The translations under genes and the position numbers were made by a program. Source: Thermoanaerobaculia bacterium (GTDB lineage Bacteria > Acidobacteriota > Thermoanaerobaculia > Gp7-AA8). From it: a DNA stretch of 61,157 nt. Positions 1-61,157 of this stretch are shown here, one piece after another. Numbering within the stretch: the first letter of the stretch is position 1; every line of letters begins with the position of its first letter. The stretch lies in contig JADGNY010000021.1 in NCBI GenBank assembly GCA_017883235.1, positions 1 to 61,157 on the forward strand, written 5' to 3'. Under the pieces are notes generated by a model. That model ran no database searches. It saw nothing but the letters and a program-made list of their open reading frames with translations, and had not been told where the DNA came from.

Positions 1-14
1 AGCGATTCGCGGCC

Positions 15-142
15 GGAGCGCTGGCGTCTCGCCGGCTGGCTCGGCGGCGTCTCGCCGCTGAGGGTTACCAGGGAAATGTATCGGGTCTTGCAAGACCGGG
101 GGCGAGACGCCCCCGGGCCAGCCGGCGAGACGCCAGCGCTCC
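15..142. repeat. Nested palindromic repeat, GGCGTCTCGCC family, copy 1
   Basis: Two perfectly complementary 26-nt outer arms (15-40 and 117-142, starting GGAGCGCTGGCG) enclose two smaller hairpins built on GGCGTCTCGCC (about 43-60) and its complement GGCGAGACGCC (about 97-117). Related copies lie at 8885-9061, 27273-27400, 32932-33057 and 49302-49431. The whole unit can fold as a branched cruciform or RNA. No ORF belongs to it. Confidence 0.9.
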
Positions 143-175
143 GTCGCGCTAAGTTAAGGCCATTGGGGTTAGCGG

Positions 176-799
176 CTACTCCGCAGCGTCATTAACTGCG
201 TCGATGACCTCCTCCGTGACGTCGTCATCGTCGCCCGTCTTCCCGACGACAGGCTCCGATTTCGGCGCAACCGGCTCGCGGCGGTTCATCGTCTTCTTGA
301 TGGCCCGGCTCATTCCGCCGACGTAGGGGCGCAGGCCGACGCCGTCGGGGCTTTTGGCGTGCTGCTTGGCCCAGGCGTAGGTGGCCAGTGCCTGGGTGCC
401 CGCCTTGGCCAGCTCGCTGTCGATGGTGAATTGGACGCCGTCGAGCAACGCGGAAAGGCGTTGCGCGAATCGGGTCATGGCCGTGCCGAACCGAAGCGCC
501 TCCCTGGCGCCTTCGACGTCGAAGATCTTCACCTCGGCGGCCGGATCGTAAGCGGTCACCGACGTGATGATTTGCGGGACCAGCTCCTTAGCAAAGCGTG
601 CAGCGGCGGCCACGCGCCGCACGTCGTTGGCGTCGTATGGCTGGAAGTTGGGGACGAGTCCCTCGATCTGGTCGATCAGCCCGATGAGGTAGTCAGCGAT
701 CGCCTCCACCGATCCATCGGCCGGAGCCGGTGTCGCCGGGTCATCCCGGTTGCTGGCGGTTTGCGCCTGGACGTTGCTGCTCTCTTCTCTCTCCCTCAT
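176..799 (-). CDS. Conserved-type hypothetical protein, 207 aa
   Basis: I do not recognise this protein. It has an acidic, Ser/Thr/Pro-rich N-terminal tail of about 30 residues, a helical middle (about 30-170) with no membrane segment or signal peptide, and a very acidic C-terminus with a DDDD run. The ATG at 799 is supported by AGGAG six bases upstream. It is probably a soluble cytoplasmic helical protein. The 21-bp array A lies upstream of its start and a nested palindrome lies just past its stop, so it appears to be its own transcription unit. No function can be assigned. Confidence 0.7.
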   Translation of the reverse strand: MREREESSNVQAQTASNRDDPATPAPADGSVEAIADYLIGLIDQIEGLVPNFQPYDANDVRRVAAAARFAKELVPQIITSVTAYDPAAEVKIFDVEGAREALRFGTAMTRFAQRLSALLDGVQFTIDSELAKAGTQALATYAWAKQHAKSPDGVGLRPYVGGMSRAIKKTMNRREPVAPKSEPVVGKTGDDDDVTEEVIDAVNDAAE

Positions 800-885
800 G
801 GCCGGCTCCTCGAAACAACGATGACGACTCTGTTGCGACGAATGAGACGCGCGGAGAGTTACGGGAGACGAATCCGAGATGCGTC

Positions 886-1137
886 GATCCGTTTTGGATC
901 GGCGTTGATCCGATCTCGATCGATGTCACTCCGATCCGGATCAACTTTGATCCGATTCGGATCGATATTGATCCATTCTTGATCGACGTTGATCCGTTCT
1001 GGATCGACGTTGATCCGTTTTCGATCAACGCCGGTCCATTTTGGATCGATGTTGATCCGTCTTGGATCGATGCCGATCCGTTTCGGATCGGCGTTGATCC
1101 GATTCCGATCGGCGTCGATCCGATCTCGACCAACGCA
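886..1137. repeat. 21-bp tandem array A, 12 units
   Basis: A GATCC (or near-match) block recurs every 21 bp exactly at 886, 907, 928, 949, 970, 991, 1012, 1033, 1054, 1075, 1096 and 1117. Most units contain a GATCC / GGATC inverted repeat with about 5 nt between. The array fills most of the 444-nt gap 800-1243. The period is a multiple of three, so both strands read open with a heptad (D-P-F-W-I-D-V), but no start signal or known protein supports coding. Confidence 0.93.
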
Positions 1138-1164
1138 TCGACCGGTTTTGGCTGCGGACCTAGA

Positions 1165-1244
1165 CTAGGAGTCTGCGCGGCAGAACGATGGAGCGATGAT
1201 GGTGGCGGAGCCTTGGGCAACCAACGCAGCCGGCCGTGCCGGCC
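1165..1244. repeat. TAG-proximal repeat (core GCCGGCACGGCCGGC), copy A
   Basis: An 80-bp element nearly identical to 5972-6052. Related shorter copies lie at 14502-14545 and 43079-43121. It contains AGGAGTCTGC, GAGCCTTGGGCAACCA and a terminal palindrome GCCGGC..GCCGGC. Read on the minus strand, its palindromic end begins directly at the TAG stop codon of the 1244-1972 gene. Confidence 0.88.
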
Positions 1245-1972
1245 TAGAACCGCCGGCTGATGCCCGCCCCTACGAAGACATTCGGCGTCGTCGTGCCGTG
1301 TGCGCCCCATCCTGCCGAGACGTCGAGCTGCGTGTTGCGGCCGACGATCCAGGCGGCCCCGGCGTCGACGATCAGCGAGACCGTTCCTCCCTTTTCCTCG
1401 GGAGACTGCACGGCGCCATCGACAAAGACGTTGGCGTGATCGGAGATGTTGTACTGCACGGTAAGGGCGGCCAGTCCGGACGTGAAGCGGCCGTTGCCGT
1501 CGTCCTGTGAGGCGACGCCGATGTTCGGATTCAGGGACCACTTCTCGCCGAGGTTGATGTCGGCGGCCAGGCGGACATCGCCGTTCGTGGTGTGGGAGCG
1601 CTGGGCGCCGGAGCCTGACGGAACGAAAACCCGGGCGATCACGCCGAGGGACGGAGCATCGGCGAAGTGGACCTTCGCGCCAAGCGAGAGCGGGGCAAAT
1701 CCATTGGCACCGTCGGCGTGGATATAGCCATTGCCTTCGACGCGCAGCTCGAAGGCCTTGCTGACGCCGTAGCGGAGGAGCAGCGGCGTGGAGAGCGATC
1801 GTCCGTCCGAGCCGTGATCGCGCTCGAGGCCGGCCTCGATCTGGAAGATGCCGCGTCCGACGGCGGCACTGCCGTCAGCGATTCCGGGGCGATCGGGGTT
1901 GATGAGATCGGCGTCCTGCGCGAGACCGGCCGAAGCCACGAAGAACAGAACGAGGAAGGCGATGTGCTTCAT
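1244..1972 (-). CDS. Exported outer-membrane 'transporter'-like protein
   Basis: This 242-residue protein starts with a clear signal peptide (MKHIAFLVLFFVASAGLAQ, cleavage after AQ). The body has alternating beta-strand sequence and ends in Phe (ISRRF), as expected for a BAM-assembled barrel. The opening 'INPDRPGIADGS' followed by strands resembles the Phenol_MetA_deg / putative transporter barrel family, whose substrate is usually unknown. I chose the ATG at 1972 rather than an upstream start because the signal peptide begins there. It is divergent from yhbY with a 44-bp gap. The stop codon coincides with repeat copy A. Confidence 0.75.
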   Translation of the reverse strand: MKHIAFLVLFFVASAGLAQDADLINPDRPGIADGSAAVGRGIFQIEAGLERDHGSDGRSLSTPLLLRYGVSKAFELRVEGNGYIHADGANGFAPLSLGAKVHFADAPSLGVIARVFVPSGSGAQRSHTTNGDVRLAADINLGEKWSLNPNIGVASQDDGNGRFTSGLAALTVQYNISDHANVFVDGAVQSPEEKGGTVSLIVDAGAAWIVGRNTQLDVSAGWGAHGTTTPNVFVGAGISRRF

Positions 1973-2002
1973 ACAGGCAAGAGTAACGCAGGACCGCTCT
2001 GC

Positions 2003-2008
2003 TACCAT
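2003..2008 (+). promoter_or_regulatory. TANNNT box before yhbY (TACCAT)
   Basis: TACCAT ends 8 nt before the yhbY ATG and no Shine-Dalgarno sequence is present. It may be a -10 box giving a leaderless or near-leaderless transcript. Confidence 0.4.
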
Positions 2009-2016
2009 GCGCCGCC

Positions 2017-2310
2017 ATGGCGCTTACGTCGAAGCAACGCCAATACCTCAGAGGACTGGCCCATGCTCTCGAGCCGATCGTCCGTGTCGGCCGCGCCGGT
2101 GCCAGCCCCTCGGTGGTCGAGGAGACGAAGCGCTCTCTGGCCGCGCACGAGCTGATCAAGGTCCGTATCGAGTCCGACGATTCGGCTCAGCGCAAAGCCC
2201 TGGCCGAGGATCTGGCGCGGGAGTGCAGCGCGGACGTCGCCGGAAATATCGGGAAGCTGGCCATTCTCTATCGCGCAAGGGATGAGGATCCGGAGATCGA
2301 GCTGCCGTAG
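2017..2310 (+). CDS. yhbY: YhbY-like CRM-domain RNA-binding protein
   Basis: A 97-residue protein consisting of a single CRS1-YhbY (CRM) domain, the usual full length for bacterial YhbY. It opens with LTSKQRQYLRGLAHALEPIV and then VRVGRAG, which is the diagnostic GxxG-like segment, and the basic face is conserved. Family members bind pre-50S ribosomal particles and help ribosome assembly in the cytoplasm. The ATG at 2017 matches the family N-terminus. There is no Shine-Dalgarno site, and a TACCAT box precedes the start. Confidence 0.93.
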   Translation: MALTSKQRQYLRGLAHALEPIVRVGRAGASPSVVEETKRSLAAHELIKVRIESDDSAQRKALAEDLARECSADVAGNIGKLAILYRARDEDPEIELP

Positions 2311-2366
2311 GCGGTTGCGCGGCCTCGCAGTGGAGGGTTGCAAGGTTACTGGGTTGCTGGGTCACG

Positions 2367-2562
2367 GAGAGCGGGCGTCTCGCCTGCTCCCGCCGCGGCG
2401 TCTCGCCCGGCGGTGGGTCCCAGGGAACAGCATGGTTGAACCTGGAAACGCGGATCGAGACATCGCCGTCCTTGGCCAACATTTACGTTTGCCTTCGTCC
2501 CCACCGTCGGGCGAGACGCCCGCCGGGAGCAGGCGCGGACGCCCGCTCTCCGTGACCCTGCA
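2367..2562. repeat. Palindromic repeat, GGCGTCTCGCC family, second subtype
   Basis: Inverted arms beginning GAGAGCGGGCGTCTCGCC (about 2367) and ending near 2562 enclose CTCGCCCGGCGGTGGG and its near complement. An inverted relative lies at 14206-14398. With the terminator at 2598-2631 it accounts for the 347-nt gap 2311-2657, where I see no gene. Confidence 0.82.
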
Positions 2563-2597
2563 ACCCAGCAACCTTGCAACCGGACACCGCGAGACCC

Positions 2598-2631
2598 CGT
2601 AAAACACGAAAGGCAGCCTCGTCGGCTGCCC
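2598..2631 (-). terminator. Rho-independent terminator of the OmpA-family gene
   Basis: On the minus strand GGCAGCC-gacga-GGCTGCC (2612-2630) is followed by TTTCGTGTTTT. It lies about 27 nt past the stop codon of the 2658-4136 gene. Confidence 0.75.
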
Positions 2632-2657
2632 TTCGCAATGACAACTGTCGAGTAAGC

Positions 2658-4136
2658 CTACGGAAGCATCAGCTTGATCGTCACGCGGCGATTACGCAGA
2701 CGGCCTTCCGCGGTGTTGTCGGCGCTGGCCGGCTCGCGGGCGTCGCGGCCTTCGACCGTGATGCGCGACGGGTCGATGCCGTGGCGGCTCACGAGGTAAT
2801 CGCGAACCGCTTCGGCGCGGCGGCGATCGAGATCGTGATTCGGACCGGCGTTCTCTTTGTCGTCGTTGTAACCGATGACGATGGCCGTGGAGGTCGGCTC
2901 CTGCTTCATGCGAAGAGCGACGTCATCCAGGATAGCCTTGGCGATGTTCGTCAGTCGCGCCGAACCGGACTCGAAATGGATCTCGTCGGTGCGGAGCTCG
3001 ATCGGAACGTGCGGCGGCGTCACCGGAGGCGGCTCCGGCGGAGCAACCGGTGTCGGGGGCGGCGGAGGCGGCGGCTCCGGCGTCGGAGCGGGCGGCGGAG
3101 GCGGCGGCGGAGCGACAGCCGCGAGATGGAGCGGCGAGTAGGTGATGCCGGCGAGAGCCGAAAGACCGCAGTTATCGAGCTCCGTGGCGGCGCACTCGGT
3201 GTGATCGTGGCTGTACTTCGCCGCGTTCCAGCGCACGCCGCCGTTGATCGACCAGCCGCTGTCGCCGATCCAGTGGCGCAAGCCGGTGACGAGGATGATG
3301 GGCGATTGAGGCTTCATATCGCCGCCGGTATACATCGCCGTGCTGGCCTCGGTGATCCAGTTGGTCGTCCGCCAGAAGTGGAGCGGATGATTCCAGCCGA
3401 ACTCGAGTTGAAACTCATTCGGGAGCGACACGGAATCGGGAGTGAGTATCGGGAAGTCCGAATTCTTGGCGCTGCGGCTGCCGACGATGGTGTACGACCC
3501 GCCGAGCGTGAGCTGGCCGGCCGTGTAGTGCAGTCCGGCGCCGAAGTTCGTCGCTCCGCTCGAGATGCCGCTGTTCTTGCTGCCGGTCGGAAGATCGGTG
3601 AACAGCGAGACCGCAAACTTGGATGTGGCTGCCGGCGCGCCGAAACTGAACTTCGTTGCCAGGTGAAGAGGGCCCAGTCCGCTGTCAGAGAATTTCCCCT
3701 GGTAGTAGAAGCCGTTGATGAAGCCGTTGCGGTCACCGCCGTTGCCTTTGATGACGTCGTAGGGGAGCGAACCCGCGATCTCCCAGTTGTCGGTCAGACC
3801 GTACCCCACCGACCCGCTGAAGCGATTGAGGTCGTAGCCCATGTTCTTATGGGCGCGGGCCGACGGGATGATGAAGGGGGCGGGAGCCGCATCGAGTCCC
3901 CAGTTCTGATAGTAGACACCAAACGACCAGTCGCCCCGGCGCAGCGTGCCGGCGGTGATGACGTTGAACAGCCCGGTCTCACCGGACGCCGTCGGCGCCA
4001 CGAGCGCTGCCTGGTCCGCCGTCGAGATCGACGACAGCGAGGTCGCAGTCATTCCGGTGTCGGTTTGTGCCAGAAGCGACGGCACGACGAGAAAGCAAAG
4101 CAGCGGAATCAGGGATCGAAGTCTCAGATGCAACAA
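2658..4136 (-). CDS. OmpA-family outer-membrane protein with proline-rich linker
   Basis: The start is probably TTG at 4136: AGGAGGTG sits just upstream and the reading gives a signal peptide LLHLRLRSLIPLLCFLVVPSLLAQ-type N-terminus, whereas the ATG 78 nt upstream places unrelated sequence in front. The mature protein of about 470 residues has an N-terminal beta-rich barrel-like region (about 25-330), a long Pro-rich linker and a C-terminal OmpA/MotB peptidoglycan-binding domain with IHFESGSARLTN, VIGYND, RRAEAVRDYLV and RRVTIKL. It likely anchors the outer membrane to peptidoglycan. A canonical terminator follows. Confidence 0.88.
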   Translation of the reverse strand: MLHLRLRSLIPLLCFLVVPSLLAQTDTGMTATSLSSISTADQAALVAPTASGETGLFNVITAGTLRRGDWSFGVYYQNWGLDAAPAPFIIPSARAHKNMGYDLNRFSGSVGYGLTDNWEIAGSLPYDVIKGNGGDRNGFINGFYYQGKFSDSGLGPLHLATKFSFGAPAATSKFAVSLFTDLPTGSKNSGISSGATNFGAGLHYTAGQLTLGGSYTIVGSRSAKNSDFPILTPDSVSLPNEFQLEFGWNHPLHFWRTTNWITEASTAMYTGGDMKPQSPIILVTGLRHWIGDSGWSINGGVRWNAAKYSHDHTECAATELDNCGLSALAGITYSPLHLAAVAPPPPPPPAPTPEPPPPPPPTPVAPPEPPPVTPPHVPIELRTDEIHFESGSARLTNIAKAILDDVALRMKQEPTSTAIVIGYNDDKENAGPNHDLDRRRAEAVRDYLVSRHGIDPSRITVEGRDAREPASADNTAEGRLRNRRVTIKLMLP

Positions 4137-4140
4137 GTAA

Positions 4141-4149
4141 CACCTCCTA
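4141..4149 (-). promoter_or_regulatory. Strong Shine-Dalgarno that decides a TTG start
   Basis: On the minus strand TAGGAGGTG lies 4 nt before TTG at 4136 (5-6 nt from the AGGAGG core). No ATG is suitably spaced, so it selects the TTG start of the OmpA-family protein. Confidence 0.7.
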
Positions 4150-4299
4150 AAGTTCGCACGGTCCGTCCGCGATGTACTGTTCGGCGCGGAATACAAAACG
4201 TGTGCCAAAGCCATACGAATGCAAACGATAAAGGCTTCAACGTCTTGAGCTTACCATATCCTAGCGCGACGCAACACGGACGGCATTCGGGCCTTTTGA

Positions 4300-4305
4300 T
4301 ACGAT
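4300..4305 (+). promoter_or_regulatory. TANNNT box (TACGAT) before 4312 gene
   Basis: TACGAT ends 6 nt before the ATG at 4312. No Shine-Dalgarno sequence is visible. Confidence 0.4.
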
Positions 4306-4311
4306 GCCGCC

Positions 4312-5658
4312 ATGCGCATCCAGCCGATCGCGGTTACTTTCGCGGTAATTCTTGCAGCGGCCACCGTCTTCGCCCAGGAGCCGCCACCCCCGCAGACGCC
4401 GCCAACTCCTCCTGCTCCCACGACTCCTCTGCAGCCTGCTCCCGCGCCCGCGCCGGAAACACAACCTCCGGCGACGCAGCCCGCACCAACGCCGCCACCT
4501 CAGGAGACGCCGGCTCCCGTGCCGCCGGCGACAACCCAACCGACGCCTCCCCTCTCCACCGTCGCCGCCAGTGGATACGATCGCCGCGACGTACTGCCGG
4601 GCATCTATCTCGCCGACGGCCGCGCCAGCGTCCGCCTGCGGAAGCTGATCAAGAACGTGCTGTTCGAGAGCCAGATCGACTACAAGTTCGTCACCGGCGA
4701 CATCAGCACCTTCCTTCGCTACAAGTACTACGCGCAGGACTTCACCTACAAGATCGGCGTCTTCGACTCGATCTCGTTCGGCGCCATCGGCAGCCATCAG
4801 AACGAATTCGAGCGCACGCGCGGCGGCCTGCTGCTGTTCGAGTTTCCGCGCGACTACAACCTTCGCTATTTCACGCTGCTGCAGGACGACCGCCTCACCT
4901 TCGGCGACGTGACGCGCGTCGACAACCGCAAGAACAACATCTACACGAAGCTCGGCTACCAGTACGGCACCGAGTTCGACGAAACACTGAACTCGATCGT
5001 CGGTGAATCGCGCGGCCGGCTGGTGCCTGTCCTCACGGTCTTCCGCGAGCTCGGGCCCCAGAAGTTCAGCTTCGCCGCCGCGCTGACGCAGGGGGGGAAG
5101 GTCTCGACGGGCGACTACAAGTACACAAAGCTGGAGGCCGAGGGCATCAGACGGTGGGACGTTTCGCCGACGTCATTCGTCGTCACCCGCGCGCACGTCG
5201 GAACGTTCCTTGCCAAGCAGTTCCTCTGCAAGGACACTCCCAACGTTCCGCCGGTGGAGTGCTATTCGATCCCCGGCTACGAGATGTTCACCCTCGGCGG
5301 GAGTGAAGCGCTGCGATCCCTCTCCACCACCAACAGCGTCTCCGACGGGACGAATGAGTTCCACATGACGAACGAGTATTTCGTTCCCGTCTTCCGCAAC
5401 CGCGACTACCGCTACCGCGCCCTGCACTTCAATACCGCCTACGCCATCGCGTACACCGGCTTCGGCAATGCCGCCTTCGCGTATCAGGATGTTCTGAAGA
5501 CGAGGGACTTCGCGGTCGATGCAGGCCTCGGCACCGAGATGCAACTCACGGTACGCGACTACGACATCCTGCTCAGCGTCCTCTTTTCGCACACGATCCG
5601 CGCGCCGGCTGAGCGAAAGAGCAATAAGGTTCAGTTCACGCTTCACACGGTGCGGTAA
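4312..5658 (+). CDS. Exported proline-rich, barrel-like protein of unknown function
   Basis: This 448-residue protein has a signal peptide (about 1-21, ending VFAQ), then a proline/threonine-rich segment (about 22-80). From about 85 onward it is a beta-rich domain with many aromatic alternating strands (YKYYAQDFTYKIG, YNLRYFTLL, YRYRALHFNTAYAIAY) and ends VQFTLHTVR. This suggests an outer-membrane barrel preceded by a periplasmic or surface Pro-rich arm. I recognise no named family. It is divergent from the OmpA-like gene, separated by 175 bp. Confidence 0.72.
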   Translation: MRIQPIAVTFAVILAAATVFAQEPPPPQTPPTPPAPTTPLQPAPAPAPETQPPATQPAPTPPPQETPAPVPPATTQPTPPLSTVAASGYDRRDVLPGIYLADGRASVRLRKLIKNVLFESQIDYKFVTGDISTFLRYKYYAQDFTYKIGVFDSISFGAIGSHQNEFERTRGGLLLFEFPRDYNLRYFTLLQDDRLTFGDVTRVDNRKNNIYTKLGYQYGTEFDETLNSIVGESRGRLVPVLTVFRELGPQKFSFAAALTQGGKVSTGDYKYTKLEAEGIRRWDVSPTSFVVTRAHVGTFLAKQFLCKDTPNVPPVECYSIPGYEMFTLGGSEALRSLSTTNSVSDGTNEFHMTNEYFVPVFRNRDYRYRALHFNTAYAIAYTGFGNAAFAYQDVLKTRDFAVDAGLGTEMQLTVRDYDILLSVLFSHTIRAPAERKSNKVQFTLHTVR

Positions 5659-5661
5659 CGC

Positions 5662-5690
5662 CGGAGCGCTGGCGTCTCGCCGGCGTTCCG
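5662..5690. repeat. Solo arm of the GGCGTCTCGCC repeat
   Basis: A lone outer-arm fragment (GGAGCGCTGGCGTCTCGCC...) sits only 3 nt after the TAA of the preceding gene, without its partner arm. Confidence 0.75.
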
Positions 5691-5704
5691 ACGCGAGACC
5701 GCCA

Positions 5705-5857
5705 TCACGCCGCGACCGACGAGATCGCCACCACCACCGGCTCACCGCTGCCCGAACCGTGCTCGTGATGCATCTCCACGTGCCAGATCAGCAAAAGCAA
5801 CAGCCCGATGAGGGCGACCATGGCCAGGAGAGCGGCGATTCTTCGAAGCACGATCAT
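5705..5857 (-). CDS. Small single-pass membrane protein, 50 aa
   Basis: This small frame starts with ATG at 5857 and stops with TGA at 5705. It encodes a short basic N-terminus (MIVLRRIAA), a single strongly hydrophobic helix of about 20 residues (LLAMVALIGLLLLLIW), a His/Glu-rich turn (HVEMHHEH) and a Gly/Ser then Val-rich tail. The topology is typical of a real small membrane protein, and the His cluster could bind metal, but no Shine-Dalgarno site is visible. The remaining gap up to 6076 holds the inverted repeat and repeat copy B. Confidence 0.45.
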   Translation of the reverse strand: MIVLRRIAALLAMVALIGLLLLLIWHVEMHHEHGSGSGEPVVVAISSVAA

Positions 5858-5895
5858 GATGAGAGGCAATGCGTGTGCCCGACATCTTACGACGA

Positions 5896-5972
5896 GGGAG
5901 TCGGGGATCGGGAGTCGGGGGTCGGAGATCGCGTGATTCTTTTCTTCTCCGACCCCCCGACTCCCGACTCCC
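5896..5972. repeat. Imperfect inverted repeat of GGGAGTCGGG blocks
   Basis: The left arm (5896-5927) carries repeated GGGAGTCGGG/GGTCGGAG blocks. The right arm (5947-5972) is its complement (CTCCGACC...GACTCCC). The arms are separated by about 20 nt and abut repeat copy B. Confidence 0.8.
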
Positions 5973-6052
5973 TAGGAGTCTGCACGGCAGAACGATGGAG
6001 CGAAGACGGTGGCCGAGCCTTGGGCAACCAGCGCAGCCGGCCGTGCCGGCCT
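5972..6052. repeat. TAG-proximal repeat, copy B
   Basis: Nearly identical to 1165-1244. This copy is not at a stop codon. It ends 24 nt before the ATG of the dehydrogenase gene. Confidence 0.88.
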
Positions 6053-6061
6053 CGCCCGAGC

Positions 6062-6067
6062 TATCAT
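6062..6067 (+). promoter_or_regulatory. TANNNT box (TATCAT) before the dehydrogenase gene
   Basis: TATCAT ends 9 nt before the ATG at 6077 and there is no Shine-Dalgarno site. Confidence 0.4.
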
Positions 6068-6076
6068 CCGCCGCGT

Positions 6077-7105
6077 ATGAAGGCGATCCTGATCCGCGAA
6101 CACGGTGGCGTCGACAAGCTCGAGACGGCCGATGTCCCCGACCCCACCGCCCGCCCCGGCGAAGCGGTCGTCCGCGTCCGCGCCGTGGCCCTCAACCATC
6201 TCGACATCTGGCTGCGCCGCGGCGTGTCCGGCCACAAGTTCCCGCTGCCGATGATTCCCGGCTCCGAGGTGGCGGGCGTCATCGATACGGTCGACGATCC
6301 GCGCTGGAAAGCCGGCGACGAAGTGATCGTCGCTCCCGGCTACTCCTGCGGACTCTGCGAAGCCTGCCTCTCCGGCAACGATCCGCTCTGCCGCCAGTCC
6401 GGCATCTTCGGCGAGACCGTCAGCGGCGGCGCGGCGGAGAAGATCGCCGTGCCGGTACGTAACCTGATCCGCAAGCCGGCCGGGCTCTCCTTTCCCGAGG
6501 CAGCCGCGATTCCGCTCGACATGCTCACGGCGTGGCACATGCTCGTGGCCCGCGCGCAACTGCGGCCGGGTGAAACGGTCCTCGTCCAGGCCGGCGGATC
6601 CGGTGTCGGCAGCGCCGCCATTCAGATCGCGAAGTTGTGGGGCGCCACCGTCTACGCCACCGCCAGTACCGACGAGAAGGCATCTCGCGCCAAGTCCCTC
6701 GGCGCGGACGAGTCGATCGTCCACACGCGGGTCGATTTTCTCGATGACGTGCGCCGCCTCACCGGCAAGCGCGGCGTCGACGTCGTCGTCGAGCACGTCG
6801 GCGGCGAGACGTTCGAGCGCTCCCTGCGCGCCCTCGCCAAGGGGGGCCGCCTCGTCACCTGCGGCTCGACCTCGGGCGGCGAAGTGGCGATCAACCTCCG
6901 TCTCATCTTCTTCAAGCTTCTCTCCATCCTCGGCTCGACGATGGGAAGCCTGGCCGAGCTGCACGAGATCATGAAGTTCGTCGAAGCCGGCCGCCTGCGT
7001 CCTGTCATCGACCGCATATTGCCGCTGGCCGAGGTTGCCGAAGGACATCGCATTCTCGAAGCACGCGAGGCGTTTGGAAAGATTGTGTTTGAAGTCGCGA
7101 GATAA
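6077..7105 (+). CDS. Zinc-type alcohol dehydrogenase / quinone-reductase-like protein (MDR)
   Basis: A 342-residue medium-chain dehydrogenase. It has a GroES-like N-terminal domain (1-125) with the structural-zinc lobe C-GL-C-EA-C...LC at about 92-105, and a Rossmann NAD(P)H domain with AGGSGVGSAAIQIAK near 175. The catalytic-zinc positions are only partly classical (NHLDIWLRRG), so this could be a zinc-containing alcohol dehydrogenase or an enoyl/quinone reductase. The substrate is unknown. The ATG at 6077 fits the family start. The stop lies 7 nt before the GTG of mutL, so the two are probably cotranscribed. Confidence 0.88.
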   Translation: MKAILIREHGGVDKLETADVPDPTARPGEAVVRVRAVALNHLDIWLRRGVSGHKFPLPMIPGSEVAGVIDTVDDPRWKAGDEVIVAPGYSCGLCEACLSGNDPLCRQSGIFGETVSGGAAEKIAVPVRNLIRKPAGLSFPEAAAIPLDMLTAWHMLVARAQLRPGETVLVQAGGSGVGSAAIQIAKLWGATVYATASTDEKASRAKSLGADESIVHTRVDFLDDVRRLTGKRGVDVVVEHVGGETFERSLRALAKGGRLVTCGSTSGGEVAINLRLIFFKLLSILGSTMGSLAELHEIMKFVEAGRLRPVIDRILPLAEVAEGHRILEAREAFGKIVFEVAR

Positions 7106-7112
7106 TCACCAC

Positions 7113-8873
7113 GTGCCCCGCATCCACCTCCTCCCCTCCGATCTGATCAACCAGATCGCTGCCGGTGAGGTCGTGGAGCGTCCGGCCTCGGTGGTGAAAG
7201 AGCTCGTCGAGAACGCCATCGACGCCGGGGCCACGGTCATCGATGTCCTTCTCGAAAACGGCGGCAAGAAACTGATCGAGGTGCGCGACAACGGACACGG
7301 GATGGCGCACGACGACGCCCTTCTCGCGCTCGAGCGCCACGCCACCTCGAAGATCGCCGGCTTCGACGATCTGGCGCAGGTACGAACGCTCGGCTTTCGC
7401 GGCGAGGCGCTGCCGTCGATCGCCAGCGTCTCGCACTTCACGCTGACGACGTGCGACGGTGCCGCCGATGCCGCCATCGAGATCGAATGCGATCCGCTCA
7501 CCGGTGCCCGCACGTCGCGCCCGGCCGCGCGCGACCGCGGCACGACCATCGTCGTGCGCGAGCTGTTCGAGAACGTTCCCGCGCGGCGCAAGTTCCTCAA
7601 GTCCGCCGACGCCGAATTCCGGTCGATCGTGACCATCGTCTCCTCCTACGCGCTCCCTCTCCCCTCGCGCGCCTTCCGCGTCGAGCACAACGGCCGTACC
7701 GTCGTCGACCTCCCTCCGGCGCAGACGATGCGCGATCGCGTCGCGCAGATCATCGGCAACGAAGCCGCGCCCTATCTCCAGGAAATCGACATCACCATCG
7801 ACCGCGTCCGCGCTTCCGGCTTCGTCACGCGCGGTCTTCGTTTCGGCAGCCGACGAAACCAGTTCTTCTTCGTCAACGGCCGGCTGGTGAAAGACCGCGT
7901 GCTGACGCATGCGGCAAACCGAGGAGCGGAGGCGTTCGACTTCGACGGCCATCCGGCCATCGTGCTGTTCGTCGACATCGAGCCGGACCTCGTCGACGTC
8001 AACGTTCATCCGGCAAAGACCGAAGTGCGCTTCCGCGACTCGAGCTCCGTCCATGTTGCCGTCGAGCAGGGCGTCAAACGCGCACTCGGCGGCGCCGAAG
8101 AAGGCGCGGAACTACTGCAAGCTGCGGCACCGGCACCGCCTCCGGCTCTCTTTTCACCGCAACGGTTCGACGATGCACCGCGTGGCTATCTCCCCGAGTT
8201 CACCCCGCTCTTTCAGCGCCAGAGCGTGGTGCAGCCGCCGCTGCGCGAACAGACGGCGGCGATCGAGGCGCCGTTGCTCGCGGACGGGCCGCGGCTCGGC
8301 GATCTGCAGGGGCGGGTCATCGGCCAGTACCGGATGAGCTACATCGTCATCGATACGCCGACCGGCCTGCGCCTCATCGATCAGCACGTCGCTCACGAGC
8401 GCGTGCTCTACGACCGCTACTTCGACCGCGCCGCCGAACAAACGCCGGTCACGCAACAACTCCTGACGCCGATTCTCTACGAGAGCGGCGCCGCCGAAAG
8501 CGCCGTCCTGGAATCGCATCTCGCCGAGTTACGCGTGGTCGGATTCGACATCGAGCGTTTCTCCGGCAACGTCTTCGCCATCGCCGCCGTCCCGCCGGAG
8601 CTGGTCAAGAGCGACGTCGAGGCCTTCCTGCACAAGCTCGTCGACGCCTCGCTCGACGAACGCTCGCACCTGCTTCACGTCCGCGAAAAAGTCTGCGCCT
8701 CCCTCGCCTGCCAGGCCGCCATCAAGGTCCACCGCCCCCTCAACGGCGAGGAGATGGCCCGTCTCACTGCCGAGCTGCTCGACTCCTCGAATCCCTTCGC
8801 CTGCCCTCACGGCCGCCCGATCATCGTCGACATCCGGCACCTGGACATCGAAAAGCATTTCCACAGGAAGTAG
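7113..8873 (+). CDS. mutL: DNA mismatch repair protein MutL
   Basis: A 586-residue MutL starting at GTG 7113, where the family N-terminus IHLLPSDLINQIAAGEVVERP begins. The GHKL ATPase motifs are present: KELVENAIDAGA (about 29-40), DNGHGM and FRGEAL, then the transducer domain with DVNVHPAKTEVRF near 300. The C-terminal dimerisation/endonuclease domain shows DQHVAHERVLYD, a version of DQHA(x)2E(x)4E, plus SLACQAAIKVHRPL and CPHGRP metal-binding motifs. This fits a nicking MutL as in bacteria lacking MutH. MutS is not in the window. Confidence 0.96.
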   Translation: MPRIHLLPSDLINQIAAGEVVERPASVVKELVENAIDAGATVIDVLLENGGKKLIEVRDNGHGMAHDDALLALERHATSKIAGFDDLAQVRTLGFRGEALPSIASVSHFTLTTCDGAADAAIEIECDPLTGARTSRPAARDRGTTIVVRELFENVPARRKFLKSADAEFRSIVTIVSSYALPLPSRAFRVEHNGRTVVDLPPAQTMRDRVAQIIGNEAAPYLQEIDITIDRVRASGFVTRGLRFGSRRNQFFFVNGRLVKDRVLTHAANRGAEAFDFDGHPAIVLFVDIEPDLVDVNVHPAKTEVRFRDSSSVHVAVEQGVKRALGGAEEGAELLQAAAPAPPPALFSPQRFDDAPRGYLPEFTPLFQRQSVVQPPLREQTAAIEAPLLADGPRLGDLQGRVIGQYRMSYIVIDTPTGLRLIDQHVAHERVLYDRYFDRAAEQTPVTQQLLTPILYESGAAESAVLESHLAELRVVGFDIERFSGNVFAIAAVPPELVKSDVEAFLHKLVDASLDERSHLLHVREKVCASLACQAAIKVHRPLNGEEMARLTAELLDSSNPFACPHGRPIIVDIRHLDIEKHFHRK

Positions 8874-8884
8874 AGGGGCAGTAC

Positions 8885-9061
8885 GGAGCGCTGGCGTCTC
8901 GCCAACCGGAGCGCTGGCGTCTCGCCGACCGGAGCGCTGGCGTCTCGCCGGCTGGCCCGGGGGCGTCTCGCCCCCGGCCTGCAAGACACCATACATTCGC
9001 TCGTAACCGCAGCCGCAGCGGCGAGACGCCGCTGCGCCAGCCGGCGAGACGCCAGCGCTCC
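8885..9061. repeat. Nested palindromic repeat, GGCGTCTCGCC family, with triplicated left arm
   Basis: The left arm head GGAGCGCTGGCGTCTCGCC occurs three times in tandem (8885, about 8907 and 8931) before the inner hairpins. The single right arm ends at 9061. It starts about 10 nt after the mutL stop and fills the gap to yraN. Confidence 0.9.
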
Positions 9062-9128
9062 GTGAGCACGTTTTCCACCCTCCGTAGAACTTCTTTGCAA
9101 TTCGAAGCCGCCGAGGGATCCTCGGCGA

Positions 9129-9524
9129 ATGCGCATCCCCTCTCGACTGCTCGGAAAACGCGGCGAGCGACGTGCGGCCTGGTTCTACCGCCTGCGCGGA
9201 TATCGCATCGTGGAACGTAACCTCCAGATGCGGGGTGGCGAGATCGATCTCGTCGTGCGGCGTGGAGGAATGCTCGTCTTCGTCGAGGTGAAGACGCGGC
9301 AGAGCGTCGCCGCCGGCTACGGGGTCGACGCCGTCGATCGCCGCAAGAAGCTGCAGATCATCAGCCTCACCTCGGCATACCTGGCCCGTCACCCACACGA
9401 CGGCGAGGTCCGCCACGACATCCTCTCCCTCTTCTGGACAGGATGGCGGTTCGTCGTCAGTCACTACCCTGATGCGTTCCGCCCGATCGCGGATCGGTTC
9501 CGGCCGTGGAGGTGGACGATTTGA
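9129..9524 (+). CDS. yraN: YraN/UPF0102 family predicted endonuclease
   Basis: A 131-residue protein matching the UPF0102 family: GKRGERRAAWFYRLRGYRIVERN, then GEIDLVVRRGGMLVFVEVKTR, the restriction-like fold core with the D-x-E-x-K pattern (GEIDLV...VEVK). The family is a predicted resolvase/endonuclease-fold protein with no firmly established in vivo role. The length is typical. Its 3' end overlaps the convergent small gene 9457-9651 by about 68 nt. Confidence 0.9.
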   Translation: MRIPSRLLGKRGERRAAWFYRLRGYRIVERNLQMRGGEIDLVVRRGGMLVFVEVKTRQSVAAGYGVDAVDRRKKLQIISLTSAYLARHPHDGEVRHDILSLFWTGWRFVVSHYPDAFRPIADRFRPWRWTI

Positions 9525-9651
9525 GAGGCGGCAACTGACCCTTCCTGCGCGCCTCCTCGCCTGCTTTGCCGAGCCGCAGGCACAGGTTGCGAAGCTGGGA
9601 AACACGATGAATGCGGAGTGTGACCGCGGCGGGTGACATGTCAACTTTCAT
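9457..9651 (-). CDS. Small basic helical protein downstream of a nucleotidyltransferase
   Basis: This 64-residue frame starts with ATG overlapping the end of the nucleotidyltransferase by 11 nt, suggesting translational coupling. Residues 5-40 (MSPAAVTLRIHRVSQLRNLCLRLGKAGEE) form an amphipathic basic helix pair. The tail is low complexity and is encoded antisense to the end of yraN. I believe short proteins of this kind accompany similar nucleotidyltransferases, but I do not know a function. A start at the second Met is possible. Confidence 0.5.
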   Translation of the reverse strand: MKVDMSPAAVTLRIHRVSQLRNLCLRLGKAGEEARRKGQLPPLKSSTSTAGTDPRSGGTHQGSD

Positions 9652-10096
9652 CGCGCAGCCTCTTGATGTCGTCTTGATCGATCCCGCTCATACGCCCTGA
9701 CTTCAGCTCGATCAACCCTTCCCGGGAAACAACGCTGATCGAGCCGAATTCGGAGTCGACTCTGATGCGATCGCGCCAAACGTTCTCGAACGCGGATGTC
9801 ACCAGCAGGAGATCGAGCATGAGCGTATCCCCGGCTGGATCAATCTTGGTGACGCGACGAATCTCCATTTTCCCTTGGTCAAAGTGCATCGGCTTCGCGC
9901 GGATGCGGAAGCCGAGAGGCTCTACAGCAGGATAGACCCGTTCCTCGTCCTCCGGTCTGATCAACAGGTCAATGTCCACAGTTGCGCGGGGAAGACTGAG
10001 AATGGCCATGGCCATTCCACCGCACACCGCGTAGTCGATGCCATGCTCCGCGAGCGCGGAGATGACGGCTTCGAATTCGACGGCGAGATCAATCAT
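9641..10096 (-). CDS. Nucleotidyltransferase-fold protein (AbiEii/MNT-like)
   Basis: A 151-residue protein with the minimal nucleotidyltransferase signature: GIDYAVCGGMAMAILSLPRATVDIDLLI at about 19-46 gives GG...R-T-x-D-I-D, where the two Asp bind metal. This core is shared with AbiEii-type toxins and with small antitoxin-like NTases. It starts 4 nt after the alaS stop and overlaps the next small gene, so alaS, this gene and 9457-9651 form one probable transcription unit. Whether it acts as toxin, antitoxin or a housekeeping transferase cannot be said. Confidence 0.78.
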   Translation of the reverse strand: MIDLAVEFEAVISALAEHGIDYAVCGGMAMAILSLPRATVDIDLLIRPEDEERVYPAVEPLGFRIRAKPMHFDQGKMEIRRVTKIDPAGDTLMLDLLLVTSAFENVWRDRIRVDSEFGSISVVSREGLIELKSGRMSGIDQDDIKRLRDES

Positions 10097-10100
10097 GCTG

Positions 10101-12773
10101 TTACCCCCCCAACACCTCGCGCAACGCCTGCGCCGCGTGCTCGATCGCCGCGTTCAATTTGTCAGGGTCCTTCCCGCCCGCCTGCGCCAGATCAGGCTTC
10201 CCCCCACCCTTACCGCCGACGATCGGGGCGAGCTTGTTGATCAGGGTGTTGGCGTTGACGCGGTCGAGAAGATCCTTCGTAACGGCGGTCAGCAGCGTGA
10301 CCTTGCCGTCGGTGACCGAGCCGAGGACCACTACGCCGGACTTGAGCTTGGAGCGGAAGGTGTCGGCGAGATTGCGGAGATCGCCGCCGCTGACGTCGTC
10401 GATGCGGCGGGCCAACAGCTTTACACCGTCGATGTCGATGGAATCTTCAGTCTGCGACGAGACGGCCGTGCCGCCGCCGGCCACTTTCAGCTTGAGCTGC
10501 TTGAGCTCCTTCTCCAGCGCCTTCTGCTTCTCCTGCATCGTGCGCAACTGCGCGGGGAGGTCCTCGAGGCGGACGTTGAGCTGCTGCTGCACTTCGTGCG
10601 CGGCATCTTCGATCGTCTGGAAGTACGCCAGCGCGCCGCGTCCGGTGAGCGCTTCCATACGGCGCACGCCGGCGGCAAGCGATCGGTCGCTGGTGATCTT
10701 GAACAGACCGATATCGCCGGTGCGATTGACGTGGCAGCCGCCGCAGAATTCGCGGGAGAAATCGCCGGCGGTGACGATGCGCACGTTCTCGCCGTACTTC
10801 TCGCCGAACATGGCCACCGCCCCGGTCTTCTTCGCCTCGGCGATCGCCATGACCGTCTTCGTCACCTCGAGGTTCTCGCGGATCTTGTCGTTGACGATTT
10901 CCTCGACCCGCCGCAACTGTTCCTCGGATGGAGCCTGATGGTACGTATAGTCGAAGCGGAGCCGGTCCGGCGCGACGAGCGAACCGGCCTGCTGGACGGT
11001 CTCTCCCAGCACATCCTTCAGCGCCTTGTGCAACAGATGCGTCGCCGTGTGATTTGCGGTGGTGTCGAGACGCGCCGGCACCGGAACCGAGGCGCGGACG
11101 TTCATGTTGATGCTGAGGTGTCCTTCGTCGACGCGGACGCGGGAGACGATCAGATCGCCGACAGGCTTCTGCGTGCCGAGCACCGAGGCCCGACCGCCGT
11201 CCCACTCCAGCGTGCCGGCATCGCCGATCTGGCCGCCCGATTCGGCATAGAACGGCGTCGGAGAAAGGACCACTTCTCCTTCGGCGCCGTGATGGATGGC
11301 CTCCTGCTCCTTGCCGGCGATGACGATCGCCTTCACGATCGAGGGAACATCGACAATTCGATCGTAGCCGACGAATTCGACCGGACCCGTCTTCTCGGCA
11401 ACCTTGGCGAAGGTCGCGGCATCGGTCGACGATTGGAACTTCGATGATGCTTTGGCCTTTGCCTTTGCGCCGGCCATCATCGTCTCGAAGCCTTCGTGGT
11501 CCAGCGTGACTCCTTCTTCCTCGGCCATCTCGCCGATCAGATCGACCGGGATGCCGAAGGTGTCGTAGAGGCGGAAGAGCTCCTCCCCGCCGAGGATGCG
11601 CTCGCCGCGCGAGCGAATGGCGTCGAGCACCGCGCCGACGCGCTCCATGCCGGAGCTGAGCGTGCGCGAGAAACGCTCCTCCTCGGCGGTGAGCGTTTGC
11701 AGCACCGCCTCGCGGCGTGTACCGAGGTCCGGATAAGCCGAGCCCATCGACTCGATGACCGCATCGACCAGATTCGAAAGGACCACCGGCTTCGGCAGCT
11801 TGCGTCCGAAGCGAATCGCCCGCCGGATGATGCGGCGCAACACGTAGCCGCGGCCCTCGTTCGCCGGGATCACCCCGTCAGTGATGAGAAATGACGACGC
11901 GCGGGCGTGATCGCAGAGAACGCGGACGGCGGTGTCGAGCTCGTCGTCCATGTTGCCGCCATACCCGTATCCGCTCTCCCCCGCGATCTTGCGCATGATG
12001 GGCGCGAACAGATCGATGTCGTAATTCGTCGAGCCCGTCTGCAGAACGCTGGCGATTCGCTCCAGCCCCATGCCGGTATCGACCGACGGCGCGGGGAGCG
12101 GTGTGAGCACGCCGTCGGCGCCGCGGTCGTATTGCATGAAGACCAGATTCCATATCTCCATGGTGTCGTCGCCCTCGCCGTTGACGAGCGCGGCCACGTT
12201 CTTCGCCATGTCCTCGCCGCGGAAGTAGTGCATCTCCGAGCAGGGTCCGCAGGGACCGGTGTCGCCCATCGACCAGAAATTGTCCTTCTTGCCGAACCGC
12301 AGCACGCGGTCGGGCGACGCGCCGGCCTTCACCCACAACGCCGCCGCTTCGTCGTCGGCCGGAATGCCGTCGCCGCCTTCAAACACCGTGAACCAGAGGC
12401 GGTCGACCTCGAGCCCCCAGACGTCGACGATCAGCTCCCATGCGAACTTGATCGCATCCTCCTTGAAGTAGTCGCCGAAGGAGAAGTTGCCGAGCATCTC
12501 GAAGAAGGTGTGATGCCGGGCTGTCCGGCCGACGTTCTCGAGATCGTTGTGCTTGCCGCCGGCGCGGACGCATTTCTGCGAGGTCGTGGCACGCGTGTAA
12601 TCGCGCGGCTCACGGCCGAGGAAGACGTCTTTGAACTGATTCATGCCGGCGTTCGTGAAGAGCAAGGTCGGATCGCCCGCCGGAACGAGGGAGGAGCTGG
12701 GCCGTTCACGGTGGCCGTTCTTCACGAAATAGTCGAGGAACTCTCTGCGAATCTGATTGGTGGTCGGCAACAA
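10101..12773 (-). CDS. alaS: Alanyl-tRNA synthetase
   Basis: An 890-residue class II AlaRS. The aminoacylation core includes TNAGMNQFKDVFLG and RHHTFFEMLGNFSFGDYFK. The editing domain has HTATHLLH and CGGCH, and the C-Ala region has GGKGGGKPDLAQAGG near the end. I place the start at TTG 12773, because AGGAGAG lies about 5 nt upstream and the reading begins LLPTTNQIRREFLDYF as in the family. The in-frame ATG at 12836 would add 21 residues encoded partly by a dispersed repeat. A nucleotidyltransferase follows 4 nt downstream. Confidence 0.95.
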   Translation of the reverse strand: MLPTTNQIRREFLDYFVKNGHRERPSSSLVPAGDPTLLFTNAGMNQFKDVFLGREPRDYTRATTSQKCVRAGGKHNDLENVGRTARHHTFFEMLGNFSFGDYFKEDAIKFAWELIVDVWGLEVDRLWFTVFEGGDGIPADDEAAALWVKAGASPDRVLRFGKKDNFWSMGDTGPCGPCSEMHYFRGEDMAKNVAALVNGEGDDTMEIWNLVFMQYDRGADGVLTPLPAPSVDTGMGLERIASVLQTGSTNYDIDLFAPIMRKIAGESGYGYGGNMDDELDTAVRVLCDHARASSFLITDGVIPANEGRGYVLRRIIRRAIRFGRKLPKPVVLSNLVDAVIESMGSAYPDLGTRREAVLQTLTAEEERFSRTLSSGMERVGAVLDAIRSRGERILGGEELFRLYDTFGIPVDLIGEMAEEEGVTLDHEGFETMMAGAKAKAKASSKFQSSTDAATFAKVAEKTGPVEFVGYDRIVDVPSIVKAIVIAGKEQEAIHHGAEGEVVLSPTPFYAESGGQIGDAGTLEWDGGRASVLGTQKPVGDLIVSRVRVDEGHLSINMNVRASVPVPARLDTTANHTATHLLHKALKDVLGETVQQAGSLVAPDRLRFDYTYHQAPSEEQLRRVEEIVNDKIRENLEVTKTVMAIAEAKKTGAVAMFGEKYGENVRIVTAGDFSREFCGGCHVNRTGDIGLFKITSDRSLAAGVRRMEALTGRGALAYFQTIEDAAHEVQQQLNVRLEDLPAQLRTMQEKQKALEKELKQLKLKVAGGGTAVSSQTEDSIDIDGVKLLARRIDDVSGGDLRNLADTFRSKLKSGVVVLGSVTDGKVTLLTAVTKDLLDRVNANTLINKLAPIVGGKGGGKPDLAQAGGKDPDKLNAAIEHAAQALREVLGG

Positions 12774-12824
12774 GGACTCTCCTGAAAGCGCGAGATCGTA
12801 ACAGCCGCAGTCGTCATCTGTGAA

Positions 12825-12871
12825 CATCTGCGTCATCTGCGGATGAGCTTTATCCGCAGATGACGCAGATG
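12825..12871. repeat. 20-bp perfect hairpin in the alaS upstream region
   Basis: CATCTGCGTCATCTGCGGAT (12825-12844) pairs perfectly with 12852-12871 around a 7-nt loop. It lies between the alaS start and the end of the DinB gene and may terminate the DinB transcript or lie in the alaS leader. Confidence 0.85.
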
Positions 12872-12881
12872 AACGCAGACA

Positions 12882-13403
12882 TCACAGCAAGTACTTCTCT
12901 CGCAGAGTCCGCAGATGATGCAGCTCGTGGCCGGCCATGTGGAATGCCAAGCCGCGCACCGACGCTTCGTAGCCGTTGACGATTCCTCGCCTCATCCACT
13001 CCGAGGCACTCAGCGGCTCGAAAAGAGCGATTGTGGCGGCGCGCACGGTCTGATATTCGGCGATGAGAGCAGCGAGACGCCGCGACTCGAAGTCAGTCGC
13101 GGCGACGTAGTCGTTCTCGTCGAATCCCGGCAACGGCCGCGCGTCGCCGCGCGCGACGCAGAGCGCGCGGTAGGCGAAGATGCGCTCGTCGTCGATGAGA
13201 TGGCCGATCACTTCCTTCACGGTCCACTTGCCGGGTGCATATCGGTGGGCGCGGACGGCATCTTCGTCGAGCGATTCGAGCAGCGCGACGACTTCCTTCC
13301 CTTGACCGGCGAGCGCTTCGACGGCATCGTCGCCGGCGACGCAAGCGATATCGGTTTTGGCGTAGGAGGCAAATTCCTCGTCCAAGGGGCGTCCACTGAT
13401 CAT
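12882..13403 (-). CDS. DinB-superfamily protein
   Basis: A 173-residue four-helix DinB/YfiT-like protein. The first metal-ligand helix contains GKWTVKEVIGHLIDDERIFAYR, and the C-terminal helix AFHMAGHELHHLRTLREKYL carries the His pair; together they form the usual metal triad. Members include bacillithiol and mycothiol S-transferases, and a thiol-dependent transferase role is possible because a YpdA-like gene occurs elsewhere in the window. Specificity is not shown. AAGGAG 5 nt upstream favours the ATG at 13403 over the GTG at 13406. Confidence 0.85.
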   Translation of the reverse strand: MISGRPLDEEFASYAKTDIACVAGDDAVEALAGQGKEVVALLESLDEDAVRAHRYAPGKWTVKEVIGHLIDDERIFAYRALCVARGDARPLPGFDENDYVAATDFESRRLAALIAEYQTVRAATIALFEPLSASEWMRRGIVNGYEASVRGLAFHMAGHELHHLRTLREKYLL

Positions 13404-13427
13404 CACGGCTCCTTAAACCCCGACTTG

Positions 13428-13722
13428 CACAAGATCGATCTTGTCGATGTCAGCATCGATCCTGTCCGCGTCAGCATCGATCCTGTCCGCGTCGGCATCG
13501 ATCCTGTCGGCGTCAGCATCGATCCTGTCGGCGTCAGCATCGGTCCTGTCGGCGTCAGCATCGGTCCTGTCGGCGTCAGCATCGATCCTGTCGGGCGTCA
13601 GCATCGGTCCTGTCGGCGTCGGCATCGATCCTGTCGGCGTCGGCATCGATCCTGTCCGCGTCGGCATCGATCCTGTCCGCGTCGGCATCGATCCTGTCCG
13701 CGTCAGCATCGTCCCTGTCAGG
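13428..13722. repeat. 21-bp tandem array B, 13 units
   Basis: Units GTCAGCATCGATCCTGTCSG(C) start at 13449, 13470, 13491, 13512, 13533, 13554, 13575, 13597, 13618, 13639, 13660, 13681 and 13702. A diverged partial unit precedes them. One unit is 22 nt long, which shifts the frame and argues against coding. The array fills the gap between DinB and recX, and its last unit contains the recX stop codon. Confidence 0.94.
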
Positions 13723-14182
13723 CTATCAATTCCCGGACAACATCCACAGCCACACTGCTGTCGTACCCCTGCCGGAACAGATAGGCAACCAGCTTCTCGC
13801 GGATCGACGCATCGTCGTCGCGGCGGCGGAGGACGGCCAGGCGTTTTCGCGCGGAGGCGAGGGCGGCGGCGCGCTCGTCGTGCTCGGGAAGACTCTCGCT
13901 TAGCGCGCGTGCGATGGTGTCGCCCTCGACGCCGGCCGCCACCAGCTCGCGCTTGACGCGCAAAAGGCCGATGCCCTTGCGGACGCGCGTGCGCACGTAT
14001 GCGGCCGCGAAACGATCGTCATCGAGCCACCGTTCACGGCGCAGGCGGTCGATCGTCGAATCGATGACATCGCGGGCGAACTCTTTCATCTCCAGCTTCC
14101 GCCGCAGCTCCCCCTCGCTGTTGAAGCGATGGTCGAGGATGCGCATCGCGGCGATCTGGCAACGCTCGAGATCATCGGGCAC
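13718..14182 (-). CDS. recX: Regulatory protein RecX
   Basis: A 154-residue RecX with three tandem three-helix repeats: CQIAAMRILDHRFNSEGELRRKL, then FARDVIDSTIDRLRRERWLDDDRFAAAYVR, then a final module ending YLFRQGYDSSVAVDVVREL. RecX binds RecA filaments and modulates recombinase activity. It starts at GTG 14182, with TAGAAT six nt upstream and no Shine-Dalgarno sequence. The stop codon lies inside the last unit of array B. recA is not in the window. Confidence 0.9.
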   Translation of the reverse strand: MPDDLERCQIAAMRILDHRFNSEGELRRKLEMKEFARDVIDSTIDRLRRERWLDDDRFAAAYVRTRVRKGIGLLRVKRELVAAGVEGDTIARALSESLPEHDERAAALASARKRLAVLRRRDDDASIREKLVAYLFRQGYDSSVAVDVVRELIA

Positions 14183-14188
14183 GAGGAG

Positions 14189-14194
14189 ATTCTA
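14189..14194 (-). promoter_or_regulatory. TANNNT box (TAGAAT) before recX
   Basis: TAGAAT on the minus strand ends 6 nt before the GTG start of recX. This is leaderless-type spacing. Confidence 0.4.
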
Positions 14195-14205
14195 GTCCGC
14201 GTCGA

Positions 14206-14398
14206 GAGGAGAGCGGGCGTCCGCGCCTGCTCCCGACGGGCGTCTCGCCCGGCGGTGGGGACGAAGGCGAACGTAACTGTCGGGTAAAAACGGCGATGTC
14301 TCCATCCGCGTTTCCAGGTTCAACCCTGCTGCTCCGGGGACCCACCGCCGGGCGAGACGCCACGGCGGGAGCAGGCGAGACGCCCGCTCTCCGTGCCG
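14206..14398. repeat. Palindromic repeat, GGCGTCTCGCC family, second subtype
   Basis: An inverted relative of 2367-2562, with the same CGAGACGCC / GGCGTCTCGCC arms and the same inner segment (GTTTCCAGGTTCAACC). With the repeat at 14502-14545 it explains the 361-nt gap 14183-14543. I see no gene in it. Confidence 0.82.
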
Positions 14399-14501
14399 GC
14401 CACCGCCTTCGAGGTAAGGCACGCTCGCGATTCCGCTCAGCGGTTTATGTGTCTGGGTTCAGAAAGCGACGATCGCGCGAGTGAACATTCGTCGCTCCAC
14501 T

Positions 14502-14545
14502 GTTGGCGGAGCCTTGGGCAACCAACGCTGCCGGCCGTGCCGGCT
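14502..14545. repeat. TAG-proximal repeat, copy C
   Basis: A shortened copy (GGCGGAGCCTTGGGCAACCA ... GCCGGC). On the minus strand its palindrome begins at the TAG stop codon of pilT. Confidence 0.85.
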
Positions 14546-15719
14546 ACACCGTATTCGAGAAATCGAACGGCGACTCGTCCGCGAACGGATCGCTGTCCGT
14601 GGGCCCCGTCAGCTTCGCATCCATCTCTTCGCGGGCCATGTCGGACGTAGACTGGATGCCCGAGAGCTTGAGGCGGAACTCGTCCGGATTCGAGGCACGG
14701 CGGAGCGCTTCGTCGAGCGTGATCAGCCCGTTCTTGTAGAGGATGTACAGCGATTGATCGAACGTCTGCATGGCGTACTGCGACGTCCCCTGGCTGATGG
14801 CGTCCTTGATCAGCTTCGTCTTTTCCTTGTTCTCGATGCAGTCCCGGATGTACGCCGTCGAGATCATGACCTCGGCGGCCGGAACGCGGCCGAGTCCGTC
14901 GGCGCGCGGCAGCAGGCGGAGGGAGACCACGGCCTTGAGCACCGCCGCGAGCTGCAGGCGGATCTGTTTCTGCTGGTGCGGCGGGAAGACCGAGATGATG
15001 CGGTTGACGGTCTCGGTGGCATCCATCGTGTGCAGCGTCGAGAGCACCAGGTGGCCGGTCTCGGCGGCGGTAAGCGCCGTCTCGATGGTCTCGTAGTCGC
15101 GCATTTCGCCGACCAGGATGACGTCCGGGTCCTGGCGCAATGCCGAGCGCAGCGCCTGCGAGAACGACTTCGTATCGACTTCGATCTCGCGCTGGTTGAC
15201 GATCGACTTCTTGTCGCGGTGAAGAAACTCGATCGGGTCCTCGACCGTCATGATGTGCTCGGTGCGGTGGGAATTGATGTAATCGATCATCGCTGCAAGC
15301 GTGGTCGACTTACCGGAGCCGGTGGTCCCGGTGCAAAGGATCAGACCGCGCCGCTCCTCGCAGATTTTTTCGAGCACGACCGGCAGCATCAGCTCGCGGA
15401 TGGAGAGGATCTTGACCGGAATGACGCGGAGGACCATGCCCACCGTGCCGCGCTGCTGGAAGATGTTGCAGCGGAAACGGCCCAGGCCCGGCACCGAGTA
15501 GGCGATGTCGATCTCGTAGTTGTTCTTGAACTTCTCCTTCTGGCGGGAGGACATGATCGAGAAGGCCATGGCGATCGTGTCTTCCTGCATGAGGCGCTTG
15601 AGCTCGACCAGCGGCACCAGCTCCCCATCCACGCGGATCACCGGGTGCGAGCCGACTTTGATGTGAAGGTCCGACGCGCGGCGCTCGGCGGCAATTTTCA
15701 GAAGATCGTTGATGTGCAC
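14544..15719 (-). CDS. pilT: Twitching motility ATPase PilT
   Basis: A 391-residue PilT-family retraction ATPase of type IV pili. It has the N-terminal PAS-like domain (INDLLKIAAERRASDLHIK), Walker A GTTGSGKSTT at 131-140, the Asp box MTVEDPIEFLH, Walker B ILVGEMRD and the His box HLVLSTLHT. The longer open frame upstream is antisense to the esterase gene; GTG 15719 is preceded by GAGGTG and matches the family N-terminus. The acidic C-terminal extension (about 30 residues) is unusual. No other pilus gene is in the window. Confidence 0.95.
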   Translation of the reverse strand: MHINDLLKIAAERRASDLHIKVGSHPVIRVDGELVPLVELKRLMQEDTIAMAFSIMSSRQKEKFKNNYEIDIAYSVPGLGRFRCNIFQQRGTVGMVLRVIPVKILSIRELMLPVVLEKICEERRGLILCTGTTGSGKSTTLAAMIDYINSHRTEHIMTVEDPIEFLHRDKKSIVNQREIEVDTKSFSQALRSALRQDPDVILVGEMRDYETIETALTAAETGHLVLSTLHTMDATETVNRIISVFPPHQQKQIRLQLAAVLKAVVSLRLLPRADGLGRVPAAEVMISTAYIRDCIENKEKTKLIKDAISQGTSQYAMQTFDQSLYILYKNGLITLDEALRRASNPDEFRLKLSGIQSTSDMAREEMDAKLTGPTDSDPFADESPFDFSNTV

Positions 15720-15764
15720 GGGGTCACCTCGACGTTGAGCCGCGCATTTTACGCCATCCCTGAA

Positions 15765-15770
15765 TACAAT
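15765..15770 (+). promoter_or_regulatory. TANNNT box (TACAAT) before the esterase gene
   Basis: TACAAT ends 9 nt before the ATG at 15780. No Shine-Dalgarno site is present. Confidence 0.42.
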
Positions 15771-15779
15771 CGCGCGCTC

Positions 15780-16433
15780 ATGACCCTCACCCGCCACGAC
15801 GATCTCTCTCTTCGCTACGTTCTCAACGTTCCCAGCGGCAACCCGGACAGCGCGGAGATGCCGCTGGTGATCCTGATGCACGGACGCGGGGCGGATGCGA
15901 ATGACCTTGCCGACATCGCGCCGATGATCGACGGCGGATACCGCTTCGTCTTCCCGAACGCGGCGAAGGCGTTCGAGCCGATGCCAGGCTACTCCGTCGG
16001 CTTCTCCTGGTTCGACGGCTGGCCGCCCGAGGGCGACTCGATCGTGCAATCGCGGACGAAACTGCTGGCGCTCATCGACGAGCTCGTGGAGCGCTATCCC
16101 ACGCCCGAAGGGAAGATCGTCGTCGCCGGATTCTCGCAGGGAGGGATGATGGCCATCGACGTCGGCTTCCGAACGGCGCAGAAAGTGGCCGGCATCGTCG
16201 TCATGAGCGGCGCGATCTACGAGGCGGATCAACCGCCACTGCGCACGATGCCGATGCTCATCATCCACGGCACGCAGGACGACATGATCCCCGTCCTCGC
16301 GGCGCGCCGCACCAGGCATGTGCTCGAGGAGCACGGCGTCTCACCGGAGTATCACGAGTTCGCGATGGGGCACCATGTGACGCCGGAGTCGATGGCGGTG
16401 GTTCAGGCCTTCCTCGGGCGGGTGTTGAGTTAG
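15780..16433 (+). CDS. Carboxylesterase/phospholipase-type alpha/beta hydrolase
   Basis: A 217-residue Abhydrolase_2 protein. It shows the oxyanion segment LVILMHGRGADAND, nucleophile elbow GFSQGG (Ser at about 121), acid in GTQDDMIP and the catalytic His near the end (GHHVTP). Relatives hydrolyse short acyl or thioester bonds, and the natural substrate is unknown. There is no signal peptide, so it should be cytoplasmic. It is divergent from pilT with a 60-bp gap and convergent with the Uma2 gene (4-nt spacing between stops). Confidence 0.9.
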   Translation: MTLTRHDDLSLRYVLNVPSGNPDSAEMPLVILMHGRGADANDLADIAPMIDGGYRFVFPNAAKAFEPMPGYSVGFSWFDGWPPEGDSIVQSRTKLLALIDELVERYPTPEGKIVVAGFSQGGMMAIDVGFRTAQKVAGIVVMSGAIYEADQPPLRTMPMLIIHGTQDDMIPVLAARRTRHVLEEHGVSPEYHEFAMGHHVTPESMAVVQAFLGRVLS

Positions 16434-16437
16434 TTCG

Positions 16438-16995
16438 TTAGATCCACAGCGCGCGCAACTCGATCTCGACGGCTTCGAACGGTTCGGCGCGAACGACGTC
16501 ATCGCCGGCGAAGTTGCCGGCAACGACCCAACGGTCATTTTCGAGCCGCAGAACCTCGAGTGTTCGATCGACCGGATCGACCAGCCACACGTGCTGGACC
16601 CCATGCTCTTTGTAGATCGGGAGTTTCTTCACCCGGTCGATGCGCGCGGTGCTCGGCGATTGCACTTCGCACAACCAGTCAGGAGCGAAGTCGAATGCGG
16701 CTGCATCCGGATAGACCGGCATTCGCTCGCGCCGCCAACCGGCGAGATCGGGAACGAGTGCGTTGCGGCCGAGGTGAAGCTCGGGTTCATAGATGATCCA
16801 CCAGCCCCCCGGCCCTCCGTCGCCGCTGTCGAAGGAGTTACTGAGCTTCGCGCCGAGAATACTACAAGCGCGCGCATGTCTCGAGGCGGGACGCGGCGAG
16901 GTGTAGAGCTCTCCGTCGATCAACTCGGCGACGAGGTGATCCGGGACCTTCAGCAGATCCTCATATGTCGCACGGCGTAGTGCCAGTTCCGTCAT
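16438..16995 (-). CDS. Uma2-family (DUF820) predicted endonuclease
   Basis: A 185-residue protein with the Uma2 restriction-like fold: TYEDLLKVPDHLVAELIDGELY at the N-terminus, ALVPDLAGWRRER for the metal Asp, LCEVQSPSTARIDRVKKLPIYKEHGVQHVWLVDP for the E..K part. Such proteins are widespread and multicopy, and their role is not established. It stands alone. TATCAT lies 7 nt upstream of the ATG, with no Shine-Dalgarno site. Confidence 0.9.
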   Translation of the reverse strand: MTELALRRATYEDLLKVPDHLVAELIDGELYTSPRPASRHARACSILGAKLSNSFDSGDGGPGGWWIIYEPELHLGRNALVPDLAGWRRERMPVYPDAAAFDFAPDWLCEVQSPSTARIDRVKKLPIYKEHGVQHVWLVDPVDRTLEVLRLENDRWVVAGNFAGDDVVRAEPFEAVEIELRALWI

Positions 16996-17002
16996 TCGCG
17001 AA

Positions 17003-17008
17003 ATGATA
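17003..17008 (-). promoter_or_regulatory. TANNNT box (TATCAT) before the Uma2 gene
   Basis: TATCAT on the minus strand ends 7 nt before the ATG at 16995. Confidence 0.4.
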
Positions 17009-17053
17009 CCTCGGCCGTGTGAACCCGGTGTTCATCCGCCGGCGATACCTCGC

Positions 17054-17059
17054 TATGAT
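17054..17059 (+). promoter_or_regulatory. TANNNT box (TATGAT) before pepQ
   Basis: TATGAT ends 7 nt before the chosen ATG at 17067. It overlaps two other possible ATG codons (17055 and 17058). Confidence 0.4.
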
Positions 17060-17066
17060 GCGCCGC

Positions 17067-18380
17067 ATGAACGACTTCGCCGCCCTCTATCCGCAGCATT
17101 TCGAGACCGTCAAAGCACGGCACGACCGCGCGCTCGCCGAGGCCGGCTACGACCACATCATCATCTTCGGCGGCGAGATTCACATTCAGTTTCTCGACGA
17201 CACCTACTACCCGTTCAAGGTCAACCCGCACTTCAAGTCGTGGGTGCCGGTCGTCGACAACCCGCATTGCTTCATCGTCTACACGCCGGGGCAGACGCCG
17301 CGGCTGGTCTACTACCAGCCGGTCGACTACTGGTACAAGCCGGCCGGGGCCCCGAGCGGATACTGGGTCGATCACTTCGACGTGCGCGTCATCGGCACCG
17401 CCGAAGCGGCCAGAGAACACTTCCCGAAGAGCGGCCGCACGGCGTTCGTCGGCGAGCCGAATGAGCTGCATAGCGGCGAGGCCAATCCGGAGCCACTACT
17501 CAACGCGCTGCATTTCGAGCGCTCATGGAAGACTGATTACGAAATCGCCTGCCTCACCGAGGCCAACGTTCGCGGCGTGCGCGGACACCGGGCCGCGGCG
17601 AGCAGCTTCCGCGACGGCAAGTCGGAGTTCGAGATTCACATCGACTATCTGCTGCAGTCCAGCCAGGCGGAGGAAGAGCTGCCGTACGGCAACATCATCG
17701 CCCTCAACAACAACGCCTCGGTGCTGCACTATCTGAATCACGAGCGCGAGCAGCCGGGCGATCTTCGCTACTCATTCCTCATCGACGCCGGCGCGCAGTG
17801 CAACGGCTACGCCTCGGACATCACCCGCACCTACGCACGCGACGAGCGGGGCGAATTCGCGCGGTTGATCGAGGCGATGGAGGCGATGCAGCAACGGCTC
17901 TGCACCATGGCAAAGCCTGGCATCAACTACATCGACATCCACATGGCCGCGCACGCCGGCGTGGCCGCGATCCTTCACGACTTCGGCTTCGTGCGCGAGC
18001 TCGATGCCGATGCCATCGTCGAGAAGCGCATCAGCTCCACGTTTTTCCCCCACGGGGTCGGCCACTTCCTCGGGTTGCAGGTTCACGACGTAGCCGGCTT
18101 CCACGGAAACCGCGCCGGGTGCATCATCGCCAAACCCGAGGGACATCCCTATCTTCGCCTCACGCGCATCATCGATCCGCGCATGGTCTTCACCGTCGAG
18201 CCGGGCCTCTACTTCATCGAGTCGCTGCTGGCTGATCTGCAGAAGAGCGAGAACGCGAAGTACGTGAACTGGACGAAAGTCGACGACTTCCGCAAGTTCG
18301 GCGGCATCCGGATCGAGGACGACATCGTCGTCACGGATGACGGGCACATCAACCTGACGCGGCAGGCGTTCGCGGGTTGA
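17067..18380 (+). CDS. pepQ: Xaa-Pro dipeptidase (M24B)
   Basis: A 437-residue PepQ-type prolidase. The N-terminus MNDFAALYPQHFETVKARHDRAL and the DTYYPFKVNPHFKSWVPV block are characteristic of PepQ, which fixes the start at 17067. All five metal ligands of the pita-bread fold are visible: IDAGAQ (Asp), SDITRTY (Asp), HGVGHFLGLQVHD (His), VEPGLYF (Glu) and GGIRIEDDI (Glu). It should cleave Xaa-Pro dipeptides in the cytoplasm and may also hydrolyse organophosphates, as some homologues do. Confidence 0.95.
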   Translation: MNDFAALYPQHFETVKARHDRALAEAGYDHIIIFGGEIHIQFLDDTYYPFKVNPHFKSWVPVVDNPHCFIVYTPGQTPRLVYYQPVDYWYKPAGAPSGYWVDHFDVRVIGTAEAAREHFPKSGRTAFVGEPNELHSGEANPEPLLNALHFERSWKTDYEIACLTEANVRGVRGHRAAASSFRDGKSEFEIHIDYLLQSSQAEEELPYGNIIALNNNASVLHYLNHEREQPGDLRYSFLIDAGAQCNGYASDITRTYARDERGEFARLIEAMEAMQQRLCTMAKPGINYIDIHMAAHAGVAAILHDFGFVRELDADAIVEKRISSTFFPHGVGHFLGLQVHDVAGFHGNRAGCIIAKPEGHPYLRLTRIIDPRMVFTVEPGLYFIESLLADLQKSENAKYVNWTKVDDFRKFGGIRIEDDIVVTDDGHINLTRQAFAG

Positions 18381-18389
18381 TCCTAGACC

Positions 18390-19283
18390 CTACTTCGCCG
18401 GCTCCAGCCTCTTCCGCGCTTCCGTCGCCCATGACGAGGCCGGATCGCGCTTTAGATAGTCGCGCCACGCGGACCGGGCGGCGTCGGAGCCGGCGCCCTT
18501 GAGCGTTTCGGTGGCGATGGCGCGGTTCCAGGCCGCTTCCGGCGTTCCGCCAATGCGCCACGCCTTTTCGGCACAGCGAAGAGCTTCATCGTCCGTCTTC
18601 GGATGGCCAGCCGTCCGATTCGACAGCGCTACCGACAGATCGTTCAGCAGCCGCACTTCATTCGAATCATCGATTGCGTCCGCCACGCGGCGCTGGCCGG
18701 TTTCGGCCAGCAACGCCTCGTGCAGCGTATCGACGGCCGCGTCGGGATGGCCGAGGAGCAGGTTGGCCACTCCGACTGCATGCAGATTCGCGGGTGAACG
18801 CTGCGCGTTGAGCGAACGTTGTACGGACGCGGCTGCGGTCAGGAGACTGGCATTCGCGGGGTCCTTCATCGGATCGACGCTCTCGCCGCGCGTGAGGTGC
18901 ACCATGGCCTGGTATGGGAAACCGGAAATTCGTCCGGCGATCGTCCGCTGTTCCGGTGCCGCTTTCGCCAGCGCATCCAGCCCGCTGTCATGATGCGGGA
19001 GCACGAGATCGCGAACCGGCGTGACCAGGAACACGATCGAAAACGCCGCCGCCACCGCCGTGACGGCCACCGCCAGCCAGGCTTGCCGTGATGACCGATG
19101 CGAGCCATTCGGCGCCGCCACGACCTCGGCCATCTCCGTCGCGCTCATGAAGACCGAATAGCATTCCGGGCAGGTGGCCATGTGCGCGATCACCTGTCCC
19201 CGCGTCTCGGGATCGAGACGGCCGTCAATGAATGCCGCGAGCGTCTCGTCGGAAGGAAAACCTGTGTGCTCCATCGCCGTCAC
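18390..19283 (-). CDS. Anti-sigma factor-like membrane protein with zinc-finger and helical repeats
   Basis: A 297-residue protein. The N-terminus carries the zf-HC2/ZAS motif HMATCPEC (H-x3-C-x2-C) at about 34-41. A single membrane helix follows (about 68-88, WLAVAVTAVAAAFSIVFLV), then a periplasmic region with TPR-like helices (about 150-290). It overlaps the sigma gene by 4 nt (GTGA), so the GTG start at 19283 is likely and coupled. The arrangement predicts that it holds the adjacent sigma factor inactive until an envelope cue releases it. The cue is unknown. Confidence 0.82.
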   Translation of the reverse strand: MTAMEHTGFPSDETLAAFIDGRLDPETRGQVIAHMATCPECYSVFMSATEMAEVVAAPNGSHRSSRQAWLAVAVTAVAAAFSIVFLVTPVRDLVLPHHDSGLDALAKAAPEQRTIAGRISGFPYQAMVHLTRGESVDPMKDPANASLLTAAASVQRSLNAQRSPANLHAVGVANLLLGHPDAAVDTLHEALLAETGQRRVADAIDDSNEVRLLNDLSVALSNRTAGHPKTDDEALRCAEKAWRIGGTPEAAWNRAIATETLKGAGSDAARSAWRDYLKRDPASSWATEARKRLEPAK

Positions 19284-20152
19284 TTTCTCAATTGCCCTTT
19301 CGCCCTGCCGAGGCCTTTCACCGGTTTAGAGTGCCGGAGATCAGCTTTTCCCTCGGAGACCGAAAACGCAAACGAGAGCTCGTGGTCGGAATGGTTCATC
19401 AATTCACACACATCCGCGGAGGCAATACCCGCCCGCTCCAACGCCAACCTCAACTGAGTCAGCAATTTGTCGATGCGTTTATACAACTTCTTCCCGTCGA
19501 CACCCAGCGCGCGTCCGATCTCCGGAATTTTCCGCCCGGCCCAGAAGCGCATCCTCAGGATCATCTGATCTTCCGGCTCCATCGACGCCATCACCGCGTC
19601 AACCATGGCCACGGTGTGCCGCGCCGCTTTTCGGCGCTCACCGCTGAACAGCTCGTTCTCCGGCTCGACGAACGGCCCATTGTCCGTGTTCTCGACCGCC
19701 GCGACGAGCACCGGCCTCGGCTGCCGCACCGGCAGCCGAAGATAGATCGCATTGACCTCGGCCGCGCTGAAGGCCGGATCGCTGCCACAGGTCAGGATGG
19801 ACATCGTCTCCGCAAACGTGAACCCCTCACGCGTGAGCAGCCTCTCCACGGTGATGCCTTTGTCCCCGAGCCGCTTGGCCGCCGCGGACGGACGCCACTT
19901 CCCCCACATCTGCACGCGGTACTGGAAGAACATCCGCTGGATCACCGTCGTCATGTACGTCGAGAACGCGCTGCGTCCCTCAAACTTGCGAATGATGGCG
20001 TAGTTGCTCTCGATCAGCTTGAACTTGACGTACGAGCCGAACTCGTCCCCCTCATCGCGATCGATACGATTACGATGACAGACGTAGCTGATCGCCCGAT
20101 CGATAAGGGTCAGGTTCGTGAGGAAGATATCCTCCGCGTCTAATGGCTTCAC
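19280..20152 (-). CDS. RNA polymerase sigma-70 family factor
   Basis: A 290-residue protein. Region 2 lies at about 10-90 (IDRAISYVCHRNRI...FGSYVKFKLIESNYAIIRKFEGRSAFSTYMTTVIQRMFFQY) and region 4 at about 185-250 (SMEPEDQMILRMRFWAGRKIPEIGRALGVDGKKLYKRIDKLL). The middle segment is longer than in ordinary ECF factors. It starts at GTG 20152; a TAGACT hexamer lies 12 nt upstream. It is followed by its probable anti-sigma factor with a 4-nt overlap. The regulon cannot be predicted from this window. Confidence 0.88.
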   Translation of the reverse strand: MKPLDAEDIFLTNLTLIDRAISYVCHRNRIDRDEGDEFGSYVKFKLIESNYAIIRKFEGRSAFSTYMTTVIQRMFFQYRVQMWGKWRPSAAAKRLGDKGITVERLLTREGFTFAETMSILTCGSDPAFSAAEVNAIYLRLPVRQPRPVLVAAVENTDNGPFVEPENELFSGERRKAARHTVAMVDAVMASMEPEDQMILRMRFWAGRKIPEIGRALGVDGKKLYKRIDKLLTQLRLALERAGIASADVCELMNHSDHELSFAFSVSEGKADLRHSKPVKGLGRAKGQLRK

Positions 20153-20228
20153 AGGATTGGCGGAAGTCTACCAGCAAATACGGAGCGTATGAGTGTCACG
20201 GAAGGGCGATTGACGGTGGTGGTATGAG

Positions 20229-22523
20229 ATGACCATGAACTTGACCTGCCCGATGCACCCCGAGGTCGTCAGCGATACGCCCGGCATCTGCCCGATCTGC
20301 GGCATGGCGCTGGAGGCGGAGAACGCAGCGACGGGTGATGAGAGCGAGCCCGGACGCTGCTGCGACACGCATTCTTCTGCCACACAACGTCCCGTCTCTC
20401 ATCCGTCGTTCAATCACCGACAACCGACAACCGACAACCGACAACCGCTCCGGACCACCTACACCTGTCCGATGCACCCCGAGATCGTCCGCGACAAGCC
20501 GGGCGTCTGCCCGATCTGCGGAATGGCCCTCGAGCCGACGACGGCGTCGCTCGACGATGCGCCGAACGCGGAGCTGATCGACATGCAGCGCCGCTTCGTG
20601 ATCAGCCTCATCTTCTCCATCCCGCTGCTGCTCCTGGGCATGGCCGATCTGTTCGGCGGCACGCTTCGCGAGCTGACGATGAAGCCGTGGCTCCCGTGGG
20701 TCGAGCTGGCGCTGGCGACGCCCGTCGTCCTCTGGTGCGGCTGGCCGTTCTTCGTCCGCGCCGCGGCCTCGATCGTCTCCCGCCATCTCAACATGTTCAC
20801 CCTCATCGGCATGGGCACCGGCGCCGCCTACGCGTACAGCGTCACCGCCACGCTCGCTCCCGGCGCCTTCCCACCGTCGTTCCGCAGCATGGGTGTGCTG
20901 CCGCTTTACTACGAGCCGGCCGCTGTGATCACGACGCTGGTCCTGCTCGGCCAGGTGCTCGAGCTTCGAGCCCGCGAGAAGACCTCGGGCGCCATCCGCT
21001 CCCTTCTCGGCCTGGCGCCGAAGACGGCCCGCGTCGTGATGGACGACGGCAACGAATCCGATGTCGACGTCGACGGGATCACCGCCGGTATGCGCATCCG
21101 CGTCCGTCCCGGCGAACGGATCGCCGTCGACGGCAGCGTCATCGAGGGAAGCGGCTCGGTCGACGAATCGATGATCAGCGGCGAGCCGATACCCGTGGCG
21201 AAGGTGGTCGGAGACAACGTCACCGCCGGCACCGTCAACACCAGCGGAGCATTCCTGATGAAGGCCGAGCGCGTCGGCGCCGACACGCTCCTGGCGCAGA
21301 TCGTCCGGATGGTCGGCGAAGCACAGCGAAGCCGCGCGCCGATTCAACGCCTCGCCGACGTCGTGGCCTCGTGGTTCGTGCCGATCGTCATCGCCGTCGC
21401 CGCGATCACGTTCGTGGTCTGGTCGATCGCCGGCCCGCAGCCGCGCTTCGCGCACGCGCTCGTGAATGCCGTGGCCGTCCTGATCATCGCCTGCCCCTGC
21501 GCCCTCGGCCTGGCCACTCCGATGTCGGTGATGGTCGCCACCGGCCGCGGCGCTACGGCCGGGATCTTAATCAAGAATGCCGAGGCGCTGGAACTGCTCG
21601 CAAAAGTCGACACCCTGGTGATCGACAAGACCGGAACGCTGACGGAGGGGAAGCCGAAGGTTGTGGCAGTTGAAGTCGACCAAGGCATCCTGAGCATGGT
21701 CGCCGCCGTCGAACGCGCAAGCGAGCACCCTCTTGCTAACGCCATCGTCGCGGCGGCCTCGGACATCGGGACGGCAACGGAAGTCGAGACCATCGCCGGC
21801 CAGGGCGTTCGCGGAAAGGTCGATGGACATGATGTCGCCATCGGCAACGCGGCCTTCATCGGCGATGTCAGCGCCCTTGAGGAAAAGGCGAACGTCCATC
21901 GGGCCACGGGCGCGACGGTGGTCTTCGTCTCGGTCGATGGCAAGCCAGCCGGCCTGATCGCCGTCGCCGATCCGATCAAACCGACCACCGCCGAGGCGCT
22001 GCGCGCGCTGCGGGAGAAAGGCATCGCCATCACCATGCTCACCGGCGACGCCCGCGCCACCGCCGAAGCCGTAGCCCGTCAGCTCGGCATCGACGACGTC
22101 GCCGCCGAGGTGCTTCCGGCCGCAAAGGAAAGCGTCGTACGCAAGCTGCAGGAACAGGGCAAACGGGTGGCCATGGCCGGCGACGGCGTCAACGACGCCC
22201 CCGCCCTCTCCCGCGCCGACGTCGGCATCGCCATGGGCACCGGCACCGACGTGGCCATCGAAAGCGCGCACCTGACGCTGGTCAAAGGCGACCTCCGCGG
22301 CATCGTCCGCGCCCGCAACCTCTCCGAAGCGATGATGCGCAACATCCGCCAGAACCTCTTCTTCGCGTTCGTCTACAACATCCTTGGAGTGCCGATCGCC
22401 GCGGGCCTGCTGTACCCGTTCTTCGGACTGCTGCTCAGCCCCATGATCGCCAGCGCGGCGATGACGTTCAGCTCGGTGACGGTGATTGGGAATGCGTTGC
22501 GGTTGAGGAGGGTGGGGTTGTAG
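20229..22523 (+). CDS. copA: Copper-translocating P1B-type ATPase with two N-terminal heavy-metal domains
   Basis: A 764-residue P1B ATPase. Two copies of the short heavy-metal-binding domain ([16 protein letters not shown] at 7-29 and 80-102) replace the usual ferredoxin-like HMA domain. They are joined by a His/Cys-rich linker with a short tandem repeat. Then come the membrane helices, the actuator motif SGEP, the CPC transport motif (422-424), DKTGT with phospho-Asp 466, HP (SEHPLAN) and [13 protein letters not shown] indicates export of monovalent copper or silver from the cytoplasm. A cupredoxin and a multicopper oxidase elsewhere in the window would fit copper handling. Confidence 0.93.
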
Positions 22524-22554
22524 AAGTTTGAGAATAGGAACAAGCTGCGTAGTC

Positions 22555-23409
22555 ATGCAAGCAACGGTAACCACGCTTCCCGAGTTGTGCGACAGCGCAA
22601 CGACCCTGATTGACGAACTCCGCAGAAGCGGAGTCCCCATTCATCCCAGCTCTCGACTTGCCGCCTACCAGCGCGAACTCATAAAGGCAGTACCGTCGAC
22701 ATTGGGTCCGACTGGCGATCAGATGCGAAGGTGGCACCGCACACTAATCGAAGTTAACGATCTCTTCACCATCGTCCAGCAGTTGTCGAAGCCGCCAGCG
22801 ATTTCGGGTTGGGAACAGCGGACCCGCGAAGCACTCTCTGGTTCGTTCTTGCGATCGGAGGACAGCAAGAACACGCGTGCGAGAAACACGCAATTCGAAC
22901 TGGTGTTGGCGGCGTCCTTCCGCTCGGCTGGCTACGAGCCAAAGCTCGAAGAGCCTGACGTCGTTGTGACAATGTCGGTGGGTCGGGTTGGGGTGGCCGC
23001 GAAACGACCGAGTTCAGCCACAAATCTGGGCCACACCATTCGCGACGCCGGACGACAGATCGGCGCATTGAAACTGCCGGGGCTCATCGCGGTCGACGCA
23101 ACAGTCCTCATCAATCCCGAGGACAGTGAGATCACAACCAGCGACTTTGAGAAGGAGGAGGCAAGGGTCGCTTCTCATGCGATCGACGTGGCGAAGCGTT
23201 TTGCGGCCATCGCGGGCGATAAGGTTGGCACCGAGTATGTTTTCGGCGTCATGGTGAGGGCTTGCGTACCTATCTGGGAGCCACATATTCCACGAATGTC
23301 CTTCGTCGAGCGATGGCCGGTTGTATCACTAGTAGGAGAAAACGATATTCGCTATCAATGCTGTCGCGATCTCGCTGTCAATCTTCGAGGGGCCGGAGCA
23401 GCCAGCTAA
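22555..23409 (+). CDS. Unknown protein, possible divergent PD-(D/E)XK-type nuclease
   Basis: A 284-residue soluble protein. The N-terminal half is helical. The middle reads FELVLAASFRSAGYEPKLEEPDVVV and then VGVAAKRPSS (E115, D135, K150), spaced like a restriction-type core (E...D...xxK) with Ala where the second acidic residue normally sits. A helix with RDAGRQIGAL follows. The resemblance is by eye only. The 31-nt spacing to copA could mean read-through, but codon usage and lower GC suggest an acquired gene. ATG 22555 is preferred to an upstream TTG. Its neighbour encodes a HEPN-type motif. Confidence 0.55.
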   Translation: MQATVTTLPELCDSATTLIDELRRSGVPIHPSSRLAAYQRELIKAVPSTLGPTGDQMRRWHRTLIEVNDLFTIVQQLSKPPAISGWEQRTREALSGSFLRSEDSKNTRARNTQFELVLAASFRSAGYEPKLEEPDVVVTMSVGRVGVAAKRPSSATNLGHTIRDAGRQIGALKLPGLIAVDATVLINPEDSEITTSDFEKEEARVASHAIDVAKRFAAIAGDKVGTEYVFGVMVRACVPIWEPHIPRMSFVERWPVVSLVGENDIRYQCCRDLAVNLRGAGAAS

Positions 23410-23426
23410 CAATTAACCAACTCTGC

Positions 23427-23500
23427 TCACCGGCCTTGGAGCCGCAACTTGCTGCATCTTGAGTGCGCTACTATTTCGCGAACGACTCCAAGCCGGTGAG
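23427..23500. repeat. Inverted repeat between two accessory genes
   Basis: CTCACCGGCCTTGGAG (23427-23442) pairs with CTCCAAGCCGGTGAG (23486-23500) with one bulged base and a 43-nt loop. It may terminate the upstream gene. Confidence 0.7.
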
Positions 23501-23519
23501 CTTGGGTCCGTAAGGCACC

Positions 23520-23525
23520 TATACT
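23520..23525 (+). promoter_or_regulatory. TANNNT box (TATACT) before the HEPN-motif gene
   Basis: TATACT ends 6 nt before the ATG at 23532. This is the best -10 match in this group, and no Shine-Dalgarno site is present. Confidence 0.45.
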
Positions 23526-23531
23526 TCTGCC

Positions 23532-24389
23532 ATGCCTATTACACCCGAACGCCTCGCGGCGGATTACGCCATCGCTGGCGTGGACCCCACCTTCTCGACG
23601 GAGCCGCGGTCGCAATGGAGCTATGCGCTCCCATCACGATTTACCGGCTTCGGCAAGCTCAACCCCTCTGGTCCGGATCCCGCCGACTATATCCAGTTCG
23701 CTCGCGCTGAAATTAAGTCGTCGGCGCCTCAAGCTCCGATCAACGCAATGGGCCACGCGAAGCGAGCCGTTCATCAGGCAGTGGATGGCCTGTTTCAACT
23801 GTATGGACTGACTCGCTCGTTCGGGAGCCTCGATTTTCCGAGAAAGTTAGAGCTTCTCTCAGAGATCGGTGCATTCCCCACGACCATTCTTTCTTGGCTT
23901 AACGAACGGCGTAACCTCCTAGAGCACGATTATTCCTTGCCAGATCGAGATGAGGCGAACCACGCAGTCGACGTCGCGGAACTCTTTGTGGCATCGGCCT
24001 ACGTCTTCCTGCGTGACGCCGTCGTCGGCGCCTACGTCGGTCATGTGAGCGGTGTCTCGTGCTCAGAGGTTGTGGTCGATTCGGTTCTTGGCGTTATCTC
24101 CGACTCTGACGTAGTCACTTCGACAAGCATTCTCGTCGGAGCCGTGACCGTTCATGTCAACATGTCATCACGGGCGCCACGAAATCACATAAGGTCCATA
24201 CCCATCGACAAAGACAACAGAGCTAAATGGGTACCCATCCTTGATCTACTTGCGTACTGCACGCGGAGGAATGCTCTGCGGCTTCACTGTGACACGAAGC
24301 CCGGCGATCTGAACATCACTCAGCGCCAAGTGTTTTACGGAGACGATCTAAGGGTACCCATAGAGAGGCTCTTGCCCGAAGGCGCCTAA
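23532..24389 (+). CDS. HEPN-motif protein of unknown function
   Basis: A 285-residue protein. Residues about 70-165 form long helices and contain ERRNLLEHDY, with R127-N128-x3-H132, the Rx4-6H signature of HEPN ribonucleases and of several non-toxic HEPN proteins. The C-terminal 120 residues are beta-rich and unrecognised. It has its own TATACT box. It sits between the possible nuclease gene and a RES/Xre pair, so a defence or toxin role is possible, but the HEPN call rests on one motif plus predicted helices. Confidence 0.55.
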   Translation: MPITPERLAADYAIAGVDPTFSTEPRSQWSYALPSRFTGFGKLNPSGPDPADYIQFARAEIKSSAPQAPINAMGHAKRAVHQAVDGLFQLYGLTRSFGSLDFPRKLELLSEIGAFPTTILSWLNERRNLLEHDYSLPDRDEANHAVDVAELFVASAYVFLRDAVVGAYVGHVSGVSCSEVVVDSVLGVISDSDVVTSTSILVGAVTVHVNMSSRAPRNHIRSIPIDKDNRAKWVPILDLLAYCTRRNALRLHCDTKPGDLNITQRQVFYGDDLRVPIERLLPEGA

Positions 24390-24451
24390 CTCGGAGTCGT
24401 GTGAATCTGCTGAGATTGGAAAATGCACCGTTTGCGAGCGTTTCGCGCAAG

Positions 24452-24937
24452 CTATGTCAGCAAACGAAGGTCAATCCGAAATGGCTCTGGCCGCGAAAGC
24501 CGCACTCGCCGGAAATCGTCGTGGAGGGGATTGAGCAGGTAGTTGTTCTCCCTCTCGATGATCGCGCTGGGTACCTGCAGAACTGCAGACGCTCTTTCCA
24601 CGGCCCATCGGTCACCGATTGCCTGTAACTCAGGCGAGGCCGGCGAGCCCCACCAGTTCGCGGGAAGATCAGCAATCGATACGCGCGTAACGAGGCGTTC
24701 GTCAAACTCACACTCCACCAGCATGAACGCGGCGAGAAGGTCGGATCGCTGAACGTTTGCGAATACCTCGAGAACGGCGAGCGATGCGGTTGCCGACGTG
24801 TAAATGATCGGTGTACCGGGAGAGTTCCACCTGCCCCCGTACAATCTCGCGCCCTCACCTGTGAAGGCCTGATTCGCGAGCCTCGCCTTGACCAAACGCC
24901 AGGCCTTGACCACGTCAGGAGTAGACACCGTGTTCAA
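24452..24937 (-). CDS. RES-domain toxin
   Basis: A 161-residue RES-domain protein. It shows AWRLVKARLANQAFTGEGARLYGGRWNSPG with the diagnostic Arg and GGRWN, then IIYTSATASLAVLEVF and a C-terminal NNYLLNPLHDDF segment. Characterised RES toxins degrade NAD+ or ADP-ribosylate a metabolic enzyme; which activity applies here is not visible. It follows the antitoxin gene with a 23-nt overlap, the standard order for this type. Confidence 0.92.
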   Translation of the reverse strand: MNTVSTPDVVKAWRLVKARLANQAFTGEGARLYGGRWNSPGTPIIYTSATASLAVLEVFANVQRSDLLAAFMLVECEFDERLVTRVSIADLPANWWGSPASPELQAIGDRWAVERASAVLQVPSAIIERENNYLLNPLHDDFRRVRLSRPEPFRIDLRLLT

Positions 24938-25421
24938 GACGGCCGATCAGGTTTTCAACCTCGCGAGCGCCGATCTCGGTTTTCGCGACGTCCATGGGAG
25001 ATGCTCCGCCCAGCGCGGGTTGAGAACTGAGCAACCATTCGACCGCTCCATCGCGATCTCCCTCGAACAGTTCCAGCGACCGTCCAAGAATCCGAGCGGC
25101 GCGCAGGAGCCGGTCGGATTCATCGGGCAGCAAGTGTCCATCCCGTTTTCGCCGTGTGAGCGTGCGCGGTGCGATCTGTAGCCACTCAAGCACCTGCCAG
25201 GGACCGAGGCCAACGTTTTGTTGAAAGTGTTCGAGCGCGTCAAATGAGAATCCTCGCTCGACACTTCGAAGCAGACGCGTCCAATCAGAGGTCTTCAATC
25301 CGAGCAGGAGCGCATAGGAGTGTTGGCCGGTTCCACCACGAGCGAGCAATTGGCGAAAGCGTTCGACATCGCGAGTCGGCCTGGAAGCAGGTTCAGTTGT
25401 CGCACCAGAGTGGGTGGTCAT
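24915..25421 (-). CDS. Xre/MbcA/ParS-type antitoxin of the RES pair
   Basis: A 168-residue protein with an Xre-like helix-turn-helix N-terminal part (LKTSDWTRLLRSVERGFSFDALEHFQQNVGL...TLTRRKRDGHLLPDESDRLLRAARILGRSLELF) and a C-terminal DUF2384 toxin-binding part (ALGGASPMDVAKTEIGAREVENLIGRLEHGVY). It should neutralise the RES toxin and repress the shared promoter. The gene overlaps the toxin by 23 nt. The first 20 residues are poorly conserved in character, so a slightly later start is possible. Confidence 0.92.
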   Translation of the reverse strand: MTTHSGATTEPASRPTRDVERFRQLLARGGTGQHSYALLLGLKTSDWTRLLRSVERGFSFDALEHFQQNVGLGPWQVLEWLQIAPRTLTRRKRDGHLLPDESDRLLRAARILGRSLELFEGDRDGAVEWLLSSQPALGGASPMDVAKTEIGAREVENLIGRLEHGVYS

Positions 25422-25474
25422 TCAATACTCCATCTGGCGTGATCATCGTCGCCACATGGCGGAAAGTCAACGCG

Positions 25475-26188
25475 TCAGGGGACTGCCGCACTCCAACGCC
25501 CGTCGGGAAGATTCATTGCCACCACCTCCCCCGAGGGATGACTCATCTCCCTCATCACAACCTCCTCCTCTGTCATCATCAGGACCGTCGACGACCGTGT
25601 CCCATAGCCGCGTTCTGGAAGAGCGACGAAGACCTCCTCTTCGATTGGGCCGCCGCGCGGCGTGGTGAGGAAGCGCATCAGATCGTCGATGAGGTGACCA
25701 TCCAGCGCCAGCGCCATCGCGTCGCGGGCCATGACGATCTTTGGCCAGTCGATCGCGGCGGGGGCGTTGCTGATGGCGAAGATGCCGTCGTCGAGCAGGC
25801 GGGCGGGAGTGTCGGTGGCGACGTGGGCGATCGTCCGCCGATCGCCGGCGATGAGATGGAATCCGGCGTACTCCTCGGTGCGAATGCTCTCGGCGTATGC
25901 GAGGGGCGCGATGCTCGATCGAACGAAGTCGCCAACCAAAGCGCCGCGCGATCGCTTATTCGGTGTTTCATCGACTCCGCGAATGTTCGTCACCGCGGCG
26001 AAGCGGCCGTCGCGCGTCACCGCCAGCCAGCTTCCGCCCGCGCGCAGGTCGCGGCCGCCGGCGATGTTCGGATCGTCGTCCCACACGTGCAAGGAGCGGG
26101 TGGGGCGGGCGTAGAACTCATCGCGGTTCGCGGCGATGACGATGGGGTAACGCGCCGAGGCGTGGACGGCGATGGCGATGAGACACAT
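25475..26188 (-). CDS. NRDE/TANGO2-family protein
   Basis: A 237-residue protein starting MCLIAIAVHASARYPIVIAANRDEFYARPT, where Cys2 would be the N-terminal nucleophile after Met removal and NRDE is the family signature. This fixes the start at 26188. It continues with GGRDLRAGGSWLAVTRDGRFAAVTN and a C-terminal RSSTVLMMT. Bacterial members have no firmly established biochemical role. TAGTAT lies 10 nt upstream of the ATG. Confidence 0.9.
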   Translation of the reverse strand: MCLIAIAVHASARYPIVIAANRDEFYARPTRSLHVWDDDPNIAGGRDLRAGGSWLAVTRDGRFAAVTNIRGVDETPNKRSRGALVGDFVRSSIAPLAYAESIRTEEYAGFHLIAGDRRTIAHVATDTPARLLDDGIFAISNAPAAIDWPKIVMARDAMALALDGHLIDDLMRFLTTPRGGPIEEEVFVALPERGYGTRSSTVLMMTEEEVVMREMSHPSGEVVAMNLPDGRWSAAVP

Positions 26189-26198
26189 GAAACGCCGG

Positions 26199-26204
26199 AT
26201 ACTA
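26199..26204 (-). promoter_or_regulatory. TANNNT box (TAGTAT) before the NRDE gene
   Basis: TAGTAT on the minus strand ends 10 nt before the ATG at 26188. Confidence 0.35.
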
Positions 26205-26309
26205 ATGCTGCCGAGCCGGCGGCGGAACAACGGCGGTAGAAGAACGTCGTAACTCGCAATGGAACAGCACCTTGCCGCGGCTATGGCACATTTGTGTCAC
26301 TTGCCGCGC

Positions 26310-26315
26310 TAGAGT
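26310..26315 (+). promoter_or_regulatory. TANNNT box (TAGAGT) before the antitoxin gene
   Basis: TAGAGT ends 9 nt before the ATG at 26325. Confidence 0.38.
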
Positions 26316-26324
26316 GTTCCAGCG

Positions 26325-26558
26325 ATGAAAGACAGCGAAAGATTATTGTCCCAAGCGCTTGAACTGCCTGAATCCGATCGCGTGGAGCTTGCTGCTCAAT
26401 TAATCGAGAGCCTCGACCCTGGAGACGATCAGGTCATCAACGATGCATGGGCGGAAGAGATTGAACGCCGTTGTGGGGCATCGGATGCCGGGACGAATGT
26501 GTCATCTGACTGGAACGATGTGCGGCAGCGAATCGAGCGCGATATCTTCGGCCGGTGA
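26325..26558 (+). CDS. Addiction-module antitoxin, orphan
   Basis: A 77-residue protein of the putative addiction-module component family (TIGR02574-like): LSQALELPESDRVELAAQLIESLD, then an acidic stretch with AWAEEIERRC and a C-terminal WNDVRQRIERDI. Such genes normally overlap a ParE/RelE-type toxin gene. Here a GTG overlaps the stop (26555) but the frame closes after 14 codons and array C follows, so the toxin seems to be missing. Confidence 0.85.
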   Translation: MKDSERLLSQALELPESDRVELAAQLIESLDPGDDQVINDAWAEEIERRCGASDAGTNVSSDWNDVRQRIERDIFGR

Positions 26559-26599
26559 TCTCGATCGGCGGCGTTTTTGCGCTGCTAACGCCAACTTAG
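26555..26599 (+). pseudogene. Possible relic of a toxin gene 5' end
   Basis: GTG at 26555 overlaps the antitoxin stop as GTGA, the usual coupling for ParE-type partners. The reading starts V-I-S-I and ends at TAG 26597-26599, just before array C. Only the overlap geometry and first residues support this. Confidence 0.3.
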
Positions 26600-26605
26600 C
26601 CCCCT

Positions 26606-27208
26606 CCAAGAGCGTGTTAACTGCTTCGGGGAGCGTGTTAACTGCCTCCAAGAGCGTGTTAACTGCCTCCGAGAGGCAGTTTAACTGCCTCCAGGAGCGC
26701 GTTAACTGCCTCCAAGGAGCGTGTTAACTGCCTCCGAGAGGCAGTTTAACTGCCTCCGGGAGCGTGTTAACTGCCTCCAGGAGCGTGTTAACTGCCTCCG
26801 AGAGGCAGTTTAACTGCCTCCGGGAGCGTGTGTTAACTGCCTCCAGGAGGGTATTAACTGCCTCCGAGAGGCAGTTTAACTGCCTCCGGGAGCGTGTTAA
26901 CTGCCTCCAAGAGCGTGTTAACTGCCTCCGAGAGGCAGTTTAACTGCCTCCAGGAGCGTGTTAACTGCCTCCAGGAGCGTGTTAACTGCCTCCAGGAGCG
27001 TATTAACTGCCTCCGAGAGGCAGTTTAACTGCCTCCGGGAGCGTATTAACTGCCTCCAGGAGCGTATTAACTGCCTCCGAGAGGCAGTTTAACTGCCTCC
27101 GGGAGCGTGTTAACTGCCTCCGAGAGGCAGTTTAACTGCCTCCGGGAGCGTGTTAACTGCCTCCGGGAGCGTGTTAACTGCCTCCGAGAGGCAGTTTAAC
27201 TGCCTGCT
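26606..27208. repeat. 21/22-bp tandem array C with nine hairpin units
   Basis: About 28 units based on GTTAACTGCCTCC-RRGAGCGT fill 600 bp. Nine units carry GAGAGGCAGTT instead of RRGAGCGT, making a perfect 9-bp hairpin (AACTGCCTC, loop CGA, GAGGCAGTT). Hairpin units are usually separated by one to four ordinary units, and the unit after a hairpin is often 22 bp. With the repeat at 27273-27400 it accounts for the 874-nt gap 26559-27432. Confidence 0.95.
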
Positions 27209-27272
27209 GTTGCCGCGTTAGTTTGCGAAACCGTGCCTTGGCGTCTCGCCGGATCGGGCGGCGGCGGTTTCC

Positions 27273-27400
27273 GGAGTGCTGGCGTCTCGCCAGCGTCTCG
27301 CCTGGCGTCTCACCTCCGAACCGGCAAGACTCCCAACACATTCGCGGATAACCCGGCGGCGGGGCGCATGCCGGTCCAGCCGGCGAGACGCCAGCACTCC
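27273..27400. repeat. Nested palindromic repeat, GGCGTCTCGCC family, diverged copy
   Basis: Outer arms beginning GGAGTGCTGGCGTCTCGCC (27273) and ending GGCGAGACGCCAGCACTCC (27400). The compensatory change T/A in both arms relative to other copies preserves pairing. Confidence 0.88.
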
Positions 27401-27432
27401 GACCGCAAACCGCTTAAGTTCCGCCATTGCCG

Positions 27433-27463
27433 CTAACGCGGGCGGGACGCCCGCGGTCCCAGC
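27433..27463. repeat. Palindrome at the end of the acyl-CoA ligase gene
   Basis: GCGGGCGGGACGCCCGCGGTCCCAG-type sequence related to 55941-56020 encodes the last residues and the stop codon of the ligase. Confidence 0.65.
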
Positions 27464-28815
27464 AGGTGCTTCTGCACCTTCCCCAGCGCCGTCCTCGGGA
27501 TCGACTCCACCTGCACGAACCTCCGCGGCAACTTGAACGATGCCAGTTGCTCGCGGCAGCAGCGTTCGAGCTGGTCGGGATTGAAATCCGTGGCGACGAT
27601 GAACGCCACCGGCACTTCGCCTCGTACATCGTCCGGCTCCCCGACCACCGCGGCCTCGGCGACGCCGGGTTGTTCGAGCAGGAGCTCTTCGATCTCGCGG
27701 GGGTAGATGTTGAAGCCGCCGGAGATGATGAGGTCGGACTTGCGGCCGAGGAGCGTGTAGTAACCGTCGTCGGAGCGCGTAGCCAGATCGCCGGTGCGGA
27801 ACCAGCCGTCGGTGAAGGCGGCGGCGGTGGCGTCGGGACGGCGCCAGTAGCCGGCGAAGACGTTCGGACCGCGCACGAAAAGCTCGCCGTCCTCGATGCG
27901 AACCGAGATTCCCGGCAGCGGAAAGCCGACTGTTCCGGCGCGGCGCTCACCGGCGTATGGATTGCTCATGGTCATGAACGTCTCCGTCATCCCGTAGCGC
28001 TCGAGAATGGTGTGATTGAAGAGCTCGCGGAAACGCTCGAAGACCTGCACCGGCAACGGCGCGGAGCCGGAGACGAAGAGACGCATCGCCGCACCGATCG
28101 CGCGCGCCGCCTCGGGCGGCGTGTCGAGCAGGCGGACGTAGACCGTCGGCACACCGAAGAAGAGCGTCGGACGAAAGTCGCGGAGCTCGTCGAGCGCCGT
28201 GCGGTGATCGAAACGCTCCAGAAGCCGCATCCGGCAGCCGCTGGCCAGCCAGCAATGAAGGCCGTTGCCGAGCGCGTGGATGTGGAAGAGAGGGAGAGCC
28301 AGAAGGAAGCGATCGCGCTCGCTGATCTGCCACATCATCGACAGGTTGGCGGCGTTGGCGGCGAAGTTGTTGTGCGTCAGCACCGCCCCCTTCGACGCGC
28401 CGGTGGTGCCCGAGGTGTAGATGATCGCCGCCGGAGTATCCCCATCGAGATCTTCAATCGGACGGTCGTCGCCATCGGAGACGAGCTGCGGCAGCTCGAC
28501 CTCGGTGATCACCCACCGCGGCTCGGCGTCGCCGGTGATGTGGGCGATCTCCCGCTCCCGGTAGAGGATGTTGATCGGAACGAAGATCACGCCGAGCTTC
28601 ACGCAGGCGAGGTAGATGTCGATCAGCTCGATGCGGTTGCCGAGGTAGACGCAGAGACGGTCGCCCTTCGCCAGCCCGCGCGCGCGGAGCGCGTGGGCGA
28701 CGCGGTTGCTGCGGCGCTCGATCTCGCCGAATGTGAACGCGGCGCCGTGCCACTCGAGCGCAACCGCATCACGGCGCGCGGCGAGGGAGAGGTCGAAGAG
28801 GTGAAGGAGGTTCAC
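27433..28815 (-). CDS. AMP-binding acyl-CoA ligase
   Basis: A 460-residue ANL-superfamily ligase. It has the P-loop IIYTSGTTGASKGAVLTH, LFVSGSAPLP, ERYGMTETFM, DGWFRTGDLATRSDDGYYTLLGRKSDLI and the C-terminal Lys motif PRTALGKVQKHLL. It activates a carboxylic acid as acyl-AMP and transfers it to CoA; the substrate is not evident, and malonate or fatty acids are both possible. It is shorter than many relatives. It starts at GTG 28815, with TATGAT six nt upstream. The last residues (GPRASRPR) are encoded by a repeat hairpin that also supplies the stop. Confidence 0.9.
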   Translation of the reverse strand: MNLLHLFDLSLAARRDAVALEWHGAAFTFGEIERRSNRVAHALRARGLAKGDRLCVYLGNRIELIDIYLACVKLGVIFVPINILYREREIAHITGDAEPRWVITEVELPQLVSDGDDRPIEDLDGDTPAAIIYTSGTTGASKGAVLTHNNFAANAANLSMMWQISERDRFLLALPLFHIHALGNGLHCWLASGCRMRLLERFDHRTALDELRDFRPTLFFGVPTVYVRLLDTPPEAARAIGAAMRLFVSGSAPLPVQVFERFRELFNHTILERYGMTETFMTMSNPYAGERRAGTVGFPLPGISVRIEDGELFVRGPNVFAGYWRRPDATAAAFTDGWFRTGDLATRSDDGYYTLLGRKSDLIISGGFNIYPREIEELLLEQPGVAEAAVVGEPDDVRGEVPVAFIVATDFNPDQLERCCREQLASFKLPRRFVQVESIPRTALGKVQKHLLGPRASRPR

Positions 28816-28821
28816 GGAGTG

Positions 28822-28827
28822 ATCATA
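28822..28827 (-). promoter_or_regulatory. TANNNT box (TATGAT) before the acyl-CoA ligase gene
   Basis: TATGAT on the minus strand ends 6 nt before the GTG at 28815. Confidence 0.4.
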
Positions 28828-28864
28828 CGTACGTCGCACGCTGCTTGCAGTTGTGCTCCTCACG

Positions 28865-30634
28865 ATGTTCACAAGAAAGCGCGCCGTCGGCGCCGAACTG
28901 ACTCCGGCCGGCACTGACTTCCGCGTCTGGGCTCCCGGCCATCGCGCGGTCAGCGTCGTCATCGGTGATTCCGATCAACCCCTCAAGCGCGAGCCCGATG
29001 GTCACTTCCGGGGTTTGATCGCGACAGCAAGCGCAGGCACCCGCTACCGCTTCCGCCTCGACGATGACCAGGCAACCTATCCCGATCCCGCCTCTCGTTT
29101 TCAGCCCGACGGACCGCATGGTGACTCCGCGGTCGTCGACCCGGAGTCGTACGAATGGCGCGATGGCGCATGGCGCGGCGTCGATCCGCGCGGCCTGGTC
29201 ATCTATGAGATGCACATCGGGACGTTCACTCGCGAAGGCACCTGGCGTTCGGCAATCGAGCATCTCCAAGCGTTGCGCGAGATCGGCATCAATCTTCTCG
29301 AGGTCATGCCGGTCCATGAGTTCCCCGGCCGTTTCGGCTGGGGCTACGACGGTGTCGATCTCTGGGCGCCGGCGCACATCTACGGCACGCCCGACGACTT
29401 CCGCGCCTTCGTCGATGCCGCGCACGCCCACGGCCTCGGCGTGATCCTCGACGTCGTCTACAACCACCTCGGTCCCGACGGCTGCTACCAGCGCCAGTTC
29501 ACGACGGCGTACTTCACGAAAAAGTACGAGAACGACTGGGGCGATTCGATCAACTTCGATGAGGATGGCTCCGAAGGCGTGCGCGAGTTCTTCGCCGAAA
29601 ACGCCGCCTACTGGATCGACGAGTTCCACCTCGACGGTCTGCGCCTCGATGCCACACAGTCGATCGACGATGCCTCGGAGGAGCACGTCCTGACGCTGAT
29701 CACGAGGCGCGCGCGGGAGGCGGCGAACGGCAGGCCGATCTTCATCGTCGGCGAGAACGAGCCGGAGGATGTGAAGCTGATCGACCGCTACGGCCTCGAC
29801 GCCCTCTGGAACGACGACTGGCATCACGCGGCCATGGTCGCGGCCACGGGATTCCGCGAGGCCTACTACACCGACTATCGCGGCACGCCGCAGGAGCTCG
29901 TTTCGATGGCGCAGTTCGGCTTTCTCTATCAGGGCCAGTACTACACATGGCAGAAGGCTCCCCGCGGCACGTCGTCGATCCACCTTCGGCCGGAGAGTCT
30001 GGTCTGTTTTCTCCAGAACCACGATCAGATCGCGAACTCCGCGCACGGCGAACGGCTGCAGTTCCTGACCGCTCCCGGCCGCTACCGCGCGCTGACCGCG
30101 CTGCTGCTCCTCGGGCCGAATACGCCGATGCTGTTTCAGGGACAGGAGTTCGGATCGTCGTCGCCGTTCCTCTACTTCGCCGACCACAAGCCGGAGCTCG
30201 CCGCGGACGTGGCGAAGGGGCGCAGCGAATTTCTCGATCAGTTCCCGTCGCTCGTTGGTGGACGTTTCGCGCGGCCTGATGCGGTCGAGACATTCGAGCA
30301 AAGCAAGCTCGATCATCGCGAACGTCAGAAAAACGCGGACATCGTGGCGCTGCATCGCGATCTGCTTCGCTTGCGAAGGGAGATGACCGGCACCGTTCGC
30401 GGCGCGGTGATCGGCGATCGGGCCTTCGTCCTGCGCTACGAGCAGCGTCTGCTCATCGTCAACCTCGGCGACGAGTTTCGTCTCGATGTCATCGATGAAC
30501 CGCTGCTGGCGCCACCGAGGGAACACCATTGGGAGCTGAGGTGGTCGAGCAGCGACATCGAAGCGATCGAAATCAGGGAAACGTGGCGGATCCCTGCAGC
30601 CATCGCCATCGTGCTTTCGCCGCGGCGCGCGTAG
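28865..30634 (+). CDS. treZ: Malto-oligosyltrehalose trehalohydrolase
   Basis: A 589-residue GH13 enzyme with an N-terminal CBM48-like beta domain (GAELTPAGTDFRVWAPGHRAVSVV). Catalytic motifs are DVVYNHLGPDG, GLRLDATQSI (nucleophile Asp), IVGENEPED (acid/base Glu) and CFLQNHDQIAN. The trehalohydrolase-type extension SINFDEDGSEGVREFF separates it from branching enzymes. TreZ releases trehalose from maltooligosyltrehalose in the TreY-TreZ route, but treY is not in the window. There is no signal peptide. It is divergent from the ligase gene. Confidence 0.92.
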   Translation: MFTRKRAVGAELTPAGTDFRVWAPGHRAVSVVIGDSDQPLKREPDGHFRGLIATASAGTRYRFRLDDDQATYPDPASRFQPDGPHGDSAVVDPESYEWRDGAWRGVDPRGLVIYEMHIGTFTREGTWRSAIEHLQALREIGINLLEVMPVHEFPGRFGWGYDGVDLWAPAHIYGTPDDFRAFVDAAHAHGLGVILDVVYNHLGPDGCYQRQFTTAYFTKKYENDWGDSINFDEDGSEGVREFFAENAAYWIDEFHLDGLRLDATQSIDDASEEHVLTLITRRAREAANGRPIFIVGENEPEDVKLIDRYGLDALWNDDWHHAAMVAATGFREAYYTDYRGTPQELVSMAQFGFLYQGQYYTWQKAPRGTSSIHLRPESLVCFLQNHDQIANSAHGERLQFLTAPGRYRALTALLLLGPNTPMLFQGQEFGSSSPFLYFADHKPELAADVAKGRSEFLDQFPSLVGGRFARPDAVETFEQSKLDHRERQKNADIVALHRDLLRLRREMTGTVRGAVIGDRAFVLRYEQRLLIVNLGDEFRLDVIDEPLLAPPREHHWELRWSSSDIEAIEIRETWRIPAAIAIVLSPRRA

Positions 30635-30637
30635 AGG

Positions 30638-31117
30638 CTACGCGGTCAATAGCTTCCCCGGCCAAGCGTCCTGCGCCTTGCGGATCCAGTGACCGCTGCG
30701 GATCTCGGCCAGGCGTTCGGCGGTCGTATCGAAGACGGTTGTGTGAATATCGCCGCGGTCGCGGAAATCGGCGCGGCTGAGCGCTTCGACGCGGCCGTCG
30801 GCATGGCGGACGAAGACGCGGTTGGCGTCGAGAATGGAGACGCCGAGGTCGCGCTCGAACTGGCGAAGAAGTCCGAACATCCGGTCGATCGAGCAGCCCG
30901 ACGTTTCGCTCTGCTCATCGACGGCGATGGCCAGGAAACTGCCGAGCAGCAGCTCGCGCGCCGAGGTCACCGGCGTCCCGTGCGCCGCCCACTCGTCGAG
31001 AAACTGATCGACCGTGGCCAGCAGGCGTTGACTCTTCGTTTCATCGAGGGACGGTGAGATGCCGAACAACCAGGTGCGGGAGGTGCTGGGGAGGGAAGCA
31101 ATGTCTACTCTAGGCAT
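30638..31117 (-). CDS. Conserved hypothetical protein with SGCSID motif
   Basis: A 159-residue soluble protein beginning LPSTSRTWLFGISPSLDETKSQRLLATVDQFLDEWAAHGTPV, with a central AVDEQSETSGCSIDRMFGLLRQFERDLGVSILD and a FRDRGDIHTTVFDTTAERLAEIRSG tail. I recall similar proteins with the same VDE...SGCSID core in Bacteroidota, sometimes misannotated as ABC-transporter ATPases; no ATP-binding motif is present here. The conserved Cys may be functional. It is convergent with treZ (3-nt gap) and divergent from the TerB-like gene across a long hairpin. Confidence 0.75.
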   Translation of the reverse strand: MPRVDIASLPSTSRTWLFGISPSLDETKSQRLLATVDQFLDEWAAHGTPVTSARELLLGSFLAIAVDEQSETSGCSIDRMFGLLRQFERDLGVSILDANRVFVRHADGRVEALSRADFRDRGDIHTTVFDTTAERLAEIRSGHWIRKAQDAWPGKLLTA

Positions 31118-31131
31118 GATGGCTCCGAATC

Positions 31132-31204
31132 AAAGGATGAATGATGAAGGATGAAGGATGATAGGGCCGGGAATTCATCCTTCATCCTTCATCATTCATC
31201 CTTT
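31132..31204. repeat. 30-bp perfect hairpin of AAGGATGA repeats
   Basis: Arms 31132-31161 and 31175-31204 are perfectly complementary, with a 13-nt loop. Each arm is itself built from short AAGGATGA direct repeats. The right arm ends 5 nt before the ATG of the TerB-like gene, so it would cover any ribosome-binding region. Confidence 0.93.
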
Positions 31205-31209
31205 ATCTC

Positions 31210-31680
31210 ATGAGCTTCGCAAAACTGATGCAGCGATTCAAAGGCGGCGTCCTCAACGGCGACCGGCCACCGCAACAGCAGGATCCGCTGCGGCTGGCCA
31301 CGGCCGCGGTGCTGCTCGACATCGGCTACGCCGACGGCACGCTGACGCGGGAAGAGGACGACGATCTCCTTTCCTACCTCAAGCGCGCCTTCGCCCTCGA
31401 CGACACGATGGCGCAGGAGCTGGTCAAGGCCGCCGCCGAGATCCGTGCCCAGACCATCGACCATTTCGCACTGACGCATTTCATCCGCCGCAACTCCCCG
31501 CTCAACGACCGCATCGAGATCGTGAAGACGATGTGGCGGATGGCCTACGCCGACGGCCGGTTGACGGAGTACGAGAACTATCTCGTCCGCAAGCTGGCCG
31601 ACCTCTTGGGACTCGAACATCACGTGATGATCGATGCGAAGGTGAGCGTGCTGCAGGAGCTGGGGTTGGCGACGAACTGA
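31210..31680 (+). CDS. TerB-family protein
   Basis: A 156-residue protein with the TerB all-helical fold: LATAAVLLDIGYADGTLTREEDDDLLSYLKRAF, then IVKTMWRMAYADGRLTEYENYLVRKLADLLGL. The two acidic D-G-x-L-T-x-x-E motifs are characteristic metal-binding turns. Family members occur with tellurite/stress gene clusters, but many stand alone, as here. No function is proven. No Shine-Dalgarno site is visible, because the start codon follows a 30-bp hairpin directly. Confidence 0.88.
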   Translation: MSFAKLMQRFKGGVLNGDRPPQQQDPLRLATAAVLLDIGYADGTLTREEDDDLLSYLKRAFALDDTMAQELVKAAAEIRAQTIDHFALTHFIRRNSPLNDRIEIVKTMWRMAYADGRLTEYENYLVRKLADLLGLEHHVMIDAKVSVLQELGLATN

Positions 31681-31689
31681 GGCCACTCG

Positions 31690-31880
31690 ATAGTCCATCC
31701 TGCGGCGAAGCGCGCAGGATCTCTCGGTGATACCGCGGGGATGTTCGGTGCCACCGGAGATCTTGCGCGCTCCACCGCAGGATGGACTGCGAGGCTCCGC
31801 CGCAAGATGAACTGCAAAGCGGCGCCACCGGAGATCCTGCGCGCTCCGCCGCAGGATGGAATGCAAAGCTTCGCCGCAGG
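31690..31880. repeat. Cluster of CGGAGATCCTGCGCGCTCC repeats
   Basis: At least three imperfect copies of CACCGGAGATCTTGCGCGCTC and CCGCAGGATGGAMTGC blocks lie in the 214-nt gap between the TerB-like gene and the YpdA-like gene. Related CCGGAGATCCTG blocks occur at 46620-46800. Confidence 0.75.
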
Positions 31881-31881
31881 A

Positions 31882-31887
31882 TAGAGT
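31882..31887 (+). promoter_or_regulatory. TANNNT box (TAGAGT) before the YpdA-like gene
   Basis: TAGAGT ends 7 nt before the ATG at 31895. It is embedded in the last repeat copy. Confidence 0.38.
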
Positions 31888-31894
31888 TCGCGTT

Positions 31895-32920
31895 ATGAAA
31901 CACCACGTCGCCATCATCGGCGCAGGCCCCATCGGCCTGGAGCTGGCGGTGGCGTTCAAGCAGTTCGGTATCGACTATGTTCAGATCGATGCCGGCCAGA
32001 TCGGCTCGACCATCGCCTGGTATCCGAGCGAGATGTTGTTTCATTCGAGCTCGGACCGCCTCGGCCTGGCCGGCGTGCCGATCCAGACGGCAACGCAGCA
32101 GAAGATCACGCGCGAGGAGTACCTCGCCTATCTTCGCGCGCTGGTGATGCAGTTCGGCCTGCAGGTGCGCTCGTATGAGCGCGTCACGCGGGCGTCGCGG
32201 TTGCGCGGCGGCGGCTTCGAGCTGGTGACGCGCGCGCTGGATGGCGAGCATCGCTATCGCGTGGAACACGTCATCCTGGCCATCGGCGCCTTTCACGCGC
32301 CGCGCATGCTCGACATCCCCGGCGAGGAGCTGCCGCACGTCAGCCACTACTTCCACGATCCGCATACGTACTTTGCGAAGAAGCTGCTGATCGTCGGCGG
32401 GCGTAACTCTTCGGTCGAAGCGGCGGTCCGCTGCCAGCGCGCCGGCGCCGATGTGACGCTGAGCTACCGTCGCGACGATTTCGATCCGAAGGTGGTGAAG
32501 TTCTGGCTTCTGCCGGAAGTGCGCGCCCTCATTCGCGACGGCCGCATCCGCTATCTGCCCCGCACCACGCCAATCGAGATCGGGAATGGCACCGTGTTGC
32601 TGGCGCCGGTCGGCGACGACGCTCCGCCTCTCGAGATCGACGCCGATTTCGTCCTGCTCCTCACCGGCTACCGGCAGGATTCGATGCTTTTCGATCAACT
32701 GGGCGTCGAACTGCGAGGCGACGATCGCCAGCCTGTCTACGATCCCGAGACGATGGAGACCAACATCCCCGGCGTCTTCGTCGCCGGCACCTCCGTCGCC
32801 GGAACGCCGCCGCGCAAGGTGACGGTGATCGTGGAGACGTGTCACGTCCACATACCGCGAATTGTTGCGGCGATTCAGGGAAAGCGCGTAGCGCTCCCCG
32901 ATGGGGCGCTCGACGAATAG
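31895..32920 (+). CDS. YpdA-like bacillithiol-disulfide reductase / FAD-NAD(P) oxidoreductase
   Basis: A 341-residue two-dinucleotide-binding flavoprotein. The FAD site is HHVAIIGAGPIGLELAVAFK at 2-21, the NADPH site KKLLIVGGRNSSVEAAVRCQRAGADVTL at about 165-192, and a terminal block TNIPGVFVAGTSVAG closes the FAD domain. There is no CxxC, in line with YpdA/Bdr rather than thioredoxin reductase. YpdA reduces oxidised bacillithiol in Firmicutes. Whether this organism makes bacillithiol is unknown, so the substrate remains inferred. Confidence 0.85.
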   Translation: MKHHVAIIGAGPIGLELAVAFKQFGIDYVQIDAGQIGSTIAWYPSEMLFHSSSDRLGLAGVPIQTATQQKITREEYLAYLRALVMQFGLQVRSYERVTRASRLRGGGFELVTRALDGEHRYRVEHVILAIGAFHAPRMLDIPGEELPHVSHYFHDPHTYFAKKLLIVGGRNSSVEAAVRCQRAGADVTLSYRRDDFDPKVVKFWLLPEVRALIRDGRIRYLPRTTPIEIGNGTVLLAPVGDDAPPLEIDADFVLLLTGYRQDSMLFDQLGVELRGDDRQPVYDPETMETNIPGVFVAGTSVAGTPPRKVTVIVETCHVHIPRIVAAIQGKRVALPDGALDE

Positions 32921-32931
32921 CGTAGCGCGAC

Positions 32932-33057
32932 GGAACGCTGGCGTCTCGCCGGCTGGCTCGGCGGCGTCTCGCCGCTGAGGTTAACAACGAATGTATCGCA
33001 AGCTCCCCGAACGGGGGCGAGACGCCCCCGGGCCAGCCGGCGAGACGCCAGCGCTCC
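32932..33057. repeat. Nested palindromic repeat, GGCGTCTCGCC family
   Basis: Same orientation and inner sequence as 15-142 (including ATGTATCG in the centre). It starts 11 nt after the YpdA-like gene stop and ends 35 nt before the TonB receptor stop, so it lies between convergent genes. Confidence 0.92.
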
Positions 33058-33092
33058 GACCGCGAATCGCTTAAGTGGGATGACAGTGTCCG

Positions 33093-36000
33093 CTAGAACC
33101 TTACCCCCAGCGAAACCCGCATCGCCCTCGGCGTTTGATACGCCAGGTTGTTCAGCGGCTGACCGAAATTTGAGGCTAGTTGGTAATTCGCTCCCATGGC
33201 CGTGCATGTTGCCGCCGGCGCACCTTGCGGACACTGAATCGGCGTCTGTTTCGCCGGATCGAACGGCAGGAACGCCGTCGACGTCGCGGCGGTGCTTACC
33301 GTCGTGTTGAGAAGCTTTGGATCGAAGATCGCCGCATTGTTGAAGGCGTTGAGAAGGTCGCCCTGTGCGAAGAGCTCCACCGCCGAAACGAAGATGCTGT
33401 AGCGGAGCGCGAGGTCCGTCGAGCGGATGCTCTCCGCTCGAAGCTCGCCGCGTCCGCTGAAGTAGTAGAGGCCGTTAGGGACTGACGCGTAGCCGAGGTT
33501 TGCCGGTGCGCCGGCGTAACGCGTCAGGTTGATCGCCCCGGCGATCGAGTACGGCAGACCGGAGTCGTAGCTCTGCATCAGCGTTCCTTCGAGCGAGCCC
33601 TTGCCGAGCGGCAGACGGTAACCGGCCCAGGCGCGAATGCGGTGACGTTGATCGCCCTGCAGATAGCCGATCGGCGCGACGCGGCTGTAATTGAAATACT
33701 CAGGATAGAAAAGCGACGGATCGGTATTCGCGACCGCGCCGGTCGTACCGCTCTCACCGTCATCGTTGCCGCGAAGCTTCGACCAGGTGTAATGCGTGCC
33801 GAAATCGAAACGGCCCGGGCTCCAGCGCGCCTGCAGCAGCACGCCGCGGTAACGGCGCTCCAGATTGTTGCTGTTTTGGATGAGGCTCAGATCGACCGGG
33901 ATGCCGAGGGGCGTGTTGGCCTTCTTCGTGGCGGTGGTGACGCTCGCGGCGTAGAAATCGCGCCAGTCGCGATGGATGTAGTCGGCGCGGACGAACCCCG
34001 TCTTACCGATCTCGGTGCCGTAGCCGGCCGTGATCTCGCGTACCGAGGGCGATGCCAGCGAGCCGTCGAAATAGGTCGAGTAGCCGGGAATGCTGCGCGA
34101 GCCCTGCGCGCGCAGATTGGCCGCGGTGCGATTGTCGGTCCCTCCCTGCTGGCTGTTGAAGTAATCGAAGATGCGGCGGATCGCTTCATCCATCGGCACC
34201 GTCAGCCCTGTGTTGTTGATGGCCGGCCCGCGGTAGGCGAAATCGATCGCCGCCGCGTTGCCCGCGGCCTGATTCGACGAGGCGATGCTGTCGGCGATGC
34301 GCGACGCATAGTCGGCGAACGAGACGCTGATTCGCTGCCGTCCGTCGCCGCGGAGGTCGTATTGCGCGCTCAGGCGCGGCGAGAGTTTCTGGTCGCGCGA
34401 GCTGACCACGCCATCCGCATCGACGGCATGGTTGCGGTCGAAGCGCACGCCGAGGGAGAGCGTCAGACGCGAGACAACGCTCCAGGTGTCGTTGATGAAC
34501 GCCGAGTCGGTGCGGAGATCGTTCTGATTCGCCGCCACGAGGATCGGGTTCCATCGGATGAACGTCCCGCCGCCGGTGGCGTTTGTCGGCGTGATCACTG
34601 GATAGATCACGCCGTTGATCCACTGCGCCCGCGAGACGAAGATGGAGAAGTCGCTCCCCGACTGGTGATTGTTGGCGTAGCGGCTCTCGGAAAACCGGTC
34701 TACGCCGGCGATGAGGTCGTGGCTGCCGAACGATTTCGCGTCGATGAAGTCGTGGGCCTCGAGCAGCACGTCGTCATTGTTGCGGCGCTCGGCGTCGCAG
34801 ACGGCGCAGAGGGTGGGCGAATGAAATCGCGTGTTGTTGTTGGCGCGGTCGAGAAGCACCGTCCCCGCGATGAGATCCGTCGTCTGCGCGCCGGTGCGGT
34901 CCGAGAACTTGCGTGCCGAGTAGTGGCCTTCCAGCAGCGTGTTGGCCGCCAGCATGCCGTTGTAGTGGACGGCCAGCAGCGACTCCGGATCGATGCGGGT
35001 GGTCAGGCTGGCCAGGTCGTAGATGTTGTTGGCGAATCGGGCGTTGCTGCCGTCGGTATTGACGCCGAACCACGAGGCGGCCACCGTCTGCCGCGCGCCG
35101 ATCTGCCCGGTCAGTTTCGCTTCGTATCTCTTCTGGTCATTCCCCTCGGCATAACTGATCGCCGGCGACGCGGGCGATACGGGATTGCTGGTCAACGCGG
35201 GGATGGAAAGAGTCTGCCGCGCCGTATCGTTCTTGGCCCACCGTCCCGCGCCGAAGAACCAGAGCCGGTCGCGCACGACGTAGCCGCCGAGTGTCCCCTC
35301 GCCGACGTGATTGAGATTGTTCTCGCGCGCCTCCAGCGCCGGCGACTGCGCCGACCACGACGGATTGCTCAATGAATCGCGTAACGATCCGTCCAGCTCG
35401 TTGCCGCCCGACTTGGTGATGGTGTTGACCACGCCACCGCTGAATCGCCCGTACTGCGCGGAGATGGCGCCGGTCAGGACGGTCGTCTCCTGAATGGCAT
35501 CCTCGACATACATCGGCCGCATCTGCCCGCGCGTGTTCTCGGTGACGACGACGCCGTTGACGAGCACGAGATTGTCGTAACCCGGCCCGCCGGCGATAGC
35601 CAGTTCGCCATTCCCCAACGTGTTCCCGCTGACGCCTGGCGCAAACTGCGCCGTAGAAAGCTGATTGCGCTGCACCGGCAACCGTTCGATGAAGGGCAGC
35701 GTCATGTTCGTCGTGACCTCGGGGGTGTCGAGCACGGATGGGGCGTTGGCGCTGACGGTGATCGCCTCGATCGTTCCCGCCGGCTTCATGACCGCATCGA
35801 CCCGCGATGTCTGCGAAAGGCGCAGCGCGGCGGCGAGACGCAACGTCTCCATCCCCGCAAACGTCATCGCGATCGAGTACTCCCCAGGCGGCAGCGCCGA
35901 GAAGCTGTACGCCCCGCTATCTCCCGTGAACGTGCTGCGCGTCCCCTGAAGCTCGGGCGACGAGATCGTGACCGCGACACCCGGCAGCGGACGACCCTCC

Positions 36001-36098
36001 ACCGAAACGACGCCGGTCAGCGACGCGCTGGTCTGCGCGAGAAGGGGGATGGCGAAGAACGAAACCGCACCTGCCAAAGCCACGATGGCTCTCTTCAT
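33093..36098 (-). CDS. TonB-dependent receptor with carboxypeptidase-regulatory domain (Oar-like)
   Basis: A 1001-residue outer-membrane receptor. The signal peptide ends PLLAQ, followed by a CarboxypepD_reg domain (about 24-105, LTGVVSVEGRPLPGVAVTISSP...), a plug domain (about 120-240, LPVQRNQLSTAQFAPGVSGN, GYDNLVLVNGVVV, RFSGGVVNTITKSGGNELDG) and a large barrel ending SLGVRF. Such receptors are expanded in Acidobacteriota and Myxococcota, and their ligands (often large polymers or peptides) are mostly unknown. CGGAGA lies about 8 nt upstream of the ATG. There are no ligand-specific neighbours. Confidence 0.93.
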   Translation of the reverse strand: MKRAIVALAGAVSFFAIPLLAQTSASLTGVVSVEGRPLPGVAVTISSPELQGTRSTFTGDSGAYSFSALPPGEYSIAMTFAGMETLRLAAALRLSQTSRVDAVMKPAGTIEAITVSANAPSVLDTPEVTTNMTLPFIERLPVQRNQLSTAQFAPGVSGNTLGNGELAIAGGPGYDNLVLVNGVVVTENTRGQMRPMYVEDAIQETTVLTGAISAQYGRFSGGVVNTITKSGGNELDGSLRDSLSNPSWSAQSPALEARENNLNHVGEGTLGGYVVRDRLWFFGAGRWAKNDTARQTLSIPALTSNPVSPASPAISYAEGNDQKRYEAKLTGQIGARQTVAASWFGVNTDGSNARFANNIYDLASLTTRIDPESLLAVHYNGMLAANTLLEGHYSARKFSDRTGAQTTDLIAGTVLLDRANNNTRFHSPTLCAVCDAERRNNDDVLLEAHDFIDAKSFGSHDLIAGVDRFSESRYANNHQSGSDFSIFVSRAQWINGVIYPVITPTNATGGGTFIRWNPILVAANQNDLRTDSAFINDTWSVVSRLTLSLGVRFDRNHAVDADGVVSSRDQKLSPRLSAQYDLRGDGRQRISVSFADYASRIADSIASSNQAAGNAAAIDFAYRGPAINNTGLTVPMDEAIRRIFDYFNSQQGGTDNRTAANLRAQGSRSIPGYSTYFDGSLASPSVREITAGYGTEIGKTGFVRADYIHRDWRDFYAASVTTATKKANTPLGIPVDLSLIQNSNNLERRYRGVLLQARWSPGRFDFGTHYTWSKLRGNDDGESGTTGAVANTDPSLFYPEYFNYSRVAPIGYLQGDQRHRIRAWAGYRLPLGKGSLEGTLMQSYDSGLPYSIAGAINLTRYAGAPANLGYASVPNGLYYFSGRGELRAESIRSTDLALRYSIFVSAVELFAQGDLLNAFNNAAIFDPKLLNTTVSTAATSTAFLPFDPAKQTPIQCPQGAPAATCTAMGANYQLASNFGQPLNNLAYQTPRAMRVSLGVRF

Positions 36099-36169
36099 TT
36101 AGATCGTCTCCGGATGAATTGAGGGATGGACCGATGATAGCAACGTTCTCGGAAAAGAACCGTTGACGA

Positions 36170-36258
36170 TTCCGGCGCGAAGCTGAACGTCATCGCCAAG
36201 GATTTCTCACCGCGTTCCCGTCACTTGGGCGAGGCGACAACTGATCGTCGACAGATAA
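36170..36258 (-). pseudogene. Decayed DUF5615 (PIN-like) toxin remnant
   Basis: Directly after the DUF433 stop the minus strand reads L-S-V-D-D-Q-L-S-P-R in one frame and R-L-A-Q-V-T-G-T-R-stop-E-I-L-G-D-D-V-Q-L-R in another. Joined by a frameshift this resembles the start of DUF5615 proteins (acidic D-x-Q/N-L-S-P-x-L-A opening), the usual partner of DUF433 antitoxins. The rest is gone. The call is by eye on about 30 residues. Confidence 0.4.
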
Positions 36259-36483
36259 TCACGCCACCGGCACCGGATGATCGAGGTAGCGCGACGCAAA
36301 CCGCAGACAGGCATGCAGGTCATCCGCCTCGAGATCCGGCATTTCATCAAGGATCTCGGAGGCAGACAGGCCCGCCGCGAAGAGGTCGAGAACATCGCTC
36401 ACGCGCATACGCATCCCCCGCACGCACGGCCTGCCCCCACACTGCTCGGGGTCTACCGTGATTCGATCAGCAATCTGGTTCAC
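36259..36483 (-). CDS. DUF433 antitoxin-like protein
   Basis: A 74-residue DUF433 protein: DRITVDPEQCGGRPCVRGMRMRVSDVLDLFAAGLSASEILDEMPDLEADDLHACLRFASRYLDH, essentially the complete domain with its winged-helix-like core. DUF433 proteins are VapB45-type antitoxins paired with PIN-like DUF5615 toxins encoded immediately downstream. Here only debris of such a partner is visible. It starts at GTG 36483 with TATACT six nt upstream. Confidence 0.88.
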   Translation of the reverse strand: MNQIADRITVDPEQCGGRPCVRGMRMRVSDVLDLFAAGLSASEILDEMPDLEADDLHACLRFASRYLDHPVPVA

Positions 36484-36489
36484 ACGAAA

Positions 36490-36495
36490 AGTATA
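36490..36495 (-). promoter_or_regulatory. TANNNT box (TATACT) before the DUF433 gene
   Basis: TATACT on the minus strand ends 6 nt before the GTG at 36483. Confidence 0.42.
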
Positions 36496-36704
36496 GCAGC
36501 GGCCTCCTCGGCGCTACACGACCTGAAGGCTGGACAGGCCACGACAGAGTCGCTGACGCCGTGTTCATCTCCCTCGGTACGAAGATTCACAGGTCCGGCC
36601 CCCTCTGCTTAGGGCATGCTTACGACAGCCTCACGAGGCCCGAGGCGCGGCATCGCGACAGCGGATGGCCGCTTGCCAGACTGCGCCTGCGCGAAACAAG
36701 CAAT

Positions 36705-37499
36705 CTACCCGCTTTTCACCAGGAGCGATTGAACTTGTTCGCTTGTAAGGTGCCATGGTGATGTCGTGAACCGCCGATCATCTGGTCTCTGGCCTGCACC
36801 TTTCAGCAGTACATTCTTCCAAAATTTTACAGATGCTTTCTTGTTCTTGAGTTCCCGCTTGTGGTCCCCAGCGGAGTCGAACGTCGAAAGAATTAGCATA
36901 TCTAGGCGTGAGACCTGCGGTGCGGTATCTATGTGATAGAAGTCGTTCTTTACGACACCGGCTATTAAGACAGTGTAGATACCGATCTTTAGCGACGCGT
37001 ACTCCGACGTGAACCCTTCAATCACTTCTGCGAGGTACTGATCGACAGAATCGTCAGCTATAGCGTCGATTGTCTCGGGTAGGAGGTCCTCAAACTGAAT
37101 CTTCTTGCTCAGCAGCGGAGGAATGCGGAGTCGGGTGCGATGCCGTACGATAAGGAGAGGTACGGCAAGAATTCGCGGCGAGTAGCTTTTTTCTTCCGCA
37201 TACCACTTGTCACTTGAGTCCTCGAACGAACGCCGAAGAGCATCCGCTACTACCTCCTTGACGACGGCGTTGAACTTATAACGGTCAAAGCTGAGCCGTT
37301 TCCGTACTGCCTTTAGCGCAGCCTTTTCCTGGCCCATCAGGTTATCGCGGATAGCGAAGACTGTTCGCTTGGTTTCATGCGACCAAGCCTCGATATCGTC
37401 TGGCAAACTGTGGCCTTGCTCGATATAGCGCTTTTTTGCAAGGTCGAGGAGATGCTTCTCTGCGTAGCCAAGGATCGGATCATGAAATAGGAAACCCAT
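36705..37499 (-). CDS. Unknown helical protein, 264 aa, in accessory patch
   Basis: I recognise no family. The protein is soluble and Lys/Glu-rich with lower GC codons than most neighbours. It opens MGFLFHDPILGYAEKHLLDLAKKRY, continues with charged helices (FAIRDNLMGQEKAALKAVRKRL, FNAVVKEVVADALRRSFEDS) and a strand-rich middle (RILAVPLLIVRHRTRLRIPPLL), and ends with a short helical tail. GGGAG upstream favours ATG 37499 over the TTG at 37514. It is divergent from the caspase-like gene. The codon usage suggests recent acquisition. The preceding gap 36484-36704 shows nothing recognisable beyond the DUF433 promoter. Confidence 0.65.
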   Translation of the reverse strand: MGFLFHDPILGYAEKHLLDLAKKRYIEQGHSLPDDIEAWSHETKRTVFAIRDNLMGQEKAALKAVRKRLSFDRYKFNAVVKEVVADALRRSFEDSSDKWYAEEKSYSPRILAVPLLIVRHRTRLRIPPLLSKKIQFEDLLPETIDAIADDSVDQYLAEVIEGFTSEYASLKIGIYTVLIAGVVKNDFYHIDTAPQVSRLDMLILSTFDSAGDHKRELKNKKASVKFWKNVLLKGAGQRPDDRRFTTSPWHLTSEQVQSLLVKSG

Positions 37500-37851
37500 A
37501 CGTTTCTCCCTCAACTATGGAGGGCCGTGAGAGCGCATTTCCCCTACCCTTGGAATTGCGACTGCGGTTATTTGTATCGGAGAATAGGGACTGGCTCCTT
37601 CGCACCCTCGCTCTTCGCTCGATGCTAATCCATTCAGCCGTATCGATTTACAACTTCGATGCGTCGCATGGCGTCAAGGGAAGTTCTACTGCGCAGGACA
37701 ACGAGGGATCCCGCTGCCGAGGCGCAAGGCCCGCTTCGTAGCTGGCGGATTCCTCACCGCGCTTCGCACGAAAGCCTGCCCTGAGCGAGCGTAACAAGTC
37801 GAAAGGGTCTTCGTCGGTTCGGGTGACAACGGCTAGCTCGGACCGGACGAG
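37500..37851. other. 352-bp divergent intergenic region
   Basis: Between the unknown 264-aa gene and the caspase-like gene. I see no convincing gene. A 74-codon open frame from 37517 lacks family resemblance. Around 37770-37805 a CCTGCCCTGAGCGAGCG-type sequence looks like a dispersed repeat fragment. Confidence 0.5.
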
Positions 37852-38730
37852 ATGTTACGATCGAACGAGGACGAAGACTTCGTGCATATAGTTGCGGCGC
37901 CCCGTGACGAGAACGACATCCTGGCGGAGAATCGAGCGCGGCTGTCTGCCTGGGCTCCGTCGAACGGCTGGATCTATCTCGAGTACCTCGATGTTTTTGA
38001 CCTGCTATCGCGGATCGCCGACCTACAAACAACGGCGGTTCAACTGGTTGCAGAAATCGAGATCGTGGCTCATGGAAACCCTGCGGTGTGCGATGACCTG
38101 GTGCTTGAAAACGCAACGGTCGGTGCAGAATCCCTTCGGCGAATCGCCGGAATCGCAGACACGACCGCCGTTTATCTTTCCGGCTGCAACACAGGAGTCG
38201 AGTTCAACGACGAGTGCATCGCGCGTTCATTCGCGGCGGCGTACAAAGCGCCCGTGTTCGGGTCGCGAGGGTACCTCGCCGGCACTCACGCCGAGCGGAC
38301 GGAGCACTGCGTAGCCTCCTTCGAGCTCGATGGAATCGTGTACCATTCGTATCCTGGCGCTATCGATGCAACCGGTGATCGCGCATGGAAGCGGTTTGGT
38401 CCTCGGTCGCGTTCAACCGGCGGTGAACACATGCAGATCAAAATCGCCACTTCTGGTTTTCGCCCTGTGAATCTCGCCGTCACCGAAGGGCAGGAGTTGC
38501 TGTCCGCGCTCGAGCAGGTCGTTCGCACGAAACCCGCCCAGTCGGCACGCATGCGAATGGCGCCCGATTTGACCTTCGCGATTCGGCTTGCGGATGGTGA
38601 GCACGTCTTCGAGCTGTTGGCTGGTGGTACCGTCCTGCGCGACCCGGTCACGAAGCATGTGTGGCAGTTCGAGCGAGGCCGCGAGATTCTCCAAAGCCTC
38701 CTGCCCTATCGCAAGCTGCCGGCAGCCTGA
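37852..38730 (+). CDS. Caspase-like (CHAT/DUF4347-type) putative cysteine protease
   Basis: A 292-residue protein without signal peptide. Residues 60-125 read AEIEIVAHGNP (His74), then AVYLSGCNTG (Cys112), the His-Cys dyad layout of caspase-like folds such as CHAT and DUF4347. The following KAPVFGSRGYLAGTHAE and YHSYPGAIDA complete a compact domain to about 185. The C-terminal 100 residues (IKIATSGFRPVNLAVTEGQELL...) look like a separate beta-rich module of unknown function. Catalysis is not proven. It may act with the divergent neighbour. Confidence 0.6.
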   Translation: MLRSNEDEDFVHIVAAPRDENDILAENRARLSAWAPSNGWIYLEYLDVFDLLSRIADLQTTAVQLVAEIEIVAHGNPAVCDDLVLENATVGAESLRRIAGIADTTAVYLSGCNTGVEFNDECIARSFAAAYKAPVFGSRGYLAGTHAERTEHCVASFELDGIVYHSYPGAIDATGDRAWKRFGPRSRSTGGEHMQIKIATSGFRPVNLAVTEGQELLSALEQVVRTKPAQSARMRMAPDLTFAIRLADGEHVFELLAGGTVLRDPVTKHVWQFERGREILQSLLPYRKLPAA

Positions 38731-38826
38731 CGGCTCCTCCCCCCATTTCGTCACAACTTCCTCGTAGCGCTCCACCCGCCCGTCGTTGCAGAATGCCTCC
38801 CCAAACAACCGCATCAGGGGGAAACC

Positions 38827-41586
<2,760 letters not shown>

Positions 41587-41680
41587 TCGGCTGGGTTGCG
41601 CGGTCTTGGGGTGTTCTTTCGGCTTCATCGCTGTGAGATCCGAGACCGCGAGACCCCGGACCAAGCCCCGACCAAGCCCG

Positions 41681-42002
41681 CATTTCTCACAGTCTCACTG
41701 GAATCGGCGGCACCCTGTACCTCGTCGAGAGCCCTTCTCCCCCGCGGTTTCTTGCGGGGGAGAAGGTGCCGAAGGCGGATGAGGGGGCGCTTCACGCGTA
41801 CTTCATTCGCACGCGGCGGGCTGAATGACAACATGCAGGGACGCCTTAAAGCGGTCTTGGACCAGCGTCGGTAAATCGTTCATATCGCGTATGCGCCTCC
41901 CTCATCCGCCTTCGGCACCTTCTCCCCCCGCAAAAAACCGCGGAGGGAGAAGGGCTCTCGACGAAACAGAGTGGCACGAGCTTCAGGCAGACTGTGAGAA
42001 AT
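41681..42002. repeat. Inverted pair of about 110-bp dispersed repeats
   Basis: Left copy about 41681-41790 and right copy about 41893-42002 are inverted and diverged. Both contain CATTTCTCACAGTCT, TCGTCGAGAGCCCTTCTCC, a CCCGC/GCGGG hairpin and GGTGCCGAAGGCGGATGAGG. Nothing coding is visible between them. They account for most of the 510-nt gap 41587-42096. Confidence 0.85.
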
Positions 42003-42096
42003 GCCGGCCAGCGTATGTCGTAACGTGACCCGCACGTGACCATCCCGGGACACAAGGACGTTCGGATGAACCCACATTAAGCGTCAGGAGCCAACG

Positions 42097-42213
42097 ATGA
42101 CCTTGATACTGCTTCTCCTCTCGCTCGTGCAGGATCCGTCCACCCAGGCCGATGCCGTGAAGCAACCACCGCCGCCTCCCTCGTCACCTGGCGAGTGGCC
42201 GTGGCAGATATGA
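42097..42213 (+). CDS. Small exported proline-rich peptide, 38 aa
   Basis: A small frame with CAGGAG six nt upstream of its ATG. It encodes a hydrophobic N-terminus (MTLILLLLSLVQ) that resembles a short signal sequence or membrane anchor, then a polar stretch and a Pro-rich tail (PPPPPSSPGEWPW). A GC-rich palindromic terminator lies 30 nt downstream. Start, length and terminator together support a real transcript. The function is unknown. Confidence 0.42.
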   Translation: MTLILLLLSLVQDPSTQADAVKQPPPPPSSPGEWPWQI

Positions 42214-42242
42214 CGGTTGGCCGCGTGTAGGAGACGACCAGG

Positions 42243-42266
42243 ACGGCGGCCGGATCCGGCCGCCGT
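42243..42266 (+). terminator. 24-bp palindromic terminator
   Basis: ACGGCGGCCGGATCCGGCCG... forms a 12-bp perfect palindrome followed by TTTC. It lies 30 nt past the 38-aa gene. The rest of the gap to 42390 shows nothing else. Confidence 0.65.
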
Positions 42267-42390
42267 TTCACCTTCACCATCGCTGCCGCAGTACCGCTCG
42301 CTGCACGTCATCGAGCGATCCGCGCAGGACGAGCATTTTCAGGAGCACTTGAATCATCGTCGTAAGTAGGCGACTGCTGCAATGCCATTG

Positions 42391-42672
42391 TCAGGACGCG
42401 GTAGCCTTCTTGCGAGCCTTCCTCGTGTTGCCCTCGATGAGTCGATCCGACGTATGGGGTTCGACATCAGCAACTTTCGAGAGGGCCGCGGCAAATTTGC
42501 CGCGTGCGCCGCGTGCGGCTCGCGCGTGCAGGTACTCCTCGCTCATCAGCGCCGACATCTTCTCGGCCACTGCCGAATTGATCAATTGATCGATCGAGAC
42601 GCCCTCTTTCTCGGCGACTTCACCGAGCTTTCGGTGCAAAGACTCCAGCAAACGCACACGCAACACGCTCAT
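42391..42672 (-). CDS. Ribbon-helix-helix / HicB-like antitoxin, orphan
   Basis: A 93-residue protein: MSVLRVRLLESLHRKLGEVAEKEGVSIDQLINSAVAEKMSALMSEEYL is an Arc/HicB-type ribbon-helix-helix DNA-binding unit, and the Lys/Arg-rich tail is unstructured. GGGAGG six nt upstream fixes the ATG at 42672. Such proteins act as antitoxins or repressors. No toxin gene is adjacent; the downstream side (below 42391) holds only the terminator of another gene. Confidence 0.85.
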   Translation of the reverse strand: MSVLRVRLLESLHRKLGEVAEKEGVSIDQLINSAVAEKMSALMSEEYLHARAARGARGKFAAALSKVADVEPHTSDRLIEGNTRKARKKATAS

Positions 42673-42802
42673 TTCGAACCTCCCAGGTCGCTGCCCCCCC
42701 GTTCCATCCCTCCCAATCTACATTCTTGCTCTTCGACGCCGCCTGCGCCATCATTGCTCCGCTTCCGCACCCCACATCACCACGATCAGCGAGGAGGTTC
42801 CT

Positions 42803-43078
42803 ATGCCTTTTCAGGTTACGGTTCAGCGCGAAACGGCGCCTATCGGATTCGATCCGCCCAACCTCACCGACGCGAAGGCGGGCGATGCCGTCTTCTGGCT
42901 CAACGCCGATCATCACACCACCCATCAGATCTGTCCGAAGGATGGAGTGGCCGGCGACTGGGGTGATCCGGTGGCGCCGCAAGCGTCGTCGATGCAGGTC
43001 AACGTCCCGGCGGCCGGCGTCTATCCCTATCGATGCGCCCTCCACGACGACGAGACTGGCACGCTCACCGTCACCTAG
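42803..43078 (+). CDS. Cupredoxin-like protein without signal peptide
   Basis: A 91-residue single cupredoxin domain. A copper-site-like set is visible: His at 37/38 in NADHHTTH, then YRCALHDDETG with Cys78 and His81. In plastocyanin-type sites the axial Met follows three residues after this His (C-x2-H-x2-M); here that position is Glu84. There is no export signal, although the protein lies next to an exported multicopper oxidase, so it may be cytoplasmic or mis-started. The strong GAGGAGG before ATG 42803 supports the start. The TAG-proximal repeat begins at its stop. Confidence 0.8.
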   Translation: MPFQVTVQRETAPIGFDPPNLTDAKAGDAVFWLNADHHTTHQICPKDGVAGDWGDPVAPQASSMQVNVPAAGVYPYRCALHDDETGTLTVT

Positions 43079-43121
43079 CCGGCACGGCCGGCGGCGCTGG
43101 TTGCCCAAGGCTCCGCCAACA
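43079..43121. repeat. TAG-proximal repeat, copy D
   Basis: CCGGCACGGCCGGC immediately follows the TAG of the cupredoxin gene and continues with TGGTTGCCCAAGGCTCCGCC, the complement of copies A-C. Confidence 0.87.
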
Positions 43122-43154
43122 GTTGCTTAACGAACGTTAAGAAAGAGGATCTTC

Positions 43155-45413
43155 ATGACAGCCATCGATGATTTCTCCGAAGACTTCTCCGAAGACATAT
43201 CCGACGATGCACTCGATCTGATCAAGCATCCCGACCGGCGCGAGTTCCTGGGCCTCGCCCTCACCGCGGCCGGCGGCATCGTGCTCTCGCCCCTTTTCCC
43301 CCGCATGGCCTGGGCGCAGAACGGGGCATCCTGCCCGGCGCCCTTCAACGACGATCTCCTTCCCGTCGGCGAGATCAAGAGCGTCAACGGTTTCCTCCAG
43401 GGCATCATCGACACGCAGTACGAGCTGCGGAAGGTCATCGAATACAACGGCACTCTGGCCGCCCCCGCCTACAAATGCCGCGAGCATCCGCTGCGCACCT
43501 ATCACGGCTACCAGGGCTTCGGGGAACTGAAGAAACCGGTGACAAAGATCGGCGAGGCCTATCCCGGACCGACCCTTCGCGCGCGCGTCGGCGAGACGGT
43601 GCAGCTCATCTTCCTCAACCGCATCGATCCGCAGAAGTTCCCCCAGACCTCGGTGACGAGCGTCAAAGACCAATGCGACACCTCATTCGTCGTCACCGGC
43701 GGCAAGCGCTACCCGGGGGCGAACGAAACTTTCCCGAACTGCTTCCACGCCTCGAACACCACCAACCTGCACTTTCACGGAACGCACGTCACACCCGGCA
43801 CCTTCGGGGACAACGTCCTGATCGGCGTCCTCCCCAATCCGAAGATGGATGTCGCAGCGGCGGTGGCCGCGTGCAAGAAAGTGTTCGACTCGCCGGGGCA
43901 TGGGGAGCACGGCTCCGGCAAGATCCTGCAGCACGTGGCAGCGCTGGCGATGCATTCGCTGCTCGAAGGGGCGAAGAAGTCGGGCAACACCCAGCTCGCC
44001 GAGCAGATCCAGGCTGCCATCGACGCCAATCGCACGAACATCGCAGCCGGCGAATGGCCGCAGTACTGGCCGGGCTTCTACGTCCATCACTTCCAGCTTC
44101 CGATCCCCAGCGGCGTGCCGGGCAAGTTCCCGGTGATGGGACAGGCGCCCGGAACGCACTGGTATCACTGCCACCAGCACGGCTCGACCACCATGCAGAT
44201 TCTCAACGGCATGGCCGGGCTGTTCATCATCACCGGCGACTACGACGACAAGCTCCTGGTCCTCGGCGGCGGCACGGTGGCCAAGCCGACGATCAAAGAG
44301 CAGGTGATGATCTTCCAGCTCTTCTCCGAGCAGCCGAACCTCGTGAACGCCACGCCCGCCGCCCTCGTTCAGGTCAACGGCCAGGTCGCCCCCACCGTCC
44401 GCATGAAGCGCGGCGAAGTGCAGTGGTGGCGCATCGCCAACGCGGCCATGAAGGCGCACGGCATCGACCAGTACCTCTTCATCAGCCAGGCGGTCCTCGA
44501 CGGACTGCAGAAGGGGACCATCCCGCTCGTCAAAGGCGTCCTGCCGCCATCGGCCGATGGGAGCGTGCCGTCGCTGAATCAGACCGCGCAGGACGGCGTG
44601 CAGTTCGATTGGAAGAATTACGTTCGCCGCGCGCAGTGGCCGCCCTCGGCGACGGCGCCGAGCACGACGCCGAATCCGAAGACCTTCCATCTAGCCCCCG
44701 GCAACCGTGCCGATTTCCTGGTCAAGGCGCCGGCGGCCGACGGCACTGCCTATCTCGTTTTCTGGCCCGAGAAGAACTCCGGCGGCTTCACCGACGTGAA
44801 CAAGAACGTCGTGGTCAAGGTCATCGTCGCCGGCGATCCGACCACCGAGAACACCGCCCTTCCGACCGAGGCTCAATACCCGAAGCTGCCGGATGACCTG
44901 GCCGACATCACCGACGACGAGATCAACGAGCGGCGCCGCAAGCTGACCTTCAGCATGAGCAAGGCCCCCGGACCCGGCGGTGGAACGAGGGTCGATCCGC
45001 CGGAGTTCTTCATCGACGGCAAGCAGTTCAAGGAGGGGACGATCGATCAGGTCATGCTGATGGGAACTGCCGAGGAGTGGAACCTGGTGAATACCTCGCC
45101 GGGGGGGACGTCGCATCCCTTCCACATCCACATCAACCCTTTCCAGATCACCGAGATCTTCGATCCGGCCACGATGACCGAGCCGAAGGTGATGGACAAG
45201 CCGTGGGTATGGGGCGACGTGATCTCGATCCCCGCCTCGGCCACGCCAGCCGGGTCGACGACCGCTGTACCGGGACACGTCAGGATCCGCAGCCGTTTCG
45301 TCGACTTCCCCGGTAAGTTCGTCCTGCACTGCCACATCCTCGGACACGAAGACCGCGGCATGATGCAACTCGTGGAGGTGGTGGACAACCATACGGTGAT
45401 CAAGCACCATTGA
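43155..45413 (+). CDS. Tat-exported multicopper oxidase
   Basis: A 752-residue multicopper oxidase. A twin-arginine signal (DRREFLGLALTAAGG, about 27-41, ending MAWAQ) follows an acidic N-terminal extension. Copper ligands: HFHG at 206-209, HWYHCHQHG at 335-343, HPFHIH at 654-659 and HCHILGHEDRGMM from 725. The roughly 125 residues between the first two motifs exceed the usual spacing and include a helical, His-containing insert (about 225-300). It probably oxidises copper or phenolics in the periplasm. AGAGGA precedes the ATG. The stop overlaps array D. Confidence 0.93.
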   Translation: MTAIDDFSEDFSEDISDDALDLIKHPDRREFLGLALTAAGGIVLSPLFPRMAWAQNGASCPAPFNDDLLPVGEIKSVNGFLQGIIDTQYELRKVIEYNGTLAAPAYKCREHPLRTYHGYQGFGELKKPVTKIGEAYPGPTLRARVGETVQLIFLNRIDPQKFPQTSVTSVKDQCDTSFVVTGGKRYPGANETFPNCFHASNTTNLHFHGTHVTPGTFGDNVLIGVLPNPKMDVAAAVAACKKVFDSPGHGEHGSGKILQHVAALAMHSLLEGAKKSGNTQLAEQIQAAIDANRTNIAAGEWPQYWPGFYVHHFQLPIPSGVPGKFPVMGQAPGTHWYHCHQHGSTTMQILNGMAGLFIITGDYDDKLLVLGGGTVAKPTIKEQVMIFQLFSEQPNLVNATPAALVQVNGQVAPTVRMKRGEVQWWRIANAAMKAHGIDQYLFISQAVLDGLQKGTIPLVKGVLPPSADGSVPSLNQTAQDGVQFDWKNYVRRAQWPPSATAPSTTPNPKTFHLAPGNRADFLVKAPAADGTAYLVFWPEKNSGGFTDVNKNVVVKVIVAGDPTTENTALPTEAQYPKLPDDLADITDDEINERRRKLTFSMSKAPGPGGGTRVDPPEFFIDGKQFKEGTIDQVMLMGTAEEWNLVNTSPGGTSHPFHIHINPFQITEIFDPATMTEPKVMDKPWVWGDVISIPASATPAGSTTAVPGHVRIRSRFVDFPGKFVLHCHILGHEDRGMMQLVEVVDNHTVIKHH

Positions 45414-45663
45414 CGTCAATCAATTCTTGATCGATGCCGATCGACTTTTGATCGACGTCAATCAGTTCTTGATCGATGTGGATCAACTTTTGATCTCCGT
45501 CAATCAATTCTTGATTGACGTCGATCGACTTTTGATTGACGTCAATCAACTCCTGATCGACGTCGATCGACTTTTGATTGACGTCGATCAATTCCTGATC
45601 GATGTCGATCGACTTTTGATTGACGTCGATCAATTCTCGATTGATGTCAATCAACTTTCGATC
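45412..45663. repeat. 21-bp tandem array D, 12 units
   Basis: Units start at 45412, 45433, 45454, 45475, 45496, 45517, 45538, 45559, 45580, 45601, 45622 and 45643. All are exactly 21 bp and alternate variants of GACGTCAATCAATTCTTGAT and GACGTCGATCGACTTTTGAT. Phase-shifted they contain palindromes such as TTGATTGACGTCAATCAA. The array begins inside the TGA of the oxidase gene. With the hairpin at 45724-45756 it fills the 359-nt gap 45414-45772. Confidence 0.95.
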
Positions 45664-45723
45664 GATGCAGGGTCAATCGCTGACCCGCAGCAGGGCTGTG
45701 GGGTCGCATGTGTCTCCTGGAGT

Positions 45724-45756
45724 GGACACCCGGCGTTCAAGTGAGCCGGGGTGTCC
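45724..45756. terminator. Terminator-like hairpin between convergent genes
   Basis: GGACACCCGGC (45724-45734) pairs with GCCGGGGTGTCC (45745-45756) with one bulge and a 10-nt loop. There is no T-tract. It may serve both the oxidase gene and the convergent gene. Confidence 0.5.
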
Positions 45757-45772
45757 AATCCAGGTTCGATCC

Positions 45773-46543
45773 CTACCGCTCCGGACAGTACGAACCGAAA
45801 CCGCTGGCGCGCTCGCGGCGCTCGAGCGGCGCGACGTACTGCGGAAGAATGCCCAGCTTGACCAGTTGCGGGTGGTACTCGTAACGGATGCGGACGGAGG
45901 CCACCGGGGTCGGGTCGAGATCGATGTCGATCATCTCGATCTCGTGCCGCTCTTTTGATCCCATCCCTGTCGCGGCGTAGTCGTCCGCGGCGTCGCTTCT
46001 CTGGGCCTTCGCGGACGGTGCCGGGGAACCACCGGGCGCGCTGTTCATGGCACCGGATCTTCCCTCGCGAAACGACGGCCGGTACATCTCGACATCGTGA
46101 CGGCGCTCGCGGAAGTAGACGGCCTCGATCACGCCGAGGTTTTCCGTCTGTCCGAGCGAAGCGCCATAGGAATGACGTTCGCCGGTGAAGAAGAAGCTGC
46201 GCGCGGCGCGGTTGCTGACCTGCCAACCGGAGATCACGGTCGATTCATACGGTTCCAGCACCCACTTCGCAGCGTTGCGGGCGTCGGTGTGTTTCGCGTC
46301 GATCGTGTTCAGCCCATCGACCGAAAGGGCGACGGCGACGCGGTACGGGGTGGGATTGGTGATCCGCAGGCTGTAGCTCGCTCCGCGGACTGCCTCGATG
46401 TAGACCGTTCCTCGGTGGAAGTACTCCGCTCGCGGGGTATCGTCGACGAGAACGTTGACGGCGAATCCGGACGTGCCCGCCGCAAAGGACTGACTGGAAC
46501 AAAGTGCGAAGAACAACAGGGCCAGGATCATTCGGTGTCTCAT
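45773..46543 (-). CDS. Exported protein of unknown function, 256 aa
   Basis: An exported protein whose signal peptide starts at MRHRMILALLFFALCSSQSFA; GGAGG five nt upstream fixes ATG 46543. The mature N-terminal half is beta-rich with a conserved-looking core (VALSVDGLNTIDAKHTDARNAAKWVLEPYESTVISGWQVS, RSFFFTGERHSYGASLGQTENLGVIEAVYF) that I have seen in many unnamed bacterial secreted proteins. A Ser/Ala-rich linker and a short C-terminal strand region (VRIRYEYHPQLVKLGI) follow. No function is known. Confidence 0.72.
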   Translation of the reverse strand: MRHRMILALLFFALCSSQSFAAGTSGFAVNVLVDDTPRAEYFHRGTVYIEAVRGASYSLRITNPTPYRVAVALSVDGLNTIDAKHTDARNAAKWVLEPYESTVISGWQVSNRAARSFFFTGERHSYGASLGQTENLGVIEAVYFRERRHDVEMYRPSFREGRSGAMNSAPGGSPAPSAKAQRSDAADDYAATGMGSKERHEIEMIDIDLDPTPVASVRIRYEYHPQLVKLGILPQYVAPLERRERASGFGSYCPER

Positions 46544-46619
46544 TGCATCCTCCGGGGAATGAGACACCGATGTTGGGGAAAAGAAACCTGGGTTGCTCGG
46601 TTGCGCGGTTGCGCGGTCT

Positions 46620-46800
46620 CATCCTGACGGCGAGCGCAGCGAGCCCTGTCAGGATCTCCGGTGGAATCGCGAGATCCCTGCTGGAACCGACTGCCGCGCG
46701 GTCTCACCGGAGATCCTGACAGGCTCGCTCTGCTCGCCGTCAGGATGAACTTCCAGGCTCGCTGCGCTCACCGTCGGGATGAGACCGCGAGACCCCAGCA
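46620..46800. repeat. CGGAGATCCTGACAGGCTCGC repeat cluster
   Basis: Direct and inverted copies of TCACCGGAGATCCTGACAGG, its inverse CCTGTCAGGATCTCCGGTG, and GCGAGACCCCAG blocks fill the gap 46544-46808. No gene is visible here. Confidence 0.75.
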
Positions 46801-46808
46801 ACCGAACC

Positions 46809-49217
46809 CTACCTCCCCACCGCCCGCCGCTTCGCCGCTCCCAACTGGGTCACGGTGAACGGCTGACCGGCGATGGTGATCGTGCCGGTGCGGGGGTCGG
46901 CGCTGGCGTTCGCGGCGATCGAGTAGCTCACGGTTCCGTTGGCGGTACCGCTGCCGCCGGAGGTGACGGTGATGAAGGAGTCGCTGGTGGTAGCGGTCCA
47001 GGGGCAGCCGCCGTCGGCGATCACGTTGATGCTGCCAGTGGCAGCGGCGGACGGCGGACGGATACTGCTCGCCGAGAGCGTGTAGCTGCACGATCCGTCG
47101 AGCGTCATGTTGGCGCGGGCGCGGCCGCCGGTCTCGCGGTAGAAACGGCTCTGCCAGCGGAAGAGCACGTTCTGGAGTTGCTGGAGTTGCGCGTCGCTGA
47201 CGTTCTCCCCGCTCCGCGTGACCACGAATGTCGGGACGCGGAAGATGCGCGTCTGTCCGGCGGCGTACGCCGGCGTGCGCGGGCCGTTCGCGGCGACGAT
47301 CTGGTCGATCGTGATCTGCGACGTCGTGTCCTTCTGTACGAACGTGATCGGCGTGACCTCGGACGGCGAGGCCAGGCCGAGGAAGTACATTTCCGCGCGG
47401 CTGTAGCCGAAACGCGGCGCCGTCAATGAATACGTTCCCGCAATGCTGCCGCCCATCACCGAAATCGTGGAAAGACCCGACTCCGTGTCGGGGAACATGC
47501 TCGGATTGGCCAGGCCGTTGTTCGGATGCGCACCACCGAAGCACGGCACACCGGCGTCGCGCCACGGCCCTTTCACGACGCCGTCGACATCCTTGTAGTC
47601 GGCGTAGAAGACGCACTCATGACCCAGCTCATGGGTGAGCGCGACCTGCGTCGTGGTCTCGTCAGCCAGTGACTCGCCAACGGCGGAATACTCGGCGCCG
47701 TAGTGGCAGTCGCACTCGGTACGCGCCGGAATCGTTCCCGCGCCGGTCACGCTCTTCTGCCGCGGATACGTGCCCGCGTAATTCGAATGGCGCAGGCCGT
47801 CGTCGTAAATCGTCGGGAAGAAGCGGAAGGTGTCGACGTTCTGACCGCGGCTGACGAGGTATGCAGCGATCGACTCGCGGATCCGATCGGTATCCCACAC
47901 TCCCGGCATGTAGTGAAACACCTGAGCAGGAACTTCGACGGACGCTCCCACCGTGGACGGTAGAAGCGAGTGCCGCACTGCGAAGGTCAGCGGAAGCGTC
48001 TGCGTGATCGTCCCCTCAACAAAGCCAGCTCCGCCGAACCGCGCGCTCTTGATGGCCCAGGTGTTGTTGCCGGACTGGTTCAGATACGGCTCGAGACTCG
48101 AGGCCGGCACGCGGAACGAGAGCGTGTCGCCATTCAGCTTGATCTCCCACGAACCGATCTGCGCCGAAGGGAAATCGGGAATCTTCGGCGTCGAAACGAC
48201 GAGGAATGGAGACTGGCCGGCGCTCACCTGCACACCTGCCGCCTCGACGCCGTTCAGTAGCAACGTGTAGCGGAAGTCCTCCCCCACCGCGGGCGTCGGA
48301 ACAGCCGCGAGCTTGAGCGTGACCCCGGCGATGATGCCGCTGTAGTTGTCGAACGATGCGCTTGCAGCCTGCAAGTGCGCCGGGAGACCGGGCGCGTTCA
48401 CCGGACTGGCCGGCTGGCTCGTCGACGTCTCGGTGCCGGTGTTGAAGCCGATCAGACCGTCGTCGACCGGCAGCGACTGATACGAGAGCTGCATCTCGCC
48501 GCTGTCGGTAAACAGCTCGATCTGGAACGTGCACGGCGTCGTCGTATGACGGCTCTTGAGATTCTGCCAGGTGATGACCACCGAGCCGGGCTTGTTCTTC
48601 GTGATGATCCTCGCCGTGTTGGGATAGTTGAAGAGCTCATACCAGACGGCGACGATCGGCTGGATGTGAAACATCGAGCTGACCACCGTCGGGTCGTAGT
48701 TCACCGTCGTCGAATCCGCCTCCCCGAAGGCGACCGCCCCCCAGGTGGAGATGCTCAGCTTCGTGTACTGCTTCCCGGCGAACGTGAACGGAGCCGGGAG
48801 CGTGTAGGCCGGCGGCAGATAGTTTGCGTCGAGAAATCCGACGATCGGCCTCTTGGCCCCGTCGTAGGCGATGACGCCGGTCGACGGATCATCGAACTGG
48901 AAGGCCACCCTCCGCACAATGAAGGTGTTGTTCGCCGTCGGAACGACGCGGAAGCTTGCCGGCGCCTGAAGGTCCGACGGATAGCCCGGCCAGTACGAAT
49001 TGCCGTCATCCGCGAGGATGCCGATCCCGCGCGAGACGGAGAAACTCGAGACAGGCAGCGGCGCCGCCTCCCCTCGGGGCGTCCTCGCCTCAGTGGCACG
49101 GACATGCGCCGGAGACGTCGGGTTGATGACGTCGAGCGACTGAGCCGCGAGAGAGGAAGAGAGAAGAAGCGCAACAAGACCAACGCTACGGAAACGAACG
49201 GAGCCGGATGGAGACAT
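46809..49217 (-). CDS. Secreted HELGH metallopeptidase with C-terminal BACON domain
   Basis: An 802-residue secreted protein. The signal peptide ends SSLAAQ. Long N-terminal beta domains (about 30-400) precede a gluzincin-type zinc motif HELGH at 529-533 in TQVALTHELGHECVFYADY. A C-terminal BACON domain (about 715-790, CPWTATTSDSFITVTSGGSGTANGTVSYSIAANASADPRTGTITIAGQPFTVTQ) probably binds a glycan or mucin-like substrate. The third zinc ligand is not obvious. AGGAGAG six nt upstream supports ATG 49217. It stands alone. Confidence 0.88.
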   Translation of the reverse strand: MSPSGSVRFRSVGLVALLLSSSLAAQSLDVINPTSPAHVRATEARTPRGEAAPLPVSSFSVSRGIGILADDGNSYWPGYPSDLQAPASFRVVPTANNTFIVRRVAFQFDDPSTGVIAYDGAKRPIVGFLDANYLPPAYTLPAPFTFAGKQYTKLSISTWGAVAFGEADSTTVNYDPTVVSSMFHIQPIVAVWYELFNYPNTARIITKNKPGSVVITWQNLKSRHTTTPCTFQIELFTDSGEMQLSYQSLPVDDGLIGFNTGTETSTSQPASPVNAPGLPAHLQAASASFDNYSGIIAGVTLKLAAVPTPAVGEDFRYTLLLNGVEAAGVQVSAGQSPFLVVSTPKIPDFPSAQIGSWEIKLNGDTLSFRVPASSLEPYLNQSGNNTWAIKSARFGGAGFVEGTITQTLPLTFAVRHSLLPSTVGASVEVPAQVFHYMPGVWDTDRIRESIAAYLVSRGQNVDTFRFFPTIYDDGLRHSNYAGTYPRQKSVTGAGTIPARTECDCHYGAEYSAVGESLADETTTQVALTHELGHECVFYADYKDVDGVVKGPWRDAGVPCFGGAHPNNGLANPSMFPDTESGLSTISVMGGSIAGTYSLTAPRFGYSRAEMYFLGLASPSEVTPITFVQKDTTSQITIDQIVAANGPRTPAYAAGQTRIFRVPTFVVTRSGENVSDAQLQQLQNVLFRWQSRFYRETGGRARANMTLDGSCSYTLSASSIRPPSAAATGSINVIADGGCPWTATTSDSFITVTSGGSGTANGTVSYSIAANASADPRTGTITIAGQPFTVTQLGAAKRRAVGR

Positions 49218-49301
49218 CGATCACTCTCCTGAGACTTCGATGAACACGGAACGCGTAAACGATAGACCGAGGGCGACGGCAAGGCAAACGAGCTGGCGAA
49301 C

Positions 49302-49431
49302 GGAGCGCTGGCGTCTCGCCGGCTGGCCCGGGGGCGTCTCGCCCCCGGTCTGGCAAGACACGGAACATTCGCTGATAACCCTCCTCAGCGGCGAGACGCC
49401 GCTGGGCCAGCCGGCGAGACGCCAGCGCTCC
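49302..49431. repeat. Nested palindromic repeat, GGCGTCTCGCC family, inverted copy
   Basis: Same outer arms as 15-142, but with the inner hairpins in the opposite order, so it is in inverse orientation. It ends 8 nt before the amidohydrolase stop codon (minus strand). Confidence 0.92.
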
Positions 49432-49439
49432 GACCGACC

Positions 49440-50423
49440 TCAATCCCTCATCAACAGCCGCGCCGTATTGCCGCCGAGGATCCCCGCGCGATCGGCCTCG
49501 CTGATGTCCAGATCCGCGATGCTTTCGAGCATCCGAGGGACGCTGCCGATCAGGTGAGGGTAGTCGCTGCCAGCGAGGATGTGATCGGCGCCGGCGAATT
49601 CGATGGCCAGATGGAGGGCGCGGACGTCGAAGTTCACGGAGTCGTAGTAGAACTTCTTCAGGTATTCGCTGGGTGGGCGGTCGATGTGAACGCGGTTCTC
49701 CTTGTAGGCGTAGAAACCGCGGTCGAGACGCTCGACGAGATACGGGATCGCGCCGCCGAGGTGACCGAGCACCCAACGGATTTTCGGGAAACGCTCCACG
49801 ACGCCGCTGAACACCAGGCCGGCCGCGGCCAGCGTGGTATCGAGCGGGAATCCGACCAGCGCGGTCAGCCAGTAGTCGGTCATCGCCTCGACGCCGACGG
49901 GGGCGGTGGGATGAATGTGAATGACCGCGCCGAGATCGTTCGCGGTTTCCCATACCGGGAGGAATCGGTCGTCGTGCAACGCCACGCCGTTGATGTTGCT
50001 GAAGATCATGGCGCCGCAGAAACCGTGTTGCGTGTAGGCGCGTTCGAGCTCGCGTGCCGAGGCGGCGGGGTCGCACAACGGAAGCGTGGCGATGCCGAGG
50101 AACTGCCCTCGATAGTCGGCCGCGATCGTGGCGAAGCTATCGTTGACGATCCGCGCCAGAGTCACCGCGGTCGCCGGCTCTTCGACGTGCGTCCCCGGCG
50201 TGGTCAGGCTGAGGATCTGCGTGTCGACGCCGTATTCGCGCATGACCTCGGAGCGATAGGCGATGTCGCGGTGGCCGCGCACGGCTACGTTGTAGTCGCC
50301 CGGGTAGTGCAACAGCGTGTTCCCCTCGGCGTCGTACGTGAGCTTCACGTGGCTGGGGCCGGCGCGCAGGGCGTCGAGGTAGGCGGCAGGATAGAAGTGA
50401 TTGTGAAAATCAATGACCGGCAT
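49440..50423 (-). CDS. Amidohydrolase_2 (ACMSD-like decarboxylase/hydrolase)
   Basis: A 327-residue TIM-barrel metalloenzyme. The family start MPVIDFHNHFYP carries the metal HxH, HIHPTAPVG a further metal His, LGHLGGAIPY the next His, and HILAGSDYPH the catalytic Asp. These match the ACMSD-type amidohydrolase_2 group, which includes decarboxylases and hydrolases of small aromatic or heterocyclic acids. Its gene overlaps the permease gene by 14 nt, so it is third in an operon with a dimethylarginine hydrolase and a permease. The substrate is unknown. Confidence 0.9.
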   Translation of the reverse strand: MPVIDFHNHFYPAAYLDALRAGPSHVKLTYDAEGNTLLHYPGDYNVAVRGHRDIAYRSEVMREYGVDTQILSLTTPGTHVEEPATAVTLARIVNDSFATIAADYRGQFLGIATLPLCDPAASARELERAYTQHGFCGAMIFSNINGVALHDDRFLPVWETANDLGAVIHIHPTAPVGVEAMTDYWLTALVGFPLDTTLAAAGLVFSGVVERFPKIRWVLGHLGGAIPYLVERLDRGFYAYKENRVHIDRPPSEYLKKFYYDSVNFDVRALHLAIEFAGADHILAGSDYPHLIGSVPRMLESIADLDISEADRAGILGGNTARLLMRD

Positions 50424-51738
50424 CGATGGAGGTTCCTTTTCGCGAAGTCGTTCGAGTCCAGAGAGCGTATACCGGAAGGCCGGCGGCGACGATGAGTAGT
50501 CCCACCGCGCTGCCGGCCGGCTCGGCAACGATCTGATTGACGACGATCAAAACCGTCGCCGCGATGAACAGAAGCGGTACGTAGGGATAGCCGAAGGTCC
50601 GATAGGGAGGCGCATAGCCCGGCCGCCGCCGCAGAACGAACGTGGCCACGGCCAGCGCCGCGAAGAACATCCATTCCGTATAGACCACGCGTGTGAAGAG
50701 ATCGCGATACGTCCCGGTTGCCACGAGGACTGACGACCACACCGCCTGCAACACGATGGCGATGTAGGGAGTGCGATAGCGGGGATGAGGCACTCCGGCC
50801 GACCGAAAGAACAGCCCGTCCCGCGCCATTGCGAAGTAGACGCGCGGGCCGGCCAGGATCACCCCTCCCAGCGCGCCGAGCGCGGAGATGATCACCAGCA
50901 GCGAGACCGCGGCCGCCCCCCGCGGCCCGACCAGCGCGGTGGCGACGTCCGCGGCGATGCGCTCGGAGTGGATGACCTGATCGAGTGACAGCACGTAGAC
51001 GTAGGCCGCGTTCAGGCCGAGGTAGGAGAGGGTGACGACGAGCGTTCCGATCATCAGCGACCGGGGAATCGTCTTCTGCGGCTCGCGCGTCTCTTCGGCG
51101 ACATACGTGACCATGTGCCAGCCGCCGTATGCGAACAATCCGGCCACCAGTGCCAGGAGGAATTCGTGAGCCGAGTACGAGGCGGCCGCGGGAGCTCCGG
51201 CGCGAACGGGCGCGAGGGCAACGACGATGATGAGCATCAAGCCGATCGCCAGAACTTTGACGATGGTAAAGAAGGTCTGGATCGCACTTCCCTGCCGGAC
51301 GCCGACATAATTCACGGCGGACAGTGCGAAGATCGCGGCGATGGCGACGATGCGCGTGCCCGTGCCGGTCAGCGGAACGAAGTAGCCGATGTAGCGCGCC
51401 GTGACGACGGCGATGGCGGCGACGATTCCCGAATGCATGCACCAGAACATCGCCCACCCCCACAGGAAGCCGGCGGCAGGATGGAAGGTCTCCTTCAGAA
51501 ACACATACACGCCGCCGGTCCGTGGAAATGCAGAGGCGAGCTCCGCGCAGATGAGCGCCCCGAACAACGTGAGGATTCCCGCCAGCAACCAGACCAGCAA
51601 CATCCCCGGGATGCTGGGGACGCGGCGTGTAATCTCCGACGGCTGAACGAAGATCGACGCACCGATGATGATCCCTACCACCATCGCGGTGGCGCGAAGC
51701 AGGCCGATCGAGCGGGTGAGGGTGTTGTTATCAGTCAA
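50410..51738 (-). CDS. APC-superfamily amino-acid permease
   Basis: A 442-residue permease with about 12 predicted membrane helices. The first has the APC consensus TAMVVGIIIGASIFVQPSEI, and helix 2-3 carries ICAELASAFPRTGGVYVFLKETF. It likely imports or exchanges amino acids or amines. It begins at TTG 51738, which overlaps the preceding gene's stop by 8 nt (TTGACTGA), so translation is probably coupled. A later Met inside helix 1 would truncate it and is less likely. Its place in the operon suggests the cargo is arginine-like or a degradation product. Confidence 0.9.
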   Translation of the reverse strand: MTDNNTLTRSIGLLRATAMVVGIIIGASIFVQPSEITRRVPSIPGMLLVWLLAGILTLFGALICAELASAFPRTGGVYVFLKETFHPAAGFLWGWAMFWCMHSGIVAAIAVVTARYIGYFVPLTGTGTRIVAIAAIFALSAVNYVGVRQGSAIQTFFTIVKVLAIGLMLIIVVALAPVRAGAPAAASYSAHEFLLALVAGLFAYGGWHMVTYVAEETREPQKTIPRSLMIGTLVVTLSYLGLNAAYVYVLSLDQVIHSERIAADVATALVGPRGAAAVSLLVIISALGALGGVILAGPRVYFAMARDGLFFRSAGVPHPRYRTPYIAIVLQAVWSSVLVATGTYRDLFTRVVYTEWMFFAALAVATFVLRRRPGYAPPYRTFGYPYVPLLFIAATVLIVVNQIVAEPAGSAVGLLIVAAGLPVYALWTRTTSRKGTSIDAGH

Positions 51739-52501
51739 GCCGAACGATCAGACTACAACACGTGACGCCACCCTCCGCTTTGGCAAGCTCCGAGGCGGGA
51801 ACAGGCCGCACGTCGATCCCCTCGGCTTCGAGCCTGCGCCGCGTGCGCGTCAGCTCCTCGGGGAAGACGACGCTGTCACCGATCCGCAATGCATTGGCGG
51901 CGGCAGGCTCAGACGGATCGACGTCGATGATGCGCCATTCCCCGAACGTCGCGGCCGGCACCCAGGCGCGGTTCATCAGAAGAGCGTCGCCGGAAACGCG
52001 CGTGACTGCCGACTTCAGATGCAGGCATCCGTCGACCGTGACCGCCTCGACGCGATAGCCGTGCGGTGCCACGAGCTCGCGCAGATTGTCGATCCCACGG
52101 CTGGTCGTGCGCAGCGAATGGCCGGCGTAAAGCACGCGGTCGAGCTGCAGCACGTCGCCGCCGTCGAGCGTGGCCGGCTCGTCGATACTGGCGACGGTCC
52201 GGCAGGCGCGCAGCATCTCCGCCACCGCCTCGACCTCTCCCCTCCGCGACTCCGCGCCGGGACGGGTCAGGATGGCCAGCTCGTCCAGCACGATGGCGGT
52301 GTCCTCGATGAAGACCGCGTCGGGATAGCGGTCGTCTTCCGGAATCCGGCGCACCTCGCATCCCAGCGAAGCGAGACAGGACTCGTACGCGCGATGCTGC
52401 ACGCGCGCCCGCTCCACGTCGATCGGCGTCCGCGCCGCGTGCGTCAGCTCGCAGCGGTCGATCGATTCACTGACAGAGCGAGTGATGGCGATAAGTCCCA
52501 T
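51731..52501 (-). CDS. Dimethylarginine dimethylaminohydrolase-like (DDAH) enzyme
   Basis: A 256-residue guanidino-group-modifying enzyme. It has RYPDAVFIEDTAIV (Asp67), EPATLDGGDVLQL, GCLHLKSAVT with His161 and the C-terminal nucleophile Cys in GGVTCCSL (248/249), the same order as in bacterial DDAH, which convert N-methylated arginines to citrulline and dimethylamine. It is the first gene of an operon with an APC permease and an amidohydrolase. TAGGAT lies 8 nt upstream of the ATG. Arginine deiminase activity is less likely given the length. Confidence 0.9.
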   Translation of the reverse strand: MGLIAITRSVSESIDRCELTHAARTPIDVERARVQHRAYESCLASLGCEVRRIPEDDRYPDAVFIEDTAIVLDELAILTRPGAESRRGEVEAVAEMLRACRTVASIDEPATLDGGDVLQLDRVLYAGHSLRTTSRGIDNLRELVAPHGYRVEAVTVDGCLHLKSAVTRVSGDALLMNRAWVPAATFGEWRIIDVDPSEPAAANALRIGDSVVFPEELTRTRRRLEAEGIDVRPVPASELAKAEGGVTCCSLIVRLD

Positions 52502-52509
52502 GCCTGAGA

Positions 52510-52515
52510 ATCCTA
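52510..52515 (-). promoter_or_regulatory. TANNNT box (TAGGAT) before the DDAH operon
   Basis: TAGGAT on the minus strand ends 8 nt before the ATG at 52501. Confidence 0.4.
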
Positions 52516-52549
52516 CAGGCCCTCACAGAAAATCGAGAGATGACAGGCG

Positions 52550-52555
52550 TATTCT
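52550..52555 (+). promoter_or_regulatory. TANNNT box (TATTCT) before the DUF2378-like gene
   Basis: TATTCT ends 7 nt before the ATG at 52563. It is divergent from the DDAH promoter within 62 bp. Confidence 0.4.
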
Positions 52556-52562
52556 TCGGGTC

Positions 52563-53129
52563 ATGGACGAAGCGGGATCGATCAAAGTCAAGGGCGGCGC
52601 GCTGCTGTCGCGGCTTGCCTTCGTGAGAGAGCAGCGAGGCGAAGAGGGGGTGCAGCACGTTCTGGCGCGGCTTCCCGAAAGCGATCGCGCCGCCTGCTCG
52701 CCGATCCTCACCGGCGGCTGGTATCCATTCGCGCTGAACCAGCGCCTCGACGAGGCCATCGCCGCGGAGATGGGAATGGGCGAGGATGTTTTCCTGCTCA
52801 TCGGCGAGAAGTCGGCCGAGCACAATCTCACCGGCGCGCATCGGGCCATGGTCTCCCCCGGCGATCCCCACGGTCTGCTCCGGCGCACCCCGCAGATCTA
52901 TCAGATGTACTACGACACCGGCCGCCGCACCTACGACCGCCTCGCCGACAACAAGGCCGTGCTCCGTACCTACGAGGCCCCGACGTTCTCAAACCACGAT
53001 TGCCTGACCGTGGTCGGATGGCATCGCAAGGCGATCGAGATGTGCGGCGCAACGAACGCGCGCGTCACGGAGACGAAATGCCGCGCGAAGGGCGCGGAGT
53101 TCTGCGAGTACGTTTGCGAGTGGACGTGA
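52563..53129 (+). CDS. DUF2378 / TIGR02265-like protein
   Basis: A 188-residue protein resembling the Myxococcus-rich DUF2378 family: KVKGGALLSRLAFVREQRGEEGVQHVLARLPESDRAACSPILTGGWYPFALNQRLDEAIAAEMG. The C-terminal CRAKGAEFCEYVCEW looks like the end of a V4R / heme-NO-binding-type domain and carries clustered Cys. It may sense a small molecule, but no function is known. The gene stops 1 nt before the left arm of a 34-bp hairpin and is convergent with the next gene. Confidence 0.72.
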   Translation: MDEAGSIKVKGGALLSRLAFVREQRGEEGVQHVLARLPESDRAACSPILTGGWYPFALNQRLDEAIAAEMGMGEDVFLLIGEKSAEHNLTGAHRAMVSPGDPHGLLRRTPQIYQMYYDTGRRTYDRLADNKAVLRTYEAPTFSNHDCLTVVGWHRKAIEMCGATNARVTETKCRAKGAEFCEYVCEWT

Positions 53130-53130
53130 G

Positions 53131-53232
53131 GAACAGCGTGGGGTCAGGTCTAAAGTCTAAAGTGCCGAATTGAGGTGCCTGACTCGGGGTGCTCTGGCTT
53201 CGGCACTTTAGACTTTAGACCCCACGCTGTTC
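53131..53232. repeat. 34-bp inverted repeat between convergent genes
   Basis: GAACAGCGTGGGGT + CTAAAGTCTAAAGTGCCGAA (53131-53169, with a 5-nt bulge caggt) pairs with 53199-53232 around a 29-nt loop. The right arm encodes the last residues and stop (TAA 53215-53217) of the minus-strand gene. It resembles REP-type repeats and could act as a bidirectional terminator. Confidence 0.9.
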
Positions 53233-53721
53233 CGCGAGCCGGTCCTCACGGGCCGGGCCGGAGATAAGGCGCATCACGGCATGACCCAGGAGAACGATAA
53301 CGGCCCCATACGTCACTGCATCGGCGATGATGGGAACGATGCCCGGAGAAAAGACCATCCACTGCGGGAACTTCGAGGCAATGAAGTAATCGCGTGGCGC
53401 GCCGATGATGGTCACGACAGCGGTGAACAGCGTCAGGCCGCGCCATCCGAACCGGCGAACAATCCGCCAGGTGACGAGATAGATCGGCGAGACGGAGATG
53501 GCCAGGCCGAGAAATAGCAGGAACGGCGTCGAGAGCAACGCGATCCTCCACCACCCGAGCGCTTCACCCAGAACGAGCAGGCCAAGGCACACCAGTCCGA
53601 CGGCTGCTCCGCCGGCCACGGCTCCCGCCACGCGGCGGGACGTTGCTCTTGTCAAGTAAGCGACGACGACAAACACGAGGGCGTACCCGGCGGTAATCAG
53701 GATGAGGGGCAGCGTCGTCAT
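53215..53721 (-). CDS. Multi-pass membrane protein, 168 aa
   Basis: A 168-residue protein with about five predicted membrane helices (LPLILITAGYALVFVVVAYL, AGGAAVGLVCLGLLVLGEAL, IALLSTPFLLFLGLAISV, GLTLFTAVVTIIGAPRDYF, ADAVTYGAVIVLLGHAVM). No family is recognised. The ATG at 53721 is chosen because membrane sequence begins there and AAGGTGG lies upstream; a longer frame adds a charged Cys-rich segment of doubtful origin. The C-terminal AEQRGV and stop come from the adjacent repeat. Confidence 0.68.
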   Translation of the reverse strand: MTTLPLILITAGYALVFVVVAYLTRATSRRVAGAVAGGAAVGLVCLGLLVLGEALGWWRIALLSTPFLLFLGLAISVSPIYLVTWRIVRRFGWRGLTLFTAVVTIIGAPRDYFIASKFPQWMVFSPGIVPIIADAVTYGAVIVLLGHAVMRLISGPAREDRLAEQRGV

Positions 53722-53794
53722 GAGATGGCCACCTTCAGGCAGTCTCGGGTCGGAACCGCAACATCGTCGCCTCATCTGACACTGGCGCATCAGC

Positions 53795-54505
53795 TTAGCG
53801 CGTTTTAAGGTTCTTCAACACCCTCTCTACGACCGCGTGTACGTCAGGGGAGTAGCCTTCGACCTGTGATCGAACTCGACTCTCGAATCTGGGCTCCTTG
53901 CAGTGCACCACGAACGTCATCACCGCCCGTTCTGTCGTGGATGCCGACGCAAAGCCATGTCGATACCGCTCTGCCGCATACTCGAGATTATCAAGGTGTA
54001 TGTAGACGTATCGAATCTCCTCGTAGTCCTCGTGACACGTAGCAGGATAGAGATGAGGGAGCATCCTGGCGACAGAATCTGAGGTCTCCGCGGCATTTGC
54101 ATTCGCAATTTCGGCTTCGTACCGCTGCATTGCATCCTGCTCGAGCGATGCATGCCACTGGAAAACCGTCAGCAGTACGCTGACCGAGAGGATGCGGCCG
54201 CCCAGATTGAGCCGCTTATTCTTTCTTGCCAAGAGAAGATCGCCTGCCAGAGCCGCGAGGGTAACCAGCGCGACAATGATCACAAAAGCGAGCGGATGAA
54301 AGAAGAAGCGCGTCACCACGGCCATCGGGCTACGCTTGAATCCAAGCTGCTCGAGCATTTGCGCCGATTCGCCCTCGGAGTCGTGATAAACAAGTTTCGT
54401 CGCAGGCGCAGGAGTCGCAGGACTACCCGCTAGGACTGTTCCGACCATCGCTGCAACTAGAAAAATAGAGACCGCCAGGAATCGAAGAGGCCGTGCGTGC
54501 GACAT
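53795..54505 (-). CDS. Membrane protein of unknown function, 236 aa
   Basis: A 236-residue protein. A signal peptide or first membrane helix (about 8-26) is followed by two close hydrophobic helices (about 66-90 AFVIIVALVTLAALAGDLLLA, and 101-117 RILSVSVLLTVFQW). The C-terminal half is soluble and Glu/His-rich (LPHLYPATCHEDYEEIRYVYIHLDNLEYAAERY), with a possible conserved Cys/His set. GCAGGAGC lies upstream of ATG 54505. I recognise no family. Confidence 0.68.
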   Translation of the reverse strand: MSHARPLRFLAVSIFLVAAMVGTVLAGSPATPAPATKLVYHDSEGESAQMLEQLGFKRSPMAVVTRFFFHPLAFVIIVALVTLAALAGDLLLARKNKRLNLGGRILSVSVLLTVFQWHASLEQDAMQRYEAEIANANAAETSDSVARMLPHLYPATCHEDYEEIRYVYIHLDNLEYAAERYRHGFASASTTERAVMTFVVHCKEPRFESRVRSQVEGYSPDVHAVVERVLKNLKTR

Positions 54506-54632
54506 TCATGCTCCTGCTCATCGAGCGGCAGGCTCCCGAATCAGAGCCTTCGCATCACTGTCAGATTGGAGAGACGCGTACACCTTTCTTCCCGACACAA
54601 AGGGCCCGCACGGCCTGTCCACTTGGGTGCGT

Positions 54633-55280
54633 TTATCGTGCGCGTCGATACTTTATGTGGGTAACGGCCGAAGAGCAGACGACGCGAATGCACTCGTATC
54701 GGAGCTGACCGCCGTCCAGGTTGTCGAAGAGTCGAGATCCACTGCCGAGTAGCACGGGAACGACGTGGACCTCCATCTCGTCGATCAGCCCGGCCTTCAG
54801 GTATTGCTGGACGACATCGGCGCCCCCTCCGATGTTGATGTCCCTGCCGCCCGCGGCTTCCCTGGCCCGATCGAGTGCGGCATGGATACCTTCGGTAACG
54901 AAATGGAAGGTCGTCCCTGCCTGCATCACCAGAGACTCGCGGGCGTGATGCGTCAGGACGAACACCGGCGTATGAAAGGGCGGGTCGTCGCCCCACCAGC
55001 CGTTCCAGGGTGGATTCTCTTTCCACGGGCCGTCCCATTCGCCGAACATGTGGCGGCCCATGATGGTCGCGCCGATGTTCCGGATCGATTCGGCGATGAC
55101 GTCATCGTCGGGGCCGGTAGAGCCTCCTTCCATGCCGTGCATTTCGCGGAAGCTCCGTACCGCAAACGCCCACTGGTGAAGCTCCCCGCCGCCCTCGCCA
55201 AGAGGATGCTCGCTGCTCTGATTCGGTCCGGCGACATAGCCGTCGACGGACATCGTGATGCCAAGTCTGACGATCGTCAT
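54633..55280 (-). CDS. Dihydrofolate reductase / RibD C-terminal family protein
   Basis: A 215-residue protein of the RibD_C/DHFR-like family: IVRLGITMSVDGYVAGPNQS at the N-terminus, ATIMGRHMFGEWDG, HTPVFVLTHHARESLVM and INIGGGADVVQQYLKAGLIDEMEVHVVPVLLGSGSRLFD with the GGG nucleotide-binding turn. It likely binds NADPH. The family is broad and the true substrate is usually unknown, so it is not necessarily folate-specific. GGAGGA about 7 nt upstream supports ATG 55280. Confidence 0.9.
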   Translation of the reverse strand: MTIVRLGITMSVDGYVAGPNQSSEHPLGEGGGELHQWAFAVRSFREMHGMEGGSTGPDDDVIAESIRNIGATIMGRHMFGEWDGPWKENPPWNGWWGDDPPFHTPVFVLTHHARESLVMQAGTTFHFVTEGIHAALDRAREAAGGRDINIGGGADVVQQYLKAGLIDEMEVHVVPVLLGSGSRLFDNLDGGQLRYECIRVVCSSAVTHIKYRRAR

Positions 55281-55360
55281 GGGGACATCCTCCCACAGTT
55301 GAAATCCAACATTTTTCTGCGATCATTGATGAACCCGTTACATTCCGAAGGAGGTCGCGA

Positions 55361-55912
55361 ATGGTTCCACTGTCCTCTCTGTGGCTCCCGATTCTCGTGT
55401 CCGCTGTCTTCGTCTTCATCGTCAGCAACATCCTCTGGATGGCCCTTCCGTTCTGGCATCGCAAGGACAACGGCAAACTGCCCGACGAGAAGTCCGTTCT
55501 CGACGCGCTGGCGCCGGTGAAGAGCGGCCAGTACTTGGTGCCGTGCCTCGACTGGGGAACGGCGACAGCGGAGCAGAAAGAAGCGATGAAGCGCGGAGCG
55601 ATCGCGTTCGTGCTGGTTCGCAATCCTGGGAAGGTCAACTTCGGTATGACGCTCGTTCTCTGGTTCCTCTACGGGCTGGTTGTGTCGTTCTTCGTCGCCT
55701 ATCTCGCCAGCCACACGTTGGCCAGCGGAACGAAGTACCTTGCGGTCTTCCGCATCGTCGGTGCGGCCGGCTTCCTCACCTACGGCTTCCGCACTGTGAG
55801 CGATGCCATCTGGTACGGCAAGCCGTGGATCGTGGTGATCAAGGAAATGATCGATGGGCTGATCTACAGCCTGGTGATGGCGGGAGCCTTCGGCTGGCTC
55901 TGGCCGCGATAG
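55361..55912 (+). CDS. Conserved-type membrane protein, 183 aa
   Basis: A 183-residue protein. Helix 1 (about 5-29) precedes a soluble loop with KLPDEKSVLDALAPVKSGQYLVPCLDW. Further helices run at about 99-120, 128-145 and 160-182 (LIYSLVMAGAFGWLWP). I recall similar unnamed proteins with the same PF(W)H-R loop in diverse bacteria, but no function is known. AAGGAGGT five nt before ATG 55361 is the strongest Shine-Dalgarno site in this part of the window. A 10-bp hairpin terminator follows the stop. Confidence 0.75.
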   Translation: MVPLSSLWLPILVSAVFVFIVSNILWMALPFWHRKDNGKLPDEKSVLDALAPVKSGQYLVPCLDWGTATAEQKEAMKRGAIAFVLVRNPGKVNFGMTLVLWFLYGLVVSFFVAYLASHTLASGTKYLAVFRIVGAAGFLTYGFRTVSDAIWYGKPWIVVIKEMIDGLIYSLVMAGAFGWLWPR

Positions 55913-55917
55913 CACCA

Positions 55918-55940
55918 GGAAGCCGCCGGAGGCGGCTTCC
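55918..55940 (+). terminator. Terminator hairpin after the 183-aa membrane protein
   Basis: GGAAGCCGCC (55918-55927) pairs with GGCGGCTTCC (55931-55940) around a GGA loop, 5 nt after the stop codon. No strong T-tract is present. Confidence 0.6.
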
Positions 55941-56020
55941 CCTGGGAGCGCGGGCGTCTCGCCCGCGCTTCGTGGCAGCATCCTGCTTAACAAGCGCGGG
56001 CGAGACGCCCGCGGTCCCAG
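55941..56020. repeat. Palindromic repeat, GGCGTCTCGCC family
   Basis: CTGGGAGCGCGGGCGTCTCGCC and its complement GGCGAGACGCCCGCGGTCCCAG form the two arms, with a central TAACAAG loop. It ends 3 nt before the stop of the DUF5916 gene. Confidence 0.85.
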
Positions 56021-56023
56021 GGC

Positions 56024-58570
56024 TTACATCGGCAGCCAGTACGACACCTTCACGAGGAAGACGTCATGTGATGGTGCTGTCGGTATCGCGCGGAGGTCGC
56101 GGCGGAAATTGAAGTCGCCGATGGGGACGGTGTTCGCTCGGTTCTCGTTCCAGACGACATAGAGCGCGGAGCCGGGGCGGAACTCCCACCGCACGACGGC
56201 GCTGCCGCGGACGCTGCGGAAATTGAAATCGGGACTGGCGACGGCACCGGTGAAGGGCGTGTAGTCGCGCGTTCGGGCGGCGGCGAGCGAGTGGTAGTCG
56301 TGATAGTCGCCCGAGGCGACGAACGGCTGCAGGTAGAGCTGGAAGGAGAGACGTCCGCTGAGCGTCCAGTCGGCGCGCGTGTCGAATTCGAACGAGCGCT
56401 GCTCGAGGTCGGCGAACAGGTAGCGACGTCCGAACGTCAGCGTCGCGGTCGGGTCATCGAACGTGCTCACGTACCCTGTGTGATCGTGCGAGCGGGTGAG
56501 CGTCGGACCGGCCGTGAATTGCAGATTCGGCCTCGGGCGCGCCGTCGCCGTGACGCCGAGGTTCTGCGTGAAGGAGCCGTCGGCGGAGCGGTCGGCGTGA
56601 GCGTTCAGACCAAACGCCAACGTCTTGCGACTGTCAGTACCGAGGTTGAGATCGTCGCTCCAACTGGCGGGCGTTCGCGCCAGCGGCCCGCCGCGTGTGA
56701 GCCTGTCGGAGATCGCCTCGGGATTGAGGAAGATCGACGTCTGCGCGGTCCAGTAGTTCTGAAAGAGCCCCTGCAGATTGGCGACCGCACCGTGATCCAG
56801 CACGTTTCCGTCGAAGTTGCGGTTCTGCCAGACGCCAAACCACGCGTACTTCTCACGGAACGGCCCCGACGGATTCTGATTGACGTATTGCATCAGCGCG
56901 TGCGTGGAGATGATGTCGGTCCGCTGCATGAAGCCGGTGTCGTTCGTTTCGAAGCCCGGCGAGAAGACCTCCACCTGCACATTCGGCCGCCAGAATCCGG
57001 TCGCTTTCGACAGCATGGCCCGGCCGCCCCATCCGCTCAGCGACGTGCGCGTCGGATCGAAGTGGAAGTTCTCGGCGTCGGGGCGCTGGTAGTAGCGCGA
57101 TGACGATTCCTGCGTGTTGGCAATGGCCTCCGGGCTTCCTGTGACCTCGGAGCCGACCAGCGACCCTTCGAAAATCCACGACTTCTTCAGAAAGGAGCTG
57201 TAGCCGTCGATGCCACCGGTCACCGCGGAGTCGCGCAGCGACGACAGCTCGTCCGGCAGCCGGCGGTTCACCGACGTGAACATGAAACCGATGCGCGATC
57301 CATCGCCGATGTCCTTGGTGCCGCGCGAGACGAAGTAGTTCGTCATCGGCTCGACCTGCTCCCGTCCCGACACTGTTCCGGTCACGAAGCGGGCATGCTC
57401 GGCGGCGGTCAACGCATCGAGCACGCCGATCGCGAAGCCGCCCATCTTGCCGGTGACTTTTGCCGCGCCGAGGATCGTTGTCTCGGACGGGGCATCGACG
57501 AAGTCGGCGTTCGGCAAGCCTTGCGGCGCGCGGCCGATGCGGCGTGTGTAGAAAAGGCTGGGCGGAAAGATGAAGTTGAAATGGCTGGGCGCCGGCGTGT
57601 CGCCAAACTGGAAGATGTTCAATCCCTCGGTGAAGAACGGGCGCTTCTCGGGATAGAAGGTTTCGAACTGGCTGAGGTTGACGACGGCGGGATCGACCTC
57701 GACCTGCCCGAAATCGGGGTTGATCGTGCCGGTGAGCGTGAGGTCCGACGTCAGCGCGTACTTCACATCGAGACCGCCGTCAGCGCGGTAGTCGCTGCTC
57801 TTGATCAGCGGATTGTTCGGGTCCCTGCGCGAGAGCAGGTCGGAGCGCGCCACGCTGTACGGCACGATCTCGAGCGGCTTGCCGCGGTGGATGCCTTCCA
57901 ATCCGTCGATGTCGGCGAAGTGCGATACGAAGCCGTTGTCGCCTTTCCTCGTGTTGACGATGCGCGCGACCTCATTGGTACGAACGGTGCGGCGGGTGAT
58001 GTTGACGCCCCAGACGTGCACCGGCTTGTCCGGAAAGCGCAGTTGCGAGAATGGAATCCTCACCTCGGCGATCCAGCCGTCCGGCACGATCTTCACCGCC
58101 GAGTTCCACACGCCATCCCAACTGGAATCTTCACCGATGTCGTTATAGAGAATGGTGTCGCCCTGCACGTCGGCCGGCTGCACCGTGAAGGCGTTCCCGG
58201 AGAGGCGATCGTGCCGCGGATCGATGTTGATGGAGAGGAAATCGCTCTGGCCAAGCGTGTCGCGCCGGACGAGCAGGCCGGTCGGTTTCTCCGGATCGGT
58301 CATCTTCGCCCCGAAGTAGATGGCGTGGTCGTCGTACACGATGCGGACGCTCGTCCGCAGCGTGGCCGGTTTGCCGTCGTCCGGATCGTGCTGCGTGAAG
58401 TCGGTGAACTCCGGCGCGTTCTTCCATGCCTCATCGGAGAGGTCGCCGTCGATCACCGGCCCATGGGCCACACGGACCGCGTGCAAAACAGGGTGCTCCG
58501 GCCAGTTGGCAGCGCCCGCGGCAACGGGCAGAACGAGAGCGAGAAGGACGACGATCAGGCGTTTGTGCAT
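56024..58570 (-). CDS. DUF5916 outer-membrane protein with N-terminal CBM9-like domain
   Basis: An 848-residue exported protein. The signal peptide ends AAGAAN. A CBM9-like domain (about 30-215, VIDGDLSDEAWKNAPEFTDFTQHDPDDGKPA, AIYFGAKMTDPEK, GWIAEVRIPFSQLRFP) is followed by the DUF5916 domain with the diagnostic NPDFGQVEVDPAVVNLSQFETFYPEKRPFFTEG and FYTRRIGR. The C-terminal half is a barrel-like beta region ending LVKVSYWLPM. Members of this family are common in Bacteroidota, Acidobacteriota and Gemmatimonadota, and their substrate is not known. TATCCT lies 10 nt upstream. Confidence 0.92.
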   Translation of the reverse strand: MHKRLIVVLLALVLPVAAGAANWPEHPVLHAVRVAHGPVIDGDLSDEAWKNAPEFTDFTQHDPDDGKPATLRTSVRIVYDDHAIYFGAKMTDPEKPTGLLVRRDTLGQSDFLSINIDPRHDRLSGNAFTVQPADVQGDTILYNDIGEDSSWDGVWNSAVKIVPDGWIAEVRIPFSQLRFPDKPVHVWGVNITRRTVRTNEVARIVNTRKGDNGFVSHFADIDGLEGIHRGKPLEIVPYSVARSDLLSRRDPNNPLIKSSDYRADGGLDVKYALTSDLTLTGTINPDFGQVEVDPAVVNLSQFETFYPEKRPFFTEGLNIFQFGDTPAPSHFNFIFPPSLFYTRRIGRAPQGLPNADFVDAPSETTILGAAKVTGKMGGFAIGVLDALTAAEHARFVTGTVSGREQVEPMTNYFVSRGTKDIGDGSRIGFMFTSVNRRLPDELSSLRDSAVTGGIDGYSSFLKKSWIFEGSLVGSEVTGSPEAIANTQESSSRYYQRPDAENFHFDPTRTSLSGWGGRAMLSKATGFWRPNVQVEVFSPGFETNDTGFMQRTDIISTHALMQYVNQNPSGPFREKYAWFGVWQNRNFDGNVLDHGAVANLQGLFQNYWTAQTSIFLNPEAISDRLTRGGPLARTPASWSDDLNLGTDSRKTLAFGLNAHADRSADGSFTQNLGVTATARPRPNLQFTAGPTLTRSHDHTGYVSTFDDPTATLTFGRRYLFADLEQRSFEFDTRADWTLSGRLSFQLYLQPFVASGDYHDYHSLAAARTRDYTPFTGAVASPDFNFRSVRGSAVVRWEFRPGSALYVVWNENRANTVPIGDFNFRRDLRAIPTAPSHDVFLVKVSYWLPM

Positions 58571-58580
58571 GAGCGAGTGA

Positions 58581-58586
58581 AGGATA
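58581..58586 (-). promoter_or_regulatory. TANNNT box (TATCCT) before the DUF5916 gene
   Basis: TATCCT on the minus strand ends 10 nt before the ATG at 58570. Confidence 0.33.
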
Positions 58587-58638
58587 CGAGATCGAGGTGG
58601 GCAAGGTTACGGCGGCCGGGCGACGGAACGGTAACGGG

Positions 58639-58644
58639 TACAAT
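58639..58644 (+). promoter_or_regulatory. TANNNT box (TACAAT) before the antitoxin gene
   Basis: TACAAT ends 9 nt before the ATG at 58654. Confidence 0.42.
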
Positions 58645-58653
58645 CCGAGAAGC

Positions 58654-58854
58654 ATGACAAAGACTGAAGCGCTCGAGCGCGAAATCGAGACACTCAACCG
58701 AGACGAACTGTCTGAATTTCGGGAGTGGTTTCTCGAGTACGACTCGGAGGCATGGGACCGCGAGATTGAACAAGACGTCGCGGCAGGCAAGCTCGATCAA
58801 TTCGCTGCCGAGGTTCTCGCGGAATTCAAACGTGGCGAGACGAATGAGATTTGA
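58654..58854 (+). CDS. Addiction-module antitoxin-like protein, orphan
   Basis: A 66-residue protein: EREIETLNRDELSEFREWFLEYDSEAWDREIEQDVAAGKLDQFAAEVLAEFKRGE. This is the small antitoxin type usually found directly before a RelE-like toxin. The W-F-x-E-Y-D and D-x-A-A-G-K-L-D blocks are characteristic. Here an ATG overlaps its end (58844) but that frame stops after 11 codons inside a dispersed repeat, so the toxin appears lost. Confidence 0.82.
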   Translation: MTKTEALEREIETLNRDELSEFREWFLEYDSEAWDREIEQDVAAGKLDQFAAEVLAEFKRGETNEI

Positions 58855-58879
58855 GTCATCACGCGGTCTGTCATTCTGA
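58844..58879 (+). pseudogene. Truncated start of a RelE-like toxin gene
   Basis: ATG at 58844 overlaps the antitoxin end by 11 nt, the usual geometry. The reading M-R-F-E-S-S-R-G-L-S-F then meets TGA at 58877-58879. From about 58867 the sequence is the dispersed TCATTCTGAG repeat, which seems to have replaced the gene body. Confidence 0.35.
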
Positions 58880-59056
58880 GCAACGCGAAGAACCCCCAGC
58901 ATGGGATCCGCCGGACGCGCGTTGATGCAATCGGGACGCGGGCGGGCGGTACTCGCGGCCTGAACGAATCTCGCCTGACCACCACCCTTCACATGCCGCG
59001 AATACGACGAGCAGCGGTCGCCAGATGGGGATTCTTCGCGTCGCTCAGAATGACAG
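58867..59056. repeat. Inverted pair of TCATTCTGAGCRACGCGAAGAA repeats
   Basis: The left copy (about 58867-58897, CTGTCATTCTGAGCAACGCG) and right copy (59026-59056, its complement, TTCGCGTCGCTCAGAATGAC) flank about 128 nt without a gene. This short repeat is familiar from many GC-rich genomes. Confidence 0.85.
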
Positions 59057-59083
59057 CGTCGAGACCCCGCCACCCCGAATTGA

Positions 59084-59089
59084 TAGAGT
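59084..59089 (+). promoter_or_regulatory. TANNNT box (TAGAGT) before the helicase gene
   Basis: TAGAGT ends 7 nt before the ATG at 59097. No Shine-Dalgarno site is visible. Confidence 0.4.
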
Positions 59090-59096
59090 CACCCAA

Positions 59097-60956
59097 ATGC
59101 CAGACGAACCCACCTTCGCTTCCCTCGGCCTCAGCGCTCCGCTTCTCGAAACGCTGACCCAACTCGGCTACGAAGCGCCGACTCCGATTCAGGCCCGCAC
59201 CATCCCCGCGCTTCTGGCCGGACGCGATCTGATCGGGCAGGCCCAGACCGGGACCGGCAAGACAGCCGCTTTCGCCCTGCCGATCCTGCAGCAGCTCGAT
59301 CTCAAGAGCCGCGCCACGCAGGCGCTCGTGCTTGCGCCGACGCGCGAACTGGCCGTGCAGGTCTCCGAGGCCATGCACACGTACGCGAAGAAACTGGAGG
59401 GAGTGACCGTCCTCCCCGTCTACGGCGGCGCGCCGATCTTCGGGCAGATGAAGCACCTGCAGCGCGGCGCGCACGTCGTCGTCGGCACGCCCGGGCGGCT
59501 CATCGACCATCTCGATCGCGGCACGCTCGACCTGGCCAAGGTACGCATGGTCGTTCTCGATGAAGCGGACGAGATGTTGAAGATGGGCTTCATCGACGAG
59601 GTCGAGCGGATGCTGTCGCTCGTCCCGAAGCCGCGGCAGGTGGCGCTCTTTTCGGCCACCATACCGGAGCCGATCGCGCGCATCGCACAGCGGCATCTCG
59701 TCAATCCCGAGCGCGTCGAGATCGAGCATCACGGAATCTCTGCGCCCGACATCGAACAGCGCTTCCTGAATGTCGCCGAGGGGCAGAAGCTCGAGGTGCT
59801 GACACAGATGCTCGAGCTCGAGGAAGCGGACGCGGTGCTGATCTTCCGCCGGACGAAGAACGGCGCGGCGGAGCTGGCGGAGAAACTCGGCGGCCGGGGC
59901 TTTGTCGCCGAGGCCATGCATGGGGACATGAAACAAACCGAGCGCGAGAGCGTCATCCGGAGACTGCGTGGCGGCAAGATCGACATCGTCGTCGCCACCG
60001 ACGTCGCCGCGCGCGGGCTCGACGTCGAGCTGATCACCCACGTCGTCAACTACGACATCCCCAATGACGTCGAGGCCTACGTCCATCGCATCGGACGCAC
60101 CGGCCGCGCCGGACGCAGCGGCGTAGCCACGCTTTTCATCACGCCGCGCGAGCGCCGGATGATGCGCGAGATCGAGCGCTTCACAGGGACGCAGATCAAG
60201 CCGATGAAGATGCCGTCGCGCGCCGACGTGGCCGCGCGCCGCGTGGCCGTATTCAAAGAGACGTTGCGCAAAGAACTGCAGAGTGGCGAGCTCGATCTCT
60301 ACGTGGAAATCGTCACGCAGCTCGCCGACGAAGGGCCGTTCGACATGGCCGACGTCGCCGCCGCCGCGGCGCGCCTGGCGCACGGCACACGCGCGGTCGG
60401 AACGCCGGTTGCCGAGGCTCCCGCGCCGGCGCCGCGCGAGAAAGCCCCCGCGCGCGATGACGAAGAAGCAAAGGTCCGCCTCTCCATGGCCCTCGGCAAA
60501 CGCGACGGCATCCGTCCCGCCGATGTCGTCGGTTCCATCGCCAACGAGGCAGGCATCAGCGGAAGCGAGATCGGACCGATCGAGATCCGCGACGAGATCA
60601 CCTACGTCTCCATCCCGGCGCGCTACCGCGACGACGTGCTGGCCAAACTCGGCGGCACCCGCTTCCGCGGCCGTCCGGTGAATCTGCGCGTGGCCGCTCC
60701 CGAACGGCCGACCGACAAACCACGCTACGACCGCCGCCCGCCGGCAGGCAAGTTTCAACGCGACGACCGGCCACGCGAAGGGAAGCCGTTCCGCTCCGCT
60801 CCTAAGCATGCCGGCAACGCCTTCGTTCCCGATGGGCCACCGGCGCGTGGAAGCAAGCCGTTCCGTCCCGGTGCCTCGGCACCTCCGCGCGTCGGCAAGC
60901 CGTTTCCGCCGAAGGGGAAACCGTTTTCACCGAAGGGGAAGCCGAAGAAGCGGTAG
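59097..60956 (+). CDS. deaD: DEAD-box RNA helicase with DbpA-type RNA-binding domain
   Basis: A 619-residue DEAD-box helicase. The Q motif (APTPIQARTIPALL), Walker A AQTGTGKT, PTREL, DEAD, SAT, HGDM and HRIGRTGRAG are all present. A DbpA RNA-binding domain follows (about 465-540, VRLSMALGKRDGIRPADVVGSIANEAGISGSEIGPIEI), then a Lys/Arg/Pro-rich disordered tail (KPFPPKGKPF). This fits the CsdA/DeaD group acting on structured RNA in ribosome assembly and cold adaptation. I start it at 59097, because upstream in-frame sequence is repeat-encoded. Confidence 0.94.
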   Translation: MPDEPTFASLGLSAPLLETLTQLGYEAPTPIQARTIPALLAGRDLIGQAQTGTGKTAAFALPILQQLDLKSRATQALVLAPTRELAVQVSEAMHTYAKKLEGVTVLPVYGGAPIFGQMKHLQRGAHVVVGTPGRLIDHLDRGTLDLAKVRMVVLDEADEMLKMGFIDEVERMLSLVPKPRQVALFSATIPEPIARIAQRHLVNPERVEIEHHGISAPDIEQRFLNVAEGQKLEVLTQMLELEEADAVLIFRRTKNGAAELAEKLGGRGFVAEAMHGDMKQTERESVIRRLRGGKIDIVVATDVAARGLDVELITHVVNYDIPNDVEAYVHRIGRTGRAGRSGVATLFITPRERRMMREIERFTGTQIKPMKMPSRADVAARRVAVFKETLRKELQSGELDLYVEIVTQLADEGPFDMADVAAAAARLAHGTRAVGTPVAEAPAPAPREKAPARDDEEAKVRLSMALGKRDGIRPADVVGSIANEAGISGSEIGPIEIRDEITYVSIPARYRDDVLAKLGGTRFRGRPVNLRVAAPERPTDKPRYDRRPPAGKFQRDDRPREGKPFRSAPKHAGNAFVPDGPPARGSKPFRPGASAPPRVGKPFPPKGKPFSPKGKPKKR

Positions 60957-60974
60957 ATGCTGCATTTCTCGCAA

Positions 60975-61009
60975 GCGCCGGCACAGACAAGAGTGTCTGT
61001 GCCTGGCGC
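60975..61009 (+). terminator. Hairpin downstream of the helicase gene
   Basis: GGCACAGACA (60980-60989) pairs with TGTCTGTGCC (60994-61003), extended by GCGCC/GGCGC with one bulge. There is no T-tract. The final 150 nt (to 61157) show no gene. Confidence 0.5.
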
Positions 61010-61157
61010 CGCGGAGCGGCGCAATCTACGTAGCCCACAGCGTGAGCTGGGGGACTGCGATCGGGCCAATCTCCAGCCGCGGAGCGGCGACATCTCGAAG
61101 TGATCATTCCCACATGTACCGCTCATCGCACTACATCCCGTGCTTTTTCAGGAGTGC

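What the first reader, a model, noticed from the sequence alone, without database searches (positions are those of the whole stretch)
36705..38730. Divergent pair: caspase-like protein and an unknown helical protein
The 292-aa protein shows a His74/Cys112 dyad in AHGNP and SGCNTG contexts, typical of caspase-like (CHAT, DUF4347) folds, with an extra C-terminal module. Beside it a low-GC, lysine-rich 264-aa protein of unknown type is transcribed divergently from a shared 352-bp region. Caspase-like proteases in bacteria often cleave a neighbour-encoded effector in immune or cell-death systems. The pairing here is not one I know.
Basis: inference. Interest (0 to 1): 0.6.

Follow-up and report, generated by a model that had tools for sequence, protein, structure and literature searches.

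The report
Solitary caspase-like gene beside an orphan
One gene encodes a distant relative of a known bacterial caspase-like protein family and appears to travel alone between genomes, so the unrelated gene facing it is most likely a chance neighbour rather than its partner.

Summary
Both genes are real at the stated coordinates. The 292-aa protein ("CLP") shares His74 (AHGN) and Cys112 (SGCNTG) with the one relative found (52% identity, genome G011). A profile of the two aligns with DUF4347 domains of the same phylum far above shuffled controls (54.7 against at most 18.6), His on His and Cys on Cys; with CHAT domains hardly above chance (21.9 against at most 20.1). The best fold match is Tce1, a putative cysteine-protease T6SS effector described in print as a DUF4347 protein; caspases follow, tied with unrelated folds. 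So "caspase-like" holds: a divergent DUF4347-type protein, below Pfam's cut-off, with an unclassified C-terminal module. The pairing does not hold. No relative of the 264-aa neighbour was found, in G011 (86% complete) or elsewhere. In G011 CLP sits alone between two genes that lie next to each other in G000 and G001. In G002 the interval (window 36140-38776) holds other genes. Best reading: a single-gene, mobile, probably cytosolic cysteine protease with its own C-terminal regulatory or targeting module, beside an unrelated orphan in a variable spot. Catalysis, mobility and a conflict role are inferred. New variant of a known kind; modest interest.

The parts
37852..38730 (+). CLP: 292-aa caspase-like (DUF4347-type) putative cysteine protease
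   Evidence: Open frame; 52% identical relative in G011; profile match to DUF4347 domains; codon-position pattern of a selected protein. An in-frame GTG (V11) is an alternative start.
38071..38073 (+). Putative catalytic His74 codon (AHGN)
   Evidence: Sequence; same in both rows of A1; aligns with the DUF4347 His
38185..38187 (+). Putative catalytic Cys112 codon (SGCNTG)
   Evidence: Sequence; same in both rows of A1; aligns with the DUF4347 Cys
38428..38727 (+). C-terminal module of CLP (about residues 193-292), no family assigned; boundary approximate
   Evidence: 58 of 100 residues identical to L002; only weak matches in Pfam (best E 0.18) and PDB sequences (best E 0.23); not matched to the DUF4347 set (score 10.2); model low-confidence here
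36705..37499 (-). 264-aa orphan protein, low GC, function unknown; judged an unrelated neighbour
   Evidence: Open frame; no family (one PHROG line at E 0.35); no relatives (in one search the listed phage matches are at E 0.4); composition
37500..37851 (.). 352-bp divergent intergenic region
   Evidence: Coordinates; no sigma-70-like site
36140..38776 (.). Stretch without similarity to the same-genus genome G002, whose TonB-type receptor and M16 genes flank it as here; holds both genes
   Evidence: blastn against L031 ends at window 36139 and resumes at 38777; other genes there in G002

Best explanation
CLP is a divergent, stand-alone, probably cytosolic member of the DUF4347-type branch of caspase-like proteins. 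Residues about 10-140 form the alpha/beta domain with the His74/Cys112 dyad; the last 100 residues are a separate module. It most likely acts as a cysteine protease held in check or aimed by its own C-terminal module, as a single-gene accessory (conflict or stress) function that moves between genomes on its own. The facing 264-aa gene was acquired separately into the same variable spot and is not its substrate or regulator. Shown: the dyad and its presence in both homologues, the DUF4347 relationship, solo occurrence at another site in G011, no detectable copy of either gene in the other relatives searched, low third-position GC. Inferred: proteolytic activity, cytosolic location (no signal sequence by eye, no tool), regulation by the C-terminal module, mobility rather than repeated loss, conflict role.
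For: The dyad is the same in both homologues. DUF4347 is the only Pfam line of the relative at E up to 10: E 0.0059, 16.8 bits, over the His-to-Cys stretch. hhalign of A1 with 10 DUF4347 domains (of 11 matches) scores 54.7, E 1e-7; 20 column shuffles reach at most 18.6, reversed 9.3. CHAT scores 21.9, 20 shuffles up to 20.1. The first fold match is Tce1, 9qpe_G, Z 8.5; PMC8262886 section 7 says PA0256 contains a DUF4347 domain and is toxic when expressed in E. coli; PMC13323088 passages identify Tce1 with PA0256 and give it a putative Cys/His dyad. In G011 CLP lies between a PHP-associated gene and a 492-aa gene; in G000 and G001 the matches to those two genes are only about 10 and 45 bases apart. 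Third-position GC: CLP 0.678, partner 0.572, flanking receptor 0.833 and M16 0.825.
Against: The window protein itself matches no Pfam, NCBIfam, PADLOC or PHROGs family at E up to 1, and its residues 1-193 alone match nothing in Pfam at E up to 10. The PF14252 genome searches did not pick out CLP in G000 nor its relative in G011. The link thus rests on one sub-threshold hit plus a profile comparison with a set I assembled. The model is weak (mean pLDDT 53); caspase matches (Z up to 6.8) tie with unrelated folds, and the tool notes that a best Z of 7-8 is usual for models without a clear match. Tce1 gave no pronounced growth inhibition in yeast. Many caspase homologues are inactive (recalled). 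Only one relative was found, so 'mobile' rests on two genomes; loss elsewhere is not excluded.
Confidence: 0.55

Rival explanations
1. Two-gene system: CLP cleaves, or is inhibited by, the divergently encoded 264-aa protein (protease with effector, substrate or immunity protein).
For: Head-to-head with a shared 352-bp region; both genes in one stretch without similarity to G002; both of lower GC3 than the flanking genes; a separate protein substrate of a caspase-like protease is known elsewhere (TPR-CHAT and Csx30, start of an abstract).
Against: The relative in G011 has other neighbours and G011, 86% complete, has no match to the partner. The two genes differ in GC3 (0.678 against 0.572). No relative of the partner was found in any collection searched.
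Confidence: 0.08
2. CLP is a secreted or injected effector like the T6SS cargo Tce1.
For: First fold match is Tce1, itself said to contain a DUF4347 domain; G011 has an Hcp.
Against: G000 has no match to Hcp family PF05638. The flanking genes are a TonB-type receptor and an M16 peptidase in the window, a PHP-associated gene and an unassigned 492-aa gene in G011. Other Hcp types, VgrG, PAAR and other contractile systems were not searched for.
Confidence: 0.12
3. CLP is a catalytically dead caspase-fold protein that works as a binding or scaffold domain.
For: No activity is shown; substrate-pocket residues cannot be judged from a low-confidence model.
Against: Both dyad residues and their glycines are kept at 52% identity and align with those of DUF4347 domains.
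Confidence: 0.2
4. The region is a decayed stretch and one or both frames are non-functional.
For: The partner has no relatives and no family.
Against: Selected-protein codon pattern for CLP, and for the partner a frame longer than any in 500 shuffles; uneven GC over the partner's codon positions (0.60, 0.36, 0.57) and a ribosome-binding-like stretch.
Confidence: 0.05

Closest known systems
DUF4347 (Pfam PF14252)
   Same: His-Gly and Gly-Cys motifs in the same order; profile score 54.7 against at most 18.6 in 20 shuffles; the match lies in the N-terminal part (54.6 for that part alone).
   Different: Below the Pfam cut-off (relative 16.8 bits against 24.6; window protein no hit); has a C-terminal module matched to no family.
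Tce1 / PA0256, putative cysteine-protease T6SS effector of Pseudomonas aeruginosa
   Same: First structural match, Z 8.5, rmsd 3.7 over 131 residues; said in print to contain DUF4347 and a Cys/His dyad.
   Different: 14% identity over the alignment; its extra part is N-terminal, CLP's is C-terminal; G000 has no PF05638 Hcp.
Small solitary DUF4347 proteins of another genus in the same phylum (L096, L097, L098; 184 aa each)
   Same: Stand-alone caspase-like domain over or near the Pfam cut-off.
   Different: No C-terminal module; same surroundings in the three genomes looked at, unlike CLP.
CHAT proteases (PF12770)
   Same: The His and Cys motifs align in order.
   Different: Score 21.9 against shuffles up to 20.1, so hardly above chance.

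Membership tests
DUF4347 (PF14252) | Score over the curated gathering cut-off | tested here: not met
   Window protein: no hit at E up to 1, residues 1-193 none at E up to 10; relative: 16.8 bits against 24.6; neither picked out by the family search of genomes
DUF4347 (PF14252) | Profile-level homology across the His-Cys core | tested here: met
   hhalign 54.7, E 1e-7, with 10 domains (9 over the cut-off); 20 shuffles at most 18.6, reversed 9.3
Caspase-like fold (clan CD) | HG and (A/G)C dyad motifs just after successive strands (motif rule recalled) | tested here: met
   H74 and C112 in both rows, just after strands 65-72 and 101-110 of the model
Caspase-like fold (clan CD) | Structural match to solved caspases above unrelated folds | tested here: inconclusive
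   Caspases at Z up to 6.8, tied with a periplasmic binding protein (6.8) and near receiver domains (6.2)
Caspase-like fold (clan CD) | Cysteine-dependent proteolysis | not testable with these tools
   Needs an assay with C112A
CHAT (PF12770) | Profile-level homology clearly above chance | tested here: not met
   Score 21.9 against shuffle maximum 20.1; no Pfam hit
Known anti-phage defence systems (PADLOC) | Match to a PADLOC model | tested here: not met
   Neither protein at E up to 1
Protease-effector gene pair | Linkage of the two families in other genomes | tested here: not met
   The 1 other CLP locus found has other neighbours; partner matched only the own genome in 60 relatives and 396 phylum genomes
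T6SS Hcp cargo | Hcp present in the genome | tested here: not met
   PF05638: none in G000 or G002, one each in G001 and G011; other Hcp types not tested

The most novel reading that the evidence does not exclude
A two-gene conflict system newly assembled in this one genome: a horizontally moving single-gene caspase-like protease that has taken the divergently encoded orphan as its substrate or inhibitor. In weaker form, CLP founds a class of one-gene, self-regulated caspase-like toxins in which the C-terminal 100-residue module is the built-in switch.
Probability: 0.07. Interest if true: 0.6.

Novelty: new variant of a known kind. Interest (0 to 1): 0.28.

Why it matters
DUF4347 is carried by a putative T6SS effector but is otherwise little described: four papers of the library searched hold the word. 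A stand-alone, apparently mobile, two-module relative makes it testable whether such domains are proteases with a built-in switch. It also shows that neighbouring genes in a variable spot need not form a system.

Tried and rejected
Family libraries (Pfam, NCBIfam, PADLOC, PHROGs) gave nothing at E up to 1 for either window protein except one PHROG line for the partner (E 0.35). PDB sequences gave nothing for CLP, for the CLP profile, or for the partner.

Two weak CLP matches in the class search (G061, E 1.5e-4; G081, E 8.6e-4) were checked and rejected: both lie antisense to long frames, with stops inside, and a local tblastn did not reproduce the second at that place. For the partner, 71 phage records matched at E up to 1; the 20 listed are at E 0.4 over residues 18-88, in a place annotated in some as DNA primase; treated as chance. 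So are 4 plasmid records matching CLP at E 0.4-0.7. CLP had no phage match at E up to 0.1 and the partner no plasmid match at E up to 1. The search for related loci found no relative of CLP or partner in genome contigs and viral contigs, nor of the C-terminal module in viral contigs; that method needs exact peptide patterns, so a miss is weak evidence. No metagenome scan was available.

The DUF4347 family search of the class gave 13 of 147 genomes at E up to 0.01, none over the cut-off, and neither CLP nor its relative among them; the three non-G000 class matches that I extracted (L034-L036) showed no HG...C pattern in the printed stretch and were not used. In one search, 11 matches in 10 of 396 genomes; I used 10 and dropped one partial match (L057). 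CHAT as the family was tested and set aside. T6SS cargo was tested by Hcp PF05638 only. The partner's structure could not be predicted beyond its N-terminal helices, so no fold search was run on it. No co-complex prediction was available. Papers: PMC13323088 seen as passages, PMC8262886 as one passage and section 7 in full; the rest only as listings and starts of abstracts.

Full report
What is there. The two frames are as described. CLP is 292 aa at 37852-38730 (+); the facing gene is 264 aa at 36705-37499 (-); the gap is 352 bp. Both are probably real genes. CLP differs from its relative mostly at third codon positions (0.37, 0.25, 0.60 over 288 codons), and the partner's frame is longer than any in 500 mononucleotide shuffles of the region (269 against at most 232). 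The partner also has a purine-rich stretch just before its ATG.

Relatives. Of 148 genomes searched in the class (own genome included), 4 had a match to CLP at E up to 0.001: the window itself, G011 (52% identity), and two weak matches that proved to be antisense noise. With the two-row profile, 1 of 396 genomes across the phylum, the own one, matched; this sample overlaps the class sample. The partner matched only the own genome among 60 relatives and 396 phylum genomes. Plasmids, phages, viral contigs and the species genome set added no credible relative of either. I take the phylum to be Acidobacteriota from gene content, which is recall and not a tool result.

What CLP is. No curated library names it, and its residues 1-193 alone match nothing in Pfam at E up to 10. 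The G011 protein has one Pfam line, DUF4347, at E 0.0059 over the His-to-Cys stretch, under the cut-off. The DUF4347 search of whole genomes did not pick out either. I therefore took DUF4347 matches from the phylum (11 matches in 10 of 396 genomes; 10 used, a partial one dropped; nine of the 10 are over the cut-off) and compared profiles. The score was 54.7 with E 1e-7; the reversed control scored 9.3 and 20 column shuffles at most 18.6. His74 and Cys112 fall on the DUF4347 His and Cys. Against 19 CHAT domains (of 24 loci tried, 30 fetched, 63 matches in 6 genomes) the score was 21.9, with 20 shuffles up to 20.1. So CLP is a divergent DUF4347-type protein, outside the curated family limit, and not a CHAT protein.

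Fold. The AlphaFold2 model from two sequences is fair for residues about 11-130 (block means 60-85) and poor beyond about 140 (mean pLDDT 53). Its first match is Tce1 bound in Hcp3 (9qpe_G; Foldseek E 0.0016, TM 0.33 by query; VIA Z 8.5, rmsd 3.7, 131 residues). Caspases come next at Z up to 6.8, but tie with unrelated folds, and the tool notes that a best Z of 7-8 is usual without a clear match. The fold evidence alone is middling. It gains weight because PMC8262886 section 7 says that PA0256 contains a DUF4347 domain and lowers survival when expressed in E. coli, and PMC13323088 identifies Tce1 with PA0256 and aligns its His and Cys with a known cysteine-protease dyad, while reporting no pronounced effect of Tce1 in yeast (passages). 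Sequence and fold thus point the same way.

The C-terminal module. Residues 193-292 are 58% identical to the relative (58 of 100), against 48% (90 of 188) for the rest. They match nothing in Pfam or PDB sequences beyond weak lines (best E 0.18 and 0.23), nor the DUF4347 or CHAT sets, and the model is not reliable there.

Does the pair hold? In G011, CLP lies between a PHP-associated gene on the same strand and a 492-aa gene on the other. In G000 and G001 the matches to these two genes are about 10 and 45 bases apart; G002, G009 and G016 have the PHP gene without the second gene in the stretch held. So CLP occurs as a single gene at a site that is unoccupied in two other genomes, one of them the window's own. 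In the window it lies elsewhere, between a TonB-type receptor gene and an M16 peptidase gene. In G002 the same receptor and peptidase genes flank different genes, a 262-aa protein and a Uma2 protein, and similarity ends at window 36139 and resumes at 38777. In G001 the receptor and peptidase are on different contigs. The spot is variable. Third-position GC is 0.678 for CLP, 0.572 for the partner, 0.833 for the receptor and 0.825 for the peptidase, so both look acquired, and not obviously from one donor. One other locus is a small sample, G011 is 86% complete, and joint acquisition in this genome is not excluded.

How it probably works. A caspase-like domain with an intact dyad and, by eye, no signal sequence most likely cleaves proteins in the cytosol, and the linked, well-conserved module is the natural candidate for control or target choice. 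Patchy single-gene distribution fits an accessory conflict or stress function. These steps are inference. A T6SS-cargo role as for Tce1 is less likely here, because the genome has no PF05638 Hcp, though other Hcp types and contractile systems were not tested. No sign of a defence island was seen: 0 of 10 other window frames that I chose from the 113 matched PADLOC.

Verdict. The caspase-like call is right and can be sharpened to DUF4347-type. The pair is probably chance. New variant of a known kind, modest interest.

Noticed in passing
L096:4124-4675, L097:3821-4372, L098:3842-4393: A 184-aa solitary DUF4347 gene (54-69% identical between genomes) keeps the same surroundings in three genomes of one genus of the phylum: a convergent gene of about 300 aa, then two genes that I recognise from memory as groES and groEL. 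Three of the five genomes of that genus with a match were looked at. A fixed site suggests a resident role for some DUF4347 proteins.
   Followed up: partly
L099:1386-6684: In the window's own genome (contig C24) a 1059-aa CHAT protein is followed by a 358-aa gene and, on the other strand, a 310-aa protein with a lipoprotein-like start (by eye) and a weak DUF4347 match (18.4 bits).
   Followed up: no
G000 (whole genome): Eleven CHAT (PF12770) matches in the window's genome and 5-16 in each of five relatives, some of them short pieces: CHAT proteins are common in this lineage.
   Followed up: no
window 42391-42672: A 93-aa minus-strand frame matches the HicB family weakly but over its cut-off (24.6 against 21 bits).
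   Followed up: no
window 36140-38776; L031:4089-5828: The interval between the TonB-type receptor and M16 genes holds different genes in two genomes of one genus, and the two flanking genes are on different contigs in a third: a variable spot worth mapping.
   Followed up: partly
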